This document shows positions 1-64,000 of a DNA stretch of 64,000 nt, piece after piece. This DNA comes from Actinotalea soli. GTDB lineage: Bacteria > Actinomycetota > Actinomycetes > Actinomycetales > Cellulomonadaceae. Position 1 is the stretch's first letter; each line of letters begins with the position of its first letter. The position numbers were made by a program, and so were the translations under genes. The notes beneath the pieces were generated by a model. It was not told where the DNA came from, did no database searches, and saw nothing but the letters and a program-made list of their open reading frames with translations. The stretch spans positions 310,001 to 374,000 of the forward strand of contig NZ_JAGEMK010000002.1 of the NCBI RefSeq assembly GCF_017565425.1, written 5' to 3'.

Positions 1-212
1 ACGCATGACGCCTTTCAGGGCAGGACGGGGAGGCCCCAACCCTAGGCCGGTGCTCCTGGGGCCGCAGCCGGGTGGTCGCTCCGCACCGCCGCGAGGAGGC
101 CGACCCGGCGTGGGCCTGCGGGAGGAGCCGCGAGACGCGGCGGAAAACCCCTTGGCAGGCGGGGGACGTCGTCGTACCGTCGTCGGACACGGGAAAGGAG
201 GTGGTCCAGAAC

Positions 213-251
213 ATGAATTCTTCTTGGACGCGTGAGGTGACTGTCCGCTAG
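213..251 (+). CDS. 12-aa ORF with an extreme Shine-Dalgarno, function unknown
   Basis: Twelve codons, read as MNSSWTREVTVR, then a TAG stop. The ribosome binding site just upstream (193-207, core AAAGGAGGTGG followed by TCC) is complementary to nearly all of the canonical bacterial 16S rRNA 3-prime end, far more than any other site in the window. Spacing from the AGGAGG core to the ATG is close to optimal. A TACCGT box near 175 could be a -10 element. A large inverted repeat follows at 325-392, and dps starts about 280 bp downstream. It could be a leader peptide, a very small protein or a ribosome-loading site. I do not recognise a named family, so the function is open. Confidence 0.45.
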   Translation: MNSSWTREVTVR

Positions 252-324
252 TCGCCCGATCAGCTCGGACGGATTGCACCGGTCCCGAACCGCTCCTGCG
301 GCAGCGAGACCACGGCAGTCACCG

Positions 325-392
325 CAGCCCGTGGGCGCCGTGCCCCGTCCAGCACGGCACGCCGATCCTCCTGACCGGCAGCCCACGGGCTG
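325..392. repeat. Perfect 12-bp inverted repeat enclosing a second stem
   Basis: CAGCCCGTGGGC (325-336) is the exact reverse complement of GCCCACGGGCTG (381-392). The 44-nt interval can itself fold, with CCGTGC near 338-343 facing GCACGG near 352-357. There is no T-tract, so it is not a textbook intrinsic terminator. It lies between the 12-aa ORF and dps; the rest of 1-530 shows no other convincing gene. Confidence 0.5.
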
Positions 393-530
393 TTCCATGC
401 CCGGACGCAGCCGTGCCCGTGCGTCGGCCCGGCACCATCAGGTGCTGCTCGCCCCTCCCGCGTCACCGCGCGCCGGTACGGTGGCGAGGACGGCGTGAAC
501 CACGCCTCCCCCACGCCCGGAGGAGATCCC

Positions 531-1004
531 ATGAGCATCCCTGTCGACATCGGCATCCCTGATGAGCAGCGGGTCCAGATCGTCCACGGCCTGTCGAGGG
601 TGCTGGCCGACTCGTACACGCTCTACCTCAAGACGCACAGCTACCACTGGAACGTCGTCGGCCCGATGTTCCACTCGCTGCACGCGATGTTCGAGGAGGA
701 GTACACCGAGCTCGCCCTCGCGGTCGACGAGATCGCCGAGCGCATCCGCGCCCTCGGCGCCCCGGCCCCCGGTACCTACCGACAGTTCACCGAGCTGTCC
801 GTGCTCGTCGAGGACACCGACCAGCCCGAGGCCCGTGAGATGGTCTCGCGCCTCGTGGCGGCCCACGAGGCCACGGCCCGCACCATCCGCGAGGCGCTGC
901 CCGTCGCCGAGGGGGCGCCCGACCAGGTGTCGACCGACCTGCTCACCCGCCGGCTCGAGGTCCACGAGAAGGCGGCGTGGATGTTGCGGAGCATGCTGGC
1001 CTGA
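531..1004 (+). CDS. dps: Dps family DNA-binding ferritin-like protein
   Basis: 157 aa, the usual Dps length. Dps dodecamers oxidise and store iron with hydrogen peroxide and protect the nucleoid in stress. Ferroxidase ligands are visible with the family spacing: His39 (in HSYHWNVVG), His51, Glu55, Asp66 and Glu70. The N-terminus lacks a Lys/Arg-rich tail, so direct DNA binding is not obvious. The ATG follows an excellent ribosome binding site (GGAGGAGATCCC), which favours it over in-frame codons further upstream. It appears monocistronic, with the phosphatase gene starting 56 bp after its stop. No clear OxyR or iron-box operator was seen. Confidence 0.93.
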   Translation: MSIPVDIGIPDEQRVQIVHGLSRVLADSYTLYLKTHSYHWNVVGPMFHSLHAMFEEEYTELALAVDEIAERIRALGAPAPGTYRQFTELSVLVEDTDQPEAREMVSRLVAAHEATARTIREALPVAEGAPDQVSTDLLTRRLEVHEKAAWMLRSMLA

Positions 1005-1060
1005 GGGGCGCCGCTCCTTCCTCGCCCGCCGTCACCCTGCTGCACCCCGGAGGCCCGTCC

Positions 1061-1579
1061 GTGTACAAGGTCATGACCGTCTGCACCGGCAACATCTGCC
1101 GCTCTCCGATGGCCGAGGTCGTGCTGCGCGCCCGGTTCGAGGCCGCAGGCCTGGGGGACCAGGTGGTGGTCGACTCGACGGGCATCAGCGCCGAGGAGCA
1201 CGGCAACCCGATCGACAGGCGTGCCCAGCGGGTGCTCGCCGACCACGGCTTCGAGGTGCCTGGGGACCATCGCGCCCGGCAGGTGAGCGCGGTGGACCTC
1301 GCCTCACGGGACCTGGTCCTGGCGATGACGGCGACCCACGCCCAGGCCCTGCGCCGTCTCGCTCGTGGGGACGCCCAGCTCGAGGGCCGGGTCCGCATGT
1401 ACCGGAGCTTCGACCCCGCAGCCCCGGAGGGCGGCCCCGAGCACCAGCTCGACGTCGACGACCCCTGGTACGGGGACGAGGACGGCTTCGTCGTCACCCT
1501 CGCCGAGGTGGAGGCTGCGGCCGACGCGATCGTCGACCACGTGCGTGCCTCTCTCGGTCAGGCAGCATCCCGGGGATGA
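1061..1579 (+). CDS. Low molecular weight protein tyrosine phosphatase
   Basis: 172 aa. The N-terminal signature CX5R-S is present as Cys8-TGNIC-Arg14-Ser15, the phosphate-binding loop with the nucleophilic cysteine. The C-terminal DPWYG motif supplies the general acid Asp. These enzymes hydrolyse phosphotyrosine on cytosolic proteins; arsenate reductases of the same fold are the main alternative, but DPWY(G) favours the phosphatase group. The GTG start is preceded by CCGGAGG. The stop overlaps the start of the aminotransferase gene (ATGA), so the two are probably translationally coupled. Confidence 0.9.
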   Translation: MYKVMTVCTGNICRSPMAEVVLRARFEAAGLGDQVVVDSTGISAEEHGNPIDRRAQRVLADHGFEVPGDHRARQVSAVDLASRDLVLAMTATHAQALRRLARGDAQLEGRVRMYRSFDPAAPEGGPEHQLDVDDPWYGDEDGFVVTLAEVEAAADAIVDHVRASLGQAASRG

Positions 1580-2760
1580 AGGTCTCGGCCCGGGCGCAGG
1601 TCCCGCCCTTCGCGGTGATGGAGGTCCTCGCGGCCGCCAACGCCCGGCGGGACGCGGGGGAGTCGATCATTAACCTGTGCGCGGGGCAGCCCTCGGGCGG
1701 GGCCTCGACGGTCGTGCGCGAGCGGGCCAGGGAGCTCCTCGCCGCGGGGGACCACGGCTACACCGAGGCCCTCGGCATCCCGGCCCTGCGCCGTGGGATC
1801 GCCGAGCACTACGGCCGCTGGTACGGCGTGGACCTCCCTCCTGAGCAGGTGGCTGTGACCACGGGCTCCTCGGGCGGGTTCCTGCTGACCTTCCTCGCGG
1901 CCTTCGACCCGGGCGACCGGGTGGCCCTCGCCCGGCCCGGCTACCCGGCCTACAAGAACATCCTCGCCTCGCTCGGCTGCGAGGTCGTCGAGCTGGCCTG
2001 CGGCCCCGGGTCCCGCTACCAGCCGACGGTCGAGCACCTCGAACGGGCCCACGCCCAGGCCCCCCTCGCCGGCCTGGTCCTGGCCAGCCCCGCCAACCCG
2101 ACCGGGACCATGGTCGACGCCGCGGGGCTCACCGCCCTCGCCGACTGGTGCGCGGCCCACGGCGTGCGCCTGATCAGCGACGAGATCTACCACGGCATCA
2201 CCTACCCCGACGCGGCCACCCAGCAGGCCACGGCCGCGCACCACCTGGATCGGGGCGCCGTCGTCGTCTCCTCCTTCTCCAAGTACTGGGCGATGACCGG
2301 GTGGCGGCTCGGGTGGCTCGTGCTGCCCGAGGACCTGCGCGGCCCGGTCGACGCCCTCGCGGGCAACGTGGCCCTGTGCCCGCCCGCCCTCGCCCAGCAC
2401 GCAGCCCTCGCGGCCTTCAGCCCCGAGGGGTACGCCTCGGCCGAGGCCGACGTCGCCCGGTACGCGGCCACCCGCGCGGTGCTGCTCGAGCGGCTGCCCG
2501 AGCTCGGCTGGGGTCGCGTGGCCCCGCCCGACGGCGCCTTCTACCTCTACGCCGACATCGCAGCCTCAGGGCTCGACGCCGTCACCTGGTGCGCCCGGCT
2601 CCTCGACGAGGCCGGGGTCGCGATGACCCCCGGGACGGACTTCGACGGGGTCGACGGCGGGCGCTGGGTGCGGTTGTCCTTCGCATGCACCCCCGAGGAG
2701 ATCGACGAGGCGATCGACCGGATCGTGGCGTGGCAGCGCGGGCTCCTCGACGCCACCTGA
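1576..2760 (+). CDS. PLP-dependent class I/II aminotransferase
   Basis: 394 aa, fold type I aminotransferase of the aspartate-aminotransferase superfamily. Visible landmarks are the ANPTG motif (Asn contacting PLP), SDEIYHGITY (Asp for the pyridine nitrogen), the Schiff-base lysine in SFSKYWAMTGWRLGW, and a C-terminal substrate-carboxylate Arg in WVRLSFA. It probably transfers amino groups between an L-amino acid and 2-oxoglutarate or pyruvate; the substrate cannot be set from sequence. The ATG overlaps the phosphatase stop by ATGA. The same frame is open far upstream through the phosphatase and dps regions, but that part is non-coding shadow. Confidence 0.9.
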   Translation: MKVSARAQVPPFAVMEVLAAANARRDAGESIINLCAGQPSGGASTVVRERARELLAAGDHGYTEALGIPALRRGIAEHYGRWYGVDLPPEQVAVTTGSSGGFLLTFLAAFDPGDRVALARPGYPAYKNILASLGCEVVELACGPGSRYQPTVEHLERAHAQAPLAGLVLASPANPTGTMVDAAGLTALADWCAAHGVRLISDEIYHGITYPDAATQQATAAHHLDRGAVVVSSFSKYWAMTGWRLGWLVLPEDLRGPVDALAGNVALCPPALAQHAALAAFSPEGYASAEADVARYAATRAVLLERLPELGWGRVAPPDGAFYLYADIAASGLDAVTWCARLLDEAGVAMTPGTDFDGVDGGRWVRLSFACTPEEIDEAIDRIVAWQRGLLDAT

Positions 2761-2804
2761 CAGCCCGCAACCTCCCCGACACCTGCCGCGGCTAGCCTCA
2801 GCAG

Positions 2805-3890
2805 GTGGACGTAGCGGTGCTGGGCGCGACGGGGGACGTCGGACGGCAGGTGTGCACCCAGCTCATCGAGCGGCGGGTGCTGCCCCGGGCCTCGCGCCTG
2901 CAGCTGGTCGGCCGTCCCGGCGGCAGCTCGGGCCGCGCGGTCTACGGCCTGCGCGAGGACCTCGTCGACGCCTTCGACGAGCACGCCCCGCTGATCGACG
3001 TCGCACTCAGTCCCGAGGAGGTCGTGGCCGACGTCGTGATCCTCACCGCGGGCCGCACCGCCCCGGCGACCACGGGAGCGCCCACCGACCGCGCCGCGCT
3101 CGCGGCCGACAACCACGCCGTCTTCGCCTCGTACGCGCGGGCCCTGGCCGAGCACGGGTCGGGGCACGAGGTCGTGGTGGTGGTCTCCAACCCGGTCGAG
3201 CTGGGCGTGGCGGTCATGGCGCGCGAGCTCGGCCGGCACCGCGTGATCGGCATGGGGGCCTGGCTCGACACCCTGCGCTTCCGCCGTGAGATCGCCGTCT
3301 CCCTCGGCCTGCGACGGCACCGCATCGGTGGGTTCGTCGCGGGGCAGCACGGCGCCGACCTGGTCCCGCTGTGGTCGACCGTGCGCATCAGCGGGCTGGA
3401 CCCCGAGGAGCGCCGTCGGGCCGTGGACGGGCTGCGGCGCGGACGCTCCCTCGCGCACTTCGGCGACGAGGTGGCCCGGGCCCAGACCGAGCTGCTCGAC
3501 CGCGCGGCGCGGGACGTGGGCGCGGCCTTCGACCTCATCGACACCTGGCCGCCCGACGTGCGCGCGGTGGCGCGGCCGTGGATGACCCACCAGAGCGGCG
3601 CGAAGACCGCGACCGGCACCGCCAACGCGACCGTCGACCTCGTCGACACGGTCTTGGACGGGCGCGAGATCGTCGTCGCCGGGCAGCTGGCCCTCGAGGG
3701 GGAGGTGTCCCTCGGCGGGGTGCCGCTGCGCGGGGTGATCGGCGCCCCCGTGGTCCTCGGCCCCGAGGGGTGGACCCGGGTGCTGCTGGACGAGCCCGCC
3801 CCCGACGAGCTCGCCCGGCTCACCGAGTGCGAGCAGCACATCGACGCCGGGCTCCGGCCGTGGGGCCTGGGCCGCGAGGTGCCCGCATGA
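2805..3890 (+). CDS. Lactate/malate dehydrogenase family NAD-dependent protein
   Basis: 361 aa, somewhat longer than typical LDH/MDH (about 310-330). The Rossmann motif GATGDVG lies at the N-terminus; SNPVE in the middle and GQHGADLVPLWS with the catalytic His are the family signatures. Asp and Arg of the active site would lie in the segment around WLDTLRFRREIA. It is likely to oxidise or reduce a 2-hydroxy/2-oxo acid, with exact substrate unknown. The GTG start sits 6 nt after TAGCCT, a leaderless arrangement. The stop overlaps the downstream ACT-like gene (ATGA), so the two form an operon. Confidence 0.85.
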   Translation: MDVAVLGATGDVGRQVCTQLIERRVLPRASRLQLVGRPGGSSGRAVYGLREDLVDAFDEHAPLIDVALSPEEVVADVVILTAGRTAPATTGAPTDRAALAADNHAVFASYARALAEHGSGHEVVVVVSNPVELGVAVMARELGRHRVIGMGAWLDTLRFRREIAVSLGLRRHRIGGFVAGQHGADLVPLWSTVRISGLDPEERRRAVDGLRRGRSLAHFGDEVARAQTELLDRAARDVGAAFDLIDTWPPDVRAVARPWMTHQSGAKTATGTANATVDLVDTVLDGREIVVAGQLALEGEVSLGGVPLRGVIGAPVVLGPEGWTRVLLDEPAPDELARLTECEQHIDAGLRPWGLGREVPA

Positions 3891-4411
3891 ACCCCGGCCC
3901 CGAGGTGCCGGCCGAGGCCAGCCCCAGCCCCAGCCCTAGCCCTGAGCCCGAGCAGCGCTGGGTGGCCCTGATCCGCGGCGACGACCGCCCGGGCACCCTC
4001 ACCGCCCTGAGCAGCGTCTTCTCCACCCGCGGCGTCAGCTTCACGTCCCTGGCGACCGGGGGCGTGGACGGGGACGTCGGCAGCATCGCGGTGACCTTCT
4101 GCGCGACCAGCCGGCGGGCGCGGCTCCTCGCCCGCACCGTCGAACGCCTCTCGGTGGTCCGTTCGGTGGTCGCGCGCCCCGTCGAGGACCCGCAGGTCCG
4201 TGCCGCCGGCGTGGTCCGCATGCCCGACGGCGTGCCGTTCTCCCCGGCCCCCGCGGCCGACCTCGAGTGGTCGGGGGACGCCTCGGCCGGGCGCCCCGTG
4301 CTCGTCGAAGGACCGTTCACCCAGGTGACCACCGTCGTCGAGCGGGCCCGCCGCGAGGGGGCCGTCATGACCGCGGTGATGGTCCTCGGGATCGCCGGGG
4401 TCGACCGCTGA
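3887..4411 (+). CDS. ACT-like domain protein (acetolactate synthase small-subunit-like)
   Basis: 174 aa. After a Ser/Pro-rich N-terminus the segment WVALIRGDDRPGTLTALSSVFSTRGVSFTSLATG resembles the ACT regulatory fold (beta-strand, DxPGxL turn, helix) as in IlvN. The C-terminal half (about residues 105-174) has no obvious catalytic motif. ACT domains bind amino acids and control partner enzymes; here the partner could be the dehydrogenase it overlaps by ATGA. No ilvB-like large subunit is in the window, so it is not called ilvN. Confidence 0.65.
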   Translation: MNPGPEVPAEASPSPSPSPEPEQRWVALIRGDDRPGTLTALSSVFSTRGVSFTSLATGGVDGDVGSIAVTFCATSRRARLLARTVERLSVVRSVVARPVEDPQVRAAGVVRMPDGVPFSPAPAADLEWSGDASAGRPVLVEGPFTQVTTVVERARREGAVMTAVMVLGIAGVDR

Positions 4412-4446
4412 GCGGGCTGACAGCCACCCTGTGCCTCTGCTCGGTC

Positions 4447-4686
4447 CTAGCCGCGCGAGGTCGGGACGAGGGTGAAGAGGTCCCCCGGCTCGCATCCGAG
4501 CGCGTCGCAGACCGCGGTCAGGGTCGAGAACCGTACCGCCCGGGCTCGGTCGTTCTTGAGCACGGAGAGGTTGGCCACGGTGATGCCGCTCCTCGTCGAG
4601 AGCTCGACCAGGGTCATGTCGCGCTCGGCCAGCAGCTGACCGAGATGACAGATGACCCGGTGCGTCGCGGCGTCCTCCGCACTCAC
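4447..4686 (-). CDS. Xre family HTH regulator
   Basis: 79 aa, a bare HTH_3/Xre domain: helix-turn-helix around TLVELSTRSGITVANLSVLKND, ending DALGCEPGDLFTLVP. The GTG start overlaps the stop of the upstream membrane-protein gene (GTGA). Very small Xre proteins of this type are commonly paired with DUF2975 membrane proteins, as here, and are thought to regulate their own operon. Direct-repeat sites upstream of the membrane gene (5430-5473) are the candidate operator. Confidence 0.85.
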   Translation of the reverse strand: MSAEDAATHRVICHLGQLLAERDMTLVELSTRSGITVANLSVLKNDRARAVRFSTLTAVCDALGCEPGDLFTLVPTSRG

Positions 4687-5417
4687 ACCAGACCTTCCGC
4701 GTCGTCGGCCAGGCGGGTCCCTCGAGCTACGGCGGCAGCCAGGGCCCCCAGCAGGAGGGCGACGAGCAGCGGCCACCAGGCAACCTGAGGGTCAGGCACG
4801 ATCCAGCCCGCGGGCACGGGCGCGGTCTCTCCGGTCGCGGTGGGCGGGGTGGTCCAGGCTGCGAGGAAGGATGCGACGGCCCGGGGTGCTGCGAGGGCAG
4901 GCAGGGCCGTGGCCATGGCCCAGGCCGTGGCCGTCGCGGCCGAGGCGACGGCGAGGCGTCGTGCGTTGCCCGGAGCGAAGGGGCGGGCCTCTGCGGTTGA
5001 CCGCAGGACGGGGACCAGCAGCAGGATCACCAGACCGCTGGCCAGCAAGGTTGCCCACGGGCCTGCGCCCGCCATCAGGCCGATCGCAGGGGACTGGTGG
5101 TCCCCGTAGATCGTCAGCGGTCCCGACCGGTGGACCGGTAGGGGCTCGCCGCCGGGCCAATCCTCGGCCGAGACGGCGGGGGCGCACCCGCTGATGCCGT
5201 CGATCGACCAGCCCTCGACGCACGGCAGGACGACCTCCTGGCGCGCCGGTGCCATCACCTCGACGGGAACCGGCGCCCCGCCACGGGCGACCATCAGCGC
5301 CGCGACGATCCCGGCCCCGATGAGCAGGCAAGCGACGACCACCAACGTACCCACAGCCATCGCTGAGCCGATCAGCTGCTTGGCAGCTGCGTGCTCCTCC
5401 TGTGTCGCGGCATCCAT
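4683..5417 (-). CDS. DUF2975-like integral membrane protein
   Basis: 244 aa with four hydrophobic segments, at about residues 17-43, 114-136, 150-172 and 214-232. An extracytoplasmic loop follows TM1 and contains two cysteines (LPCVEGW and SGCAPA) that could form a disulfide. The C-terminus ends RGTRLADDAEGLV, matching DUF2975 proteins, which usually end near a TRLxxDxEGLV motif. The ATG is preceded by GGAGA. Its stop overlaps the Xre regulator start, giving a two-gene operon. Function of the family is unknown; the pairing suggests an envelope-linked regulatory module. Confidence 0.7.
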   Translation of the reverse strand: MDAATQEEHAAAKQLIGSAMAVGTLVVVACLLIGAGIVAALMVARGGAPVPVEVMAPARQEVVLPCVEGWSIDGISGCAPAVSAEDWPGGEPLPVHRSGPLTIYGDHQSPAIGLMAGAGPWATLLASGLVILLLVPVLRSTAEARPFAPGNARRLAVASAATATAWAMATALPALAAPRAVASFLAAWTTPPTATGETAPVPAGWIVPDPQVAWWPLLVALLLGALAAAVARGTRLADDAEGLV

Positions 5418-5429
5418 GGCGTCTCCATC

Positions 5430-5473
5430 TCGATAGTCGATGTGCTCCTGTTCCAGGCATATCGACAGTCGAT
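5430..5473 (-). promoter_or_regulatory. Paired operator-like repeats upstream of the DUF2975/Xre operon
   Basis: TCGATAGTCGAT (5430-5441) and TCGACAGTCGAT (5462-5473) are direct repeats with one mismatch and 32-bp periodicity, about three helical turns. The second extends to ATCGACAGTCGAT, a perfect odd-length palindrome. They sit 13-57 bp before the membrane-protein start, on the promoter side, and fit a dimeric regulator such as the Xre protein of the same operon. Confidence 0.55.
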
Positions 5474-5520
5474 GCGCAGACTTGAGGCCGCAAAGCCTCC
5501 GTCCAGGGAGGTCACCCCCG

Positions 5521-6708
5521 CTACGCGCCCCGCACCCAGTACGGAACCCATCCCGGGTCCGTGTGCCGCACGAGGGCCTCGAGGTAGAAGTAGTCGCCCC
5601 ACAGGCTGCCCTCGTCGACGCCGATGCCCTTGGGGGCGTCGTAGACCGAGTGCAGCAGGAGGGCGTCGCTCTCGACCCCCTCGGCGGCCGGGGTGTAGCC
5701 GGCAACCAGGGCGCGCAGCATGTCCAGGCCCGCGGTCGCGTACCGCTCGCGTCGGGCGGGGTCGGTCTCGACGGCGGCGAGGTGGTGCAGCCCGCAGGCG
5801 GCGATCGCGGCGGCCGAGCTGTCCCGTGGGGCGTCGCTGCCGTCGGTGTAGACGAGGTCCCAGTAGGGCACACCGTCCTGCGGCAGGTCGGCGAGGAAGC
5901 GGTCGGCGCAGCGTTCGGCCGAGCGCAGCAGGGCGGGGTCCCCGGTGGCCTGGTGGTTGAGGGCGAAGCCGTAGATCCCCCAGGCCTGGCCCCGCGCCCA
6001 GCACGAGTCGTCCCCCGCCCCCTGCTCGGTGGCCCCGTACAGGGGCGCGCCGGTCACGGGGTCCCAGTAGAAGGTGTGGAAGGTGGTGCCGTCGGGCCGC
6101 AGCACGTGCTCGCTCAGCTGGGCCGTGTGCCGGCGGACGGCGTCGGGGTAGCGCTCCTGCCCGGTCTGCTCACCGGCCCAGGTCAGCAGCGGCATGTTCA
6201 TCAGGCTGTCGACGATGGTGCGGCCGCGCTGGGCCGGGTCGGAGACGTCCCCCCAGGCCTGGAGGATCCCCGCGGGCTCGAGGAACCTGACCATGAGGTG
6301 GTCGGCCGCGGCGAGGGCCGCCTGCCGGGCCTGCTCGTCCCCGGTGAGCCGCCACGGAGCCACACCGGACAACGTGTACAGGAAGCCCAGGTCATGGGTG
6401 TGCAGGTCCTCGCCCTGCTCGACGCGCCGGGCGAAGTCCACGACGTGCTCGCGGCCCGCCGCCCGGAAGGCGTCCTCGCCGGTCAGCTCGTAGGCCAGCC
6501 ACTGCGTCCCGGGCCAGAAGCTCGTGGTCCAGCCCCGGTTCGCGCCCTCGGCGAAGCGGTCGGTCGCGGGCCGCGGCAGGTACCGGCCGTCGGTGGTGGT
6601 GTCGTCGGGGTAGCGGCGGCCGAAGGCGGCGATGTTCCGGCGGACGGTCGCGATCGCGGCGTCCACGGCAGGGGCGAGCTCGGTCGCGAGCCCGGTGGCG
6701 AGGGTCAT
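5521..6708 (-). CDS. GH88 unsaturated glucuronyl hydrolase
   Basis: 395 aa, typical for GH88. These enzymes remove the 4,5-unsaturated uronic acid left at the non-reducing end by polysaccharide lyases, acting by hydration of the enol ether. Family landmarks are the tryptophan-rich segment RGWTTSFWPGTQWL, the Asp in THDLGF and the second Asp in TIVDSLMNMPL, the pair known to be catalytic in UGL. No signal peptide, so it acts in the cytoplasm on imported oligosaccharides. An in-frame TTG lies one codon upstream; the ATG is chosen. Last gene of the transporter operon. Confidence 0.9.
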   Translation of the reverse strand: MTLATGLATELAPAVDAAIATVRRNIAAFGRRYPDDTTTDGRYLPRPATDRFAEGANRGWTTSFWPGTQWLAYELTGEDAFRAAGREHVVDFARRVEQGEDLHTHDLGFLYTLSGVAPWRLTGDEQARQAALAAADHLMVRFLEPAGILQAWGDVSDPAQRGRTIVDSLMNMPLLTWAGEQTGQERYPDAVRRHTAQLSEHVLRPDGTTFHTFYWDPVTGAPLYGATEQGAGDDSCWARGQAWGIYGFALNHQATGDPALLRSAERCADRFLADLPQDGVPYWDLVYTDGSDAPRDSSAAAIAACGLHHLAAVETDPARRERYATAGLDMLRALVAGYTPAAEGVESDALLLHSVYDAPKGIGVDEGSLWGDYFYLEALVRHTDPGWVPYWVRGA

Positions 6709-6783
6709 CAAGGTCTTCCGATCTGCCCGTGCACCGGTGAGCCCGGGTGCGGGGCGGGTGGAGCGGGTGGTCTGTCCGGGTGG

Positions 6784-7497
6784 TCAGGTGGCGCGCGGGC
6801 GCGGCGGGCCGGGAGCGGTGAGGGTCACGTGCAGGGCATGCCTCGAGCCGCCCCACACCACGTAGAGCAGCGGGGCCGCGGCGAGCCCCAGCCCGAGGGC
6901 AGGGTGCTCGGCCACGACGGCGAGCAGGGTCCCGAGCACGACGAGGGCCGCGAGCGTCAGGTACCAGCGCCGCAGCGCCGCGAAGAGCGAGGCCTTGAGG
7001 AGCGCCCGCAGCCGGACCTCGGGGTGGTCGGGGAGCGCGGCCAGCGCCACGACGGACGTGAGGGCCACCACGACGAGGAGCACGGCGAGCACGGGGATGG
7101 CGACGGCGCCCACGGTCAGCCCCCACACCACGCGGATGTCGACCGCGAGCACCAGCACCGCCGTGGCGGTGAGCAGCCCGATGGCCAGGGCTCGGCGGGC
7201 GTGCCTGATCAGGCTGCGCACGAAGGTCCGCACGATCGGTGCCGACGGGTTCGCCGAGAACGCCCCGAAGACGGCGAAGGCGGCGACCACCCCCGGGGCG
7301 CTCAGGCCTGTGGCGAGCACGAGCGCGGGCCAGGACTGCGCCGGGTCCGTGGTGAGCAGCAGCAGGAGGAGCGGGGCGGACGTGATCACCAGCAGCAGGT
7401 TCGTGGCGAGCCCGGCGTAGGCGGTGCCGAAGACGAGCAGGTAGGTCTCGTGCGAGACGAGCGGCTTGCGGCTCGAGGCCGTCGTCACGGCGCTCAT
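6784..7497 (-). CDS. YesL/DUF624-like membrane protein
   Basis: 237 aa, with hydrophobic helices at about residues 22-50, 58-82, 103-122, 128-152 and 180-215. DUF624 (YesL) proteins are commonly encoded beside CUT1 transporters and unsaturated-uronide hydrolases, exactly the context here; their biochemical role is unknown. The ATG overlaps the stop of the upstream permease gene (ATGA), so it is co-translated with the transporter. The family call rests more on topology, length and context than on a diagnostic motif. Confidence 0.65.
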   Translation of the reverse strand: MSAVTTASSRKPLVSHETYLLVFGTAYAGLATNLLLVITSAPLLLLLLTTDPAQSWPALVLATGLSAPGVVAAFAVFGAFSANPSAPIVRTFVRSLIRHARRALAIGLLTATAVLVLAVDIRVVWGLTVGAVAIPVLAVLLVVVALTSVVALAALPDHPEVRLRALLKASLFAALRRWYLTLAALVVLGTLLAVVAEHPALGLGLAAAPLLYVVWGGSRHALHVTLTAPGPPRPRAT

Positions 7498-8402
7498 CCC
7501 TTGAGCCCGGTGGTCGCGATGCCCTGGACGAAGTACCGCTGACCCAGGAGGAAGACGATCGCGATCGGCAGCACCGACAGCACCGACCCCGTCATGATCA
7601 GGGCGTGCTCGGCGTTGTACTGGCTGATGAACGTCTTGAGACCGATCTGGATGGTCCACAGCTCGGGGCTGCGCAGGTAGATGAGCGGCCCGAGGTAGTC
7701 GTTCCAGGTGTTGACGAAGGTCAGCAGGGTCAGGCTCGCGATGGCCGGCACGGACAGCGGCATCATGATGCGCCGCCAGATGCCGTACTCGCTCAGCCCG
7801 TCGATGCGCGCGGCCTCGCTGAGCTCCTCGGGCACCGTCTCGAAGAACTGCTTCATGAGGAAGACGCCGAAGGCACTGAAGGTCTGCAGGGCGATGATCG
7901 CCCAGAGGGTGTTCGACAGGCCCAGCTCGGACAGCATGATGAACTGCGGGATCATGTAGGACTGCCACGGCACGGCGATCGTCCCGATGTAGAGCAGGAA
8001 GAGCGCGTCCCGGCCCTTGAACCTGACCTTGGAGAACCCGTAGGCCGCGAAGCTGCCGGTGATCACCTGCAGCGAGGTCACCGCGACCGACAGGATCAGG
8101 GTGTTCTTGAGCCAGGTGGTCATCTGCGAGCGGGACCAGATGTCCAGGTAGTTCTGCCAGACCACAGGGTCCGGGATCCACTGCACCGGCACGGTGAAGA
8201 CCTGGTTGTTCGTCTTGAGGGAGGAGATCACCATCCAGACGAACGGCAGCAGGATCGCGGCCGCTGCCACCAGCATCACCAGGTAGCCCAGGGCGCGTCC
8301 GACCGTCAGGCGCTGGGCGTCGGGGCGGGGCGGACGGGGGTCGTCGGCGATGGTCGCGGGCACCGGCGCCGCTGCGGGGGAGGCGGTGTCGAGGGTGGCC
8401 AT
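7494..8402 (-). CDS. CUT1 ABC sugar transporter permease (MalG-like)
   Basis: 302 aa, six predicted membrane helices starting near residue 37. The cytoplasmic EAA loop, which docks the ATPase, reads EAARIDGLSEYGIWRRIMMPLSVPA. The terminal GLKG is typical of MalG-type subunits. It is partnered with the permease it overlaps at its start and the binding lipoprotein upstream. No ATPase gene is present in the locus; by analogy with other actinobacteria a shared MsiK-type ATPase encoded elsewhere would energise it (inference). Confidence 0.92.
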   Translation of the reverse strand: MATLDTASPAAAPVPATIADDPRPPRPDAQRLTVGRALGYLVMLVAAAAILLPFVWMVISSLKTNNQVFTVPVQWIPDPVVWQNYLDIWSRSQMTTWLKNTLILSVAVTSLQVITGSFAAYGFSKVRFKGRDALFLLYIGTIAVPWQSYMIPQFIMLSELGLSNTLWAIIALQTFSAFGVFLMKQFFETVPEELSEAARIDGLSEYGIWRRIMMPLSVPAIASLTLLTFVNTWNDYLGPLIYLRSPELWTIQIGLKTFISQYNAEHALIMTGSVLSVLPIAIVFLLGQRYFVQGIATTGLKG

Positions 8403-9364
8403 CAGGCGTCCCTCCTCATGTTGACGAGGAACTGGACGACCGTGATCGAGATGCACAGGAGGAACAGCGCGACCGAGATGGTCGAGGCGTAGCCGAACTG
8501 GTTCTCGACGAAGCCCTTCTGGAAGATGTACTGGCTCAGGACGAGGGTCGACTGACCGGGCCCGCCGTTGGTCATCACGAGGATCAGGTCGAAGACCTTG
8601 AAGCTCTGGATCGTGAGCATCACGGTGACGAAGAACATCGTCGGGCGCAGCCCCGGCAGGGTGACGTTGAGGAACCGCTGCCACGCGTTGGCGCCGTCCA
8701 TCCGCGCCGCCTCGTAGAGCTGGGCCGGGACGGTCTGCAGGCCCGCGAGGAGCAGCAGCATGTAGTAGCCCATCTCGCGCCAGACGCTCACGAGGATGAT
8801 CGCCGGCATCGCCCACGTCGAGCTCGTCGTCCACCCCGGCGGGTCGGCCAGGCCGATCGCCCGCAGCAGCTGGTTGATCGGACCGAACTCCGGGCTGAAG
8901 AGCATGTTCCACACCACGGCGATCGCCACGACCGAGGTGATGTAGGGGAAGAACGCCACCGTGCGGAAGAAGGCCACCCCGCGCATCTTGCGGTTGAGCA
9001 GCAGGGCCAGCCCGAGGGAGGCCGCCAGGGTCAGCGGGATGTGCACCCCCGCGTAGTAGAGGGTGTTGAGCAGGGCGCGGTGGAAGCTCGCGTCCCCGAC
9101 GAGCCGCGTGACGTTGTCCAGGCCTACCCAGGTCGCGACCCCGAAGACGTTCCAGTCGGTGAAGGAGACGTAGAAGAGCGTCACGACCGGGACGAGGGTG
9201 AGCACGGCGAAGCCGAGGAAGTTCGGCAGGATGAAGCTCCAGCCGATCAGGGTGTTGCGCAGCGCGAGCCTGCTCCCGGGCCGACGGCGGGCCGGGGGAC
9301 GCTCGGGCGCTGCCGGAGCGGGCGCGGTGGGCCGCGGCCTCTCGTCGGCGGCGAGGGTCGACAT
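8402..9364 (-). CDS. CUT1 ABC sugar transporter permease (MalF-like)
   Basis: 320 aa with an N-terminal Pro/Arg-rich cytoplasmic extension of about 45 residues, then six membrane helices beginning IGWSFILPNFLGF. The EAA loop reads YEAARMDGANAWQRFLNVTLPGL. The ATG follows AAGGAGCCCCACG; an open frame continues upstream but is compositionally low-complexity and lacks a ribosome binding site. The stop overlaps the second permease start. Together they form the transmembrane heterodimer for oligosaccharide import. Confidence 0.92.
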   Translation of the reverse strand: MSTLAADERPRPTAPAPAAPERPPARRRPGSRLALRNTLIGWSFILPNFLGFAVLTLVPVVTLFYVSFTDWNVFGVATWVGLDNVTRLVGDASFHRALLNTLYYAGVHIPLTLAASLGLALLLNRKMRGVAFFRTVAFFPYITSVVAIAVVWNMLFSPEFGPINQLLRAIGLADPPGWTTSSTWAMPAIILVSVWREMGYYMLLLLAGLQTVPAQLYEAARMDGANAWQRFLNVTLPGLRPTMFFVTVMLTIQSFKVFDLILVMTNGGPGQSTLVLSQYIFQKGFVENQFGYASTISVALFLLCISITVVQFLVNMRRDA

Positions 9365-9505
9365 CGTGGGGCTCCTTGGTCGGGGGACCGGGTGGCTGGG
9401 TCGGAGGACCGGGCGTGGTGGTCGCAGGACGGGCGGGTCCCGGGGTGCCCGCGTGGCGGGCACCCCGGGAGGAGGGGCCGGGTGCACACCCCGGCCCGTG
9501 GTGGG

Positions 9506-10831
9506 TCAGCCGAGACCGGCCTCCGAGGCGGCGCGGTTCTCGGCCTCCTCGATCGCGGCGGCGATCCCTGCCGAGTCCGACATCACGGCCGAGTGCATGT
9601 CGTTGAGGATGTTCTGCACCGTGGCCGTGCTCTCCGCGACCGGGTTCTCCGGGCGGGTGTCATGGGTGGAGTAGGCGAACCGGGAGAGGTCGTCGCCGGG
9701 CACCCCCTCGAGGGCGAAGTAGGTCTCCACGACCGTGTCGCTGAGCAGGGCCGGGGTGATGCCGATCTCGGCGAGGGCCGTCGCGCCGCCCTCTCCGGCG
9801 GCGAAGGCGAGGAACTCCTTGGCAGCGGCGGCCTTCTCCTCGTCGATGGCCGGGTTGATCCCCAGGCCGGTCGGGTCCCCGAAGGTGACCGGGGTGCTGC
9901 TGGTCCCGGTGGTCGAGCTGTCCGACTGCGGCGCGGGGGCCAGGCCCCAGGCGAACTCCTCGGCGTCGCCGGACTCCTGCTGGGCGATGAGGGTCGCGAC
10001 GTACCAGGTCCCCATCGGCATCATCGCGGCCTGCTGGGTGCCGAACTGCGCCTGGTAGGTGAGCGAGTTCGTCGTGATCGTGCCGTAGCCCACCTGCGCC
10101 CCGGCCTCCTGCAGGTCGAGCACCCGCTCGTAGTACGGCTCGTAGAACCCGTAGTCGGCGCTCGCCAGGTCCGCGCCCTCGGTCTGGGCGAGGGCGAAGC
10201 CCTGGAGGGTGGACTGCCAGTTGTGCTGGTAGGTGCCGAGGGCCTCGCTGCCGGCTGCCTCGAGGCCGTCGGTGAGCTCGGTCGCGGCCGTGGCGTAGTC
10301 GTCCCAGGTCCACGAGCCGTCGGGCTCGTCGACCCCGGCCTCCGCGAAGAGGTCCTTGTTGTAGTAGAGGACCCACGCGTCCTGGCGGTAGGGGACGGCG
10401 TAGCTCGCACCGTCGACCTCGTAGAACTCCGCCCCGCCGGTGCCCTCGTCGAGCTCGGCGACCACGTCGGAGACGTCGAGGAGCTGGTTCCCGGACTGGT
10501 ACGTGTAGAAGTTCCTGAGGTTCTTCTGCACGTACACGTCCGGGGCGGTGCCCGCGGCGAGGTCGGCGGTCATCTGGGTGTCGTAGTTGGTGGCGTCGTA
10601 CTCCTGGAGCTCGACGGTGATGTCCGGGTTCTCCTCGTGGAACGCATCGGCGAGGGTCTGGAACTCGGGGGTCGTGGACAGGCTCCAGCCCGCGAGGGTC
10701 AGGGTGACCGGGCCCTCGGCGGCCGCGCCGTCGGTGCCCGGGCTGTCGCCCTCGTCGGTGCCGCCGCATGCTGTCAGGGTCAGGGCGACGACGGCCGTGA
10801 GACCGATCGTGGCGGGGGTGATGCGCTTCAT
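9506..10831 (-). CDS. Extracellular sugar-binding lipoprotein of ABC transporter
   Basis: 441 aa. N-terminal signal peptide with lipobox LTAC, so the mature protein starts at about Cys22 and is anchored to the outer face of the membrane. The rest is a family 1 solute-binding protein: TLTLAGWS near the mature N-terminus, PDITVELQEYDATNYDTQM, and YAVPYRQDAWVLYYNKDLFAEAGV in the ligand cleft. It delivers unsaturated oligosaccharides to the two downstream permeases. The start has a clear GGAGAG ribosome binding site. A 141-bp gap follows before the first permease, often a place for differential mRNA processing. Confidence 0.92.
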   Translation of the reverse strand: MKRITPATIGLTAVVALTLTACGGTDEGDSPGTDGAAAEGPVTLTLAGWSLSTTPEFQTLADAFHEENPDITVELQEYDATNYDTQMTADLAAGTAPDVYVQKNLRNFYTYQSGNQLLDVSDVVAELDEGTGGAEFYEVDGASYAVPYRQDAWVLYYNKDLFAEAGVDEPDGSWTWDDYATAATELTDGLEAAGSEALGTYQHNWQSTLQGFALAQTEGADLASADYGFYEPYYERVLDLQEAGAQVGYGTITTNSLTYQAQFGTQQAAMMPMGTWYVATLIAQQESGDAEEFAWGLAPAPQSDSSTTGTSSTPVTFGDPTGLGINPAIDEEKAAAAKEFLAFAAGEGGATALAEIGITPALLSDTVVETYFALEGVPGDDLSRFAYSTHDTRPENPVAESTATVQNILNDMHSAVMSDSAGIAAAIEEAENRAASEAGLG

Positions 10832-10913
10832 TCCTTACTCTCCTTCGAGTTCGGCGGCCCGTCGTCGGGCCTGGTCCACGGCACGGGCCGGAGGGCGCGT
10901 GCAGGGTCGGGGG

Positions 10914-12884
10914 TCAGGGCAGGGCGGTGCGGGTCCGTTCGCCGTCCGGCCAGTGCACGGCAGCGGTGCGGTCTGCTGCCGTGAGCTCGAGGGTCGCGGT
11001 GGGCCGCGGGACCCGCGTCGGTCCCGGAGCGGGCCTCGGCCGTTCGAGGGTCACCAGGGCCGCGACCCAGGTGCCCGGACGGACCGCCGTCTCGACCCAG
11101 GGCACCTCCGCGGCGGGGCCGAGCATGCTCGCCTCGGCGCGATGGACGCTGCCTGCGCGGGCGGCGCCGAGCAGGGGCAGGACGGCGGAGTGCAGCCCGT
11201 CCCCGGGAACCGTCGGCCATCCGCTCAGGCGCAGGCGCAGCGCCTCGGGGTCCAGGCCTGCGGCGAGCTGGTCGACCCGGCACAGCCGCACCTCCCACGG
11301 CCCGCGGACCAGGGAGACGGTCGTGAGGGTGCCCGCCTCGGTGAAGGTGCCGTCGAGGCCCGAGCCGTGGTCCCGCGGCTCAGGGCCGGGGGCGAGCCAC
11401 CGGGCCTGGGCCGTCGAGGCTGCGACCCCGACCGGCACCTGCCCCTCTGTCGTGTCGATGCGGGCGCCCAGGGCCCGCCACCCCGCGCGGTGCGTGGCCC
11501 GCCCCGCGTGGTCGACCAGGACGGCGCCCTGGTCCGACGGCGAGGCCTTGCTCGCGGGGTCGGTGAGCGGGCTCGTCGCCGTCGAGTACCCGAGACGGGC
11601 GTACAGCGGGGCGTCGCCCACCACGTCGCCCTCCTGGGCGTGGTCGGTGCCGTGGTTGACCACGCGCACCACGCCGTCGGCCCGGGTGCCGCTGACGATC
11701 CAGCCCGGTGCGCGCACGGCCCGCAGCTGGTCCCCCCGCTCGACCGGCAAGGGCTCCTCGACGGCGGTCCACGCGGGGTGGTCGGCGGGCAGGGCCAGGC
11801 CGAGGAGGCCCTTGCTGGCCCAGTAGGGGGAGCCGGGGCCGGTGTAGGTCTGCGAGATCGCGGGCCACTCGTGGTGCCAGCCCTGGGTCAGCAGGCCACG
11901 GTGGTCGGGGGCTCCGTGCTCGACGAAGTGCGACAGCACCCCCGAGGCGGCGCGCCGCAGCTCCCCGAGGGAGGAGGAGGGCACCTGGGCCATCGCGCCG
12001 ACCCAGAACGGCGCCGCGGCGGCGAACCGGTAGGTCAGCGAACGGCCCTGCAGGAGCGGTGAGCCGTCAGCGCCGACCAGGGCGAGCGCGTCCCGCAGGT
12101 AGCGGTCCAGGAGCTGCACGTCGCGCTCGCGGCGCGGGGCCGCGAGGTCCTCGGCGCCACGCATCCGGGCCCACAGGGTCGGGTACAGGTGCAGGGCCCA
12201 CCCGGAGTAGTGGTCGAAGGACCGCTGGTCGCCGTCGGCCAGCCAACCGTCCTCGCGGACGAACCCGTCGTGGGTGGCGAGGTCCTCCTGCATCTCCGTC
12301 AGGGAGTGCGGTGCGCCCACCGAGCGCAGGAACGTCTGCACGACGAGCCGGAACCACACCCAGTTGATCCGCGGGTAGGTGTCGTCCCCGACCGCCACGG
12401 CGAGGTAGTCGACGAGCTGCTCCTGGACCAGCGGGGCCAGCCCGTCCCAGAGCCAGGGGCGGGTGAGGTCGAGCACCAGGGCCAGGGAGGCGGCCTCGAC
12501 CTTGGCCTGCGCGTGCTCGGAGAGGCGGGGCCACCGGCCGGGGGCGTGCGGGTCCGTCCCGGCCGCGAGGCCCTCGGCGTACCACTGGGCGTCGCCGCGC
12601 GGGTCTGCGCCGCGCTCGCCGGCCATCCGGAACCCCGCGAGCAGGAAGGTGCGGGCGAAGCCCTCGAGCCCGTCGACGTCGCGGCCGTACCCGCCGGCCG
12701 GTCCGGGCAGCTCGATGCGTGCGTGGTCGGGGGAGGCGTAGGGGCGCACCGCGGTGAGCAGGTCGTCCGCGAGGGAGGCCCAGCGGGTCCGGTCCCACCC
12801 GGTCAGCGGGCTGCTCGCCGACCGGGACGGCGTCGTGGACGCGGCCGGGAGCGAGGACGCTGACCCGATGCCCTCGACGCGCAT
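10914..12884 (-). CDS. DUF2264-type protein of the uronide locus
   Basis: 656 aa, no signal peptide. The N-terminal two thirds is rich in helices and aromatic residues with segments such as INWVWFRLVVQTFLR, DGWLADGDQRSFDHYSGWALH and GPGSPYWASKGLLGLALP, which are hallmarks of DUF2264 proteins; the C-terminal third is beta-rich. DUF2264 members have an alpha/alpha-toroid fold like polysaccharide lyases and GH88/105 enzymes, and are found in polysaccharide loci, so an enzyme acting on uronic oligosaccharides is likely; the reaction is not established. The ATG follows AGGAGCACC. First gene of the leftward operon, divergent from the lyase gene. Confidence 0.75.
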   Translation of the reverse strand: MRVEGIGSASSLPAASTTPSRSASSPLTGWDRTRWASLADDLLTAVRPYASPDHARIELPGPAGGYGRDVDGLEGFARTFLLAGFRMAGERGADPRGDAQWYAEGLAAGTDPHAPGRWPRLSEHAQAKVEAASLALVLDLTRPWLWDGLAPLVQEQLVDYLAVAVGDDTYPRINWVWFRLVVQTFLRSVGAPHSLTEMQEDLATHDGFVREDGWLADGDQRSFDHYSGWALHLYPTLWARMRGAEDLAAPRRERDVQLLDRYLRDALALVGADGSPLLQGRSLTYRFAAAAPFWVGAMAQVPSSSLGELRRAASGVLSHFVEHGAPDHRGLLTQGWHHEWPAISQTYTGPGSPYWASKGLLGLALPADHPAWTAVEEPLPVERGDQLRAVRAPGWIVSGTRADGVVRVVNHGTDHAQEGDVVGDAPLYARLGYSTATSPLTDPASKASPSDQGAVLVDHAGRATHRAGWRALGARIDTTEGQVPVGVAASTAQARWLAPGPEPRDHGSGLDGTFTEAGTLTTVSLVRGPWEVRLCRVDQLAAGLDPEALRLRLSGWPTVPGDGLHSAVLPLLGAARAGSVHRAEASMLGPAAEVPWVETAVRPGTWVAALVTLERPRPAPGPTRVPRPTATLELTAADRTAAVHWPDGERTRTALP

Positions 12885-12961
12885 GGTGCTCCTCCGCGAT
12901 CTGCCGGGGCGCCGTCTCCGTCGTCGGGAGCTCCCGGGTCGGGTGGCCATTCACCCGACCT

Positions 12962-13019
12962 GAGGGAGTCAAGCGCTCACAAACCCACACCGTCAAGCAG
13001 ATGTGCATTCTGTTATGAT
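12962..13019. promoter_or_regulatory. Divergent control region of the polysaccharide locus
   Basis: The 220 bp between the two divergent arms contain a pseudo-palindrome centred on AGCGCT (12972-12977; AGTCAAGCGCTCACA), of the sort bound by LacI-type regulators, and TATGAT at 13014-13019, a near-consensus -10 for the rightward lyase gene. No good -35 is visible for it. The regulator encoded at 15069 is the natural candidate to bind here, though its HTH is DeoR-like. Confidence 0.4.
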
Positions 13020-13104
13020 CACTTCTGATCGTTTGTCCAAAGTTCTTGGCGCATGGCTCGGATGGATCGCCGTGCTCGACGAACCACCTTCTCGATGGAG
13101 AGAG

Positions 13105-15072
13105 ATGTCCGACGACGCGACGGGTCCGCTCGCCCGGGCCTTCGCGCGCCGGCTGGGGCTCGGAGGGCGACGAGGCCAGCAGAGCGCCGCGGAGGCGCTG
13201 GTAGACCTCCTGCTGCCGCCCGACGGCGCCCTGCCCGTCCCCCCGGCCACGACGCGGGCCGTGTGGGCGCTGGGGGCGGGCACCGCCGACCAGGCGACCC
13301 TCCGGGCAGGGCTGGCGAGGGCGCAGGGGGACCTCGCCGAGCCCTGGCTGACGCCGCGGGCCAGCACCGCGGCACGGGTGCACCGTGACGGGGACCGCGC
13401 CGAGCACGAGGCCCTGGTCCTCGACCGCCAGCACCGGCTCTCGCGCGCGACCCTCGCCGCGGCCACGACCCTCGAGGACCGATGGCTCGACGAGGTCGCC
13501 GACGGCGTGTGGCAGCTGTGCGAGCAGAGCTCGTGGTGCTGGCCCGCGCACGACGAGGCGGCCGCGCGCCGCGGGTGGGTGCTCCCCGCGACGGACCTGC
13601 CCGTGCTCGACCTGGGAGCCGGTGAGGTCGCCGGCCAGCTGGCCTGGATCGACCACCTGCTGGGCGGCGCCCTGGCCGAGCGCTACCCCGGCCTGCGCGA
13701 GCGCGTGCGGTCTGAGGTGCGCTCGCGGGTGCTCGACCCCTTCTGCGAGCGACGGGACTGGCACTGGATCGGCCTGGACGGGGACGTGCACAACTGGAAC
13801 CCCTGGATCCACGGCAACGTGCTCGTCGCGGCGCTGCGCCTCCTCGACGACCCGGCCGAGCGCGCCCTGCGGGCCGTCGTCGTCGGCCTCGTGATGGAGG
13901 GGCTGGACCGCTACGTCGCGGTGCTCCCCGAGGACGGGGCGATCGACGAGGGGTACGAGTACTGGTGGAACGGGGCGTGCCGCGCGGTCGAGGCCCTCGA
14001 CCTGCTCGCCCACTCCACCGGGGGAGCTCTCGACGCCCTGGCCCCCGAGGCCGCCGTCCCGAGCCTGCGGGCCACCCTGGCCTTCCCGCACCGCATGCAC
14101 CTGGGAGGCCCCTGGTACGTGAACCACGCCGACGGCCGCGCCCGCCCCCCGGCCGACCAGCCCTGGCACGCCCTGCACCAGGCCGCGCGGCGGGCGGGGC
14201 AGGGCGAGGCCGAGCAGCACGCGGCTGCCGCCCGGGTGCCGGGCACCCCGGTCGCCGAGGAGCGCGAAGGGCTCGGCCGGCTGCTGCGGGCCGTGACCGA
14301 CGAGGCCTGGTGCGCCGCCGGGCCCGCCGCCCCGCCCCTGCCGCGTGAGGTCTGGCTCGGCTCGACCCAGGTGCACCTCGCCCGCGAGCACGCCGGCAGC
14401 CCGCGCGGGCTCACGGTCGTGACCAAGGGCGGGCACAACGGCGAGCACCACAACCACAACGACGTCGGCTCGGTGGTCGTCGCCTCGGACGGCGTCCCCG
14501 TGCTCGTCGACGCCGGTCGCCCGACGTACACCGCCCAGACCTTCGGCCCCGACCGGTACGAGGCGTGGATGATGCAGAGCTCGTGGCACACGGTGCCCGA
14601 GGTCGCCGGGGTCGCGCAGGGGGTCGGGAGCCGGTACGCCGCACGCGAGGTCGTCGTCGACGGCCCGCAGGTCTCCCTCGACCTCGCTGCCGCCTACCCG
14701 GTCCCCGGTCTGCGGGCCTGGCACCGCGAGGTGCGCCTCGACCGGGACACGCCTGCGCCCCGCGTCGCGGTCCGGGACTCCTGGGACCTCGACCCGTCGG
14801 CAGGCCCCGGGACCTGCGTCCACCTCGTCCTCGCCGGCCAGGTGAAGCTCGCGCCCGACGGCGCCACGGTGCGGCCCCTCGACGATGCCACCCCCGTCCG
14901 GGTCACCTGGCCCGAGGGTGCGCGGGTCACGCTCGAGCACCGGACCCTCGAGGACCCGATGCTGACGAGCGTGTGGGGTGAGAGCCTCACCAGGGTGAGG
15001 ATCGACGCCGACGACCGCAGCGAGCTCACCGTCGAGATCACCCAGACCCCCGAGCGCGAGGAGCGCGCATGA
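13105..15072 (+). CDS. Heparinase II/III-type polysaccharide lyase
   Basis: 655 aa, cytoplasmic (no signal). An N-terminal alpha/alpha toroid (about residues 60-400; HNWNPWIHGN is conserved in this fold) is followed by the heparinase II/III C-terminal beta domain, whose signature is plain: HNHNDVGSVVVASDGVPVLVDAG. Such lyases cleave uronic-acid glycosidic bonds by beta-elimination, giving the unsaturated ends that GH88 removes. Substrate may be a glycosaminoglycan, alginate or related polymer; sequence does not decide. The ATG at 13105 follows GGAGAG; a longer in-frame start at 13003 would overlap the promoter. It overlaps the regulator gene by ATGA. Confidence 0.85.
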   Translation: MSDDATGPLARAFARRLGLGGRRGQQSAAEALVDLLLPPDGALPVPPATTRAVWALGAGTADQATLRAGLARAQGDLAEPWLTPRASTAARVHRDGDRAEHEALVLDRQHRLSRATLAAATTLEDRWLDEVADGVWQLCEQSSWCWPAHDEAAARRGWVLPATDLPVLDLGAGEVAGQLAWIDHLLGGALAERYPGLRERVRSEVRSRVLDPFCERRDWHWIGLDGDVHNWNPWIHGNVLVAALRLLDDPAERALRAVVVGLVMEGLDRYVAVLPEDGAIDEGYEYWWNGACRAVEALDLLAHSTGGALDALAPEAAVPSLRATLAFPHRMHLGGPWYVNHADGRARPPADQPWHALHQAARRAGQGEAEQHAAAARVPGTPVAEEREGLGRLLRAVTDEAWCAAGPAAPPLPREVWLGSTQVHLAREHAGSPRGLTVVTKGGHNGEHHNHNDVGSVVVASDGVPVLVDAGRPTYTAQTFGPDRYEAWMMQSSWHTVPEVAGVAQGVGSRYAAREVVVDGPQVSLDLAAAYPVPGLRAWHREVRLDRDTPAPRVAVRDSWDLDPSAGPGTCVHLVLAGQVKLAPDGATVRPLDDATPVRVTWPEGARVTLEHRTLEDPMLTSVWGESLTRVRIDADDRSELTVEITQTPEREERA

Positions 15073-16175
15073 GCGAGGACCTGACCGCGCGCGCGCCCCT
15101 CGCGGCCGAGCGGCGTGCGCACCTGCTCGCGGCCCTCGAGCGGGACGGCGCCCTGCGGGTGACCGAGCTGACCGAGAGCCTCGGGGTCACCGCGGTGACC
15201 ATCCGCCGGGACATCGCCCAGCTCGAGCGGCAGGGCCTGCTCACCCGGGTCCACGGCGGGGCCGTCGCCGCCGCGGGGGACGCGGCCGGGTCTGGCACCG
15301 AGCGGTCCGGGCCGACGGCCGCGATCGGCGTGCTCGTGCCCTCCCTCGACTACTACTGGCCCGGGGTGGTCCGGGGCATGGAGGCCGAGGCCCAGCAGCA
15401 CGGCATGCGGATCGTGCTGCGCGGCTCCTCCTACGAGGCCGCCGACGAGCGCCCGGCCCTCGCGCGCCTGGTGCAGACCGAGAACCTGCGCGGGCTCGTC
15501 CTGGCCCCCCGCACCGACGGACCGCACGCCCAGGACCTCGTCCAGTGGCTCAGCACCCTCGACGTCCCGCACGTCCTGGTCGAGCGGGAGGCCGCGCTCG
15601 CCCCCCACCGTGAGGCCCTCGAGTCGGTGGTCTCCGACCACGCCCTGGGTGCCCTCATGGCCGTGCACCACCTCGCCGACCTGGGCCACCGGCGGGTGGG
15701 CCTGGTGCTCTCGCGCCGGTCCCCGACCTCGCGGAAGATCGCCGCGGGGTGGCGGGCCGCGTGCAACGAGCTCGGCCTGGCCAGCGAGGAGCACTTCGAA
15801 CGGCTCGCCCCCGACCGCCACAAGCCGGCCTTCGGCAACGCGATCGCGGAGGTCCTCGAGACGGCCCTCGGCTCGGGCACCACGGCCCTGCTGGCCCACT
15901 CCGACCCCGAGGCGTCCGCGATCGTGCAGCTCGCCCAGGACCGTGGCCTGTCGGTCCCCGGGGACCTGTCGGTGGTCTCCTACGACGACGAGGTCGCGGG
16001 CCTGTTCACCCCCGCCCTCACCGCGGTGCGACCACCACGCGCCGCCGTCGGGCACGCCGCGGTGGACCTGCTCGCGAAGCGGATCGCCGACCCGGACCGC
16101 CCGGTGCACCGCATCGCGATCAGCCCGCAGCTGATGGTCCGCGAGTCGACCGGGCCGGTGAGCCCGCGGGGCTGA
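15069..16175 (+). CDS. DeoR-headed transcriptional regulator with LacI-type ligand domain
   Basis: 368 aa. Residues about 10-62 form a DeoR/GlpR-type winged HTH (RRAHLLAALERDGALRVTELTESLGVTAVTIRRDI, then LLTRVHGGAV). From about residue 80 the sequence switches to a periplasmic-binding-protein-like sensor as in LacI/GalR: IGVLVPSLDYYWPGVVRG, GHRRVGLVLSRR, LSVVSYDDE and VRPPRAAVG. DeoR proteins normally carry a sugar-phosphate isomerase-like sensor, so this is a domain swap that should bind an uncharged oligosaccharide or sugar. Overlap with the lyase gene implies control of the local locus. Confidence 0.88.
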   Translation: MSEDLTARAPLAAERRAHLLAALERDGALRVTELTESLGVTAVTIRRDIAQLERQGLLTRVHGGAVAAAGDAAGSGTERSGPTAAIGVLVPSLDYYWPGVVRGMEAEAQQHGMRIVLRGSSYEAADERPALARLVQTENLRGLVLAPRTDGPHAQDLVQWLSTLDVPHVLVEREAALAPHREALESVVSDHALGALMAVHHLADLGHRRVGLVLSRRSPTSRKIAAGWRAACNELGLASEEHFERLAPDRHKPAFGNAIAEVLETALGSGTTALLAHSDPEASAIVQLAQDRGLSVPGDLSVVSYDDEVAGLFTPALTAVRPPRAAVGHAAVDLLAKRIADPDRPVHRIAISPQLMVRESTGPVSPRG

Positions 16176-16212
16176 CCGACGCCGGCCGATGGGCTGAACG
16201 TCGTGGTCGATC

Positions 16213-16356
16213 GTGTGCCGTCCAAGCCTGAGTTCCTCGAGCCGCGGCGCGAACGACTCGGCTGCTGTGCGTGAGTGGGCCCGGGCGAACGGCTACAAGG
16301 TCACCGACCGTGGCTGCATCCCTAGCGAGGTCCGCACCGCCTACGACAACCGCTGA
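16213..16356 (+). pseudogene. lsr2: Lsr2 C-terminal DNA-binding domain remnant
   Basis: The open frame ends with SAAVREWARANGYKVTD then RGCIPSEVRTAYDNR and a stop, which is the C-terminal DNA-binding domain of Lsr2, the actinobacterial xenogeneic silencer. Full Lsr2 is about 110 aa; only about 40 aa remain here and the N-terminal oligomerisation domain is missing. The minor-groove-binding RGR loop reads RGC. A GTG at 16213 could in principle start a 47-aa protein, but no ribosome binding site is seen. It lies between the polysaccharide locus and the RHS island, as a scar of recombination at the island edge or as a DBD-only derivative. Confidence 0.75.
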
Positions 16357-16489
16357 CGTCCGAGGACGGCCCAGCCACGGAGCTCCCTTTCGCCAAATGT
16401 TTGTCATGACAGGGGTTGTGCCGGCACGGGCGGTGTGCTCGATACAGTCGCGCATTGGGCCGATTGGCTGATCATGGGTTCCGGGGGTG

Positions 16490-16517
16490 TTGTAGATCAC
16501 ACTGTGACTGTTAGTCA
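16490..16517 (+). promoter_or_regulatory. Candidate promoter of the RHS gene
   Basis: TTGTAG (16490-16495) and TAGTCA (16512-16517) with a 16-bp spacer, in an AT-richer stretch. A perfect palindrome TGTCATGACA lies at 16402-16411 and CACACTGTG lies inside the spacer. The 16357-16573 interval otherwise holds no gene. Confidence 0.35.
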
Positions 16518-16573
16518 TGGTGCTTGATCGGTCGCGCACTCCGTCGTGGTCGGCATTTCCTCGGGGGCTAGGG

Positions 16574-19500
16574 ATGCGTGCACGGGTGGGTTTGATCGCT
16601 GCTGTTGCTGCGGGGTCGTTGATCGGTGGGGCGTTGCCGGCGGTGGCCGCGGTCCCTGGGGATCCGACGGATCTGGCGTTCGAGCGGGCGGTGTCGCACA
16701 CGCCGGTGCTGGCGGCGGTGGTCAGTGATCCTGATGGTGGGGCGGTGACGGCGAAGTTCTTCGCCCGCCAGGCCGGCACGTCGGGATGGGGCCTTGCTGA
16801 CGGGGCTGAGGTGGAGGTGGCCTCGGGGCAGGTCGCGCGGTTCACCTTGCCGGCGGTCTCGGCGGGGGATGAGGTGCAGTGGACGGTTCAGGCGTGTGAC
16901 ACGGTCAGCTGCTCGGACACCGCACCGGAGCGCAGCGACGTGGTCTCGGGCCTGTTGGGCGCAGGCCAGCGCAAGGGCGCGACGGGGTTGCCGTTCGAGC
17001 TGGGTGACCGGGTGCAGGGCCGGGTGGATGTGGGCACGGGGAACCTGCAGGTGGTGGCCACGGGGTTGTCCGCGCCGGGGGTCAACGGTGATCTGCCGGT
17101 CAGCGCGGTCTACAACTCGTTGGCGTTGCGGGGGGAGAACCCGCAGGTCCAGGGCCCGTTGGGGCATGGGTGGACGCACACGTTCAGCGACCAGGTGCGC
17201 CTGCTGGCCCAGGACGACGGGTCCCAGGTCTACATCGGGCCCGGTGGGGTCTCGGGCACGTTCGTGCCGACCCCGGGCGGGTTCACCGCCCCGGCGGGGA
17301 TGACGGTGGACCTGGTGCACGTGTCGGGCACGACGTACACGTTGACCGATCACGCCTCCCAGCAGCGGTTGGGGTTCACCGACACGGTCCTGACCGCGGT
17401 GGCCGACCGCAACGGCAACCAGACCACCGTGAGCACCTCGCCGTTGACGGTGACCGGCACCGCAGGCCCGGCGGCCGCACGGGCGATCACCGCGACGGAG
17501 TCCGGGTCTCGGATCACCGAGCTGACGCAGGGCGCGACCGGTGGCGGGTCGCGGTCGGTGACCTACGGGTACGACGGCGCGGGGGACCTGGTCTCGGTGA
17601 CCGACCCGGCCGGACGGGCCACGACGTTCACCTACGACGACCACCAGCTGGTGCAGGTCGTGGCGCCCGGGGGGATCACCACGCACTTCGCTTACGACGA
17701 TCGGGCGCGGGTGACCTCGGTGCGTCAGGTCAATACCGCGGCGGGGGCGCCGGGGGACACCTGGACGCGCCTGGCCTACCCCTCGACTACCGAGGTATTG
17801 GTCTCTGACGGGGCCCAGGAGCAGGCCGACTCACCGACCTCGGGCCCGCGCACGACCTACACCCTGACCGAGGACATGACCGGGCGGGTCAGTGACGTGG
17901 TCGACGCCGAGGGCCGAGAGCAGTCCACGACGTTCACCCCGAACTTCGACCCCGAGACCGCCACGATCGGCACCGGCACCGAGGCGTCCACCACCACAGG
18001 CACCTACGGCGCGAACGACGGGGAGTCCTTGACGGGCGTCACCAGCCCTGGCGGGGCGGGTTCGGCGTTCGGGTATGACAACACCGACGACGCGACGCGC
18101 TTCTTGGCGACCTCGAGCACCGACGACGCGGGCAACCAGAGCCTGTACACGTTCAACGGCGCCGGCAACCAGCTGAGCACCGCCGATGCGATGGGCGCCC
18201 AGGCGGACCTGACCTACAACCCCGACGGGACCGTGGCGACGGCCACGGCCCCGGGCAACGGCACCAACGCCACGGCCTACTCCTACGCCGAGGGGCGCCT
18301 GACCCAGGTCACCCCGGTGTCGGGCTCGAGCCTGGGGGTGCGCGAGGCAACCTATGACGGGTTCGGTCGGATGGCCACGATCAGCAACGGCGCCGGGGTG
18401 ACCACGACCTACACCTACGACGCGTTGGACCGCACCACCGGGATGGACTACTCCACCACCACCGCGAGCCCGGACGTGGCCTTCACCTACGACACCGCCG
18501 GGCGCACCGCGACCCGCACCGATGCCTCGGGCACCACGACGTATGCCTATGACGACCTGGGCAACCTCACCTCCCGCACCCACTCCCTGGATGACGTGAC
18601 GGTCAGCTACGCCTACGACAAGGCCGCGCGCCTGGCCGCGACCAGCGACGCCCGGGGGACCACGAGCTACGACTACGACCAGGGCGGGGCGTTGGTCGCG
18701 ATGAACTACGAGATCGGTGGCCAGACCCGCACCACGCGGTTCGCGATCGACGACAAGGGCCGGCGCACGAACACGTGGATGGACACCAACGCGAACAACA
18801 CCGACTGGTCAGCTCACTCGGGTACCGAGTACGACTCCTCGGGGCGCGTCACCCGGGTCCTGGGCCAGTACGGGTACATCCGCAACGGTGAGCTCTCGCC
18901 GGTGACGGTGGTGGACCACAACTACTGCTACGCCGCCGGATCGACCTACCCCGACTGCTCCATGTCGGCCGGCGATGACCGGTCCCTGGTGCAGTGGATG
19001 GCCGATGAGGTCACCGGGCAAATCTCGACCTACACCTACGACGGCGCCAACCGCCTGACCGGGGTGGACACCACCGCCGGGCAGGACGTGGAGAACAACC
19101 CCCTGCCGGCGGTGACCCACGCCTACACCTACGACCCGCGGGGCAACCGCACCACCGCGGTGACCACCACCGGCACCGGGACCGAGGCGGTGACCTCGAC
19201 TCAGACCCGGGAGCACAACGCCGCGAACCAGACCACGACCACGGGGTTCAGCTACGACGGGGCCGGCAACCAGCTGACCGACCCCGAGGCCGGGACGATC
19301 ACCTACACCGCCGGTGACCAGACCGCATCGGTCACCCGCGACGGGGACACCTACGACTACACCTACGCCGGGGTCGGGCAGAACGAGCTCGTCCACCAGA
19401 CCACCCCTGAAGGTGACTACACCTACACCTACGGACGCACCGACCAGGTCGGCCGGCCGATCATCGAGCAGGTCCAGGTCGACTTCCAGCGCGCGTTCGT

Positions 19501-20188
19501 CGAGAACGACCCCACCGGTCAAGCGGTGATGCTGCGCTCGCACTCGGCCAACCAGCTGCTCTACGTCCACGACCACCTCGGCTCACCGATCGCCTTGATC
19601 GCCGACTCACGGTTCCACGCGTTCGGGTGGAAGTACGACCCCTTCGGTGCCCACCAGTCCATCCGCGACTCCGGCGGGACGGCCGATGAGTTCGCCCCGC
19701 ACCGGTTCACCGCCGGGACGTTCGACCGGTCCACGGGGTGGATCAAGAACGGGGCCCGCTACTACAACCCCACCGAAGGCCGCTGGACCCAGCACGACAC
19801 CCTCGACGCACCCCTAGACCCCGCCAACGCCAACAGGTACGCCTACGCCGCCAACAACCCCATCAACTACATCGACCCCACGGGAACCGTGACGCTTGCC
19901 GAAGGGCTCGGCTACGCGGCCACTGCAGTTGCGGTAGCGGGCCTCGCGGCGACGGGGTTCGGGGCGCCTGCGGCAGTCAGTGTGGGTCTTTCGATCGCTG
20001 GCACCGGCCTCAGCGTAGGCTCTCAAGCGGCGGCAGGTGACACGCAAGGAGCCGCCGTGACTGCCGTGATCGGCGCGACGACAGCAGGCTTCGGGGTGGC
20101 AGCATCCCAACTTGGAGTCAGTAGCGCGGCGGCATTTGGGGTCGATCTCGGCTATACCGGGATTGCTTCGCTCGCAAGCTCTTCATAG
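16574..20188 (+). CDS. Secreted RHS/YD-repeat protein with hydrophobic C-terminal tip
   Basis: 1204 aa from ATG 16574, which gives a clean Sec signal peptide (MRARVGLIAAVAAGS, cleavage near AVAA); an in-frame ATG at 16517 would add 19 residues. The body contains many YD repeats (YDGAGDLVSVTDPAGR and similar), which form a hollow beta-shell enclosing a toxin. The RHS-associated core ends with GARYYNPTEGRW and YAANNPINYIDPTG, after which a variable tip of about 104 aa begins. The tip is Gly/Ala/Val-rich and hydrophobic, with no nuclease or ADP-ribosyltransferase motif visible: either a membrane-active toxin or a pre-toxin segment whose toxin was lost. Followed at once by a 36-aa membrane ORF. 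Confidence 0.88.
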   Translation: MRARVGLIAAVAAGSLIGGALPAVAAVPGDPTDLAFERAVSHTPVLAAVVSDPDGGAVTAKFFARQAGTSGWGLADGAEVEVASGQVARFTLPAVSAGDEVQWTVQACDTVSCSDTAPERSDVVSGLLGAGQRKGATGLPFELGDRVQGRVDVGTGNLQVVATGLSAPGVNGDLPVSAVYNSLALRGENPQVQGPLGHGWTHTFSDQVRLLAQDDGSQVYIGPGGVSGTFVPTPGGFTAPAGMTVDLVHVSGTTYTLTDHASQQRLGFTDTVLTAVADRNGNQTTVSTSPLTVTGTAGPAAARAITATESGSRITELTQGATGGGSRSVTYGYDGAGDLVSVTDPAGRATTFTYDDHQLVQVVAPGGITTHFAYDDRARVTSVRQVNTAAGAPGDTWTRLAYPSTTEVLVSDGAQEQADSPTSGPRTTYTLTEDMTGRVSDVVDAEGREQSTTFTPNFDPETATIGTGTEASTTTGTYGANDGESLTGVTSPGGAGSAFGYDNTDDATRFLATSSTDDAGNQSLYTFNGAGNQLSTADAMGAQADLTYNPDGTVATATAPGNGTNATAYSYAEGRLTQVTPVSGSSLGVREATYDGFGRMATISNGAGVTTTYTYDALDRTTGMDYSTTTASPDVAFTYDTAGRTATRTDASGTTTYAYDDLGNLTSRTHSLDDVTVSYAYDKAARLAATSDARGTTSYDYDQGGALVAMNYEIGGQTRTTRFAIDDKGRRTNTWMDTNANNTDWSAHSGTEYDSSGRVTRVLGQYGYIRNGELSPVTVVDHNYCYAAGSTYPDCSMSAGDDRSLVQWMADEVTGQISTYTYDGANRLTGVDTTAGQDVENNPLPAVTHAYTYDPRGNRTTAVTTTGTGTEAVTSTQTREHNAANQTTTTGFSYDGAGNQLTDPEAGTITYTAGDQTASVTRDGDTYDYTYAGVGQNELVHQTTPEGDYTYTYGRTDQVGRPIIEQVQVDFQRAFVENDPTGQAVMLRSHSANQLLYVHDHLGSPIALIADSRFHAFGWKYDPFGAHQSIRDSGGTADEFAPHRFTAGTFDRSTGWIKNGARYYNPTEGRWTQHDTLDAPLDPANANRYAYAANNPINYIDPTGTVTLAEGLGYAATAVAVAGLAATGFGAPAAVSVGLSIAGTGLSVGSQAAAGDTQGAAVTAVIGATTAGFGVAASQLGVSSAAAFGVDLGYTGIASLASSS

Positions 20189-20200
20189 TTGGGATTTCGA

Positions 20201-20311
20201 ATGGTTGGGATATCTGGCATCTTCAATACACCACTTGGCGGAATTGGCGCGGCAGTGTTCTTCATTGTTGCAATTGGTGTCTGGATTTGGCTGGTGCGAA
20301 AGGGGAAGTAG
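20201..20311 (+). CDS. 36-aa single-TM protein, candidate RHS immunity partner
   Basis: ATG to TAG, 36 codons. The centre is one strong hydrophobic helix (GAAVFFIVAIGVWIWLV) followed by a positively charged end (RKGK), i.e. a bitopic membrane protein with a cytoplasmic C-terminus. It begins 12 bp after the RHS stop, the usual place of an immunity gene, and its base composition (GTT, ATA, ATT codons) is far more AT-rich than the neighbours. A TTG in frame at 20189 is an alternative start. No strong ribosome binding site is seen, so expression may depend on coupling to the RHS gene. Role inferred from position only. Confidence 0.5.
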   Translation: MVGISGIFNTPLGGIGAAVFFIVAIGVWIWLVRKGK

Positions 20312-20330
20312 GGAGGCGCTGAAAGGGTTG

Positions 20331-20588
20331 GTCCATCAGCCCATCCCTGAGGGGGACTGCACCTACACCTACGGGCGCACCGACCAGGTGGGCCGCCCAG
20401 TGATCGAGCAGGTCCAGGTCGACTTTCAGCGCGCGTTCGTTGAGAACGACCCCACCGGTCAAGCGGTGATGCTGCGCTCGCACTCGGCCAACCAGCTGCT
20501 CTACGTCCACGGGCCGTGTGGTTCACGCAGGGCTAGGGCATCTACGGCGGTATTGGTGTTTCTGCAATACATCACTAGACGTCGCTAG
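20331..20588 (+). pseudogene. Orphan RHS core fragment (second copy)
   Basis: 20331-20511 repeats 19391-19571 of the RHS gene base for base without gaps; I count about 14 differences in 181 bp, almost all in the first 125. The encoded part runs from PEGDCTYTYGRTDQVGRP to SANQLLYVHG, then leaves the RHS sequence and stops at 20586-20588. It has no start and lacks the DPTG boundary and any toxin. This is a truncated orphan module of the kind left when a new RHS tip displaces an old one. Confidence 0.8.
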
Positions 20589-20600
20589 ACGGACCCGGCT

Positions 20601-21443
20601 CTGAACCCGTACAGCCCAGGCTCTGGTCGGCGACCGCCCGAGCTGGTCGGTCGCACGGTCGAGCTCGAGGCGTTCGACACGCTACTTGCCCGTGCGGGCA
20701 ACCGGCTCACCGACCGGGGGATCGTCCTGACCGGACTGCGGGGTGTGGGCAAGACGGTCCTGCTGAACGAGATGCACGCCCAGGCCGACGGGTACGGCTG
20801 GTTGACCGTGCGCCTCGAGGCCCGCCGAGACAAGGCCGGGGTCCTGGCCGTACGCCGTGCCCTGGCCCGCGACCTGGTGGCTGCGGCCCGCAAGCTCACG
20901 CGGACCTCACGAACCGAGCGGATGCGTCAAGCCCTGGCGACCATCGGAGCCTTCAACGCCAAGATCGGCGCCACCGGCGTCTCCCTGGGCGTGGACCTCG
21001 CGGACGGCCGGGCCGATTCCGGTGACACCGAGCTGGACCTGGTCGAGCTCGTCGAGGACGTCGCGATCGCTCTGGGTGAGCAGGGGAAGGCCTTCGGGCT
21101 GTTCATCGATGAGATGCAGGACCTGGACGCCGAGACCATGGGTGCGGTGATCGCAGCCCAGCACCTGGCCGGCCAGCGAGGATGGCCCTTCTACGTCGTC
21201 GGCGCCGGCTTGCCGAACCTGCCTCGGGTGCTGACCGAAGCGCGCTCCTACGCCGAGCGGTTGTTCACCTACCGGTCGATCGGTCGACTGCCCGAGACCG
21301 AAGCGGCGCGGGCTCTGGTGGACCCGGCCAAGCGCCTGGGGGCCGAGTACGTCCCGGATGGGCTCGCGGTGATCTTGTCCGCTGCTGGTGGCTACCCCTA
21401 CTTTCTGCAGGAGTACGGCCGGGACTGCTGCAAGGTCGGTTGA
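20601..21443 (+). pseudogene. AAA ATPase, C-terminally truncated by IS insertion
   Basis: About 280 codons remain. P-loop GLRGVGKT (near residue 45-52), Walker B-like FGLFIDEMQDL, then a sensor-like segment FYVVGAGLPNLP. The conserved family text runs through GGYPYFLQEYG and then breaks into IS sequence (RDCCKVG, stop). The N-terminus is recognisable (NPYSPGSGRRPPELVGR) but the codon in start position is CTG at 20601, with an in-frame stop at 20586, so the normal GTG/ATG is also lost or CTG is used. Related ATPases occur widely on actinobacterial chromosomes and islands; role unknown. Confidence 0.7.
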
Positions 21444-21460
21444 CACCGGGTGAGTGGTGA

Positions 21461-22342
21461 TCATGCCGCAATGGCTGCGGTCTGGGCAGTGAATGCTAGT
21501 TCGAACTCGACGGGAGTGAGCTTGCCGAGAGCTCGCTGGCGTCGGCGGCGGTTGTAGGTGCGCTCGGTCCAGAACACGATCGCCTGGTGCAGTTCCTCGC
21601 GAGTGCGCCAGCGCTGGCGGTTCAGGACGTTCTTCTGCAGCAGCGCGTTCCAGGACTCCATGGCGGCGTTGTCCCCGGCGGAGGCGACGCGACCCATCGA
21701 GCCCTGCAGCCCTGCTGCGGTCAGGACCGCCCGGAAGGTCCGCGCTCGAAATTGCGACCCTCGATCCGAATGAACCACCACGACACCGGTCGGGGCGCGC
21801 CTGGCGACGGCCGTGCGCAGCGCGGTGACAGCGAGCTGGGCGGTCATCCGCTCGTCGATCGCGTAGCCGACGATCCGGTTGCTGAACAGGTCCTTGATCG
21901 CGCAGCAGTAGAGCATGCCTTCACCGGTGGGGTGCTCGGTGATATCGGTGGCCCAGACCTGGTCGGGCCGCTGCGCGGTGAAGTCCCGCTGGACGTGATC
22001 GTCGTGGACCGCCGGCCCCGGAGACTTCCCCGCGCCGCGACGGCCCTTACGGACCGTCGCTGACCACAGCCTCTGCTGCGAGCACAGTCGCCAGACCCTC
22101 CGCTCGCCGACCTCGTGACCGGCGCGCTCGAGCTCGTCGGCCAGGAACCGGTAGCCAAACTCCGGGTCGTCGCCGTGGGCGTCGATCAAGGCGTTGGTCA
22201 GGTAGGCGTCCTCCAGCTCACGCTGGCTGATCGGGTCGGCCAGCCAGGCGTAGAACGCCTGCCTGGAGTGGCCCAGCACCCCGCAGGTCAACCGCACCGG
22301 GATCCCCTCGGCGGCCAGGTCACGGACCAGCGGGTAGCTCAT
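21461..22342 (-). CDS. IS3-family transposase OrfB (DDE integrase domain)
   Basis: 293 aa, normal for OrfB. rve-type integrase core with all three catalytic acids visible: Asp in WATDITEH, Asp in VVVVHSDRGSQF and Glu in GDNAAMESW, followed by the RRRRQRALGKLTPVEFE tail typical of the family. The ATG overlaps the end of orfA with an AAAATGA junction, the classic site for -1 frameshifting that makes the OrfAB fusion transposase. Catalytically it looks intact. Confidence 0.92.
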   Translation of the reverse strand: MSYPLVRDLAAEGIPVRLTCGVLGHSRQAFYAWLADPISQRELEDAYLTNALIDAHGDDPEFGYRFLADELERAGHEVGERRVWRLCSQQRLWSATVRKGRRGAGKSPGPAVHDDHVQRDFTAQRPDQVWATDITEHPTGEGMLYCCAIKDLFSNRIVGYAIDERMTAQLAVTALRTAVARRAPTGVVVVHSDRGSQFRARTFRAVLTAAGLQGSMGRVASAGDNAAMESWNALLQKNVLNRQRWRTREELHQAIVFWTERTYNRRRRQRALGKLTPVEFELAFTAQTAAIAA

Positions 22343-22584
22343 TTTGGGAGCGATCCAGCGGCGAAGTAGGCCGCCGCGCGGCGCAGGATCTCGTTCTCCA
22401 TCTCCAACCGGCGCTTGTCCCGGCGAAGTTGGACCAGCTCGTTCTGCTCGCTGGTCGTCTGGCCGTCCACGACGCCGTCGTCGATGTCGGCCTGGCGCAC
22501 CCAGCGCCTGACCGACTCCACGGAGATGTCGAAGTCGGCGGCGACCTCGGGGTGGCTCAGGTCGCCGCGACGGGTGACCCGCAC
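22339..22584 (-). CDS. IS3-family transposase OrfA (HTH), start damaged
   Basis: From GTG 22584 the product is 81 aa; family similarity continues upstream in frame to 22629 (SAPKKFPPEFKRDVV), where the expected ATG TCT GCG start reads ATGTCTCTGCG, i.e. two extra bases (a CT duplication) put the ATG with its GGAAGG site out of frame. The HTH lies in HPEVAADFDISVESVRRWVRQ and a leucine-rich coiled coil (ELVQLRRDKRRLEMENEILRR) follows. If the insertion is real, the element is probably poorly expressed. Confidence 0.8.
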   Translation of the reverse strand: MRVTRRGDLSHPEVAADFDISVESVRRWVRQADIDDGVVDGQTTSEQNELVQLRRDKRRLEMENEILRRAAAYFAAGSLPK

Positions 22585-22665
22585 GACGTCACGCTTGAAC
22601 TCGGGAGGGAACTTCTTGGGCGCAGAGACATCCTTCCAGCGGGACCAAGTCCCACAGATGGAGTG

Positions 22666-23124
22666 TCAACCAGGCCTGCAGCAGTCCCCTTCGCGTAGCG
22701 CGGCGCGGTGGTCGTCCAGGGCGTGCACCAGGGCGTTGCGCCGGTCGGCGGGGTCGTGGTGGGCGGCGTTCAGGGCGTCGAGGTTGACGCCGAAGCGTGA
22801 GCCGAGCTGCTCGCGGATCACGTTGTGGGCTTCGCGGCCGCGGGCATCGTGGGGGGCGATCGCGGTGGTGAACGTGGTCAGGTCCGCGATCTGCTGGGGG
22901 CTGGCTTGCTGCCAGAAGTCCTCGCGGCGGACCCGGTCGTAGACGAGCTGGGTGTGCTCGCGGTGCTCGGCGACCGCGGCGGTCATCTGCTGCTGCTGGG
23001 CCCAGGCGTTGGTCTGGCCGTGGCGGGAGGCCTGCTCGCCGATCTGCCCGGCGGCCATGAGCGCGGACCGCACCAGGCGGTCGACGTCCTGGCCGACCTC
23101 GTCCTCACTGCTGGTGATGCTCAT
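22666..23124 (-). pseudogene. Hypothetical island protein truncated by the IS
   Basis: 152 codons, of which the last seven lie inside the IS end. Helical, Gln/Ala/His-rich (ASRHGQTNAWAQQQQM; AVAEHREHTQLVYDRVRREDFW). I do not recognise the family. It is preceded by AGGAGAGGATGAAGCG, a good ribosome binding site, and follows a DUF4913-like gene by 27 bp, so both probably belonged to one operon of an integrative or conjugative element. Confidence 0.6.
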
Positions 23125-23151
23125 CGCTTCATCCTCTCCTTGGCGCTCAGG

Positions 23152-23484
23152 TCACTGCTCGGCGGGGTGGTCCGCGGCCCGGAACAGCCCGGCCGGTGGC
23201 GGGTCGTGGGGCCACTGCTCGGGCAGGTCACGGTCCTGGACGTCGGAGAGCCTCCAGAACGGGCCTTCGGGACTGGTGATCTCGCGCATGGCCGGGTCGA
23301 GGTAGTCGCGGAAGAACACCGCCAGGCCGGTCATGCCGTCGGTGCGCTGGTACTCCCAGGCCTGCCACAGGGCCTCCAGGCGGGCGATGATCTCGGTGTA
23401 CTCCCACCAGCGCGGGTCCCAGCGGTGGGTGCGCAGGTCGCGCTTGTAGTGCGGCAGGAGCCACTGCTCGACCCAGGTGGCGAG
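23152..23484 (-). pseudogene. DUF4913-like protein remnant
   Basis: The last 110 codons match the DUF4913 pattern: ATWVEQWLLPHYKR, then RWDPRWWEYTEIIARLEALWQAWEY, then FFRDYLDPAMREITSPEGPF. DUF4913 proteins are found on actinobacterial conjugative plasmids and integrative elements. The N-terminal part is missing: upstream of about 23484 the frame runs into unrelated sequence and the riboswitch region of gcvP on the other strand. The deletion boundary of the island is therefore near 23485-23580. Confidence 0.7.
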
Positions 23485-23614
23485 GTGAGACGTCGAACAG
23501 GCCCTGACGTTGGACGGAGGTGCGATTCTGCGGGCGCCCTTGTGCTGAGCGGCGCTGCCCCTGGCCCGTGCTTCGGGCCTATAGTCGACCCCACAATCGA
23601 ACACGCTGCTCGAA

Positions 23615-23855
23615 CCACGGCGGGAGAGTCCTTCCCGCACGTCGGCAAGGCGCCGAAGGAGCAACCCTCCCCGGGAATCTCTCAGGCCCACGTACCGCCG
23701 TGGCGAAGCAACTCTGGAAAGCGGCCGTGCCCTCGGGTGCGGCTCACCGACGGTGCAAGTCGGCGCGCCCCGGTGCCTCACGAGGCACACGGCGGACCGG
23801 CAAAACTCTCAGGTCGCCTGCCTCCGGGCCGGTGGATGACAGAGCGGGGAGGTCC
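23615..23855 (+). promoter_or_regulatory. Tandem glycine riboswitch
   Basis: Two glycine aptamers in a row. Aptamer I: P1 CCACGGCGG (23615-23623) pairs perfectly with CCGCCGTGG (23695-23703) and encloses the conserved GGGAGAGTCC, GGCGCCGAAGGAGCAA and CCGGGAATCTCTCAGG blocks. Aptamer II (about 23711-23855) has ACTCTGGAAAG, CACCGACGG.GCAAG, CTCTCAGG and GACAGAG. Two aptamers allow ligand communication. A TATAGT (23580-23585) is the likely -10. Glycine binding is expected to switch on gcvPTH. A 14-bp palindrome CCGGCGCGCGCCGG (23866-23879) just before the gcvP ribosome binding site is the probable expression platform. Confidence 0.95.
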
Positions 23856-23900
23856 CTGACCCCGTCCGGCGCGCGCCGGGCACGTCCCCCCGGAGCGTTC

Positions 23901-26752
<2,852 letters not shown>

Positions 26753-26756
<4 letters not shown>

Positions 26757-27913
26757 CGACCACCACCGACGACGCCGTCGAGCTCGGTGAGGAGCAGCCG
26801 CGCCGCTCCCCGCTGCACGAGGAGCACCTGGCCCTCGGCGCCACGCTGACCCCCTTCGCGGGATGGCAGATGCCGCTGCGCTACACCTCGGACCTCACCG
26901 AGCACCACGCGGTGCGCTCCGCGGCCGGGCTGTTCGACCTGTCCCACATGGGCGAGATCCGCGTGGCAGGGCCCGGTGCCGGGCGTGCCCTGGACCGCGC
27001 CCTGGTCGGCACCCTCTCCTCCCTCGCGGTGGGCCGGGCCCGCTACACGATGCTGTGCGCCCCCGACGGCGGGGTGCTGGACGACCTGGTCGTGTACCGC
27101 ACCGGGCCCGAGGGCTACCTCGTCGTGGCGAACGCCTCGAACGTCGAGACGGTCCTGGCCGAGCTGCAGGAGCGGTGCAGCGACGTCGAGGTGACCGACG
27201 AGTCCGCCACCACGGCCCTGGTGGCCGTCCAGGGGCCGGCCGCCGCAGGGATCCTCGAGAGGCTCATCAGCGAGGACGGCCGCAGCGGGGTGAGCGGCCT
27301 GCGCTACTACGCGTGCACCGCCGCCCTGGTGGCCGGGGTCGAGGCGATCGTCGCGCGCACCGGGTACACGGGGGAGGACGGCTTCGAGCTCTACGTCAGT
27401 CCCGAGGACGCGCCGACCCTGTGGCGGGCTCTGCTCGAGACCGGTGCCGAGGACGGGCTGGTGCCCGCGGGGTTGGCCTGCCGCGACAGCCTGCGCCTCG
27501 AGGCGGGCATGCCCCTCTACGGCAACGAGCTCGACACCACCACCACCCCGCACGACGCCGGGATGGGACGCGTCGTCCGCCTGGACAAGGTCGACGAGGA
27601 CGGCGAGCCGCTGGACTTCGTCGGTCGCGGCCCGCTCGAGGCCCGGGCCGGGTCGCAGCCCTCGCGGGTGCTGGTCGGCCTGCAGGGACTCGGCCGTCGG
27701 GCCGCGCGGCACGGCTACGCGGTGCTCGTGCCGGACGGCCCCGTCGTCGGCGAGGTCACCTCGGGGGCGCCGTCCCCGACCCTCGGCTACCCGATCGCCA
27801 TGGCGTACGTGACCCCCGAGGTCAGCGGCGAGGGCACCGAGCTCGCCGTCGAGGTGCGCGGCCGGCCCGAGCCCGCCCGCGTCGTCCCCCTGCCCTTCTA
27901 CCGCCGTCCCTGA
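26753..27913 (+). CDS. gcvT: Glycine cleavage system T-protein (aminomethyltransferase)
   Basis: 386 aa. It releases ammonia from the aminomethyl-lipoyl arm and transfers the methylene to tetrahydrofolate. Landmarks: the N-terminal catalytic-region segment [24 protein letters not shown], and the folate-binding segment [14 protein letters not shown] with [17 protein letters not shown]. Overlaps gcvP; followed after 17 bp by a 50-bp palindromic element and then gcvH. Confidence 0.97.
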
Positions 27914-27930
27914 CCCGTTCCTGCCCTGAT

Positions 27931-27980
27931 CTCGTGTCAGAACCTCGGGTGCCTGGGGCACCACGAGCTTCTGACACGAG
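27931..27980 (+). repeat. 50-bp palindromic element, copy A (gcvT-gcvH spacer)
   Basis: Ends are perfect 10-bp inverted repeats CTCGTGTCAG and CTGACACGAG, with further internal pairing towards a loop CCTGGGGCA. Exactly the same length and termini recur at 37689-37738 and 38163-38212 inside hrpA. In the polycistronic gcv mRNA it would form a stable hairpin between gcvT and gcvH. One frame of this copy could encode LVSEPRVPGAPRASDTR, the same type of peptide it contributes in hrpA. Confidence 0.85.
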
Positions 27981-28000
27981 AGTGATCTGAGGAGATCGTC

Positions 28001-28372
28001 GTGAGCAACGTGCCTGCTGAGCTGAAGTACACCGCCGAGCACGAGTGGGTCCGTGAGGGCACCCCCGTCACCATCGGCATCACCGAGAACGCCGCCGAGG
28101 CCCTCGGCGAGCTGGTCTTCATCGAGCTGCCTGCCGTGGGCGACCGCATCACCGCGGGGACCGTGTGCGGCGAGGTCGAGTCGACCAAGTCCGTCTCGGA
28201 GATCTACGCCCCCGTCACCGGCACCGTGGCCGAGGTCAACCAGGCCGTGGTCGACGAGCCCCAGCTGGTCAACAACGAGCCCTACGCGGCCGGCTGGCTG
28301 CTGCGGGTCGACGTCGAGGACGCCACGGGGCTGCTCAGCGCCGAGGAGTACTCGGCGCTGCTCGACGCCTGA
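28001..28372 (+). CDS. gcvH: Glycine cleavage system H-protein
   Basis: 123 aa, usual length. The lipoylation lysine is in CGEVESTKSVSEIYAP. The N-terminus (ELKYTAEHEWV) and C-terminus (NNEPYAAGWLLRVD) match the family. It shuttles the aminomethyl group between P, T and L proteins. GTG start with GAGGAG upstream. No gcvL/lpd gene is nearby. A GC palindrome CCCCGCGCGGGG at 28380-28391 follows the stop and may end transcription. Confidence 0.97.
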   Translation: MSNVPAELKYTAEHEWVREGTPVTIGITENAAEALGELVFIELPAVGDRITAGTVCGEVESTKSVSEIYAPVTGTVAEVNQAVVDEPQLVNNEPYAAGWLLRVDVEDATGLLSAEEYSALLDA

Positions 28373-28478
28373 GCCGAGGCCCCGCGCGGGGGCGCCCCGA
28401 GCCGTCGCCGGCCCCCCGCGCACGCCCCGGACGCGGCAAATCCACTGCTCCGATCAGGTGAACCTCTCACTCGATACG

Positions 28479-28490
28479 GTGATGTATCAC
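28479..28490. promoter_or_regulatory. Operator-like dyad in the 28373-28673 intergenic region
   Basis: GTGAT-GT-ATCAC, a 5-bp dyad with 2-bp spacer, in a locally AT-richer stretch upstream of the LuxR-type gene. Nearby TCACGGTGATCATG (28532-28545) resembles half of it. No other gene is seen in this 300-bp interval. Confidence 0.3.
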
Positions 28491-28673
28491 GCTCCCGTGA
28501 CCTGCGGCAACGCCCGTCCGGGGGGTTGAAATCTCACGGTGATCATGGTCCGCAACCCCAGAGTCGCGAAATCGCGGGTGAAAACCGCGTCATGGCGGGT
28601 GAACTCACCGCTCTCTTCAGGTGTCAGCACGATTCGCGGAGCCCCCCAGCGCCGCCGCCCCCTGGAGATTCTC

Positions 28674-28910
28674 ATGACGATGGAACTGCAGCACATGCTC
28701 CCCACGCAGCGTTCGGCCGAGCCCCTCACCCGCCGTGAGCGCGTGATCCTCTCGAACCTCGACGAGGACGTCACCCTCGAGGAGATCGCCTCCAAGCTCT
28801 TCGTCACGCGCAACACCGTGAAGTCGCAGGTGCGCAGCGTCTACAAGAAGCTCGGCGTCTCCACCCGGGCCGACGCCGTGGCCTGCGCCCGCGAGTTCGG
28901 CCTCCGCTGA
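28674..28910 (+). CDS. Stand-alone LuxR-type HTH protein
   Basis: 78 aa, little more than a GerE/LuxR C-terminal HTH: LTRRERVILSNLDEDVTLEEIASKLFVTRNTVKSQVRSVYKKLGV. The receiver or sensor domain normal for LuxR proteins is absent, so activity may be set by its level or by a partner. ATG 28674 has GGAG 8 nt upstream; an in-frame ATG at 28539 would add a 45-residue low-complexity extension without a ribosome binding site. Target genes unknown. Confidence 0.8.
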   Translation: MTMELQHMLPTQRSAEPLTRRERVILSNLDEDVTLEEIASKLFVTRNTVKSQVRSVYKKLGVSTRADAVACAREFGLR

Positions 28911-29062
28911 TCGGCTGCCTGGCGGTCCGGCGACCGGCCGTCACGGCCGGAGCGACAGCGGGCTGCAGGCGTGTCTGCGAGGCCCGTCACGCGGACCGAC
29001 GACGGCGCGGGTAGTGTCGAAGCGCTCAGTCTCCGGCCCGCCACGGGCCTCGTCCGAGGCAG

Positions 29063-29617
29063 GTGAACGTGGACCGTCCGGCCGTCCCGTCGCCGGGCGA
29101 TGAGCACTGGGCGCCGGACCTCCTGGTCCTCGCCCGACGCACCCTGACCTACGCGGGTCGGCTGCTGGTCGAGCTCGAGCCCGACGGCACCGTGTTCCAG
29201 CACTCCCCGCTCGCCGGCATGGCGGCGGTCGAGCAGCGCTACCCGTCCTGGGCGATGGGGCCCTTCGGACGGATCGAGCCCGAGCACGCGCTCCCCGCGG
29301 CTGCCGGCGTCTTCGCCCTGGTGCAGGGCGGGACGGTGCGATACGTCGGGGCCTCGACGCACCTGGAACGAACCTTCGGCGTACGTCACGGTCTGGGGGA
29401 CATCTCGCGCCGGGACTGCCAGCAGGCCACCGCCGAGGAGCGGTGCCGCCTCAACCGGCTCGTGGTGGCCGAGGCCCGTGCGGGGCGCACGGTCGACCTC
29501 TACGTCCTGGCCACCGGCCGGGTCAGCCGGTGGCGGCGCAGCACCGGTGAGGACCCCACCCTCCTCGCGGCCGAGCTCGCCGAGGCCGCCCACGGGTCCT
29601 GGCACCTGCCCCGCTGA
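29063..29617 (+). CDS. GIY-YIG-like domain protein
   Basis: 184 aa. From about residue 83 the text GVFALVQGGTVRYVGASTHLERTF, then ISRRDCQQ and EERCRLNRLVVAEARAGRTVDLYVL follows the layout of small GIY-YIG proteins (strand, strand, YxG.S..L..R.., then an N/R-rich helix). The tyrosine of GIY is replaced by Phe, and the nuclease arginine/glutamate pair is uncertain, so it may be non-catalytic. The first 80 residues are unique. The GTG start is the first of two close GTGs. Confidence 0.55.
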   Translation: MNVDRPAVPSPGDEHWAPDLLVLARRTLTYAGRLLVELEPDGTVFQHSPLAGMAAVEQRYPSWAMGPFGRIEPEHALPAAAGVFALVQGGTVRYVGASTHLERTFGVRHGLGDISRRDCQQATAEERCRLNRLVVAEARAGRTVDLYVLATGRVSRWRRSTGEDPTLLAAELAEAAHGSWHLPR

Positions 29618-29643
29618 GGCGGCACGTCAGCCACACTGGTCCC

Positions 29644-30084
29644 ATGAGCCGCGCAGACCGCCCCGTCCTGGTGGTCGCCGCCGCCCTCGTCGACGACCTC
29701 GACGCCCCGCGCCGCCTGCTCGCCGCGCGTCGTCACCGCCCGACCGCCCTGGCAGGCCGCTGGGAGTTCCCGGGCGGCAAGGTCGACCCGGGTGAGGGCC
29801 CGGTCGAGGCCCTGCACCGGGAGATCCGTGAGGAGCTCGGGGTCGAGGTCGAGCTCGGTGCCGAGCTGCCCGGACCGGAGGACGGCGCCTGGCCCATCTC
29901 CACCCGGTACCGCCTGCGTCTGTGGGCCGCCCGCACCGACGGCGAACCTCAGCCCCTCGTCGAGCACGACGCGTTGACCTGGCTCGAGCCGGGTGCATGG
30001 CTCTCGGTCGACTGGCTGGACGCCGACGTCGCGATCGTCGAGGCCCTCGCCGAGCGGGCCCGGCTCGCGGGAGGGCTGCGCTGA
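29644..30084 (+). CDS. Nudix hydrolase (MutT-like)
   Basis: 146 aa. A complete Nudix box (GGKVDPGE then ALHREIREELGV) matches GX5EX7REUXEEXGU. Together with the short length and WLSVDWLDADVAIV at the C-terminus this suggests an 8-oxo-dGTP or related nucleotide pyrophosphatase that cleans the pool. ATG 6 nt after CACACT, a leaderless-type start. Followed after 2 bp by a DUF4287/START-like gene. Confidence 0.88.
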   Translation: MSRADRPVLVVAAALVDDLDAPRRLLAARRHRPTALAGRWEFPGGKVDPGEGPVEALHREIREELGVEVELGAELPGPEDGAWPISTRYRLRLWAARTDGEPQPLVEHDALTWLEPGAWLSVDWLDADVAIVEALAERARLAGGLR

Positions 30085-30086
30085 CC

Positions 30087-30641
30087 ATGGTCAAGGACCC
30101 GCTGCGCCGCCAGGCCGACGCGATCGGCGACCGAGCCGTGGTCGAGCGCACGGGCCGTGGGCGTGCCGAGTGGTTCGAGCTGCTCGATGCCGCGGGGGCG
30201 CGCACCTGGGGCCACACGGCCATCGCCCGCTGGTTGACCACCGAGCACGAGGTCGACGGCTGGTGGGCCCAGTCGGTGACCGTCGCCTACGAGCAGGCCC
30301 GGGGCCTGCGGGCGCCCGGGCAGCGCCCCGACGGCACCTTCGAGGCGAGCGTGAGCCGGGCGATGGACGCCACCCCCGAGGCCTGCCAGGCCTGGTTCCT
30401 CGAGGAGGAGCGACTCGCCCGCTGGCTCGACGTCGTCCCCGAGCTGCGCGGGGTGAGCCGCACGATCCGCTGGACGTGGACCGACGGCACCCGCGTCACC
30501 GTCTCCTTCCAGCCGCTGCCGCAGGGCCGCACCCGCGTCACGGTGACCCACCACGGCCTGCCTGACGGCGAGGCGCTGGTCGGCCTCAAGGACTCCTGGT
30601 CCGCGAGGCTCGACGCCCTGCGGGAGCTGATCGCCGGCTGA
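30087..30641 (+). CDS. DUF4287/SRPBCC (AHSA1-like) domain protein
   Basis: 184 aa in two parts: an N-terminal DUF4287-type helical domain (LLDAAGARTWGHTAIARWLTTEHEVDGWWAQSVTVAYEQARG, residues about 30-75) and a C-terminal START/SRPBCC-like beta region (TPEACQAWFLEEERLARWL to TRVTVTHHGLPDGE). SRPBCC folds bind hydrophobic ligands; no ligand is known here. Lies 2 bp after the Nudix stop, so co-transcribed. Confidence 0.75.
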   Translation: MVKDPLRRQADAIGDRAVVERTGRGRAEWFELLDAAGARTWGHTAIARWLTTEHEVDGWWAQSVTVAYEQARGLRAPGQRPDGTFEASVSRAMDATPEACQAWFLEEERLARWLDVVPELRGVSRTIRWTWTDGTRVTVSFQPLPQGRTRVTVTHHGLPDGEALVGLKDSWSARLDALRELIAG

Positions 30642-30650
30642 GGGCCGGGC

Positions 30651-31619
30651 TCAGGCCACCCGGTCGGCGAGGGTGTCGTTCGCCTCGCACCAGGCCTCGA
30701 CCATGCGCGGGCCGCCGTGACCCTCGTCCTCGACCACCACCAAGGTGCTCGCGGGCCACCGCTGGTGCAGCAGCCACGGCGTGCTCGCGGGTCCGCTCAC
30801 GTCGAGCCGACCGTGGATCAGCCACGCGGGGAGGTGCGCGATCTCGGCGACGCGGTCCAGGACCGGCGGCTCGAGGAAGCCGTCGTGGGCCCAGTAGTGG
30901 GTGACCAGGGTCGCGAACGGGACCGCCCAGGCCTCGTCCTGCCAGCTGGGGTCCCGGTGCAGGCCGCCCGCACCGATCGACACGTGCGTGTCCTCCCACG
31001 CGCCCCACGCGCTCGCGGCGGCCCGGCGGACGGCGGGGTCCGGGTCGCGCATCAGGGCCGCGTAGGCCTCGACGAGCCGACCCTGGCCGCGACGGTACCC
31101 GGGGGCGGCGAGCTCGGCGTGGGTGGCTAGCCGGTCCCACGCCTCGGGGTACAGGGTGCCCACACCCTCGGTGATCCAGTCGACCTCAGCCCGGCGGGTG
31201 GTGGTCACCGCCATGAGCACGAGCCCGAGGGTGCGCCCGGGGTGGGCCTGGGCGTACGCCAGGGCCAGGGTCGAGCCCCAGGAGACGCCGTTGAGCACCC
31301 AGGCCTCGACCCCCCGGTCCCGCCGCAGCAGCTCCATGTCCGCGACCAGGCGTGCGGTGGTGTTCGCGTCGAGGTCGTGCGCGGGGTCCCCGGCCCGTGG
31401 CGTCGACCGCCCGCAGCCGCGCTGCTCGAAGGCCAGGACGCGGAAGCGTTCGGGATCGAGCTTCATCGTGTAGCCGCCCGCGCCCAGCCCCCCACCCGGG
31501 CCGCCGTGGACGTACAGGGCGGGGATGCCCCGGGGGTTCCCCGACTCCTCCCAGTAGACCGACTGACCGCCGCCGACGTCGAGGAGCCCGGAGGTGTGCG
31601 GAACGGCCCGAGGATGCAT
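30651..31619 (-). CDS. pip: Proline iminopeptidase-like alpha/beta hydrolase
   Basis: 322 aa. HGGPGGG forms the oxyanion hole; the nucleophile Ser is in GVSWGSTLALAYA; Asp in HGRLDVSGP and His in DEGHGG complete the triad. This signature is that of prolyl aminopeptidases, which remove N-terminal proline in the cytoplasm. ATG lies 7 nt after TAGGGT (leaderless). Ends 9 bp from the convergent SRPBCC gene. Confidence 0.9.
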   Translation of the reverse strand: MHPRAVPHTSGLLDVGGGQSVYWEESGNPRGIPALYVHGGPGGGLGAGGYTMKLDPERFRVLAFEQRGCGRSTPRAGDPAHDLDANTTARLVADMELLRRDRGVEAWVLNGVSWGSTLALAYAQAHPGRTLGLVLMAVTTTRRAEVDWITEGVGTLYPEAWDRLATHAELAAPGYRRGQGRLVEAYAALMRDPDPAVRRAAASAWGAWEDTHVSIGAGGLHRDPSWQDEAWAVPFATLVTHYWAHDGFLEPPVLDRVAEIAHLPAWLIHGRLDVSGPASTPWLLHQRWPASTLVVVEDEGHGGPRMVEAWCEANDTLADRVA

Positions 31620-31659
31620 GGCGCCGACCCTAGCGAGGGCGGACCGGCAGACTGTCGCC

Positions 31660-31761
31660 ATGATCACCGCACAGGAGCTGCTGCACGTGCTCGAGGAGCT
31701 CACGCAGCACCACGGTCAGATGGAGCTCACCCGCGACGCGCTGCTGGCTTCGCCCCGGTGA
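31660..31761 (+). pseudogene. DinB-like C-terminal fragment (33 codons)
   Basis: Short frame with HVLEELTQHHGQMELTRDALL, which looks like the last helix of DinB/DUF664 four-helix proteins, where a metal-ligand His sits in a similar place. It has a start codon 6 nt after CAGACT, but lacks the preceding 120 or so residues. Its 3-prime end overlaps the convergent glycosylase gene. Probably the residue of a deleted DinB gene, or a recently originated micro-ORF. Confidence 0.4.
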
Positions 31762-32326
31762 CCACCGGGCACCCCGCCAGGTGGTCGTCGACGAGCCCGC
31801 AGGCCTGCATCGCCGCGTAGGCCGTGGTCGGGCCGACGAACCGGAACCCGACCGCCTTGAGCTCGCGGGCCAGCGCCCGGGACTCCTCGGTCTGAGCGGG
31901 CAGCTCGGCGAAGGTCTCGAGCCGGTGGGTGCGAGGCTCAGGGGCGTGGGACCACATCAGGTCGGTCAGGGTCCGGTCGGCCTCCCACAGCGCGAGCAGG
32001 GCGCGGGCGTTGGCGATGGTCGCGTGGATCTTGGCGCGGTTCCGGACGATCCCTGCGTCGGCCAGCAGCCGGGCGACGTCGTCCTCGTCGAAGCGGGCGA
32101 CCTGCTCGGGGTCGAACCCTGCGAAGGCCGACCGGAAGGCCGGGCGCTTGCGCAGGATCGTGATCCAGGCGAGGCCTGACTGGAAGGCCTCGAGGCACAC
32201 CCGTTCGTACAGCTCCTGCTCACCGCGGACCGGCAGGCCCCACTCGGAGTCGTGGTACTCGGCGTAGAGCGGGTCACCGTCGCCGAAGCAGCGACCGGTC
32301 ACCTCCGCGGGAGGGGCGTCGGGCAC
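31727..32326 (-). CDS. tag: DNA-3-methyladenine glycosylase I
   Basis: 199 aa, full length. It excises 3-methyladenine from alkylated DNA. Signatures: RCFGDGDPLYAEYHDSEWG, the LEAFQSGLAWITILRKR segment containing the conserved Glu, and FVGPTTAYAAMQACGLVDDHLAGC with the C-terminal zinc ligands. GTG start. The C-terminus overlaps the DinB-like fragment on the other strand. Confidence 0.95.
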   Translation of the reverse strand: MPDAPPAEVTGRCFGDGDPLYAEYHDSEWGLPVRGEQELYERVCLEAFQSGLAWITILRKRPAFRSAFAGFDPEQVARFDEDDVARLLADAGIVRNRAKIHATIANARALLALWEADRTLTDLMWSHAPEPRTHRLETFAELPAQTEESRALARELKAVGFRFVGPTTAYAAMQACGLVDDHLAGCPVVTGAKPAARRG

Positions 32327-32337
32327 GGGGGTGGGGG

Positions 32338-32550
32338 TCAGAGCCCGTCCCGGCGGCGGACAGCCATCTGGGGGTAGGGGTCCTCGACGGTCACCTCGGC
32401 CGGGGCGTCGTCGGCGTCGACCGCCAGGAGCCCGTGGTGGACGGCACCGAGCACGCGGGCGTCGGGGGCTGCGGTGGGCGTGCGAAGTGCGTGGCGGGCC
32501 TCGGCGACCGCAACCTCGTCACCGGTCTGGGGACGATGATGGCTGAGCAT
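32338..32550 (-). CDS. Small hypothetical protein
   Basis: 70 aa from ATG 32550, preceded at exactly 6 nt by TACATT, the leaderless arrangement common here. Composition is Ala/Asp/Val-rich; no TM, no known motif. It ends 11 bp upstream of the glycosylase start on the same strand. Unrecognised; could be a real small protein or chance. Confidence 0.4.
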   Translation of the reverse strand: MLSHHRPQTGDEVAVAEARHALRTPTAAPDARVLGAVHHGLLAVDADDAPAEVTVEDPYPQMAVRRRDGL

Positions 32551-32688
32551 GTCCAAAATGTACCCACCACGAGGGGGTCAAGGGCACCCCACGTCCGATC
32601 CTCGGCGTGGCGCTCGTCCCGTGGCCCCCGACGCCGTCGCCGCGGACGGGACACCGTCGGGCTTGTGGCGTCACCTACGGTGGCGGTC

Positions 32689-32889
32689 ATGAAGCGGTGG
32701 CAGAGGGTCCGGGTCGTGGTGCTGAACACCGTCATCCTGCTGCTAGGCCTCGCGGGGATCGGGTGGCAGGTCTACCGGAACCTCGCGCAGGACGTGCCGT
32801 ACGTGTGGCCCCCGCTGATCTTCAACGGGGTGATGGTGGTGGTCGCCCTCGGGCTCCTCGCCTACGTGCTGCGGACCCCCGCGGAGTAG
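32689..32889 (+). CDS. Small membrane protein, two TM helices
   Basis: 66 aa: basic N-terminus (MKRWQRVR), TM1 VVVLNTVILLLGLAGIGWQVY, short loop, TM2 LIFNGVMVVVALGLLAYVL. The ATG is 7 nt after TACGGT (leaderless). Unknown function; similar two-TM proteins are frequent in actinobacteria. Confidence 0.65.
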   Translation: MKRWQRVRVVVLNTVILLLGLAGIGWQVYRNLAQDVPYVWPPLIFNGVMVVVALGLLAYVLRTPAE

Positions 32890-32992
32890 CGGCCGGGTCC
32901 GGACCGCAGGCTGGAGCGAGTGCGCGGAGGGGTGTCCGGGTGGTGCATCCTGTGTCCCGCCCGCCTCACCTGCCGACCTCGGAGCTGACACC

Positions 32993-33667
32993 GTGACCCG
33001 CCATCGCCTCCTCCTCCCCGCGGCTGCGATCGCGCTGCTCGTCGGTCTCGCCGGCTGCACCGACGCGGACAGCACCGACGAGGCCCCGGCGCCCACCGAC
33101 TCCGCCGCCGCGGAGTCGGGCGAGGCTCCGGACGAGGCCGGTGACGCTGGCCAGGAGGGGTCGGGCGAGGACTCTGGCGTGCGGGGGACGACGGACGCCG
33201 TGCTCGCGGAGCAGACCTTCGACGCGGGGGCCGAGGGTGAGGGGGAGGACAATCCTGGCGGCACCGTGACCGCGATGGTGCGTTCGCTCGAGGTCTCCGG
33301 GGAGACGATGACCCTGCGCTGGGCGATGCGCTGGGACCACGACGAGGCCGCCGACGACGCGGCCGTGAGCATGTACGACCTCGGGATGTCGGCGCTGCCG
33401 CAGCTGACCGACACCGTGAACCTCAAGCAGTACCTGCCTCTGTGCACCAAGGGCTCGTGGCAGGGCGGCATGCTCGACAGCCAGCAGTGCGGCTACAACG
33501 CGCTCGTGTCGCCGCGGAACGCGATCTACGCCGAGCTGCCCAACCACGCGGTCGTCGAGGGCTGGGCCGTCTTCGCGGCCCCGCAGGACGACGGCGCGTC
33601 CTTCGACCTCCCCATCTCGGAGAAGACGCCCAGCTTCGCAGGCCTGACCCCGCTCGAGGTCGACTGA
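32993..33667 (+). CDS. Lipoprotein of unknown function
   Basis: 224 aa. Signal peptide with lipobox LAGC (Cys near residue 22), then an acidic, Asp/Glu/Ala-rich linker of about 45 residues, then a beta-rich domain (GTVTAMVRSLEVSGETMTLRWAMRWD). Two Cys near residues 141 and 158 (PLCTKGSW, SQQCGY) may form a disulfide. GTG start after GGAGCTGACACC. The stop overlaps the start of the OmpA-domain gene (TGATG), so the pair probably works together in the envelope. Confidence 0.75.
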   Translation: MTRHRLLLPAAAIALLVGLAGCTDADSTDEAPAPTDSAAAESGEAPDEAGDAGQEGSGEDSGVRGTTDAVLAEQTFDAGAEGEGEDNPGGTVTAMVRSLEVSGETMTLRWAMRWDHDEAADDAAVSMYDLGMSALPQLTDTVNLKQYLPLCTKGSWQGGMLDSQQCGYNALVSPRNAIYAELPNHAVVEGWAVFAAPQDDGASFDLPISEKTPSFAGLTPLEVD

Positions 33668-34263
33668 TGCGGCGACACCTCGTGGGACCCGGGCTCGCCG
33701 CGGTGCTCGTGCTCGCCCCGATGGCCATGCCCGCCGCGGCGACGACCGACCCGGACCTCGACCGGCTCGAGGAGGCCGAGATCACCGGTGCGATGCTCGA
33801 CGACGCGGTCGTGGACCTGGCCGGCACGGCTCGGGACGCGGTGCTGCCCCTGGTCGTCGAGGGTTCGGTGACCGGCGTCGAACGGACCGTCGAGACGGAG
33901 GAGGAGACCGTCGTGACCCTCACCAGCGATCTCCTCTTCGCGTTCGGGAAGGCTGACCTGACACCGGCCTCCTCCGCCGCGATCGCCGAGCTCCTGGACG
34001 GGGTGCCCCAGGACGCCGCGGTCGAGGTCGACGGCTACACCGACTCCCTCGGTGGGGACGAGATCAACCTCCCGCTCTCGGAGAGCCGGGCCCAGGCCGT
34101 CGCCGACGCCATCGCTGCCGCGCGCCCCGACCTGGTGCTCACGGTCGAGGGGCACGGCAGCGCGGACCCGGTCGCGCCCAACGAGGCCGACGGCGCGGAC
34201 AACCCCGGTGGGCGCGCCCAGAACCGGCGGGTCGAGCTGACCTACCCGACCTCGCCGGCCTGA
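33667..34263 (+). CDS. OmpA C-terminal domain protein
   Basis: 198 aa. Signal peptide (ending AMPAAA), a short linker, then an OmpA-like peptidoglycan-binding domain: VTLTSDLLFAFGKADLTPASSAAI, DGYTDSLGGDEINLPLSESRAQAV and GRAQNRRVELTY. In Gram-positives such proteins bind cell-wall peptidoglycan outside the membrane. Overlaps the upstream lipoprotein gene. The 3-prime end overlaps the SPFH gene on the opposite strand by 22 bp. Confidence 0.9.
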   Translation: MRRHLVGPGLAAVLVLAPMAMPAAATTDPDLDRLEEAEITGAMLDDAVVDLAGTARDAVLPLVVEGSVTGVERTVETEEETVVTLTSDLLFAFGKADLTPASSAAIAELLDGVPQDAAVEVDGYTDSLGGDEINLPLSESRAQAVADAIAAARPDLVLTVEGHGSADPVAPNEADGADNPGGRAQNRRVELTYPTSPA

Positions 34264-34928
34264 GACCCGACCCGTCGACCCGAGGGGTCGGCGGACAGGA
34301 CCACCGTCGCGCCCCCGGCCTCGACGGCCTGCAGGGTGCGCAGCTGGAGCAGCCCGGGGTGCGCGTCGACGAGCTTGGCGGCGTTGGCCAGCGCCCGGGT
34401 GGCGGCGACCTCGGACCGCGCACGCTCGAGGGCCGCCAGGCCCTGCGCCCGTGCTGTCGCGAGGTCGGTGGCCGCCCGGCGGACCTCGGCCGGGACCACG
34501 ACGTCGCGGAGCACGGCCGCGTCGACGGCCATACCGACCCCGGCTGCCGACGCCGCGACCGCGGGGAGAAGTTCGTCGGGGACCTGCGCGCGCTCGGCGA
34601 GCAGCTCCTCGAGGGTCCGGCTCGTGACGGCCTCACGGAGGGCGACCTGCAGGGCCGTGTACACGAAGCCCTCGGGCCCCTCGACCGCCTCGTGCCAGGT
34701 GCGCGGCGCGGCGACGCGGGTGACGGCCGCGAGGCTCACCCTGACCTGCAGGCCGTCCCCGGTCACGACCTCCTGCAGAGGCACCACGACCTGCTGCGGG
34801 CGGATCGTGACCCGCACGACCCTCCGCCGCCACCGGCGGACCTGGTGCGCGCCGGGGTCGAGCTCACGCTCGAAGCCCCCGTCCCGGTACACCAGGACCC
34901 GTTCCCACTCTCGAACGACCACACGCAC
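34242..34928 (-). CDS. SPFH/Band 7 domain protein
   Basis: 228 aa. Starts VRVVVREWERVLVYRDGGFERELDPGAHQ, followed by IRPQQVVVPLQEVVTGDGLQVRVSLAA and FVYTALQVALREAVTSRTLEELL, which is the slipin/stomatin-type SPFH domain; the C-terminal helix ARAQGLAALERARSEVAATRALANAAKLV is the usual coiled coil. Unlike classical slipins there is no N-terminal TM helix. GTG 34928 is preceded by GGAAGGAGGG, which sets the start. Role likely in membrane microdomain organisation (inference). Confidence 0.8.
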   Translation of the reverse strand: MRVVVREWERVLVYRDGGFERELDPGAHQVRRWRRRVVRVTIRPQQVVVPLQEVVTGDGLQVRVSLAAVTRVAAPRTWHEAVEGPEGFVYTALQVALREAVTSRTLEELLAERAQVPDELLPAVAASAAGVGMAVDAAVLRDVVVPAEVRRAATDLATARAQGLAALERARSEVAATRALANAAKLVDAHPGLLQLRTLQAVEAGGATVVLSADPSGRRVGSQAGEVG

Positions 34929-35290
34929 TGCTCGACCCTCCTTCCCGTCCGGTCCGCCGTCCCTCGGTCGGTCCCGTCCTGCCGCGGCGCGCGCCGACCG
35001 CGTGCCGGCCGACGCGCGGTCGGGCAGCCGCGGGGGACCTCCCGGCGAACCGGGGGCCGCAGACCACGGCTGCGCCGGGTGACCGCGCGCCGGACGGCGT
35101 CGGGAGTCGAACCCGAGCGCGTGAGAGGCGCTGCTCCTGGCAGAGCCCCGGGTCGACGCGCAGGACCCGCGACGGCGACGCCGCCCGGCTGCTGACCCGG
35201 AGCGAGAAGGACCGTAGCCCGGAGCGGGCGCGGGAGGCGCGGGATTATCCGGATGGTCACCGGGGCGGTGGGGCCGTCGGCCCGCGGCCC
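34929..35290. other. Intergenic region without a convincing gene
   Basis: About 360 bp. Open frames on both strands are extensions of neighbours and lack family character. On the minus strand 35101-35132 reads like an anticodon arm (loop CTCTCAC) directly joined to a T arm (CGGG-TTCGACT-CCCG), but without variable loop, D arm or acceptor stem, so not a functional tRNA. Confidence 0.5.
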
Positions 35291-38200
35291 TCACACCCCG
35301 AGCGCGGTCCGGATCCGCTTCGCGCTGACCGGCTGCGCGGTCCCCATCTGCTGGGCGAACAGGCTCACCCGGAGCTCCTCGAGCAGCCAGCGGACCTCGA
35401 CCAGGGTCGCCTCGCGGCCCGGGTCGGGCGCACCGGCGCGGGCGGCGGACACGGCGTCCTCGTAGGCCTGCGTGAGCTCGTGCACCTGCCAGGCCAGGCC
35501 CTCGTCGCGGGACGGGTTCTCGGCGGCCTTGGTCAGGCGGTGCCGCGCGGCCCGCAGGTAGCGGGCCAGGTGCGGCAGGCGTGGGGCCCCGGCCTCGCTG
35601 ACGAACCCGTCGTGCACCAGTCCGGCCAGCTGGTCGCGCACGTCGGTCACGGTGTTGAGCAGGGCCAGGCTGCTCGAGCCCCGCACCTCGCCGTCGAGCT
35701 CGCGCGCTGCCCCGAGCACGACGGCGACGTCCGCGGCGACCTGGGCCGTGCGGTCCTCGAGGCGGTCGCGCAGCCGGTCGCGGAGCCGCGCGTACGTCGT
35801 GGCGTCGCGGACGGTCGTCGGGGCGTCGGTCTCGGCGACCAGGGCGGCGACGGCGGCGCGCTGCAGGTCGGTGACCAGCGCGTCGGTGCTCGGGTAGGGG
35901 CTCGCGGCGAGGGTCAGGGACTGGGTGCCCGACCAGCGGCTCGTGATCCGCGCCGTGGGCAGGGCGAGCTCGGTGAGCAGCAGCTCGACCACCGCCGCCG
36001 GGTGCTGGCGGGCCTGCTGAGCGGCGTCGGCCAGCACCCGCAGGGCCACGGGCCGGGGACCCTGAGCAGGCTTCTTGCCCTTGCCGACCGCTGTCGGGGC
36101 CTTCTCGACCACGAGCGACGGGTACGCCTCGACCGTGTGCCCGCCGGCCCGCGTGCTGACCACGGCCGGGAGGGCGCCGTCGGGCAGGCCTGTCGGCCAG
36201 GTGCGCAGCGCGGCCTGCTCGGGGAGGGCCGGCGCGGCCGGTGGCGCGGCCGGGGCGCTCGGCCCAGCCGCGCCGCCGTCGGGCGCGGTGCTCGCCGTGG
36301 CCCCGCCAGAACGGTCGACGGCGGTGCCCCGGGCCCCGCCCGCCTCGGCCACGGCGGCCCGGACCGCGTCGCGCACGGCCGAGCTGACGGCCCGCTGGGT
36401 CTGGGCGGCGAGGCGGCGCTGCAGGGCCAGGAGGTTGGTGCCCTCGTCGACCATCGAGGTCGAGGCGCCGCGGGCCTCGGTGACCCGGTAGGTCATGCGC
36501 AGGTGGGCGGGGAGGCGCTCGTCGTCCCAGGCGTCCTCGGGGACCTCGACGTCGCGCAGGGCGCGGACCGCCTGGGTGAAGGCCTCGCGGAAGCTGGGCG
36601 CCATGTCCGCCGCGCGCACCACGTCGGCCCAGGTGGGCATGTGCTGGGCGATCCAGGCGGTGACCTCGCGGGCGACGTCGGGGGCGGGGACCAGCTGCAC
36701 GCGCACGGGCTTGGGCAGGGAGCGGATGGTCGCGGTGACGAGCTCCTCGCGCAGGCCGGGCACCAGCCAGTCGAAGCCCTCGGGGCGCACCCGGTTGAGC
36801 ACGCCGACGGGGACGTGGACGGTCACGCCGTCGGCCTCGGTGCCGGGCTGGAACTGGTAGGTCAGCGGCAGCTCGAGGTCGCCCTGGGGCCAGGTGCTGG
36901 GGAACTGGTGCGGGTCGGCCGCGGCGGCGTGGGCCTCGTCGTCGGCCACGAGCATGGCCAGGGTGAAGGTCAGCAGGTCCGGCTCGTGGCGTCGGGCGCC
37001 CTTCCACCAGGTGTCGAAGTGGCGGGCGGAGACGACGTCGGCGGGGACGCGCTCGTCGTAGAAGGCGAACAGGACGTCGTCGTCGACCACCAGGCCGCGG
37101 CGTCGGGTGCGGTGCTCGAGCTGCTCGGCCTCGTCGAGCAGGGCCCGGTTGTCGTGGAAGAAGGCGTGGTGGGTGCTCCACTCGCCCTGCACCAGGGCGT
37201 GGCGGATGAACAGCTCGCGGGCGTGCTCGGCGTCGACCTTCGCGTACAGCACGCGGCGCTGGGCGACGATCGGCACCCCGTAGAGCAGGACCTTCTCCGA
37301 GGCCATGGCCGCGCCCTGCTTGGTGGACCACGCGGGCTCGGAGTAGGTGCGCTTGACCAGGTGCCCCGCGAGCTCCTCGGCCCACTCGGGCTGGATGCGC
37401 GCGGCGTCCCGGCCCCACAGCCGCGAGGTCTCGACCAGCTCCCCGGCCATGATCCAGGCGGGGGGCTTCTTGGACAGCGGCGAGCCGGGGAAGATCGCGA
37501 ACCGGGCGCCGCGGGCCCCGAGGTACTCGTTGCGGGACTGCTTGCGTGCGGGCTTGCCGCCCTTGGCCTGCGGCGCCCCGCCCCGCGCCCCGACGCGGAC
37601 CTCGGTGACCTCCTGCATCCCGATCTGGCTCAGCAGCCCGGCGAGCAGCGACTGGTGGATCCGGTCCGCGTCCCACGCCAACCTCAAGCTCGTGTCAGAA
37701 GCCTGAGTACCTGGGGCACCCTGAGCCTCTGACACGAGGTTCGAGGTGCGGGCCGGGGGGCGCAGGGTGATGCCCAGGGGCTTGGCCATCTCCTTGAGCT
37801 GGGTGACGACGTCCTGCCACTCGCGCAGGCGCAGGTAGTTGAGGTACTCGGCCTTGCACAGGCGCCGGAACGCGCTGCCGGACAGCTCGCGTTGCTGCTC
37901 GCGGACGTAGTTCCAGAGGTTGAGGTAGGTGAGGAAGTCCGACGTCGGGTCGGCGAACCTCGCGTGGGACTGGTCGGCCTGGGCGCGCAGCTCGGCCGGG
38001 CGCTCCCGCGGGTCCTGGATGGACAGGGCCGCCGCGATGATCATGACCTCGCGTGCCACGTCACGCCGTCCGCCCTCGACGATCATCCGCGCCAGCCGCG
38101 GGTCCATCGGCAGCAGCGCGAGCGCCCGCCCCACCTCCGTCAACCTCGTGTCAGGTCCGGATCTCGTGTCAGAACCTGAGGTTGCCCCAGGTATCCCAGG

Positions 38201-39799
38201 TTCTGACACGAGATTGGTGGGGCGGGGGCGGGTCTCGAGGGCGCCGAGCTCGGTGAGGAGCTGGACGCCGTCGCGCACGGCGCGGGTGTCGGGGGGCTCG
38301 ACGAAGGGGAACCGCGCGACGTCGTCGGGGCTGCCCGCCACGCCCACCGCGACCATCTGCAGGATCACCGAGGCCAGCGAGGTGCGCAGGATCTCGGGCT
38401 CGGTGAACTCGGGCCGCGAGCCGAAGTCCTCCTCGGAGTACAGCCGGATCGCGATGCCGTCGGCCACGCGCCCGCAGCGGCCCGAGCGCTGGTTGGCGCT
38501 GGCCTGGCTGATCGGCTCGATGGGCAGCCGCTGGACCTTGGTGGCCTTGGAGAACCGCGAGATGCGCGCGGTCCCGGGGTCGACGACGTAGCGGACCCCG
38601 GGGACGGTCAGCGAGGTCTCGGCGACGTTGGTCGCGAGCACCACCCGCCGGGTCGAGTGCGCCTCGAAGACGCGGTGCTGCTCGGCCGAGGACAACCGCG
38701 AGTACAGCGGCACGATCTCGACCGACCGCGGCGACACGGCCCGGCCCGAGCCGACCGCGCGTTCGCCCAGGTGCCCGCGCAGCGCGTCCTCGGCGTCACG
38801 GATCTCCCGCTCCCCGGAGAGGAACACGAGGACGTCCCCCGGTCCCTCGACGGACAGCTCGTCGACGGCCTCGCAGATCGCCGTCATGAGGTCCCGCTCC
38901 TCGCCCTTGGCCTTCGCCGGGGCGTCGGGGTCGACGTCGGGGGAGAGCGGGCGGTAGCGGATCTCGACGGGGAAGGTGCGCCCGGTGACCTCGACCACGG
39001 GGGCCGGGACGCCGTCGGGGTGCTCGTCGGTGGGCGGGCCGGCGAAGTGCTGGGCGAAGCGCTCGGAGTCGATGGTCGCCGAGGTGATGACGACCTTGAG
39101 GTCGGGGCGCTTCGGCAGCAGCTGGGTGAGGTACCCGAGGATGAAGTCGATGTTGAGGGAGCGCTCGTGGGCCTCGTCGATGATCAGGGTGTCGTAGGCC
39201 CACAGCTCGGGGTCACGCTGGATCTGCGCGAGCAGGATGCCGTCGGTCATGACCTTGACGAGGGTGTCCTCCGAGGACTGGTCGGTGAACCGCACCTGGT
39301 ACCCGACCACCGAGCCCAGGGCCCCGGCCCCGCCGGTGATCTCCTCGCTGATGCGCTCGGCGACGGTGCGGGCGGCGATCCGGCGGGGCTGGGTGTGGCC
39401 GATCTGCCCGTCGCGGCCTCGGCCCAGGTCGAGCAGGATCTTGGGCAGCTGGGTGGTCTTCCCGGAGCCGGTCTCGCCCGCGACGATGACGACCTGGTGG
39501 TCGCGGATGGCCTCGGCGATCTCCTCGCGCCGGGCCGAGACGGGCAGCTGCTCGGGGTAGGTGATCGGCGGCAGGTCGACGGCGTGACGTGCTTCCGCCC
39601 GGCGGGCGCGACGCTCGGCCTCACGGCGCGGATCCGGTGCGCGGCTGCCCCGCTCGGCCCCGCGCTGGCGGTTGGCGTTCTCCGGCTGGTCCGGCCCACG
39701 GCCCTGACCCGCGCCCCGGGTGCCGCCCCGGCCGCGCCCGCGCGAGGACCGCCGACGTCGGTCCGACGACGGCTGCTGCTCAGGGGGCCCAGGAGTCAC
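35291..39799 (-). CDS. hrpA: ATP-dependent RNA helicase HrpA with two inserted palindromic elements
   Basis: 1502 aa, unusually long for HrpA (about 1300). N-terminal Arg/Gly-rich tail (1-70), then DEAH helicase motifs: GETGSGKTTQ (about 108-117), DEAHERS (about 207), SAT (SATIDSERF), RSGRCGR (motif VI), then helicase-associated domains, and a C-terminal DUF3418 region ending with KRIRTALGV. Two 50-bp palindromes are read in frame, adding about 24 residues near 529-552 (LVSEPGIPGATSGSDTRSGP) and about 18 near 687-705 (LVSEAQGAPGTQASDTS); both lie in surface-type linkers. An Ala/Pro-rich insert (near residue 1180-1210) is also present. GTG start. Confidence 0.92.
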   Translation of the reverse strand: MTPGPPEQQPSSDRRRRSSRGRGRGGTRGAGQGRGPDQPENANRQRGAERGSRAPDPRREAERRARRAEARHAVDLPPITYPEQLPVSARREEIAEAIRDHQVVIVAGETGSGKTTQLPKILLDLGRGRDGQIGHTQPRRIAARTVAERISEEITGGAGALGSVVGYQVRFTDQSSEDTLVKVMTDGILLAQIQRDPELWAYDTLIIDEAHERSLNIDFILGYLTQLLPKRPDLKVVITSATIDSERFAQHFAGPPTDEHPDGVPAPVVEVTGRTFPVEIRYRPLSPDVDPDAPAKAKGEERDLMTAICEAVDELSVEGPGDVLVFLSGEREIRDAEDALRGHLGERAVGSGRAVSPRSVEIVPLYSRLSSAEQHRVFEAHSTRRVVLATNVAETSLTVPGVRYVVDPGTARISRFSKATKVQRLPIEPISQASANQRSGRCGRVADGIAIRLYSEEDFGSRPEFTEPEILRTSLASVILQMVAVGVAGSPDDVARFPFVEPPDTRAVRDGVQLLTELGALETRPRPTNLVSEPGIPGATSGSDTRSGPDTRLTEVGRALALLPMDPRLARMIVEGGRRDVAREVMIIAAALSIQDPRERPAELRAQADQSHARFADPTSDFLTYLNLWNYVREQQRELSGSAFRRLCKAEYLNYLRLREWQDVVTQLKEMAKPLGITLRPPARTSNLVSEAQGAPGTQASDTSLRLAWDADRIHQSLLAGLLSQIGMQEVTEVRVGARGGAPQAKGGKPARKQSRNEYLGARGARFAIFPGSPLSKKPPAWIMAGELVETSRLWGRDAARIQPEWAEELAGHLVKRTYSEPAWSTKQGAAMASEKVLLYGVPIVAQRRVLYAKVDAEHARELFIRHALVQGEWSTHHAFFHDNRALLDEAEQLEHRTRRRGLVVDDDVLFAFYDERVPADVVSARHFDTWWKGARRHEPDLLTFTLAMLVADDEAHAAAADPHQFPSTWPQGDLELPLTYQFQPGTEADGVTVHVPVGVLNRVRPEGFDWLVPGLREELVTATIRSLPKPVRVQLVPAPDVAREVTAWIAQHMPTWADVVRAADMAPSFREAFTQAVRALRDVEVPEDAWDDERLPAHLRMTYRVTEARGASTSMVDEGTNLLALQRRLAAQTQRAVSSAVRDAVRAAVAEAGGARGTAVDRSGGATASTAPDGGAAGPSAPAAPPAAPALPEQAALRTWPTGLPDGALPAVVSTRAGGHTVEAYPSLVVEKAPTAVGKGKKPAQGPRPVALRVLADAAQQARQHPAAVVELLLTELALPTARITSRWSGTQSLTLAASPYPSTDALVTDLQRAAVAALVAETDAPTTVRDATTYARLRDRLRDRLEDRTAQVAADVAVVLGAARELDGEVRGSSSLALLNTVTDVRDQLAGLVHDGFVSEAGAPRLPHLARYLRAARHRLTKAAENPSRDEGLAWQVHELTQAYEDAVSAARAGAPDPGREATLVEVRWLLEELRVSLFAQQMGTAQPVSAKRIRTALGV
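37689..37738 (+). repeat. 50-bp palindromic element, copy B (inside hrpA)
   Basis: CTCGTGTCAG ... CTGACACGAG, same length and termini as copy A, loop CCTGGGGCA in the + orientation. It lies between LRPPARTS and LRLAWDADRIHQ of HrpA and keeps the reading frame, encoding NLVSEAQGAPGTQASDTS on the minus strand. Confidence 0.85.
38145..38212 (-). repeat. 50-bp palindromic element, copy C, plus an extra half-site (inside hrpA)
   Basis: A full 50-bp copy at 38163-38212, with loop CCTGGGGCA on the minus strand (opposite to B), plus a separate half-site CTCGTGTCAG at 38145-38154. Together they encode NLVSEPGIPGATSGSDTRSG then PDTR between the HrpA segments ALETRPRP and LTEVGRALALLPMDPR. The extra half may be a relic of a second, nested insertion or of a duplication that restored the frame. 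Confidence 0.85.
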
Positions 39800-39885
39800 G
39801 AGGCACCATTGTCGTCGACGGGGCGCGGGCGGCGCACCGGGAATCTCGGCACCGGCCCGACGGCGGGTGGTCCTACCCTCGTGCG

Positions 39886-40875
39886 GTGACCCGCACCGCC
39901 GTTCGTGCCACCCTCCGCCCGGCCGCCGTCATGCTCCTCCTCGTCGGCCTGACCGCCTGCGGGGGTGCCCCCGCGGACGTGCCCGTCGCCCCCGCTCCCA
40001 CCCAGGCCTCGCTCGAGCCGACGGCGGAGCCCAGCCCCACCCCGGCCGCGGCCGAGCTCACCGACGCGGAGGCCGGGCAGCTCACCGCAGCCTTCGCCGA
40101 GCTCGAGGACCGGTACGACGCGCGGCTCGGCCTGCACGCGGTCGACACCGGCACGGGCCTAGAGATCAGCCACCGGCCCGAGGAGCGCTTCGCCTACGCC
40201 TCGACCCACAAGGCGCTCACCGCGGGGGCGGTCCTGGCTGCGGTCGGTGTGGACGGGCTCGACGAGGTCATCACCTACGGGCAGGACGACCTGGTCAGCT
40301 GGTCCCCGGTCACCGAGCTGCACGTCGGCGCGGGTCTGAGCGTGGGCGAGCTCGCCAGGGCCGCCGTCCAGGAGAGCGACAACACGGCGGCGAACCTCCT
40401 CCTCGAGGTGCTCGGCGGGCCCCAGGGTCTCGACGACGACCTGACGGACCTCGGCGACACCACCACTGAGGTGGTCCGCACCGAGCCCGACCTCAACGAG
40501 GCCACCCCCGGGGACGCCCGCGACACCAGCACGCCCCGCGCCCTGGTCGAGACCCTGCGGGCCTACGCCGTCGACGACGCCCTGCCCGCGGCCGAGCGCG
40601 ACGTGCTGCTCGAGTGGCTGCGCGGCAGCGTCACCGGCGACGACCTCATCCGCGCCGGGGCGCCCGAGGGCTGGGTGGTCGGCAGCAAGTCCGGGGCCGC
40701 CGGGTACGGCACCCGCAACGACCTCGCCGTCGTGCACCCGCCCGAGGGCGCACCGGTGGTCATCGCGGTGCTCTCCTCACGGGACGGCGTCGACGCTGGC
40801 TATGACGACGCGCTGGTCGCCGAGGCCGCCGAGGTTGCCCTCGAGGTGCTCAGCTCCCACCGCGCCGCTGGATGA
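39886..40875 (+). CDS. Class A beta-lactamase, lipoprotein form
   Basis: 329 aa. Signal peptide with lipobox LTAC, Pro/Thr-rich linker, then a class A serine beta-lactamase domain with all key motifs: STHK (Ser70/Lys73), SDN (Ser130 loop), EPDLNEATPGDARDTSTP (omega loop with Glu166 and Asn170) and KSG (Lys234). It hydrolyses beta-lactams outside the membrane. Start GTG is 6 nt after TACCCT (leaderless) and divergent from hrpA. It has normal genome composition, so it is probably an intrinsic chromosomal enzyme. Confidence 0.93.
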   Translation: MTRTAVRATLRPAAVMLLLVGLTACGGAPADVPVAPAPTQASLEPTAEPSPTPAAAELTDAEAGQLTAAFAELEDRYDARLGLHAVDTGTGLEISHRPEERFAYASTHKALTAGAVLAAVGVDGLDEVITYGQDDLVSWSPVTELHVGAGLSVGELARAAVQESDNTAANLLLEVLGGPQGLDDDLTDLGDTTTEVVRTEPDLNEATPGDARDTSTPRALVETLRAYAVDDALPAAERDVLLEWLRGSVTGDDLIRAGAPEGWVVGSKSGAAGYGTRNDLAVVHPPEGAPVVIAVLSSRDGVDAGYDDALVAEAAEVALEVLSSHRAAG

Positions 40876-41173
40876 TCACGACCGTCATGGTCGTGTCGGC
40901 CCAGGAGGTGTGCTGCTCGCCCGGCTCCCACGTCACGGCCCACCCGGCCGAGACCGGGTGCTCGACGCCGTCGTCCGCCGCCACGCGCCCCTCGCCCGTG
41001 ACCACGTAGAAGACCTGCTCCTGACCCGCGGGGTGCTTGGGCAGGCTCGCCCCGGGCTGCAGGACGGCGAGGTCGACCCGGACGTGCTCGGCGGTGGTAC
41101 CGCGGGAGAGCAGACTCATGGCCACGCCCGGGGCGCCGTCCAGGTCGGTCAGGGGCCGCTGGGCCAGGCGCAT
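40850..41173 (-). CDS. Cupin domain protein
   Basis: 107 aa single cupin barrel. Motif 1: LPKHPAGQEQVFYVVTGEGRV (His/Glu ligands), motif 2 around PVSAGWAVTWEPGEQHTSWA. Small cupins bind a metal and serve as dioxygenases, isomerases or sensors. ATG lies 6 nt after TACGCT (leaderless). Convergent with the beta-lactamase gene, with a 26-bp overlap of coding ends. Confidence 0.85.
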   Translation of the reverse strand: MRLAQRPLTDLDGAPGVAMSLLSRGTTAEHVRVDLAVLQPGASLPKHPAGQEQVFYVVTGEGRVAADDGVEHPVSAGWAVTWEPGEQHTSWADTTMTVVIIQRRGGS

Positions 41174-41244
41174 GGTGGCAGCGTAGGCGTGGCGGCGCGC
41201 TCCCGGCCGTTGCTCTCCGTCGGCCTCGCTTCTACGGTCGGACG

Positions 41245-41637
41245 ATGAGTCGCCGACGAGTCCTCGCAGCGGTTCCTGTGGTCGCGATCGCGCTCGCGGG
41301 ATGCGCCTCGTCAGACCCCACCGTCGACCTCGCGATCGAGGCCGCCGAGACCCTGCGGACCGGGGAGCACGGCGAGCCGGTCGTCGAACCGCGTCTCGGT
41401 CGCGGGCCTGAGGTCATCGAGTTCACACCCGACGGCCCGTGGGGTGCTCAGATCCGGTGCCTGGACGCTGAGATGACGATCGCGTTCGCCATCGACGGCG
41501 AGGAGGTCGTCGAGCAGCAGGACTGCAGCGAAGGGATGCTCGGCTTCCACCGCCGGGTACCCGGGGGGGAGCGGGTGCACCTCGCCGTGCAGACCGAGGC
41601 GCAGGGCACCTGGGTCCTGCAGGTCACGCAGGGCTGA
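41245..41637 (+). CDS. Small secreted lipoprotein
   Basis: 130 aa. Signal with lipobox LAGC, then a beta-rich domain with two cysteines (IRCLDAEM, QQDCSEG) likely disulfide-bonded. No known family seen. ATG 6 nt after TACGGT (leaderless). Confidence 0.7.
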   Translation: MSRRRVLAAVPVVAIALAGCASSDPTVDLAIEAAETLRTGEHGEPVVEPRLGRGPEVIEFTPDGPWGAQIRCLDAEMTIAFAIDGEEVVEQQDCSEGMLGFHRRVPGGERVHLAVQTEAQGTWVLQVTQG

Positions 41638-41701
41638 GCCGGCGGCTATCCTCGCCAGGCGCTGCCGCCGGTGGGCGCGGTGCCAGGGCAGGGGGCCACG
41701 C

Positions 41702-42927
41702 GTGGGGCTGGGAGTCGAGTACCGCCGCATCTGGCGTGGTAACGCGGCGTCGAACCTGGCCGACGGGATCACCTTCATCGCCCTGCCGCTGCTCGCGGCC
41801 ACGCTGACCGACGACCCTCTCGCGATCTCCGGCCTGGCGATCGCCTACTCGGCCCCACGGGTCCTCACGGTCCTGGGCATCGGGGTGCTGGTCGACCGGG
41901 TCGACCGCCGACGCCTGCTCCACCTCGCCAACTTCTCGCGTGCGGCGATGTTCGCGCTGCTGAGCGCGCTCGTGCTGGCGAGGCCGCACCGCTGGTGGCG
42001 CTCTACGTCGTCTACGCAGCGATGGGGATGCTCGAGTCGGTCTCGGACGGGGCTGCGGTGGCCGTCCTGCCCCAAGCGGTGCCTGCGCACCGGCTGGACC
42101 GGGCGAACGCGCAGATCGCCGGGACGCAGACCGTCGTCGACGAGTTCGTCGGGCCCCCGCTCGGCGGCTTCCTCTTCGCGATGGCTGCCTTCGCGCCGTC
42201 GGCTGTCACCGCGGGTGCCTTCCTGGCTGCTGGCTTCGCGTACTGGAGGCTGCAGGGCCCCTACGTGGTGCCTCCCGACGAGAGGCTGGCCCGCCCCGAG
42301 GGTGTGGTCGCAGCGATCCGGGAGGGCGCGACGTGGACGGCCCAGCATCGCGTCGTGCGGCTCCTCGTGGTCGTCGGTGGCCTGGCGAGCGTGGCGTACA
42401 TGATCCCCTTCTCCTACCTCGTGCTCTGGGCTCGTGACGAGCTGGGGCTGAGCGCGGCCGGGTACGGGCTGCTGCTGTCCTTCTCGGCCCTCGGTGGCCT
42501 GCTGGGCAGCGTGGTCGCCTCACACCTGCGTCGACTGCTCGGGTACGGCGGGGCGATCGTGGCGGCGCTGACCCTGGGGGCGGCCTCCTTCGCCGTGATC
42601 TCCCTGACGACGAACCTCGTGGTCGTCGCGGTGGCCCTCGCCCTCTACATCGCCCACGCCGTCGTGTGGCACGTCCTGGCGACCTCGGTCCGTCAACGGG
42701 CCACGCCGGTCGCGATGATGGGGCGGGTCGGCGCGCTCAGCCGCCTCGTCGGGCTGCTCGGGCTCACCGCGGGGGCCGCCGTCGGCGGGGTGCTCGCCAG
42801 CGTGCTGGGGTTGCGCACCCCGTTCGCCGTGGCCGGCGGGCTGTTCCTCCTCGCGGCGGGGCTGTGCCTCCTGCAGCTCGGCAGGTTCCGCGCGTGGGAG
42901 GACGAGCAGACCCGAGAAAACCCCTAG
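41702..42927 (+). pseudogene. MFS transporter with a one-base frameshift
   Basis: Two frames together give one 12-TM major facilitator protein of about 408 aa. Frame 1 (41702 to about 41980) encodes helices 1-3 (GNAASNLADGITFIALPLL; RVLTVLGIGVLVDRVDRRRLL), frame 2 (from about 41980) continues EAAPLVALYVVYAAMGMLE to the end. One base is missing at GCG-AGGCC (41978-41984). The family with the DxxDRRR loop and sixth-helix EFVGPPLGG is the MFS_3/EntS-like group of drug or siderophore exporters. Real decay or sequencing error is not decidable here. GTG start. Confidence 0.8.
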
Positions 42928-43014
42928 CCACACCGTGCCGCCCCACCTACGGTCGACCTCATGTGGATCTGACCTGCCCCGAGTCCCGTCCCGACTCCCG
43001 TGCGCAGGTGTCCC

Positions 43015-44727
43015 ATGCCCCGATCCCTCCCTTCCGCCGCGTCCGCCGGTCTGCACAGCACCGGCCCGTACAGCGCTGACCCGCTCACGCCGACCACCGG
43101 CCCCGTCCTCCGTGCCGAGGGCATCAGCGTGTCCTTCGCCGGCCGTCCTGTCCTGACCGACCTGAGCCTCGCTGTCGACCCCGGTCACCGCGTCGGCCTG
43201 GTCGGGGAGAACGGCTCGGGCAAGTCGACCCTGCTCCGCGTCCTCGCGGGGGACCTCGACCCCGACGTCGGTGAGGTGCACCGCCCGCCGGATCTCGGCT
43301 GGCTGCGCCAGGAGGTCCCGCTCACCACCCGCACCACCGTGGCGAACCTGCTTGACGACGCCCTCACCCAGGTCCGCGCCCTGGTCAGCGTGGTCGAACG
43401 GGCCGGCCTCGCCCTCGCAGACCCCGCGCTCGCAGACCCCACGGCCGACGACGCCGCGACCCACGCCTACGACCTCGCCCTGCGCCGTGCCGAGCTGGCT
43501 GACGCGTGGGACGTCGACCACCGCCTCGACCTGCTCCTCGAGGGGCTCGGTGTCGCGGACCTCGCCCGGGACCGCCGCCTGCTCGAGCTCTCGGGCGGCG
43601 AGCGTACCCGCATCTCCCTCGCGGCCCTCCTGGTCCGGCGCCCGGGGGCACTGCTCCTCGACGAGCCCACCAACCACCTCGACGACGAGGCCGCGGAGTT
43701 CCTCGCCGCCCAGGTCCGCGCCCTGCCTGGTGCGGTGCTTCTGGCGAGCCATGACCGGGTGCTCCTCGACGAGGTGTGCACCAGCGTCCTGGATCTTGAC
43801 CCCACGCCGGGTGGCCCGGTGCTGACCCGCGGCGGCTACGGCGACCACCGGAGTGAGCAGCAGGTGCGCCGTGAGCAGTGGGAGCAGCGGCACGCCGCCG
43901 AGCAGGAGGAGCTGGCTGACCTGCGCCGTGCGGTGACCGGCGTCGCGCGGCGGGTGGCCCCCGGTCGTGGCCCGACCGACGGCGACAAGATGCAGTTCGA
44001 CTTCAAGGCGGGCCGCGTGCAGCAGCAGCTCTCACGGCGGGTGCGCAACGCCCAGCGCCGGCTCGACGAGCTCGAGGCCGCCCAGGTCCGCAAGCCTCCA
44101 CCGCGGCTGACCTTCCGGTCCCCGACGGGCGGCGCCCCGAACCCCGACGCCGCCGGCGAGCTGGTCGTCTGGCTGCGGGACGTCGTCGTCCCGGGTCGGC
44201 TGGTGGCGCCGCGGCTCGAGGTCGCTGCGGGGCGGCCGCTGCTCGTCACAGGGCCCAACGGCTCGGGGAAGTCCACCCTGCTGGCGGTGATCGCGGGGGA
44301 CCTCGAACCGGCTCAGGGCACGGTGCAGCGCCGTCGCGGGGTCGAGGTCGCGCTGCTCGAGCAGGACGTCCACCTCGCGGCCGAGGAGCGCACGCCGCGC
44401 GAGCTCTACGCCCTGGCCACGGCTGGGCTGCCTGACGCCCCGCGCCTGGTCGAGCTCGGGCTGATCCCGCCCCGCGATGTCGACCGCCCGGTCGGGACCC
44501 TCAGCGTCGGGCAACGACGGCGGGTGGTCCTCGCCATGGTGGTGGCGCGGCGCCCGGGGCTGCTGCTGCTCGACGAGCCGACCAACCACATCTCCCTGGC
44601 CCTGGCCGACGAGCTTCAGGACGCCCTGCAGGTCGGACCCGGGGCGGTGGTGGTCGCGAGCCACGACCGGTGGTTGCGACGGCGGTGGGTGGGGGAGGAG
44701 GTCGTGGTCCGGGACGGGCGGCTCTAG
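43015..44727 (+). CDS. ABC-F family ribosome-protection type ATPase
   Basis: 570 aa from ATG 43015 (a GTG at 43000 is possible). Two ATP-binding cassettes: Walker A GENGSGKST and GPNGSGKST; signatures LSGGERTR and a variant LSVGQRRR; Walker B LLLDEPTNH in both, with LDD after the first. Between them is a charged linker (RREQWEQRHAAEQEELADLRRAV to LDELEAAQVRKPP), longer in antibiotic-resistance ABC-F proteins. There are no TM helices. It likely dislodges ribosome-bound drugs. An ATG-TGG-ATC-TGA mini-ORF at 42961, 7 nt after TACGGT, precedes it and could be a leader. Confidence 0.88.
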   Translation: MPRSLPSAASAGLHSTGPYSADPLTPTTGPVLRAEGISVSFAGRPVLTDLSLAVDPGHRVGLVGENGSGKSTLLRVLAGDLDPDVGEVHRPPDLGWLRQEVPLTTRTTVANLLDDALTQVRALVSVVERAGLALADPALADPTADDAATHAYDLALRRAELADAWDVDHRLDLLLEGLGVADLARDRRLLELSGGERTRISLAALLVRRPGALLLDEPTNHLDDEAAEFLAAQVRALPGAVLLASHDRVLLDEVCTSVLDLDPTPGGPVLTRGGYGDHRSEQQVRREQWEQRHAAEQEELADLRRAVTGVARRVAPGRGPTDGDKMQFDFKAGRVQQQLSRRVRNAQRRLDELEAAQVRKPPPRLTFRSPTGGAPNPDAAGELVVWLRDVVVPGRLVAPRLEVAAGRPLLVTGPNGSGKSTLLAVIAGDLEPAQGTVQRRRGVEVALLEQDVHLAAEERTPRELYALATAGLPDAPRLVELGLIPPRDVDRPVGTLSVGQRRRVVLAMVVARRPGLLLLDEPTNHISLALADELQDALQVGPGAVVVASHDRWLRRRWVGEEVVVRDGRL

Positions 44728-45297
44728 TCAGTCAGGGGGATCGGCCGGGCACGCGGCCGGGTCGGGGAGGGCTGGGTCGGCGGCGCACTCCGTCGGCGCA
44801 GGGTCGGCCGAGCAGGGCGCCTCGGGCCCCTCGTTCGTGACGGCGAGACGACGGTCCGGGTCGAGCTTGGTGAGCACGGCGTAGGCGAGGTCGGCCAGGC
44901 GGCCGACCCCCTCCTCGTCGAGGCCGTCGAGGACCATCCGGCGCACGGCGTCGTCGTAGACCGGGCGGCCGTCCCGGTACGCGCGGCCACCGGCCTCGGT
45001 CAGGACGGCGTTGGTCGCGCGCCCGTCCACCTCGCAGGCCATGCGGGCGACGAGGCCCTTGCGCTCGAGACCTGTCACGACGCGGGAGAGCCGCGGGAGG
45101 GTCGCGTTGGTGCGTGAGGCGAGGGCGCTGAGACGCAGCCGGCCGGCGTCGGCCTCGTGCAAAGCCTCGAGCAGCGTGAACTCGAAGGAGGTCAGGCCGG
45201 TCGCGGCCAGCTGACGGTCCAGGGCCGTGGGCAGGAGCTCGAGCAGGGCGTGCAGGCGCGCGACAGCCACGCGCTCGTCCTGCCTCAGCTCCGTCAC
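44728..45297 (-). CDS. MarR family regulator
   Basis: 189 aa. Winged HTH: LTSFEFTLLEALHEADAGRLRLSALASRTNATLPRLSRVVTGLERKGLVAR, with the wing MACEVDGRATNAVLTEAG. The last 35 residues are a Pro/Ala/Asp tail with three cysteines (CSADP, ECAAD, ACPAD), not usual for MarR and a possible redox or metal-sensing site (inference). Divergent from the F420/NADP-reductase-type gene with paired operator-like repeats between them. Confidence 0.88.
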   Translation of the reverse strand: MTELRQDERVAVARLHALLELLPTALDRQLAATGLTSFEFTLLEALHEADAGRLRLSALASRTNATLPRLSRVVTGLERKGLVARMACEVDGRATNAVLTEAGGRAYRDGRPVYDDAVRRMVLDGLDEEGVGRLADLAYAVLTKLDPDRRLAVTNEGPEAPCSADPAPTECAADPALPDPAACPADPPD

Positions 45298-45315
45298 GGG
45301 CCCATCCTACGAGGT

Positions 45316-45357
45316 AGTTGCACTTACAAGCAATTGGTGTATGGTTGCGCCTACAAC
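45316..45357 (+). promoter_or_regulatory. Promoter with two MarR-type operator repeats
   Basis: AGTTGCACTTACAAG (45316-45330) and GGTTGCGCCTACAAC (45343-45357) are direct repeats at 27-bp spacing. The first overlaps a -35 TTGCAC (45318-45323), the second a -10 TATGGT (45340-45345), spacer 16. Binding of the MarR protein would block the rightward promoter and is close to its own start. AT-rich relative to surroundings. Confidence 0.65.
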
Positions 45358-45399
45358 TAACCGTCGCCAACCCTGGCGCCGCACGAGAGAAGGCAGGCC

Positions 45400-45978
45400 A
45401 TGACGAGCTTCACCATCATCGGGACCGGGAACATGGGCGACGCGATCGGTGGCGTCCTCGCTGCCGGCGGGAGCGACGTCACGCGGATCGCCCACGCCGA
45501 GGCCGGCACCGCGCCCCTGACGGGCGACGTCGTCGTCCTCGCGGTGCCCTACGGTGCCGTCGACGGGATCATCGCGGCCTACGGCGACCAGCTCGCGGGC
45601 AAGACGGTCGTCGACATCACCAACCCCCTGAACTTCGAGACCTTCGACTCCCTCGTCGTGCCCGCTGGCAGCTCGGCCGCCGCGCAGATCCAGGAGAAGC
45701 TGCCCAGCAGCAGCGTCCTCAAGGCCTTCAACACGACCTTCGCGGGGACCCTGGCGAGCAAGCAGGTCGGCGGCCTCCCGACGACAGTCCTCATCGCCGG
45801 CGACGACACCGCCGCCAAGGACGCGCTCGCCGCGGCGATCACGGCCGGTGGCGTCACAGCGATCGACGCCGGTGCCCTGGCCCGCGCCCACGAGCTCGAG
45901 GCCCTCGGCTTCCTCCAGCTGACCCTCGCGGCCGGCGAGAAGATCGCCTGGACCGGCGGGTTCGCCGTCGCCCGCTGA
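45400..45978 (+). CDS. F420-dependent NADP reductase-like protein
   Basis: 192 aa. N-terminal dinucleotide motif IIGTGNMGDAIG, VVLAVPYGAV, VVDITNPLNF, and VLKAFNTTFAGTL as in NADPH:F420 oxidoreductases and relatives (Fno/NpdG). It probably transfers hydride between NADP(H) and F420 or reduces another substrate. First gene of a three-gene operon with a VOC protein and an esterase under MarR control. Confidence 0.82.
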   Translation: MTSFTIIGTGNMGDAIGGVLAAGGSDVTRIAHAEAGTAPLTGDVVVLAVPYGAVDGIIAAYGDQLAGKTVVDITNPLNFETFDSLVVPAGSSAAAQIQEKLPSSSVLKAFNTTFAGTLASKQVGGLPTTVLIAGDDTAAKDALAAAITAGGVTAIDAGALARAHELEALGFLQLTLAAGEKIAWTGGFAVAR

Positions 45979-46034
45979 CCACCCACGGGTGGGGCCCTCG
46001 ACGAGCCCCACCCCCGCCTCACCAGGAGCCCCTC

Positions 46035-46949
46035 ATGACTGACGCCGTCGACGAGCGCATCCTCCACCCCGAGACCTCCATGAGTGCGGTGACCCTGCGG
46101 GTCGGCGACCTGGAGGGCATGTCCGACTACTACGCGCGGGCCTTCGCCATGGAACCCCTCGCCGAGGACGCCCGGCAGCGCGAGGTGCACCGGGTGCTCG
46201 GCCGCGGAACCACGCCGCTGGTGCGCCTGATCCACACCCCCGACCTTCCGGGCGTCGACCCGCGCCAGCCGGGCCTCTTCCACACCGCGTTCCTCCTCGA
46301 GGACCCCGCGAGCCTCGCTGCGACCGTGTACCGCGCCGCGCAGGACCAGCGCAGCCGCTTCGTCGGCTCGAGCGACCACCTGGTGAGCGAGGCCTTCTAC
46401 TTCACCGACCCCGAGGGCAACGGCGTCGAGCTCTACGCCGACCGCGACCGCAGCCAGTGGGTCCGGCGCGGCGGGCAGATCGCGATGGACACGCGCTACC
46501 TCGACCCTCAGCAGTACCTGGACCGGCACCTCAGCCAGGACGCCCTCGACGCCGGGCCCGCCGCGGCCGGGCGCGTGGGCCACGTGCACCTGCAGGTCGG
46601 CGACATCGAGACCGCGCGGGCGTTCTACGTCGACGCGCTCGGGTTCGAGGCCACCCAGACCGACTACCCGGGGGCGCTGTTCGCCTCAGCAGGGGGCTAC
46701 CACCACCACATCGCGATGAACACGTGGAACAGCCGGGGGTCCGGCCCCCGCGCCGCGAGCCTCGGGCTCGGCGACGTCGCGGTCACCGTCCCGGACACGC
46801 AGGAGCTCGAGGTCCTCGCGGGGCGGCTGCGCGCCCGGTCGATCCCGTTCCGCGCCGACGGGCGGAGCGTGGGCGTCGTCGACCCGTGGGGAACACAGGT
46901 CACCGTCGCGCTGCCCGACCTGTCGACCGAGGAGCTGATGGGTCGGTGA
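46035..46949 (+). CDS. VOC family (catechol 2,3-dioxygenase-like) protein
   Basis: 304 aa, two VOC modules of about 140 aa. First: MSAVTLRVGDLEGMSDYYARAF to FTDPEGNGVELYAD; second: GHVHLQVGDIETARAFYVDALGF to VVDPWGTQVTVAL. His in HVHLQ and HHIAMN are potential metal ligands, Glu in VELYAD the first-module acid; the final Glu of the second module appears replaced (QVTVAL). Ring-cleavage dioxygenase (CatE-like) or glyoxalase-type activity is likely. The stop overlaps the next start (GTGA). Confidence 0.83.
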   Translation: MTDAVDERILHPETSMSAVTLRVGDLEGMSDYYARAFAMEPLAEDARQREVHRVLGRGTTPLVRLIHTPDLPGVDPRQPGLFHTAFLLEDPASLAATVYRAAQDQRSRFVGSSDHLVSEAFYFTDPEGNGVELYADRDRSQWVRRGGQIAMDTRYLDPQQYLDRHLSQDALDAGPAAAGRVGHVHLQVGDIETARAFYVDALGFEATQTDYPGALFASAGGYHHHIAMNTWNSRGSGPRAASLGLGDVAVTVPDTQELEVLAGRLRARSIPFRADGRSVGVVDPWGTQVTVALPDLSTEELMGR

Positions 46950-47578
46950 GCGGCGCCCTGCGTGATGTCCGGTCACCCGGTGGGCTCGAGGGCCCCGGGC
47001 CGGTCATGCTCCTGCTGCACGGGTACGGGTCGCACGAGAACGACCTGACTCCGCTCGTCCCGGAGCTCGGCCTCGACCTGCCCTGGGCCTCCTTGCGCGC
47101 GCCGATCGGCCTGCCTGGTGGGGGCGCGGCCTGGGTCCCGATCACGACCCCCGGCCGCCCCGACCCAGGGCTCGTCCTCGAGGCGACCGAAACGATCTGG
47201 GCGTGGGTCGACGCTCACCTCGACCCGGCAGCGCCCGTGGTTCCTGTCGGCTTCTCCCAGGGCGGGCTCATGGCCACCCAGCTGCTGCGCACCCGGCCCG
47301 AGCGGGTGCTCGCCGCGGTAGTGCTCGGCGGCTTCGTGCTGGACGCACCCCAGCCCGCCGACGAGGAGCTGGCCCGCCTCCGACCCGCGGCCTTCTGGGG
47401 GCGCGGCGCCGAGGACCAGGTCATCGCCGCGCAGGCGGTCGAGCGCACCGAGAGGTGGCTGCCGCAGCACACCACGTTGACCGCCCACGTGTACCCGGGG
47501 CTGGCCCACGGGATCAATGCGGACGAGGTCGATCACGTCCGGGAGTTCGTCGCGAGCCAGGTCGTCGTAGGCGGCTGA
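46946..47578 (+). CDS. Carboxylesterase/phospholipase-type alpha/beta hydrolase
   Basis: 210 aa. LLLHGYGSHENDL near the oxyanion hole, nucleophile Ser in VGFSQGGLMA, Asp in RGAEDQVI and His in GLAHGI. This is the short esterase/phospholipase group (YpfH/EstB-like). Overlaps the VOC gene, so is the third gene of the MarR-controlled operon; such trios are common in quinone/electrophile detoxification (inference). Confidence 0.85.
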   Translation: MSGALRDVRSPGGLEGPGPVMLLLHGYGSHENDLTPLVPELGLDLPWASLRAPIGLPGGGAAWVPITTPGRPDPGLVLEATETIWAWVDAHLDPAAPVVPVGFSQGGLMATQLLRTRPERVLAAVVLGGFVLDAPQPADEELARLRPAAFWGRGAEDQVIAAQAVERTERWLPQHTTLTAHVYPGLAHGINADEVDHVREFVASQVVVGG

Positions 47579-47616
47579 GCCGATTGAGTCTGCAGGCAGG
47601 TGGATAGATGGCAACT

Positions 47617-47662
47617 GTTCGGTGTTTGGTTCGGACCGAACACCGAACACCGAACACCGAGG
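47617..47662. repeat. Hairpin with tandem 7-bp repeats
   Basis: GTTCGGTGTTTGGTTCGG (47617-47634) can pair with the following ACCGAAC repeats (three copies plus ACCGAGG, 47635-47662). It lies 38 bp after the esterase stop, so may serve as a terminator-like hairpin without T-tract and marks the start of the second island. Confidence 0.5.
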
Positions 47663-47712
47663 CCCGAACTCGCGCCAGCGGCGAGTGGCAGTGCGCGGCG
47701 GCTATCGAACAC

Positions 47713-47907
47713 TCAGGCATCGACTGATGCCCCTGGTAGCAGTTCTGTAAGGAGGAAGTCCAGAGGCTTGCCCGTCAGGTTCATCTCACTCTCCGGGAGC
47801 CCGTTGCTCCGAACGAGTGACATGTCATTGACGTGATCATCTTCAGTCAAGAACTCAGTAGGTTCCCCCTGTCGGTCAGCGACTGATGGCGGGGCGTGAG
47901 TTTCCAT
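47713..47907 (-). CDS. Small hypothetical protein of the second island
   Basis: 64 aa from ATG 47907, acidic (FLTEDDHVNDM), ending LTGKPLDFLLTELLPGASVDA. AT-richer codons than neighbours, which is in favour of foreign origin. No family recognised. Could be the C-terminal part of a longer immunity-type protein, since the same frame remains open to 48054. Confidence 0.4.
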   Translation of the reverse strand: METHAPPSVADRQGEPTEFLTEDDHVNDMSLVRSNGLPESEMNLTGKPLDFLLTELLPGASVDA

Positions 47908-48174
47908 GGGCGTCCGGTGTGGATCGTTCAAGGGACTCTCGTGAAGCTTCTCATCGGTCTTGCTGGCGTCCCTGGTGCGTGGCGACGGCGTGTGCTCGGG
48001 GTCGCGGCGCTGTGCTCGACGACGCTGATCGTTGCTGGTGCACCACTTCCACAACCGGCGGGTGCGGCGGTCCCGGCTACGGTCGACGAGCAGGCGGCAG
48101 CGAGCGCGACCGCCGCCACGGAAGGCAGCGAAGCGGGCCAGGCACTCACGGCTCTGGCGCGCACGTTCGGGTAG
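47896..48174 (+). pseudogene. N-terminal fragment of a secreted polymorphic-toxin-like protein
   Basis: GTG starts at 47896, 47917 or 47941. The text LLIGLAGVPGAWRRRVLGVAAL followed by an export-type segment and PAGAAVPATVDEQAA resembles N-termini of actinobacterial YD-repeat exported toxins. It stops after ALTALARTFG, where such proteins normally continue for over a thousand residues. No YD repeats follow: the body is deleted. Confidence 0.5.
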
Positions 48175-48176
48175 GC

Positions 48177-48302
48177 ATGAACGGCAAGCCTCTAAAGAAC
48201 AATTCGGAGCTGTCGCGAGTTCAGCGGGAGGTTGTCACGGCAAATATCAGAGTTGTCCGTCACGCGGTAAAGCATCAAATCGGCACGCTTAGGGCGGTGT
48301 AG
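48177..48302 (+). CDS. 41-aa ORF, possible residual toxin tip
   Basis: Basic, reading NGKPLKNNSELSRVQREVV and RVVRHAVKHQIGTLRAV. It begins 2 bp after the toxin N-terminal fragment in another frame and its TAG overlaps the GTG of the next gene by one base. The composition is AT-rich (AAT, ATA-type codons). Best read as the last residues of a lost toxin domain joined by deletion, or a small separate protein. Confidence 0.4.
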   Translation: MNGKPLKNNSELSRVQREVVTANIRVVRHAVKHQIGTLRAV

Positions 48303-48805
48303 TGATAGAGAAAGGTGATCGATCCCAGGGATGGTCGATCCAGCGTCTGGTGACCTGTGACCTAGACAGCAGGCCCTTGGACAGCTATGTGCCGGATGAG
48401 CACGAGCGCTGGCGGATATACCGCGAAGCAATCAAGGGCGGAGAGCTGGAACACGTTCTGGCTGTTATTGCTGTTGAGCCAGTACCGGCTCTGGTTCGTG
48501 CTGTCGTATGGGAGGTTGTGGAGATCCCAAGCTTGAGGCGAAGGGCCCTGCGTCTCCTCCCAGAGGGGGGTGATCATGAAGACGTTTCGCGCCATATTTG
48601 CGATCTCGAACTGCGCGACCTGGCGAGGTCCGGCGATTGTCTCTCATCTGTACCAGTCTCAGACATGAGCGTCTTTCTTCAACGAGCATGCGCGCTCGAG
48701 AGTACGTGCTTGGAGCTCCTGCAAAGGCTCGCCAGTTCGGGGACTCGAAGAGTGCGTCACGATGCCCGATTGCGGCTGTCGGCGGTCCGCGCGCAGGGCT
48801 CCTGA
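48302..48805 (+). CDS. Probable immunity-type protein
   Basis: 167 aa, acidic, mostly helical (ERWRIYREAIKGGELEHVLAVIAVEPVPALVRAVVWEVVEI; CLELLQRLASSGTRRVRHDARL). No TM, no enzyme motif. One-base overlap with the 41-aa ORF implies translational coupling, the typical toxin-immunity arrangement. GC content lower than the chromosome. Identification as immunity protein is by context only. Confidence 0.5.
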   Translation: MIEKGDRSQGWSIQRLVTCDLDSRPLDSYVPDEHERWRIYREAIKGGELEHVLAVIAVEPVPALVRAVVWEVVEIPSLRRRALRLLPEGGDHEDVSRHICDLELRDLARSGDCLSSVPVSDMSVFLQRACALESTCLELLQRLASSGTRRVRHDARLRLSAVRAQGS

Positions 48806-48904
48806 TAAGAGGATGCAGGGCCGTAGAGGAGCCTGCCGTCCATTGTTGGCGGGATCGCGCCCGCTCTTGAGGGGACAGCGAACAGCGTCCGAGGTGGGGG
48901 AGGC

Positions 48905-49075
48905 CTCGCCACTGCCGGTGACCTGGTCAACCGCGGGTTCCACCGGGTGCGGCCGAACGAGCTCCGGGTCACCGAAATCACCGAGCACCCCATCCGTAAG
49001 GGCAAGCTCTACTGCTTCCGCGTGCTGCACGCTAAAGCCGCAAGGTTATCGGGCTCTTCCCAGTTGAGGGTGTAG
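48905..49075 (+). pseudogene. IS3-family OrfB remnant
   Basis: Frame encodes GDLVNRGFHRVRPNELRVTEITEHPIRKGKLYC, clearly the start of an IS3 DDE domain (compare RDFTAQRPDQVWATDITEHPTGEGMLYC of the intact element at 22 kb). The first catalytic Asp is changed to Glu (TEITEH), and the rest of OrfB is gone. Degenerate fossil. Confidence 0.75.
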
Positions 49076-49155
49076 TCGCGGCCAGGTGGCGCGGGGAGCG
49101 GTCGGCGCGTCGGTGCCCGGGTAGAGGTCGAGAGTTTGCGCAAGATGCGATCACC

Positions 49156-49805
49156 TTGCGCTTTCTGGAGGTCTTTGGTCGTCAGTCCTGGAGTTTGCCG
49201 GCGGGCGCAGGTGACAACCTCGAGGTGCTGCACTCCCTCGCCCCGTGCAAGGGAATGCTTCCTGTCGCATCGGTGACCGGGTTGCGGTGCCTGGCGCTTC
49301 GGACGGCACGTTCGCTGGAGGGCGGCCTCGCGCAGCTTCCGACTCTGTCCCAGCCTGTGCTCGGGAGTTTTGCTGACGAGAGCCTGGCGATACTCGAGGG
49401 GTGTCACAACCTTGAGGTCGTCAAGCTCACGGGCGGGGGCAGGTCGTCCAAGCGGGTCCGGGGGCGCTCCCTGCCTCCCTGGACTACTTCGCGCTGCATG
49501 GGGCGTACTTGGGAGGCCTCGAGGCCTTCGTGGAGACGCCCGCCCTGCGCGCGCTCATCGTCGATGTCCCGAACCCGCGCCGCGCGCGTCCGGTGCTCGA
49601 CCTGCGAGACCTGCGCCACTGCCGTGAGCTGGACTGGATCGAGCTGTGGCGCGCCGCGCGGCTGCGTGGGGTCGACGTGGTCGCCGGTCTCCCGCGACTG
49701 GAGGACCTGGTCGTGCAGTCCGGGAACTGCGAGCCGACGGACGTCGAGGGGCTGCCGATCACGGTCACGCCTGCCACACGGAGGCATCCCGGCGAAGGTG
49801 TCTGA
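49156..49805 (+). pseudogene. Leucine-rich repeat-like protein, frameshifted
   Basis: Two frames with repeat character: 49156 to about 49445 (NLEVLHSLAPCKGM, GLRCLALRTARSLEGGLAQLPTL, CHNLEVVKLTGG) and, in the next frame, about 49450-49805 (LDYFALHGAYLGGLEAF, ALRALIVDV, CRELDWIELWRAARLRGVDVVAGLPRLEDLVV). Joined they would give one LRR-like protein of over 210 aa with no clear start. Similar proteins serve as immunity or scaffold proteins beside polymorphic toxins (inference). Confidence 0.55.
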
Positions 49806-49994
49806 CGCTCGGTTCAGACTGCGCACCACCATGTGAGGGGGTCGCCTTGGCGCCCGGCGGCAAGGCCCCTCCCCCTTCACCGGGAACGCCCCGTCCCTCC
49901 CACCCGTTGGGCCCGGGGAGCGCCCCCGTCGCCGGGGTGGCACGATCGGAGCGGGCGAGGCGCGGCCCGGAGCGCTTCACGAGAGGGGTGTGGT

Positions 49995-51017
49995 GTGAAG
50001 GGCAACGCGACGTCGGTGCACCGCAATGCGGCTCTGCTGTCCTTGGCGACCACGACGGCCGACCGGGTGACGACCTCCGCGGACATCGACCGTCGGCTGG
50101 CCCCGGTGCTCGAGCGTCTGCGGATGCCCGAGGGTCTGCTGCAGCGGATCGCCGGGGTCCACGAGCGCCGGAACTGGGCCGAGGGGCAGACCTTCGACGC
50201 CGCCGCGGTCTCCGCCGGGGAGAAGGCCCTCGCCGAGGCGGGGATCGACCGCAGCGACGTGGGCATGGTCATCAACACCTCGGTGACCCGCAAGCACCTC
50301 GAGCCCTCGGTAGCCGTCCGGCTGCACCACGGGCTCGGCATGCCGCCCTCGGCCGTGAACTTCGACCTGGCCAACGCCTGCCTCGGGTTCGTCAACGGCA
50401 TGACCCTGGCTTCCCAGCTCATCGACGCCGGGCAGATCCGCTACGCCGTGGTCATCGACGGCGAGGACGCCGACGAGATCCAGCACGCCACCATCGACCG
50501 GCTCAACGGCCCGGGCGTGACCCGCAAGGACTTCATGCGCGAGTTCCCGACCCTGACCCTCGGCTCGGGGGCCGTGGCCGCGGTGATCGGCCCGGCCGAC
50601 GCCCACCCCTCGGGCCACCGCATCCTCGGTGGGGTCACGCGGGCCGCCACCCAGTTCAACGAGCTGTGCGTGGGCAGCGTCAACGGGATGTTCACCGACG
50701 CCAAGGCCCTGCTCAAGGGTGGGCTCGAGCTCGTCATGTCAGCCTGGAAGGAGGCCAAGGAGGACTGGAGCTGGTCCGCGATGGACCGCTACATCCTCCA
50801 CCAGGTCTCCGACGTGCACACCGACGCGATCATCAAGGCCGCGAAGCTCGACCGCACCCGCGTGCCGCTCACCTACCCGATGTACGGCAACGTGGGCCCG
50901 GCGTCGATCCCGATGACCCTCGCGCAGGAGGCCACCACCCTCGAGCCCGGCAACCGGGTGCTCCTCATGGGCGTGGGCTCAGGCATCAACACGGCCATGA
51001 TGGAGATCGCCTGGTGA
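49995..51017 (+). CDS. oleA: OleA, acyl-CoA head-to-head condensing thiolase
   Basis: 340 aa. Condenses two fatty acyl-CoAs to a 2-alkyl-3-ketoacid, the first step of long-chain olefin synthesis. Thiolase/KAS III fold with catalytic Cys129 (NACLGF), His269 (ILHQVS) and Asn299 (YGNVGPASIP). The GTG start is after a GAGAGGGGTG site; the frame is open upstream but without family similarity. Stop overlaps oleBC (GTGA). Adjacent B, C, D functions distinguish it from FabH. Confidence 0.93.
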   Translation: MKGNATSVHRNAALLSLATTTADRVTTSADIDRRLAPVLERLRMPEGLLQRIAGVHERRNWAEGQTFDAAAVSAGEKALAEAGIDRSDVGMVINTSVTRKHLEPSVAVRLHHGLGMPPSAVNFDLANACLGFVNGMTLASQLIDAGQIRYAVVIDGEDADEIQHATIDRLNGPGVTRKDFMREFPTLTLGSGAVAAVIGPADAHPSGHRILGGVTRAATQFNELCVGSVNGMFTDAKALLKGGLELVMSAWKEAKEDWSWSAMDRYILHQVSDVHTDAIIKAAKLDRTRVPLTYPMYGNVGPASIPMTLAQEATTLEPGNRVLLMGVGSGINTAMMEIAW

Positions 51018-53692
51018 CCACCCCCCTGCCGAGCGCAGTCGGCTCGACAGCCCCGGCCTCCCTGCCCCCCGACGGGCTCGACGGCCTCGACCCGACCTTC
51101 TCCCGCCTCGTCACCGCGGGGGACCCGGGCCGCACCTGGCACCTGCTGGACAACGCCGACCACCTCGCCCGCCTCGGCGTCGAGCCCGTCGGCACCCTGC
51201 TGTGCGTGCACGGCAACCCCACCTGGTCCTACCTGTGGCGCCGCCTGGTCACCGCGGCGACCGCCCAGGCCGCGGCCGACGGCGTGGCGTGGCGCGTGAT
51301 CGCCGTCGACCAGCTCGAGATGGGCTACTCCGAACGCACCGGTGAGCTGCGTGGCCTGCCCCGGCGCGTCGCCGACCTCGACGACCTGACGACGGCCCTG
51401 GGCGTGACCGGCCCGGTGGTCACGGTGGGCCACGACTGGGGCGGGGTCATCAGCCTCGGCTGGGCCGTGGACCACCCCGACCAGCTCGCCGGGGTGGTGC
51501 TGCTCAACACCGCCGTCCACCAGCCCGAGCACCTGCGCATCCCCGCCCCGTTGCGCCTGGCCCTGCGGCCCGCCGTCCTAGGACGGGCCACCGTCGCGAC
51601 CCCCGCCTTCCTCGAGACCACCCTCGCCCTGGGCCGCCCGCGCCTGACCGCCGCGGTCAAGGAGGGCTATCGCGCCCCGTACCGGGAGGCCGCGCGGCGT
51701 GGGGGCATCGGCGGCTTCGTCGCGGACATCCCCGTGGACGCCGCCCACCCCAGCGCCGCCGAGCTCGACCGCATCGCGACCGCCGTGAGCGGGCTGCAGG
51801 TGCCCGCGCTCATGCTCTGGGGGCCGAGCGACCCGGTGTTCGGCGACCAGTACCTCGAGGACCTCGTCGGCCGGCTGCCCCACGCCGACGTGCACCGCTT
51901 CGAGGGCGCCAGCCACCTCGTTGCGGAGGACGTCGACTACGCCGCCGCCGCCCTGACCTGGCTGGGAGACCTGCCGACCGCGGGGTCGGACGACGCCGGG
52001 GCCGAGGCGGCCTCCGCCTCACCACGCCCGGCCCAGCCCACGTACCACCCGCTGTGGCACCAGCTCGACGAGCAGCGCCACAGCACCGAGACCGCCCTGG
52101 TCGAGATGGCCCCGCCCGGGGGTGACTCCCCGCGTGTGGTCACGTGGTCCTTGCTGGCGCGCCGGGTCCGCGAGCTCGCCGCGGGGCTGACCGCTGCGGG
52201 CGTCCGCCCCGGGGATCGGGTTTCCCTGCTCGTCCCGCCCGGGGCCGACCTCACCGCCGTCCTGTACGCGTGCCTGCGCATCGGTGCCGTCGTCGTGGTG
52301 GCCGACGCCGGGCTCGGCCTGCGTGGCCTGACCCGCGCGGTCCGCGGCTCGAGGCCCCAGCACGTGATCGGCGCCCTGCCCGGGCTGTCGGCGGCACGGG
52401 CCCTGGGCTGGCCTGGGCGGCGCATCTCGACCACCCCCCTGCCCCGCGCGACCGCCCGCGCCCTGGGCGTCCGGTACGCGCTGGTCGACCTGGTCGACCT
52501 CGGGCAGGGCGTCGACACCCCGGCCGAGCCCGCCCCGGACGCGACCGCCGCGGTGCTGTTCACCTCGGGGTCCACCGGACCGGCCAAGGGAGTCGTCTAC
52601 TCCCACCGCCAGCTCGCCGCCGTCGCCGGGGCCCTGCGCGACCAGTACGACCTGGGCGTCGGCACCGGCCTGGTCGCCGGCTTCGCCCCCTTCGCCCTGC
52701 TGGCCCCGGCCCTCGGCGCACGGTCGGTCACCCCGGACATGGACGTGACCTCCCCCCGGACCCTCACCGCCCCCGCCGTGGCCGCCGCCGCGGCAGCGGT
52801 CGACGCGACGGTGCTCTTCCTCTCCCCGGCGGCCCTGGCCAACGTCGTCGCGACCGCCGACTCGCTGACCCCCGCTGACCACGAGGCCCTCGCCCAGGTC
52901 CGCATCTTCCTCTCCGCGGGCGCCCCCGTCCCCGAGCCCCTGCTGGCTGCCGCGGGCCGCCTCATGCCGAACGCCGAGCCGCACACCCCCTACGGCATGA
53001 CCGAGGGTCTGCTTATGACCGACGTCACCCTCGACGTCATCCGCGACGCGACCAGCACCCGGCCCGACGGCGACCGGGGCGGGGTCTGCGTCGGACGCCC
53101 CACCCCGACCACCGAGGTGCGCATCAGCCCCCTCGACGCCGACGGCGCGGCCACCGGGGAGCCGACCACCGACCCCGGCCGCACGGGCGAGATCCTCGTG
53201 ACGGCCCCGCACCTCAAGCGCGGCTACTTCCGTCTGCACCTGACCGACCGCGCCGCCACCCGTGGCGTGCCCGACGACCGCTGGCACCGCACCGGGGACG
53301 TCGGGCACCTCGACGAGCAGGGTCGGCTGTGGGTCGAGGGCAGGCTCGCGCACGTGATCACCACGGCCGACGGCGTGGTCACCCCGGTGGGCCTGGAGCA
53401 GGCGGTCGAGCAGGTGGACGGCGTGGTCCGCGCCGGGGTGGTGGGCATCGGCCCGCAGGGCACCCAGCTGCTCGTCGCCGTCGTCGAGACCACGACGCCG
53501 GCCCGCCGCGTGGCCCTCGCCGACCCCGAGCTCGCCGAGGAGGTGCGGGGCGCCGTCGGGCGGCCGCTCGCCGCGGTCCTCGTGGTCCCCGACCTGCCCA
53601 CGGACGTGCGGCACAACTCCAAGATCGACCGGACCCGGCTCGCCCGCTGGGCCGAGGGCGTGCTCTCCGGGGGGCGGGTGAGGCGACCGTGA
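51014..53692 (+). CDS. oleBC: OleBC fusion: beta-lactone decarboxylase and beta-lactone synthetase
   Basis: 892 aa. N-terminal OleB (about 20-315): haloalkane-dehalogenase-like alpha/beta hydrolase with HGNPTWSYLWR and nucleophilic Asp in VGHDWGG. A low-complexity linker (SDDAGAEAASASPRP) leads to OleC (about 345-890): AMP-binding enzyme with P-loop FTSGSTGPAKGV, PYGMTEG and HRTGDVGHLDEQGR, C-terminal Lys in NSKIDR. OleC closes the beta-hydroxy acid to a beta-lactone using ATP; OleB removes CO2 to leave a cis-olefin. The fusion is known from actinobacteria. Overlaps oleA and oleD on both sides. Confidence 0.93.
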   Translation: MTTPLPSAVGSTAPASLPPDGLDGLDPTFSRLVTAGDPGRTWHLLDNADHLARLGVEPVGTLLCVHGNPTWSYLWRRLVTAATAQAAADGVAWRVIAVDQLEMGYSERTGELRGLPRRVADLDDLTTALGVTGPVVTVGHDWGGVISLGWAVDHPDQLAGVVLLNTAVHQPEHLRIPAPLRLALRPAVLGRATVATPAFLETTLALGRPRLTAAVKEGYRAPYREAARRGGIGGFVADIPVDAAHPSAAELDRIATAVSGLQVPALMLWGPSDPVFGDQYLEDLVGRLPHADVHRFEGASHLVAEDVDYAAAALTWLGDLPTAGSDDAGAEAASASPRPAQPTYHPLWHQLDEQRHSTETALVEMAPPGGDSPRVVTWSLLARRVRELAAGLTAAGVRPGDRVSLLVPPGADLTAVLYACLRIGAVVVVADAGLGLRGLTRAVRGSRPQHVIGALPGLSAARALGWPGRRISTTPLPRATARALGVRYALVDLVDLGQGVDTPAEPAPDATAAVLFTSGSTGPAKGVVYSHRQLAAVAGALRDQYDLGVGTGLVAGFAPFALLAPALGARSVTPDMDVTSPRTLTAPAVAAAAAAVDATVLFLSPAALANVVATADSLTPADHEALAQVRIFLSAGAPVPEPLLAAAGRLMPNAEPHTPYGMTEGLLMTDVTLDVIRDATSTRPDGDRGGVCVGRPTPTTEVRISPLDADGAATGEPTTDPGRTGEILVTAPHLKRGYFRLHLTDRAATRGVPDDRWHRTGDVGHLDEQGRLWVEGRLAHVITTADGVVTPVGLEQAVEQVDGVVRAGVVGIGPQGTQLLVAVVETTTPARRVALADPELAEEVRGAVGRPLAAVLVVPDLPTDVRHNSKIDRTRLARWAEGVLSGGRVRRP

Positions 53693-54669
53693 AGGTCCTG
53701 GTCACCGGCGCGAGCGGCCTCCTCGGCCGCGCCGTCGCCGCGCGCGTGCTGGCCGCGGGCCACGAGGTCCGCACCTTCCAGCGCAGCCCCAGCACGGTGC
53801 CCGGGGTCGAGGACCTGCGCGGCTCGATGACCGTGGCGGCCGACGTCGAGCGGGCCGTGGACGGGGTCGAGGCCGTGGTCCACCTGGCCGCGAAGGTCTC
53901 CCTCGCGGGGGACCCGGCGGACTTCGAGCGGGTCAACGTCGGCGGCACCGAACGCCTGGTGGCCGCCGCGGCGCGCGAGGGCGTCGCGCGCTTCGTGCAG
54001 GTCTCCTCCCCGTCGGTCGCGCACAGCGGCAGCTCGATCGTCGGCGACGGCGCCCTGCCCGCCGACCCCGTCCATGCCCGCGGGGACTACGCCCGCACCA
54101 AGGCCCAGGCCGAGCTCCTCGCCCTCGCGGCCGACGGCGACGCGATGCGGGTGGTCGCCGTCCGCCCCCACCTGGTGTGGGGCCCGGGGGACACCCAGCT
54201 GGTCGCCCGCATCGTCGCGCGGGCCCGGGCCAGCCGGCTGCCCCTCCTCGACGGTGGTCGGGCGCTGATCGACACCACCTACGTGGACAACGCCGCCTCC
54301 GCGATCGCCGCGGCCCTCGAGCGCGCGGCCGACGACGCCGTGCACGGCAACGCCTACGTGGTGACCAACGGTGAGCCCCGCCCCGTGGCCGAGATGCTCG
54401 CGGGGATCTGCGCGGCCTCGGGCGCCCCGGTCCCGCGCTGGAGCGTCCCGGCGGGCCTGGCCCGCGCGGCCGGGGGAGCGGTCGAGGCCGTGTGGCGGGT
54501 GCGCCCGGGGCAGGACGAGCCACCGATGACCCGGTTCCTCGCCGAGCAGCTGTCGACCGCCCACTGGTTCGACCAGCGCCGCACCCGTGCCGACCTCCGC
54601 TGGACCCCCGAGGTCACGATCGACGAGGGCCTGGCCCGGCTCAGGGCCGCAGGAGCGCGCGGAGGCTGA
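53689..54669 (+). CDS. oleD: OleD, NADPH-dependent 2-alkyl-3-ketoacid reductase
   Basis: 326 aa, extended SDR. Rossmann motif VTGASGLLGRAV, catalytic Tyr/Lys in YARTKAQAE, and HLVWGPGDTQLV. Reduces the OleA product to the beta-hydroxy acid used by OleC. GTG start overlaps the oleBC stop. The 3-prime end overlaps the convergent NmrA-type gene by 29 bp. Confidence 0.93.
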   Translation: MKVLVTGASGLLGRAVAARVLAAGHEVRTFQRSPSTVPGVEDLRGSMTVAADVERAVDGVEAVVHLAAKVSLAGDPADFERVNVGGTERLVAAAAREGVARFVQVSSPSVAHSGSSIVGDGALPADPVHARGDYARTKAQAELLALAADGDAMRVVAVRPHLVWGPGDTQLVARIVARARASRLPLLDGGRALIDTTYVDNAASAIAAALERAADDAVHGNAYVVTNGEPRPVAEMLAGICAASGAPVPRWSVPAGLARAAGGAVEAVWRVRPGQDEPPMTRFLAEQLSTAHWFDQRRTRADLRWTPEVTIDEGLARLRAAGARGG

Positions 54670-55477
54670 GGGGCGGCTGGCCGGTGACGCGCTCGACGTG
54701 GTCGGTGACGGCGGCCATCTCGCCGGCGGCGATCGCGGTGTAGGTCGAGACCCAGGCGTCGACCTGCCAGTCGGGGGCGCCGTAGCTGCTGCGCGAGGCG
54801 TAGGCCTCCGCGAGGGTCTCCGGGACGTAGCGGACCTCGCGGCCCGTGACCTCGGTGATCGTCGCGGCGACCTCGTCGAGGCTCAGGGCCTCGGGGCCGG
54901 TGAGGTCGTAGGTGCGCCCCGCGTGCCGTCGAGGGTCGAGCAGCACGGTGGTCGCGACGCGGGCGACGTCGGCCCGGGCGACCGCCCCGAGGCGACCGTC
55001 CCCGGCCGGGCCGCGCAGGGCTCCGTCGGGCCCGACGAACTCGGGGAGCACGTCGAGGTAGAGATTGTCCCGCAGCAGGGTGTGGCGCAGGCCCGCGCGG
55101 CGCAGGTGCTCCTCGGTGGCGGCGTGGTCGCGGCCCAGCAGGAAGGTCGACGTGGGGCTCGCGCCGAGGAAGGACGTGTAGACCACGTGGTCGACCCCCG
55201 CCTCGGCCGCGTCGTCGATGAAGGCCCGGTGCTCGGCGACCCGGTCGGCGGACTCCGCGCCCGAGACCATGAAGAGGACCTCGACCCCCTCGAGGGCGTG
55301 CATCGCGTCCTGCCCGTAGGCGACCTGACGGACCTCGGCCCCGGGCAGGTCGGGGGCGCGGCGTGGGTCGCGGACCAGGAGGCGCTGGGGCACTCCGGCC
55401 GCGGCGACGGCGCGGGCCACCAAGCCCCCGACCTTCCCGGTCGCCCCGGTGACGGCAAGGGCGGGTGCATCGGTCAC
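54641..55477 (-). CDS. NmrA-like NAD(P)-binding SDR
   Basis: 278 aa. VTGATGKVGGLVARAV is the dinucleotide motif; VVYTSFLGASP, LLRDNLYLDVLPEF and TYDLTGPEALSLDEVA match the NmrA/QorR-like atypical SDRs (quinone oxidoreductase 2-like). GTG start after AGGAGGTGACCCC, overlapping the upstream hydrolase stop. Confidence 0.85.
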   Translation of the reverse strand: MTDAPALAVTGATGKVGGLVARAVAAAGVPQRLLVRDPRRAPDLPGAEVRQVAYGQDAMHALEGVEVLFMVSGAESADRVAEHRAFIDDAAEAGVDHVVYTSFLGASPTSTFLLGRDHAATEEHLRRAGLRHTLLRDNLYLDVLPEFVGPDGALRGPAGDGRLGAVARADVARVATTVLLDPRRHAGRTYDLTGPEALSLDEVAATITEVTGREVRYVPETLAEAYASRSSYGAPDWQVDAWVSTYTAIAAGEMAAVTDHVERVTGQPPLSLRALLRP

Positions 55478-56289
55478 GGGGTCACCTCCTCGAGCCACGC
55501 CAGGGCCCGGGCCGCGACCTCCTCGGTGCGGTCGAGCAACGCGTGCTCCCCGCCCGAGAGCACCTCGAGCCGGGAGCCCTCGGGCAGCAGGGGCAGGCCG
55601 ATGCGGGCCTGGGTCAGCAGCGGGTGCTCCTCGCCGTCGACCAGGGCCCCGCCGTGCAGCAGCAGCACCGGGCAGGCCACCGTGCCGAGCAGCTCGGCCT
55701 GGTCCACCTCGGTGAAGTCCGCGAGGGTCTGCTCGGAGATCTCGAGCTCCTCACGCCCCGAGGGCCCGTCGTCGAGCACCGTGGTGCGGCCCGTGCTCGT
55801 GAGCTCGGCCATCTTGGCGGGGGACAGCACCTCCTCCCAGGGGTGCTCGATCGGGCCGGACACCGCACCGGTCAGGACCATGGCCCGCACGTGCGGGGAG
55901 CCCGCGCGGAGGGCGACCAGCGCCCCCATGCTGTGCGCGTGCACCACCTGGTGGGTGTACCCGGCCGCGGCGAGGTGGGTGCTCGCGGCCTCGAGGTCCT
56001 CGACCTCGTGCGACACCTCGACGACGTCGTCCTCGGAGTCGCCGTGCCCGCCGAAGTCGAAGGCCAGGGTCGCGTAGCCAGCCGCGCGGTAGGCCTTGGC
56101 CAGCCCGTCGGTGCGGCCGCGTGAGGAGCGGTCGGCGAGGAACCCGTGCGCGAAGAGGACGGCGCGGGCTGGAGCGGTCGCAGTGCGACCCTCGGCGGGG
56201 TCGGCCGAGGTGCCCGCGCTGACCTCCGCGGCGTCGAGGGTGCCCGACAAGGCGACCCCCCGCGGGGTGGTGATGCGGATCTCGGCCAT
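55474..56289 (-). CDS. Alpha/beta hydrolase
   Basis: 271 aa. FAHGFLADRSSRGR near the oxyanion hole, nucleophile Ser in HAHSMGALVA, acid in DGEEHPLL region, His in GGEHALL. Cytoplasmic; substrate unknown. ATG 6 nt after TACGGT (leaderless), operon with the NmrA-like gene. Confidence 0.82.
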   Translation of the reverse strand: MAEIRITTPRGVALSGTLDAAEVSAGTSADPAEGRTATAPARAVLFAHGFLADRSSRGRTDGLAKAYRAAGYATLAFDFGGHGDSEDDVVEVSHEVEDLEAASTHLAAAGYTHQVVHAHSMGALVALRAGSPHVRAMVLTGAVSGPIEHPWEEVLSPAKMAELTSTGRTTVLDDGPSGREELEISEQTLADFTEVDQAELLGTVACPVLLLHGGALVDGEEHPLLTQARIGLPLLPEGSRLEVLSGGEHALLDRTEEVAARALAWLEEVTP

Positions 56290-56407
56290 CCCCCGACCGT
56301 AGGCCCCCCGGGTGACACCTGTGTGAACTTGAGCGCCCCGGTCCTCGGACGCGACGGTTGGCGCAGCGCGTCCGACACACTCGACCCCGTGGCGGACAGG
56401 TAGAGGT

Positions 56408-57092
56408 ATGAGCGACGGACCAGGCGCCCCGGAGCGGGAGCGCACCTTCAGATCGCTGTACGAGGCGGTGTACGCGGACCTCGTGCGCTTCGTGCAGCGG
56501 CGGATCCATCCCGACCACGCCGAGGACGTCGTCGCCGAGGCCTTCCTCGTCGTGTGGCGTCGTCTCGACGACCTGCCCCGGTCCGAGGACGACGCCCGCG
56601 CGTGGGTCTTCGGTGTCACGCGCAACCTGCTGCTCAACGACCACCGTGGCGAGCAGCGTCGTCGCGCACCGGGGGGTCCGCCTGGCGGACGTCACGACGC
56701 TCTCCGCCCCGGACGAGGTCGACGGGGTCGCCAGCCAGGTGGATCTGACCAGGGCGTGGCGCCGCCTGCCCGACACCCACCAGGAGGCCCTCGCCCTCGC
56801 GGTGTTCGACGGGCTCGACGCGCCGCGCGCCGCTGCCGTGCTCGGCATCTCACCGGTCGCGTTCCGCCTGCGCCTGAGCCGGGCCCGCCGGGCCCTGCGC
56901 CTCCACCTCCTGGACCACCGTGCTGCTCGCAGACCCGGACGGGTTCTCGGCCCTGTGCGTCACGGACGAGTCGGCGGGCCTGTTCACCGCCGGGATGATC
57001 GGGTCCATCGGGACCCCCGCCGACGACGCCCCTCCCGGCCCCCGCGAGCTGGTCGCCACCGACCTCGGTGCGGGGACCATGAGCGCCGGTGA
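56408..57092 (+). pseudogene. ECF sigma factor with a +1 frameshift
   Basis: Frame 1 (from ATG 56408) has sigma region 2: FRSLYEAVYADLVRFVQRRIHPDHAEDVVAEAFLVVWRRLDDLP to VFGVTRNLLLNDHRGEQRRRAPG. After a run of six G (about 56671-56676) the sequence continues in the next frame: VRLADVTTLSAPDEVDGV, then region 4 WRRLPDTHQEALALAVFDGLDAPRAAAVLGISPVAFRLRLSRARRALRLHL. With five G the two parts would be one protein of about 180 aa. No intact anti-sigma gene is adjacent; the frame after about 56913 is non-sigma. Confidence 0.8.
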
Positions 57093-57306
57093 CATCTCCC
57101 TGGTGGCCGGGACCGCCGGGGCCGAGGTCGTCGCGGTGGCGTACCGCAGCACGACGCACGGCGAGGTGCACGCGACCGTGAACGGCGGGCACTTCGCGCT
57201 CTGGTTCCCTGGCGACGAGCTCCGCGACGGGGCGACCGAGGGAGTCCAGCTCGAGGCGACGTTCCGTGACGGGTCCACGGCGACCGCAGTGCTCACTCTC
57301 ACGTGA
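56920..57306 (+). pseudogene. C-terminal part of an unknown protein behind the sigma gene
   Basis: GTG at 56920 overlaps the sigma tail; 128 codons, beta-rich (GAEVVAVAYRSTTHGEVHATVNGGHFALWFPG). It lacks any N-terminal signal or TM region, so looks like the extracytoplasmic C-terminal portion of the usual sigma-linked membrane protein, fused by deletion at about 56910-56925. Two 14-bp near-identical repeats (CTGGCACCCAGGAC, CTGACACCCAGGAC) follow at 57325 and 57341. Confidence 0.45.
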
Positions 57307-57450
57307 GGACCCCGCCGAGCACCACTGGCACCCAGGACAACTGACACCCAGGACCACCGACCCTCGCCGTCCAGCCCCGGCGGTGCCAGGCTCGGGGTCG
57401 GGACGAGTCTGCCGCGTCCCATCGCTCCGCAACGGTGAGGAGAGAGTCCG

Positions 57451-59099
57451 ATGGATGAGTTCGACGTCGTCGTGGTCGGTTCGGGGACGGGGATGGCGGC
57501 CGCGCTCGCGGCGGTCGACGCCGGGATGTCGGTGCTCCTGGTGGAGAAGGGGCCGACGGTGGGCGGCTCGACGGCCTTGTCGGGCGGTGGGTTCTGGATC
57601 CCCGGCAACTCGATCCTGCGGGAGAGCGGACAGCGCGAGGACCCCGAGCGGTTGCAGGCCTACCTGCGTGCCGTGACCCGCGGTGAGGTCGAGGACGAGC
57701 GGTGGCAGACGCACATCGACGAGGGCCCGGCGGCGGTCGACATGATCCGGCGCCTCACGCCGTTGTCCTTTCAGTTCATGGCCGAGTACGCCGACTACTT
57801 CCCCGAGCTCGAGGGCGGGTCGGCCACGGGCCGTGCCTGCGAGCCCAAGCCCTTCGACGCCAAGACCCTCGGTGTGCACCGCGACAAGATCATCGCCCCG
57901 GCGCTCGCCGCGCCCTTCCCGATGCCGATCACCTCCCGCGGCTACAAGTGGCTCAACCTAGTCGCGCGCTCGCCGCGCGGTGTCCTCACGGCCGCGCCTC
58001 TGGTGGGTCTCGGTCTCGGCGGGCTGGCCCTCAAGCGGGAGTACGTCGCAGGTGGCCAGGCCCTCGCCGCGGGGATGCTGGCCGGTCTGCTGGCCCGTCG
58101 CATCCCCATCTGGACCGGCACCGCCCTCAAGGACCTGAGCCTCGAGGACGGGCGCGTGGTCGGAGTCGTGCTGGACCAGGACGGCACCGACCTGATGGTG
58201 CGGGCGAGGCGCGGGGTGATCCTCGCCTCGGGCGGTTTCGACCGGAACCCCGCGATGCGCAAGGAGTACCAGTCGGACGTCGTCGACGGCTCGTGGAGCT
58301 TGGGGACTCCCGGCGACACCGGAGAGGTCATCCAGATCGCGCAGGGTCACGGTGCGGACCTGGCGTTCATGGACGCGGCATGGTGGTTCCCCGCGATCCC
58401 CGTGCCCGGCCCCATGCCCGGTGTCCTGCTGGCGGAGCGTTCCCTGCCCGGCCAGATCATCGTGAACGGCCACGGCCACCGGTTCATGAACGAGCGATCA
58501 ACTACATGAGTGCCGGGCAGATCATCACGGCCAAGCACAGGCCCGAGGATCCGCACGTCCCTGCGTGGCAGGTCTTCGACCAGCGCTACCGCAACCGGTA
58601 CCTGTACGGCGGCGGGCTGTTCCCCCGGCAACCCCTGCCCCAGGAGTGGTACGACGCCGGCATCGCCATGAAGGCCGACTCGATGGACGGGCTCGCGGCC
58701 GCCCTCGGCATGCCTGACCTGCCCTTGACCGTCGAGCGGTTCAACCTCCTGGCGAACGCGGGGCGTGACGACGACTTCGGTCGCGGCGACTCGGCCTACG
58801 ACCGCTACTACGGCGACCCGTCGGTGACACCCAACCCCTGCCTGGGGCCGATCGACCGCGGCCCGTTCTACGCGGTGCAGGTGGTCCCTGGTGATCTGGG
58901 GACCTGCGGCGGGGTGCGCGCCGACCGGTACGCCCGAGCGCTACGCCCGGACGGTTCGCCGATCGACGGGCTGTACGCGATCGGCAACGCGGCAGGCAAC
59001 GCGTTCGGCAGGGTCTACCCCGGGCCCGGGGCGACCGTCGGCCAGGGCATCACCTTCGGCTACGCGGCCGCCCGGCACGCCGCGGGCCGGCTGGGGTAG
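57451..59099 (+). pseudogene. FAD-dependent dehydrogenase (3-oxosteroid 1-dehydrogenase-like), frameshifted
   Basis: Frame 1 runs 57451-58509: VVVVGSGTGMAAALAA (FAD motif), GGSTALSGGGFWIPGN, GVILASGGFDRNP, to NGHGHRFMNE. Frame 2 then continues AINYMSAGQII to GLYAIGNAAGNAFGRVYPGPGATVGQGITFGYAAARHAAGRLG. One G is missing in GAGCGATC (58492-58497; GAGGCGATC restores the frame). The whole would be about 549 aa, the usual length of KstD/flavocytochrome c-type enzymes. Good ribosome binding site (GGTGAGGAGAG). Sequencing error is possible. Confidence 0.82.
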
Positions 59100-59187
59100 G
59101 GCCGGCGTCGCCCCTGGTCCGCGTCTTCGAGGCCCCTTGCTCGGCAGAAGGCCGCCGCTAGTGTTCGAGCGGGCGAGAGGAGCGCGT

Positions 59188-59358
59188 ATGACCGACCACC
59201 TGGATCCGCAGGCCCCAGCCGTCGCGGTGGGTCTCGGGGTGCTGTCGGTCGTGGCGCTGCTCGAGCGCGGGGGGCTCACGTCCTCGGTGATCCTGCTCGC
59301 GATCGTCGCGTCCTACGTCGTCGTTGGCGCACGCACGTACCTGGCCCTGCGGGGCTGA
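59188..59358 (+). CDS. Small two-TM membrane protein
   Basis: 56 aa, two hydrophobic segments (VAVGLGVLSVVALLE and SSVILLAIVASYVVVGARTYL). GAGAGGAG lies upstream of the ATG. Unknown family. Confidence 0.6.
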   Translation: MTDHLDPQAPAVAVGLGVLSVVALLERGGLTSSVILLAIVASYVVVGARTYLALRG

Positions 59359-59378
59359 CCCCCTCGAGGCCGCTCCCC

Positions 59379-60377
59379 TCACACCGCCGGCGGAGCCTCC
59401 CGCGTGAGCTCCGCGGCACGGGTGAACCGGCGTCCCCAGTCGGCGACGAGGTCGACGAGCTCGGGCGGGGCGACCACCTCGAAGTCGGCACCGACGGCTC
59501 CGAGCATCATCGCCGGCCAGTCGAGGCTGTCGGTGCTCATCCGCAGCCGGCAGCGGTCGTCGTCGAGGTCCTCGACAGTGCCCCAGCGGTCGGCCTCCGA
59601 CCGCACGGTGGCGCCGGGCGCGTGCACGAGGACGTCGACCGAGTAGCGCTGCGGGAGGGTCTCGATCCCTGCGCGGACGAAGGCTGCGGCGTCCTCGGCG
59701 GGGAGCTCGCGGGGCCGGAAGCGGACCCCGGAACGGTGGGGTTCGCTGATGCGGTCCAGGCGGAAGCTGCGCCAGTCGTGCCGGGTGAGGTCGTAGGCGA
59801 CGAGGTACCAGCGGCGCCCGAGCGAGACCAGGCGGTGCGGTTCCACCTGACGCACCGTCCTCTCGCCGGACCTGGCGGCGTAGCTCACGTCGAGGCGTTC
59901 GTCGTCACGGCAGGCCTGAGCCACCGTCACCAGGAGGTCGGGGTCGACCATCGTCTCCCCGGGTGGGCCGGGGGCGCCGGGTCCCCATGTCCCGCGGACC
60001 GTCACCGCTCGCAGGGCCTCCACCCGGTGCCGCAGCCGCGCAGGCATGACCTGCACCACCTTGGCCAGGGCCTGGACCGCGGCCTCCTCGATCCCGGCGA
60101 TCGATCCGTGCGCTGCGGTCTGCAGGCCGACGGCGATCGCGACGGCCTCCTCGTCGTCGAGGACCAGCGGAGGCAGGGCCGCCCCCGTCGCGAGCTGGTA
60201 CCCGCCGCCGACGCCCCGGTCGGCGTCGACCGGGTACCCGAGGTCCCGCAGCCGGTCGACGTCGCGGCGCAGGGTCCGAGGGCTGACCTCGAGCCGGGTG
60301 GCCAGCTCGTGCCCGGGCCAGTACCGGTGGTTCTGCAGGAGGGCGAGGAGCTGCAGCATCCGTGCGCTCGTGGACAT
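59379..60377 (-). CDS. WYL-domain transcriptional regulator
   Basis: 332 aa. N-terminal HTH_11 (MLQLLALLQNHRYWPGHELATRLEVSPRTLRRDVDRLRDLGYPVDADRGVGGGYQL), then a WYL domain (about 140-210: VEPHRLVSLGRRWYLVAYDLTRHDWRSFRLDRI) and a WCX-type C-terminus. WYL proteins bind nucleic-acid or nucleotide ligands in several known cases. ATG 6 nt after TAGCGT (leaderless). Divergent from the NmrA-like gene, its probable target. Confidence 0.92.
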   Translation of the reverse strand: MSTSARMLQLLALLQNHRYWPGHELATRLEVSPRTLRRDVDRLRDLGYPVDADRGVGGGYQLATGAALPPLVLDDEEAVAIAVGLQTAAHGSIAGIEEAAVQALAKVVQVMPARLRHRVEALRAVTVRGTWGPGAPGPPGETMVDPDLLVTVAQACRDDERLDVSYAARSGERTVRQVEPHRLVSLGRRWYLVAYDLTRHDWRSFRLDRISEPHRSGVRFRPRELPAEDAAAFVRAGIETLPQRYSVDVLVHAPGATVRSEADRWGTVEDLDDDRCRLRMSTDSLDWPAMMLGAVGADFEVVAPPELVDLVADWGRRFTRAAELTREAPPAV

Positions 60378-60462
60378 CCCGTCACGCTACCGAGGATTGA
60401 GGTCATCAACTGACCGGAATCCGCTGGATCGTGGAGGACATCACGACACCGAGGAGCCAGAC

Positions 60463-61284
60463 ATGACCATCCTGATCACCGGGGCGACGGGCACCGTCGG
60501 CCGCCACCTCGTCCAGCAGCTCACGGAGGCCGGCCACGAGGTCCGCGCCCTGACCCGGGACCCCGCCACGGCAGAGCTGCCGGCCGGCGTCGAGGTCGTC
60601 GCCGGGGACCTGACCGACCCCGCGACCCTGCCGCTGGCCTTCGACGGCGTCACCGCGGTGCACCTGATCACCTTCGGTGGAAGCGACGGGGCTCCGTTGA
60701 CCACCGGGGCGGAGCTGGTCCGGCTCGCGTCCCGGGCCGGGGTGCGACGCGTCACGGTGCTCGGGGGGTGGGAGGAGAGCACGGTCGAGCCGGCCCTGCG
60801 CGCGAGCGACCTCGGGTGGACGTCGCTCGAACCGGTCGAGTTCATGTCCGGTGCCCTGGAGTGGGTCGGCTCCGTCCGGGAGCACGGTGCGGTGCGACTC
60901 ATGGCCGGGTGGGCGAGCGCCGTCGTGCACGAGGCCGACATCGCGGCTGTCGCGAGGGTGGCCCTCACCGAGGACGGGCACGCCGGCATGACCTACCCGA
61001 TCACCGGGCCGCAGGCCCTGACCCCTGCCGAGAGGGCCCGTCTCCTCGGCACAGCCGCAGGGCGGCACATCGGCTTCGAGCAGCTCACGGAGGAGCAGGA
61101 ACGAGAACGGCTGCGCGCCTACGGGTACCCCGAGGAGTACGTCGAGTTCGGCATCCAGCTCGCCACCCAGCCACCCGAGCAGGCCGCCGTGGTGCACCCG
61201 ACGGTCGAACGGGTCACCGGCCGGGCCGCCCGCACCTTCGCCCAGTGGGCGCAGGAGCACGCCGACGCGTTCCGTGGTGCCTGA
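60463..61284 (+). CDS. NmrA-like NAD(P)-binding protein
   Basis: 273 aa. ILITGATGTVGRHLVQQL is the dinucleotide motif, then VHLITFGG, VTVLGGWE, EPVEFMSGALEW, and YPITGPQALTPAERA. Atypical SDR without an obvious YxxxK pair; a sensor or reductase. Ribosome binding site GAGGAG. Divergent from the WYL regulator. Confidence 0.85.
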   Translation: MTILITGATGTVGRHLVQQLTEAGHEVRALTRDPATAELPAGVEVVAGDLTDPATLPLAFDGVTAVHLITFGGSDGAPLTTGAELVRLASRAGVRRVTVLGGWEESTVEPALRASDLGWTSLEPVEFMSGALEWVGSVREHGAVRLMAGWASAVVHEADIAAVARVALTEDGHAGMTYPITGPQALTPAERARLLGTAAGRHIGFEQLTEEQERERLRAYGYPEEYVEFGIQLATQPPEQAAVVHPTVERVTGRAARTFAQWAQEHADAFRGA

Positions 61285-61428
61285 GGCGCGGGGTCGCCGT
61301 CGTGCCGGGGACCATCGGCCCTGGCCCCGGCCCACCCCTCAGGAGGAGCCTGGGAGGGCAGCGAGTCGGTGCGGGTCCCCGCACCCCCACATGGTCGTGC
61401 GCCCGCCCCGCGCGGGAGGAGGACGGCC

Positions 61429-62271
61429 ATGTCCCGGACCATCATCGTGGGCGTCGAGGGGGGCACCTCGAGCCATGACGCCGTGCTGTGGGCGGCCCAC
61501 GCCGCACACGACCGTGGCGAGGAGCTCGTGCTCGTCCACGCCACCGGGTTCCCGACCATCGCGGTCGAGCTGTACGACGACGCCGTGCAGCAGGGCGCCC
61601 GGAACCTCCTGGCCCAGGAGGCCCAACGGGTGCGCGAGGCGGTGCCGATCGTCCCGCGGATCGTGCTCGACCCGAGGCGTCCGGCCCACGCCCTGTGCGA
61701 CCGCTCGCACGACGCGGACCTCGTCGTCGTCGGCTCGCACCCGTTGACGCCCCTCGAGAGGGTGATCATCGGCTCGTTGAGCTACCAGGTGGCGGCCGGG
61801 TCCTTCTGCCCGGTGATCGTCGTCCCGCACCTGCCCGACCCATCTGCCACCCGGGTGGTGGTCGGGGTGGACGGGTCGCCCGACTCCGTCGCTGCCGTGG
61901 CCTTCGCCGCGGCCGAGGCGGACCGGGCCGGCGCCGAGCTGCACGTGGTCCACACCTGGGAGCAGCCCGCGGTCTACGTGTCGGTCGAGTACCTCGCCGG
62001 GGGGTTCGACGAGCAGATGATCGAGAACGAGCAGGTGGTGCTCGCCGAGTCCGTCGCGGGGCTCGCCGAGCAGTACCCGGACCTCGTCGTCGAGCAGCAC
62101 CTGGTCCAGGGGCAGCCGGCCACGGCGCTGATCGAGGCGGCTCAGGGGGCCAGGCTCCTCGTCGTCGGGACCCACGGTCGGCACGGCGTCGCGCGGATGC
62201 TGCTGGGGTCGGTCGCGCACACCGTGGTGCTGCACGCGCCGTGCCCCGTGGCCGTGGTGCGCATCCGTTGA
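61429..62271 (+). CDS. Tandem-domain universal stress protein
   Basis: 280 aa with two Usp domains. Domain 1 starts TIIVGVEGGTSSHDAVLWAA and has VVVGSHPLTPLERVIIGSLSYQVA; domain 2 starts VVVGVDGSPDSVAAVAFAA and ends VVGTHGRHGVARMLLGSVAHTVVLHAPCPVAVV, the ATP-binding G2XG9GS/T motif. Domain 1 is degenerate at that motif. Role in stress and dormancy by family. Confidence 0.93.
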   Translation: MSRTIIVGVEGGTSSHDAVLWAAHAAHDRGEELVLVHATGFPTIAVELYDDAVQQGARNLLAQEAQRVREAVPIVPRIVLDPRRPAHALCDRSHDADLVVVGSHPLTPLERVIIGSLSYQVAAGSFCPVIVVPHLPDPSATRVVVGVDGSPDSVAAVAFAAAEADRAGAELHVVHTWEQPAVYVSVEYLAGGFDEQMIENEQVVLAESVAGLAEQYPDLVVEQHLVQGQPATALIEAAQGARLLVVGTHGRHGVARMLLGSVAHTVVLHAPCPVAVVRIR

Positions 62272-62358
62272 GTGCCGAGCGCCGGGCGCCGAGTGTCCGT
62301 CGTCACTTCACCCCCACCGGGGTTGCGGGCCTGGACCTGGGTGGGGTGAAGTTGACCC

Positions 62359-62904
62359 GTGGACGACGGCGTACCGGAACCCGAGGCGCGGGCGCTCGCG
62401 GCCCTCGAGGCCAGCGGGCTGCGGCACCGCATCCTGCGGCACGGTCCGGTGAGCAGCCTCGCCGAGGCGGCCAAGGCCCGTCGGGTGAGCCCCGCCCACC
62501 TGGTGAAGTCCCTCGTGGTGCGTCGCGGCGAGGAGGACTACCTCTTCGTGCTCGTGCCGGGGGACCGGACCATCTCCTGGCCCAAGCTGCGCGAGACCCT
62601 GGGCGTCTCACGCCTGTCCATGCCCGACGCCGCGACCGCCCGGGACGTCACCGGCTACGAGCGCGGCACCATCACCCCCTTCGGCTCGACCCACCCGTGG
62701 CCGGTGGTCGCCGACGCCCGGGTCCCCGGGCACCCGGTGTCGATCGGTGCGGGGGGCCACGGGGTGGCCGCGACGGTCGACGGCAGCAAGCTGGTCCTGG
62801 CCCTGGGGGCGACCGTGGCCGACGTGACCGATTCCGAGGGCGGGCCGCCGGACGAGCCCGCGGATCGCCCCGGACCGGGAACATCCGAGCCCTCCCGCAC
62901 GTAG
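62359..62904 (+). CDS. YbaK/ProX-type aminoacyl-tRNA deacylase
   Basis: 181 aa. VSSLAEAAKARRVSPAHLVKSLVVRRGEEDYLFVLVPGDRTISWPKLRETLG and TGYERGTITPFGSTHPWPVVAD are the YbaK editing-domain segments with the conserved Lys (VKSLV). Removes mischarged amino acids from tRNA in trans. The last 20 residues are a Pro/Asp-rich tail. GTG start. Confidence 0.88.
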   Translation: MDDGVPEPEARALAALEASGLRHRILRHGPVSSLAEAAKARRVSPAHLVKSLVVRRGEEDYLFVLVPGDRTISWPKLRETLGVSRLSMPDAATARDVTGYERGTITPFGSTHPWPVVADARVPGHPVSIGAGGHGVAATVDGSKLVLALGATVADVTDSEGGPPDEPADRPGPGTSEPSRT

Positions 62905-62946
62905 TACCCAGAGGTGGGTCTGATCTTGCGCCCCACCGTCACGACG

Positions 62947-63384
62947 ATGAGAGGTTCCGTGGACCCCCACGATCAGCAGTCCGACCAGCCCCTGCCCGGG
63001 AGCGTCGCGGTGCGGCACGACGAGCAGGGCTCGGTGGTCACGTTGCGCGGCGAGGTCGACGCCTCCCTGCGCGACGACGCCGGTCTCACCATGGCTGCCG
63101 TGCTCGCCCACGGCGGCCCTGTCCTGGTCGAGATGTCCGGCGTGACCTTCATCGACTCCTCGGGCCTGGCCTTCGTCATCCAGCTGCACCGCCTGGGCGT
63201 CGAGGACGAGACCCAGCCCTGCACCCTGCTGAACCCGCCGGACCTGGTCCTGGAGATGCTCGAGATGGTCGGGCTCGGCGGGGAGATCCCGCTGGCCTTC
63301 ACCCCGGGGGACGGCGATCCTGAGGACCCGTGGGCGGGCATCGCGGCCGCCGAGGCCGAGGATCTCGCCTCCTCGACCGCGTAG
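62947..63384 (+). CDS. STAS-domain protein (anti-anti-sigma type)
   Basis: 145 aa from ATG 62947; a GTG at 62959 has the better site (GAGAGG). STAS fold: VVTLRGEVDASLRDDAGLTMA, VLVEMSGVTFIDSSGLAFVIQL, with the phosphorylatable Ser in the DSSGL loop. By family it releases a sigma factor from its anti-sigma kinase; no RsbW-like kinase is adjacent. A 35-residue acidic C-terminal extension follows. The stop lies in a 16-bp tandem repeat. Confidence 0.87.
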   Translation: MRGSVDPHDQQSDQPLPGSVAVRHDEQGSVVTLRGEVDASLRDDAGLTMAAVLAHGGPVLVEMSGVTFIDSSGLAFVIQLHRLGVEDETQPCTLLNPPDLVLEMLEMVGLGGEIPLAFTPGDGDPEDPWAGIAAAEAEDLASSTA

Positions 63385-63436
63385 CCGTTCGACCGCATAG
63401 CCGTTCGACCGCACGGCCGTTCGACCGCACAGCCGC
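63373..63436. repeat. 16-bp tandem repeat, four copies
   Basis: Unit TCGACCGCAYRGCCGT: copies at 63373, 63389, 63405 and 63421, with one to three differences, and a partial fifth at 63437. It covers the last codons and stop of the STAS gene, so copy number changes would alter its C-terminus. Confidence 0.85.
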
Positions 63437-63501
63437 TCGACCGCGTCGAGGGGTGCGGCCCGACGGTTCGGCAGCAGCACAGACACAGCAGGGGGCCAGG
63501 G

Positions 63502-64000
63502 ATGACGCACCGCACGACGACCACGCTCCGAGGGGTGGCGGTCGCCGTCGGGCTGGCGCTCCTCGTCGGGTGCACCTCGACCGAGCCCGACCCTGAGCCC
63601 ACGGATCCTGCTCCCACGAGCACGGCGGAGCCCGAGCCCGGGCCCGAGGAGGTCGCCCTCCCGGACCACGCCGCCGGGCGGGCCGCCGCCTGGGTCATGA
63701 GCCTGCTCGACGACGAGCCGGGGGCGCCGCTGCCCGAGGCCGAGGAGCGCTTCGCCCCGGAGTTCCTCGAGGAGCTGCCCGTCGAGGCCCTCGCCGAGGT
63801 GATCGACCAGCTGCGGACCTTCGGGCCGTGGACGGTCACCGCGGTCGAGGGCACCGAGAGCGAGCTCGTGGCCCGGATCGAGGGGGTGCAGTCCTTCGAC
63901 CTGCAGCTCTCCCTCGACGAGGACGAGCTCATCCAGGGCCTGTTCTTCGCCACCCCGGCCCCGGACCGTGAGCCCGCGGCCTCCTGGGAGGAGCTCGTCG
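63502..64000 (+). CDS. Lipoprotein, partial (runs off the window)
   Basis: At least 166 codons, no stop before the end. Lipobox LVGC (Cys near residue 24), a Pro/Glu/Thr linker, then AAGRAAAWVMSLLDDEPG and ERFAPEFLEELPVEALAEVIDQLRTFGPWTV. This resembles the N-terminal domain of LpqF/ORF12-like serine hydrolases, which continue with a beta-lactamase-type domain; the rest is outside, so this is tentative. Clear GGGGGCCAGGG precedes the ATG. Confidence 0.7.
   Translation, partial: MTHRTTTTLRGVAVAVGLALLVGCTSTEPDPEPTDPAPTSTAEPEPGPEEVALPDHAAGRAAAWVMSLLDDEPGAPLPEAEERFAPEFLEELPVEALAEVIDQLRTFGPWTVTAVEGTESELVARIEGVQSFDLQLSLDEDELIQGLFFATPAPDREPAASWEELV

Follow-up and report, generated by a model that had tools for sequence, protein, structure and literature searches.

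The genome of Actinotalea soli harbors a family of 50-bp palindromic elements that mostly lie directly behind genes and are occasionally read in frame as part of conserved proteins, among them the RNA helicase HrpA. We consider it moderately probable that they form a lineage-specific family of small, REP-like hairpins, which would have spread via a putative end-recognizing factor and would survive either behind stop codons or in phase within genes.

The Element and Its Copies in the Window

The window, i.e. the whole stretch of 64,000 nt that was analyzed, contains three exact matches to CTCGTGTCAG-N30-CTGACACGAG: copy A (27931-27980), copy B (37689-37738) and copy C (38163-38212), none of them assigned to a strand. 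No match appeared when the window was shuffled 100 times (chance expectation: 0). The equal 50-bp length and the 10-bp terminal repeats described for these copies in the earlier note are confirmed. Copy A is found between gcvT (glycine cleavage T protein, 26753..27913, + strand) and a second ORF (28001..28372, + strand), which we take, from its position, to be gcvH. The element begins 17 bp downstream of the gcvT stop (which ends at 27913) and ends 20 bp upstream of the start of the gcvH-type ORF (about 28001).

Copies B and C are located within hrpA (35291..39799, - strand), an ATP-dependent RNA helicase of 1502 amino acids that was recognized by its open frame and its Pfam domains (DEAD, Helicase_C, HA2_C, OB and DUF3418). 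Both copies keep this frame and encode peptides of the same style, as had been claimed: copy B is read as NLVSEAQGAPGTQASDTS and copy C as NLVSEPGIPGATSGSDTR. The peptide of copy B, LVSEAQGAPGTQASDT, stands directly ahead of the OB-fold domain and that of copy C, LVSEPGIPGATSGSDT, directly ahead of HA2_C. Next to copy C, an extra left element end (38145-38154) together with 8 bp makes up an 18-bp in-frame tandem duplication (38145..38162, no strand assigned; peptide ...GSDTRSGPDTR...), which the sister species possesses too. Copies B and C form a 59-nt inverted repeat (80%), so their loops do have the opposite orientation that the earlier note reported; since both are near-palindromic, this carries little meaning.

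As RNA, the window copies fold with -24.9 to -43.6 kcal/mol, varying with the copy and the strand, and the stem comprises about 20 bp. Copy A reaches -40.1 kcal/mol (z -7.3). The fold of copy B is weak on the + strand (z -1.9) and strong on the - strand (z -6.0), and the remaining window folds have z values from -5.9 to -8.0. In an alignment of 46 copies, base 11 of each arm (A / T) is invariant as well; the first ten arm bases were fixed there by the search pattern. The underlying unit is a 44-bp palindrome, GTGTCAGA-N28-TCTGACAC, which is extended to 50 bp in A. soli. An Rfam search at the window copies returned no family at the gathering score. Elsewhere in the window, a glycine riboswitch match is present upstream of the gcv genes (23611-23707) and a match to the actinobacterial Ms_IGR-5 sRNA at 187-398.

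Census and Placement in the Genome

The A. soli genome (3.63 Mb, 32 contigs) contains 63 exact matches to the 50-bp pattern per strand, one of which, at copy C, overlaps and spans 68 bp. By combining a covariance model with a regular expression applied to the retrieved loci, 72 copies were found, representing 68 distinct sequences; two partial model matches (C22:261186 and C1:92624) are excluded from this number. The model search scored the best 150 of 2903 candidates. Degenerate copies will have been missed here and in the searches of the sister species and the family, because only the best candidates were scored or stricter filters applied. All 72 copies found measure 50 bp, although 46-54 bp were allowed in the search. 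Perfect 10-bp ends (CTCGTGTCAG / CTGACACGAG) are present in 62 copies, and the other ten have a single end mismatch.

The copies are arranged in 47 clusters (25 single copies, 19 pairs and three triples). Close neighbors (n=24) are separated by 11 bp in 20 cases, by 12 bp in three and by 22 bp in one, which corresponds to start-to-start spacings of 61, 62 and 72 bp. In locus L046, two element pairs (4000-4110 and 5789-5899) have one identical unit and an identical 11-bp spacer, the other unit differing by 1 base, which suggests a local duplication of the entire pair. All ten end mismatches occur among the 47 clustered copies and none among the 25 single ones (p 0.012). A relaxed constraint through redundancy in tandem copies was considered and dropped, as single copies of the sister species also carry end changes.

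With genes called by codon usage rather than taken from annotation (here and in the loci of other genera), 41 of the 47 clusters are intergenic and six lie in genes. The intergenic clusters are flanked by codirectional genes in 23 cases, by convergent genes in 16 and by divergent genes in only two. In 39 of the 41, the element edge is 1-76 bp away from a stop codon (median: 9 bp); the nearest start codon, where one exists, has a median distance of 71 bp. Most of the 39 genes whose stop lies closest to an element belong to ordinary families or to no known family. A family scan of these 39 and of the five host genes (44 in total) revealed no transposase or recombinase. The left flanks of the elements are C-rich and the right flanks G-rich. 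The idea that the elements had inserted into the loops of older terminator hairpins was rejected, since the flanks pair no better than after random re-pairing (1823 of 5000 shuffles were at least as good).

Copies Inside Genes

The genome-wide search for further copies, a test proposed in the earlier note, yielded 72 copies, eight of them inside genes and these all in one phase. They are distributed over five genes, encoding HrpA (two copies), the 2-oxoacid dehydrogenase E2 (three, between the lipoyl and the E3-binding domains), Mfd (one), a MaoC-domain protein (one) and an Fe-S/CCG protein (one). All eight are read in phase 0 and give a peptide of the type (L)VSE or ASD...SDT. The same phase is used by 15 of 15 in-gene copies (eight genes) in four further genomes, so that the sampled total of 23 copies in 13 genes and five genomes shows one phase throughout. 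Phases 0, 1 and 2 are open on 118, 139 and 0 of the 144 strands in A. soli, and on 101, 162 and 0 of 168 elsewhere; a TGA stop is always present in one phase of the three. As the unused phase is open more often than the used one, stop codons do not dictate the choice of phase.

Relatives were aligned for HrpA (19 congeners) and for E2 (two genomes), and the other hosts were named by domain. In HrpA, neither site has such residues in the 17 congeners that are free of the repeat, as the earlier note had expected of clean insertions; both segments are present in Actinotalea sp. C106, the sister species. In this alignment the two sites are loops of variable length. A solved HrpA structure shows a gap at site C when aligned to the A. 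soli protein, and the alignment stops before site B. The two inserts probably extend the linkers that precede HA2_C and OB and leave catalysis unchanged. In one congener without the element (G017, locus L068), the HrpA loop of copy C contains a tandem peptide repeat of its own (GGTESSDRA-like), likewise in frame.

Comparison with the Sister Species

Between A. soli and Actinotalea sp. C106, 32 orthologous copies could be compared. Differences affect 10 of 704 sites (1.4%) in the ends and 140 of 896 (15.6%) in the interiors, an approximately 11-fold contrast (Fisher 3e-26), although the orthologous loci were picked by the presence of elements and this ascertainment may partly lower the end divergence. 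The 10-bp flanks differ at 145 of 561 sites (25.8%), with 79 further gap columns. The end differences are divided over five in-gene pairs (3/110) and 27 intergenic pairs (7/594). The sister search scored the best 150 of 2397 candidates, and one sister copy measures 51 bp. None of the ten end mismatches in A. soli is matched on the opposite arm; the ends thus look kept as sequence, not as pairs.

The interior behaves differently from the ends. Its substitutions between the two species change the folding energy by +0.04 kcal/mol on average, compared to +5.58 kcal/mol for random substitutions, and 15 of 31 fall in the best 5%. Interior pairing also exceeds that of shuffled interiors, both on one strand (18.9 vs 14.3 bases) and on the better strand (20.6 vs 15.7), the shuffles being treated like the real copies in each case. 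Moreover, 46 of the 72 copies are more stable than all 20 of their own shuffles. When columns were compared in a fixed register, covariation was no higher than in the shuffles, and it is therefore the folding-energy tests that carry the claim of structure.

Locus L034 contains an identical pair in A. soli and a differing pair in the sister species. This points to conversion between copies, and such conversion may contribute to the uniform ends. Given ends about 11 times less divergent than the interior, the element looks like DNA under constraint, or homogenized by conversion, rather than decaying selfish DNA. Of the earlier proposal of a selfish or domesticated repeat that creates protein, the dispersal and the added protein segments hold.

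Gains, Losses and the gcvT-gcvH Site

In A. soli, gcvT and gcvH are separated by 90 bp that include copy A; in the sister species the interval measures 32 bp and shows no remnant of the element. The interval was readable in 16 other congeners, all of which lack the element there (G003 and G012 have no gcvT match and stand outside this comparison). This is the one clean presence/absence site, and no clear target-site duplication was seen at this occupied/empty pair. Several further gains or losses separate the sister species, namely pairs versus singles in 61-bp steps and deletion remnants. For 22 of 23 element-bearing loci of the sister a matching A. soli element locus exists; within these loci, one sister copy (L123:3001) occupies a site that is empty in A. 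soli.

Eight indels of more than 250 bp were recorded between the two species. Six have a breakpoint at an element or within 84 bp of one (three of these being bounded by elements on both sides) and two lie elsewhere; the compared loci were centered on elements, which biases the count toward such breakpoints. Gene-size pieces with elements at both ends that are missing in the other sister species are L060:3112-4146, L053:3051-4225 and L122:885-2471.

Kin in the Cellulomonadaceae and Beyond

The exact 50-bp type occurs in three of 221 family genomes and is missing in 17 of 19 congeners. With the covariance model (best 27 candidates per genome, stricter filters), kin were detected in 37 of 221 genomes and 11 of 25 genera, some of the weaker matches measuring 49 or 51 bp. 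The core GTGTCAGA-N{15,45}-TCTGACAC occurs in 26 of 221 genomes and seven of 25 genera, with up to 167 copies. In all core matches listed the spacer is N28, except for one N30, and among these matches the interiors are genus-specific and alike within a genome. As a control, the reversed core pattern matched in G127 and the reversed 50-bp pattern in G127 and G131.

In a phylum sample of 396 genomes, the core with N26..34 was found in one, A. soli's own. A scan of a species collection for TCGTGTCAGA-N27..29, from which A. soli's own records were excluded, gave Actinotalea sp. C106, Oerskovia turbata and two contigs of a MAG labeled "Streptomycetales", all with N28. The two MAG copies (L163:4055-4102 and L170:3192-3239) agree in their ends and in a core of likewise 44 bp, and either lie outside the family or are misbinned. 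A phage origin was rejected, as no exact CGTGTCAGA-N26..30-TCTGACACG was found in viral contigs.

The loci examined in other genera are the first-listed places; they cover a part of each genome and were not sampled at random. With a single mismatch tolerated at either end, they contain 18 copies in G192, 21 in G150, 14 in G179 and 31 in G168 and G172 together; the exact whole-genome core counts are 167, 28, 17 and 20 plus 24. In these five genomes, 46 of 57 intergenic clusters have a stop codon within 38 bp and six are divergent, and some stand farther from a stop (e.g. 208, 590, 649 and 1701 bp). None of the 18 fetched copies of G192 is in a gene. The neighbor spacings are 61, 122, 61, 95, 72, 72 and 72 bp in G179, 63, 141, 63 and 63 bp in G150, and 74, 63, 63, 63, 133 and 62 bp in G168/G172.

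In the HrpA of genus g18 five copies are present: the sites of copies C and B have two each and the fifth lies elsewhere. The E2 of genus g8 has two between the lipoyl and E3-binding domains. As the HrpA copies are missing in 17 of 19 Actinotalea, separate insertions into the same loops in Actinotalea and g18 would be the simplest reading; common ancestry followed by many losses is a possible alternative. CCG-domain proteins carry copies in both g1 and g15, a likeness at the domain level only. Loci L228 and L234, both with an NHL domain, may be orthologues. In genus g15, to which O. turbata belongs, two copies make up the C-terminal tail of a CCG-domain protein (L222:2001-2129); the element can also end a protein.

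Proposed Explanation and Alternatives

In the explanation that we favor, the two parts of the element evolve differently: the ends would be kept as sequence and the 28-bp interior as a foldable stem, at a near-fixed length. Non-autonomous copies would have spread within each lineage, acted on by the putative end-recognizing factor. The intergenic copies that survive would be those directly behind stop codons, where the hairpin in the 3' end of the mRNA may affect its stability or its 3' boundary. The surviving in-gene copies would be those that lie in flexible linkers and in the single phase yielding a soluble V-S-E...S-D-T peptide. A bolder version, which we offer tentatively and consider less likely than not, is an undescribed system of this actinobacterial family in which the putative factor reads the 8-bp ends, measures the 44-bp folded length and spreads or maintains the hairpins behind genes. 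The same hairpins would then be written repeatedly, always in the one phase, into matching loops of the same proteins (HrpA in two genera, the linker of E2 in two), a convergent route to new protein linkers.

The uncompensated mismatches in ends kept as sequence would suit a DNA target to which a host protein binds sequence-specifically (acting in chromosome structure, repair or replication), with the ends as a double binding site at a fixed distance and the tandems as arrays. The near-constant length across genera and the regular neighbor spacing (61 bp in 20 of 24 in A. soli) point the same way. This reading is rather improbable, however: it leaves the foldable interior and the placement 3' of stops unexplained, the exact type is missing in 17 of 19 congeners, and the spacings do not all fall on one helical phase. 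Still less probable are intrinsic transcription terminators spread by duplication. Strong hairpins close behind stops, with C-rich left and G-rich right flanks, resemble terminators, but the stem has no T-run after it, and copies occur in coding genes and between gcvT and gcvH, 20 bp ahead of a start. A terminator, moreover, is not known to require an invariant sequence at the base of its stem.

We regard as quite unlikely that the elements are integron attC-like cassette recombination sites, i.e. folded sites behind each stop between which gene-size pieces move. The six of eight large indels that break at or within 84 bp of elements, three of them bounded on both sides, speak for such sites; two indels lie away from elements in loci centered on elements, and homologous recombination between repeats would account for the indels too. 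Furthermore, the neighbors mostly belong to ordinary chromosomal families (e.g. purD, D-Tyr-tRNA deacylase, Ppx/GppA and EF-G), and the attC core motif was not seen upon inspection by eye. That the HrpA segments are ancient conserved sequence, palindromic by accident, is scarcely credible. Both segments are indeed present in the sister species, but they are absent from the 17 other congeners, a solved HrpA is gapped at site C and unaligned at site B, and the same element recurs in 45 other clusters.

Significance

Palindromes that create protein segments have been described from a few lineages, among them Rickettsia (PMC2229807) and REP-rich bacteria (PMC3733652). In the Cellulomonadaceae, a high-GC actinobacterial family, many genomes are available, including a sister pair that shares 32 orthologous copies, and the elements unusually combine sequence-fixed ends, a structure-fixed interior and a near-fixed length. 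Two questions thereby become testable. The first is what handles REP-like hairpins where RAYT is missing. The second, which arises because separate genera carry insertions in the same loops, is whether in-frame hairpins are merely tolerated or are useful linkers.

Comparison with Known Systems

A literature search by title and abstract start, with subscription journals mostly outside its coverage, recognized no account of this hairpin family. The word "actinobacteria" is absent from the main text of PMC3733652. That paper describes the GTAG-tagged REPs as dispersed palindromes that occur singly or in pairs, mostly in uni- or convergent settings close to 3' ends; in the two genomes diagrammed they lie less than 20 bp from 3' ends, and some are found in genes, including those of RNA helicases and repair proteins. 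The A. soli element shares this placement (39 of 41 intergenic clusters by a stop, two of 41 divergent). It belongs to a different lineage, however, and is longer (44-50 bp compared to 20-40 bp). Instead of a one-sided GTAG tetranucleotide it has symmetric ends without such a tag, the same perfect ends on both sides in 62 of 72 copies and one mismatch in ten. RAYT (Y1_Tnp, PF01797) was detected in two of 221 family genomes (G073 as well as G126), both of them free of elements. With no Y1_Tnp in the carrier genomes in this family-wide search, RAYT was rejected as mobilizer.

The CGTC-tagged REPs (including RPE-4, RPE-6 and dRS3) are similar in that no dedicated transposase is known for them, in their intragenic copies and in their 3' placement (PMC3733652). 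These are defined there by a one-sided CGTC tag and an 8-9 bp stem, whereas the A. soli element has neither this tag nor a CCA tail, a longer stem (about 20 bp) and the same conserved sequence at both ends. As for intrinsic terminators, a G-rich right flank takes the place of the T-run behind the stem. The bacterial MITEs (Correia, ERIC and RUP) resemble it in their terminal inverted repeats, hairpin RNA and in-frame fusions, but are given as 100-200 bp long in PMC2229807; the A. soli element is shorter, and its interior varies between copies, the ends hardly. No clear duplication was seen at the single clean occupied/empty pair, and no autonomous partner among the 44 genes scanned, Y1_Tnp being the transposase family searched for genome-wide.

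The Rickettsia palindromic elements (RPEs) are long inverted-repeat palindromes that are found in frame in conserved proteins (PMC2229807), and the earlier note had likened the element to them. The in-frame palindromic insertion into a conserved protein, missing in relatives, stands (HrpA, 19 congeners). The RPE definition (105-146 bp, Rickettsia) does not fit, as all 72 copies found measure 50 bp and come from Actinotalea, a high-GC actinobacterium; moreover, most copies are intergenic behind stops, and all sampled in-gene copies share one phase. The element works like a REP and like an RPE and is, by the tests run, a member of neither family.
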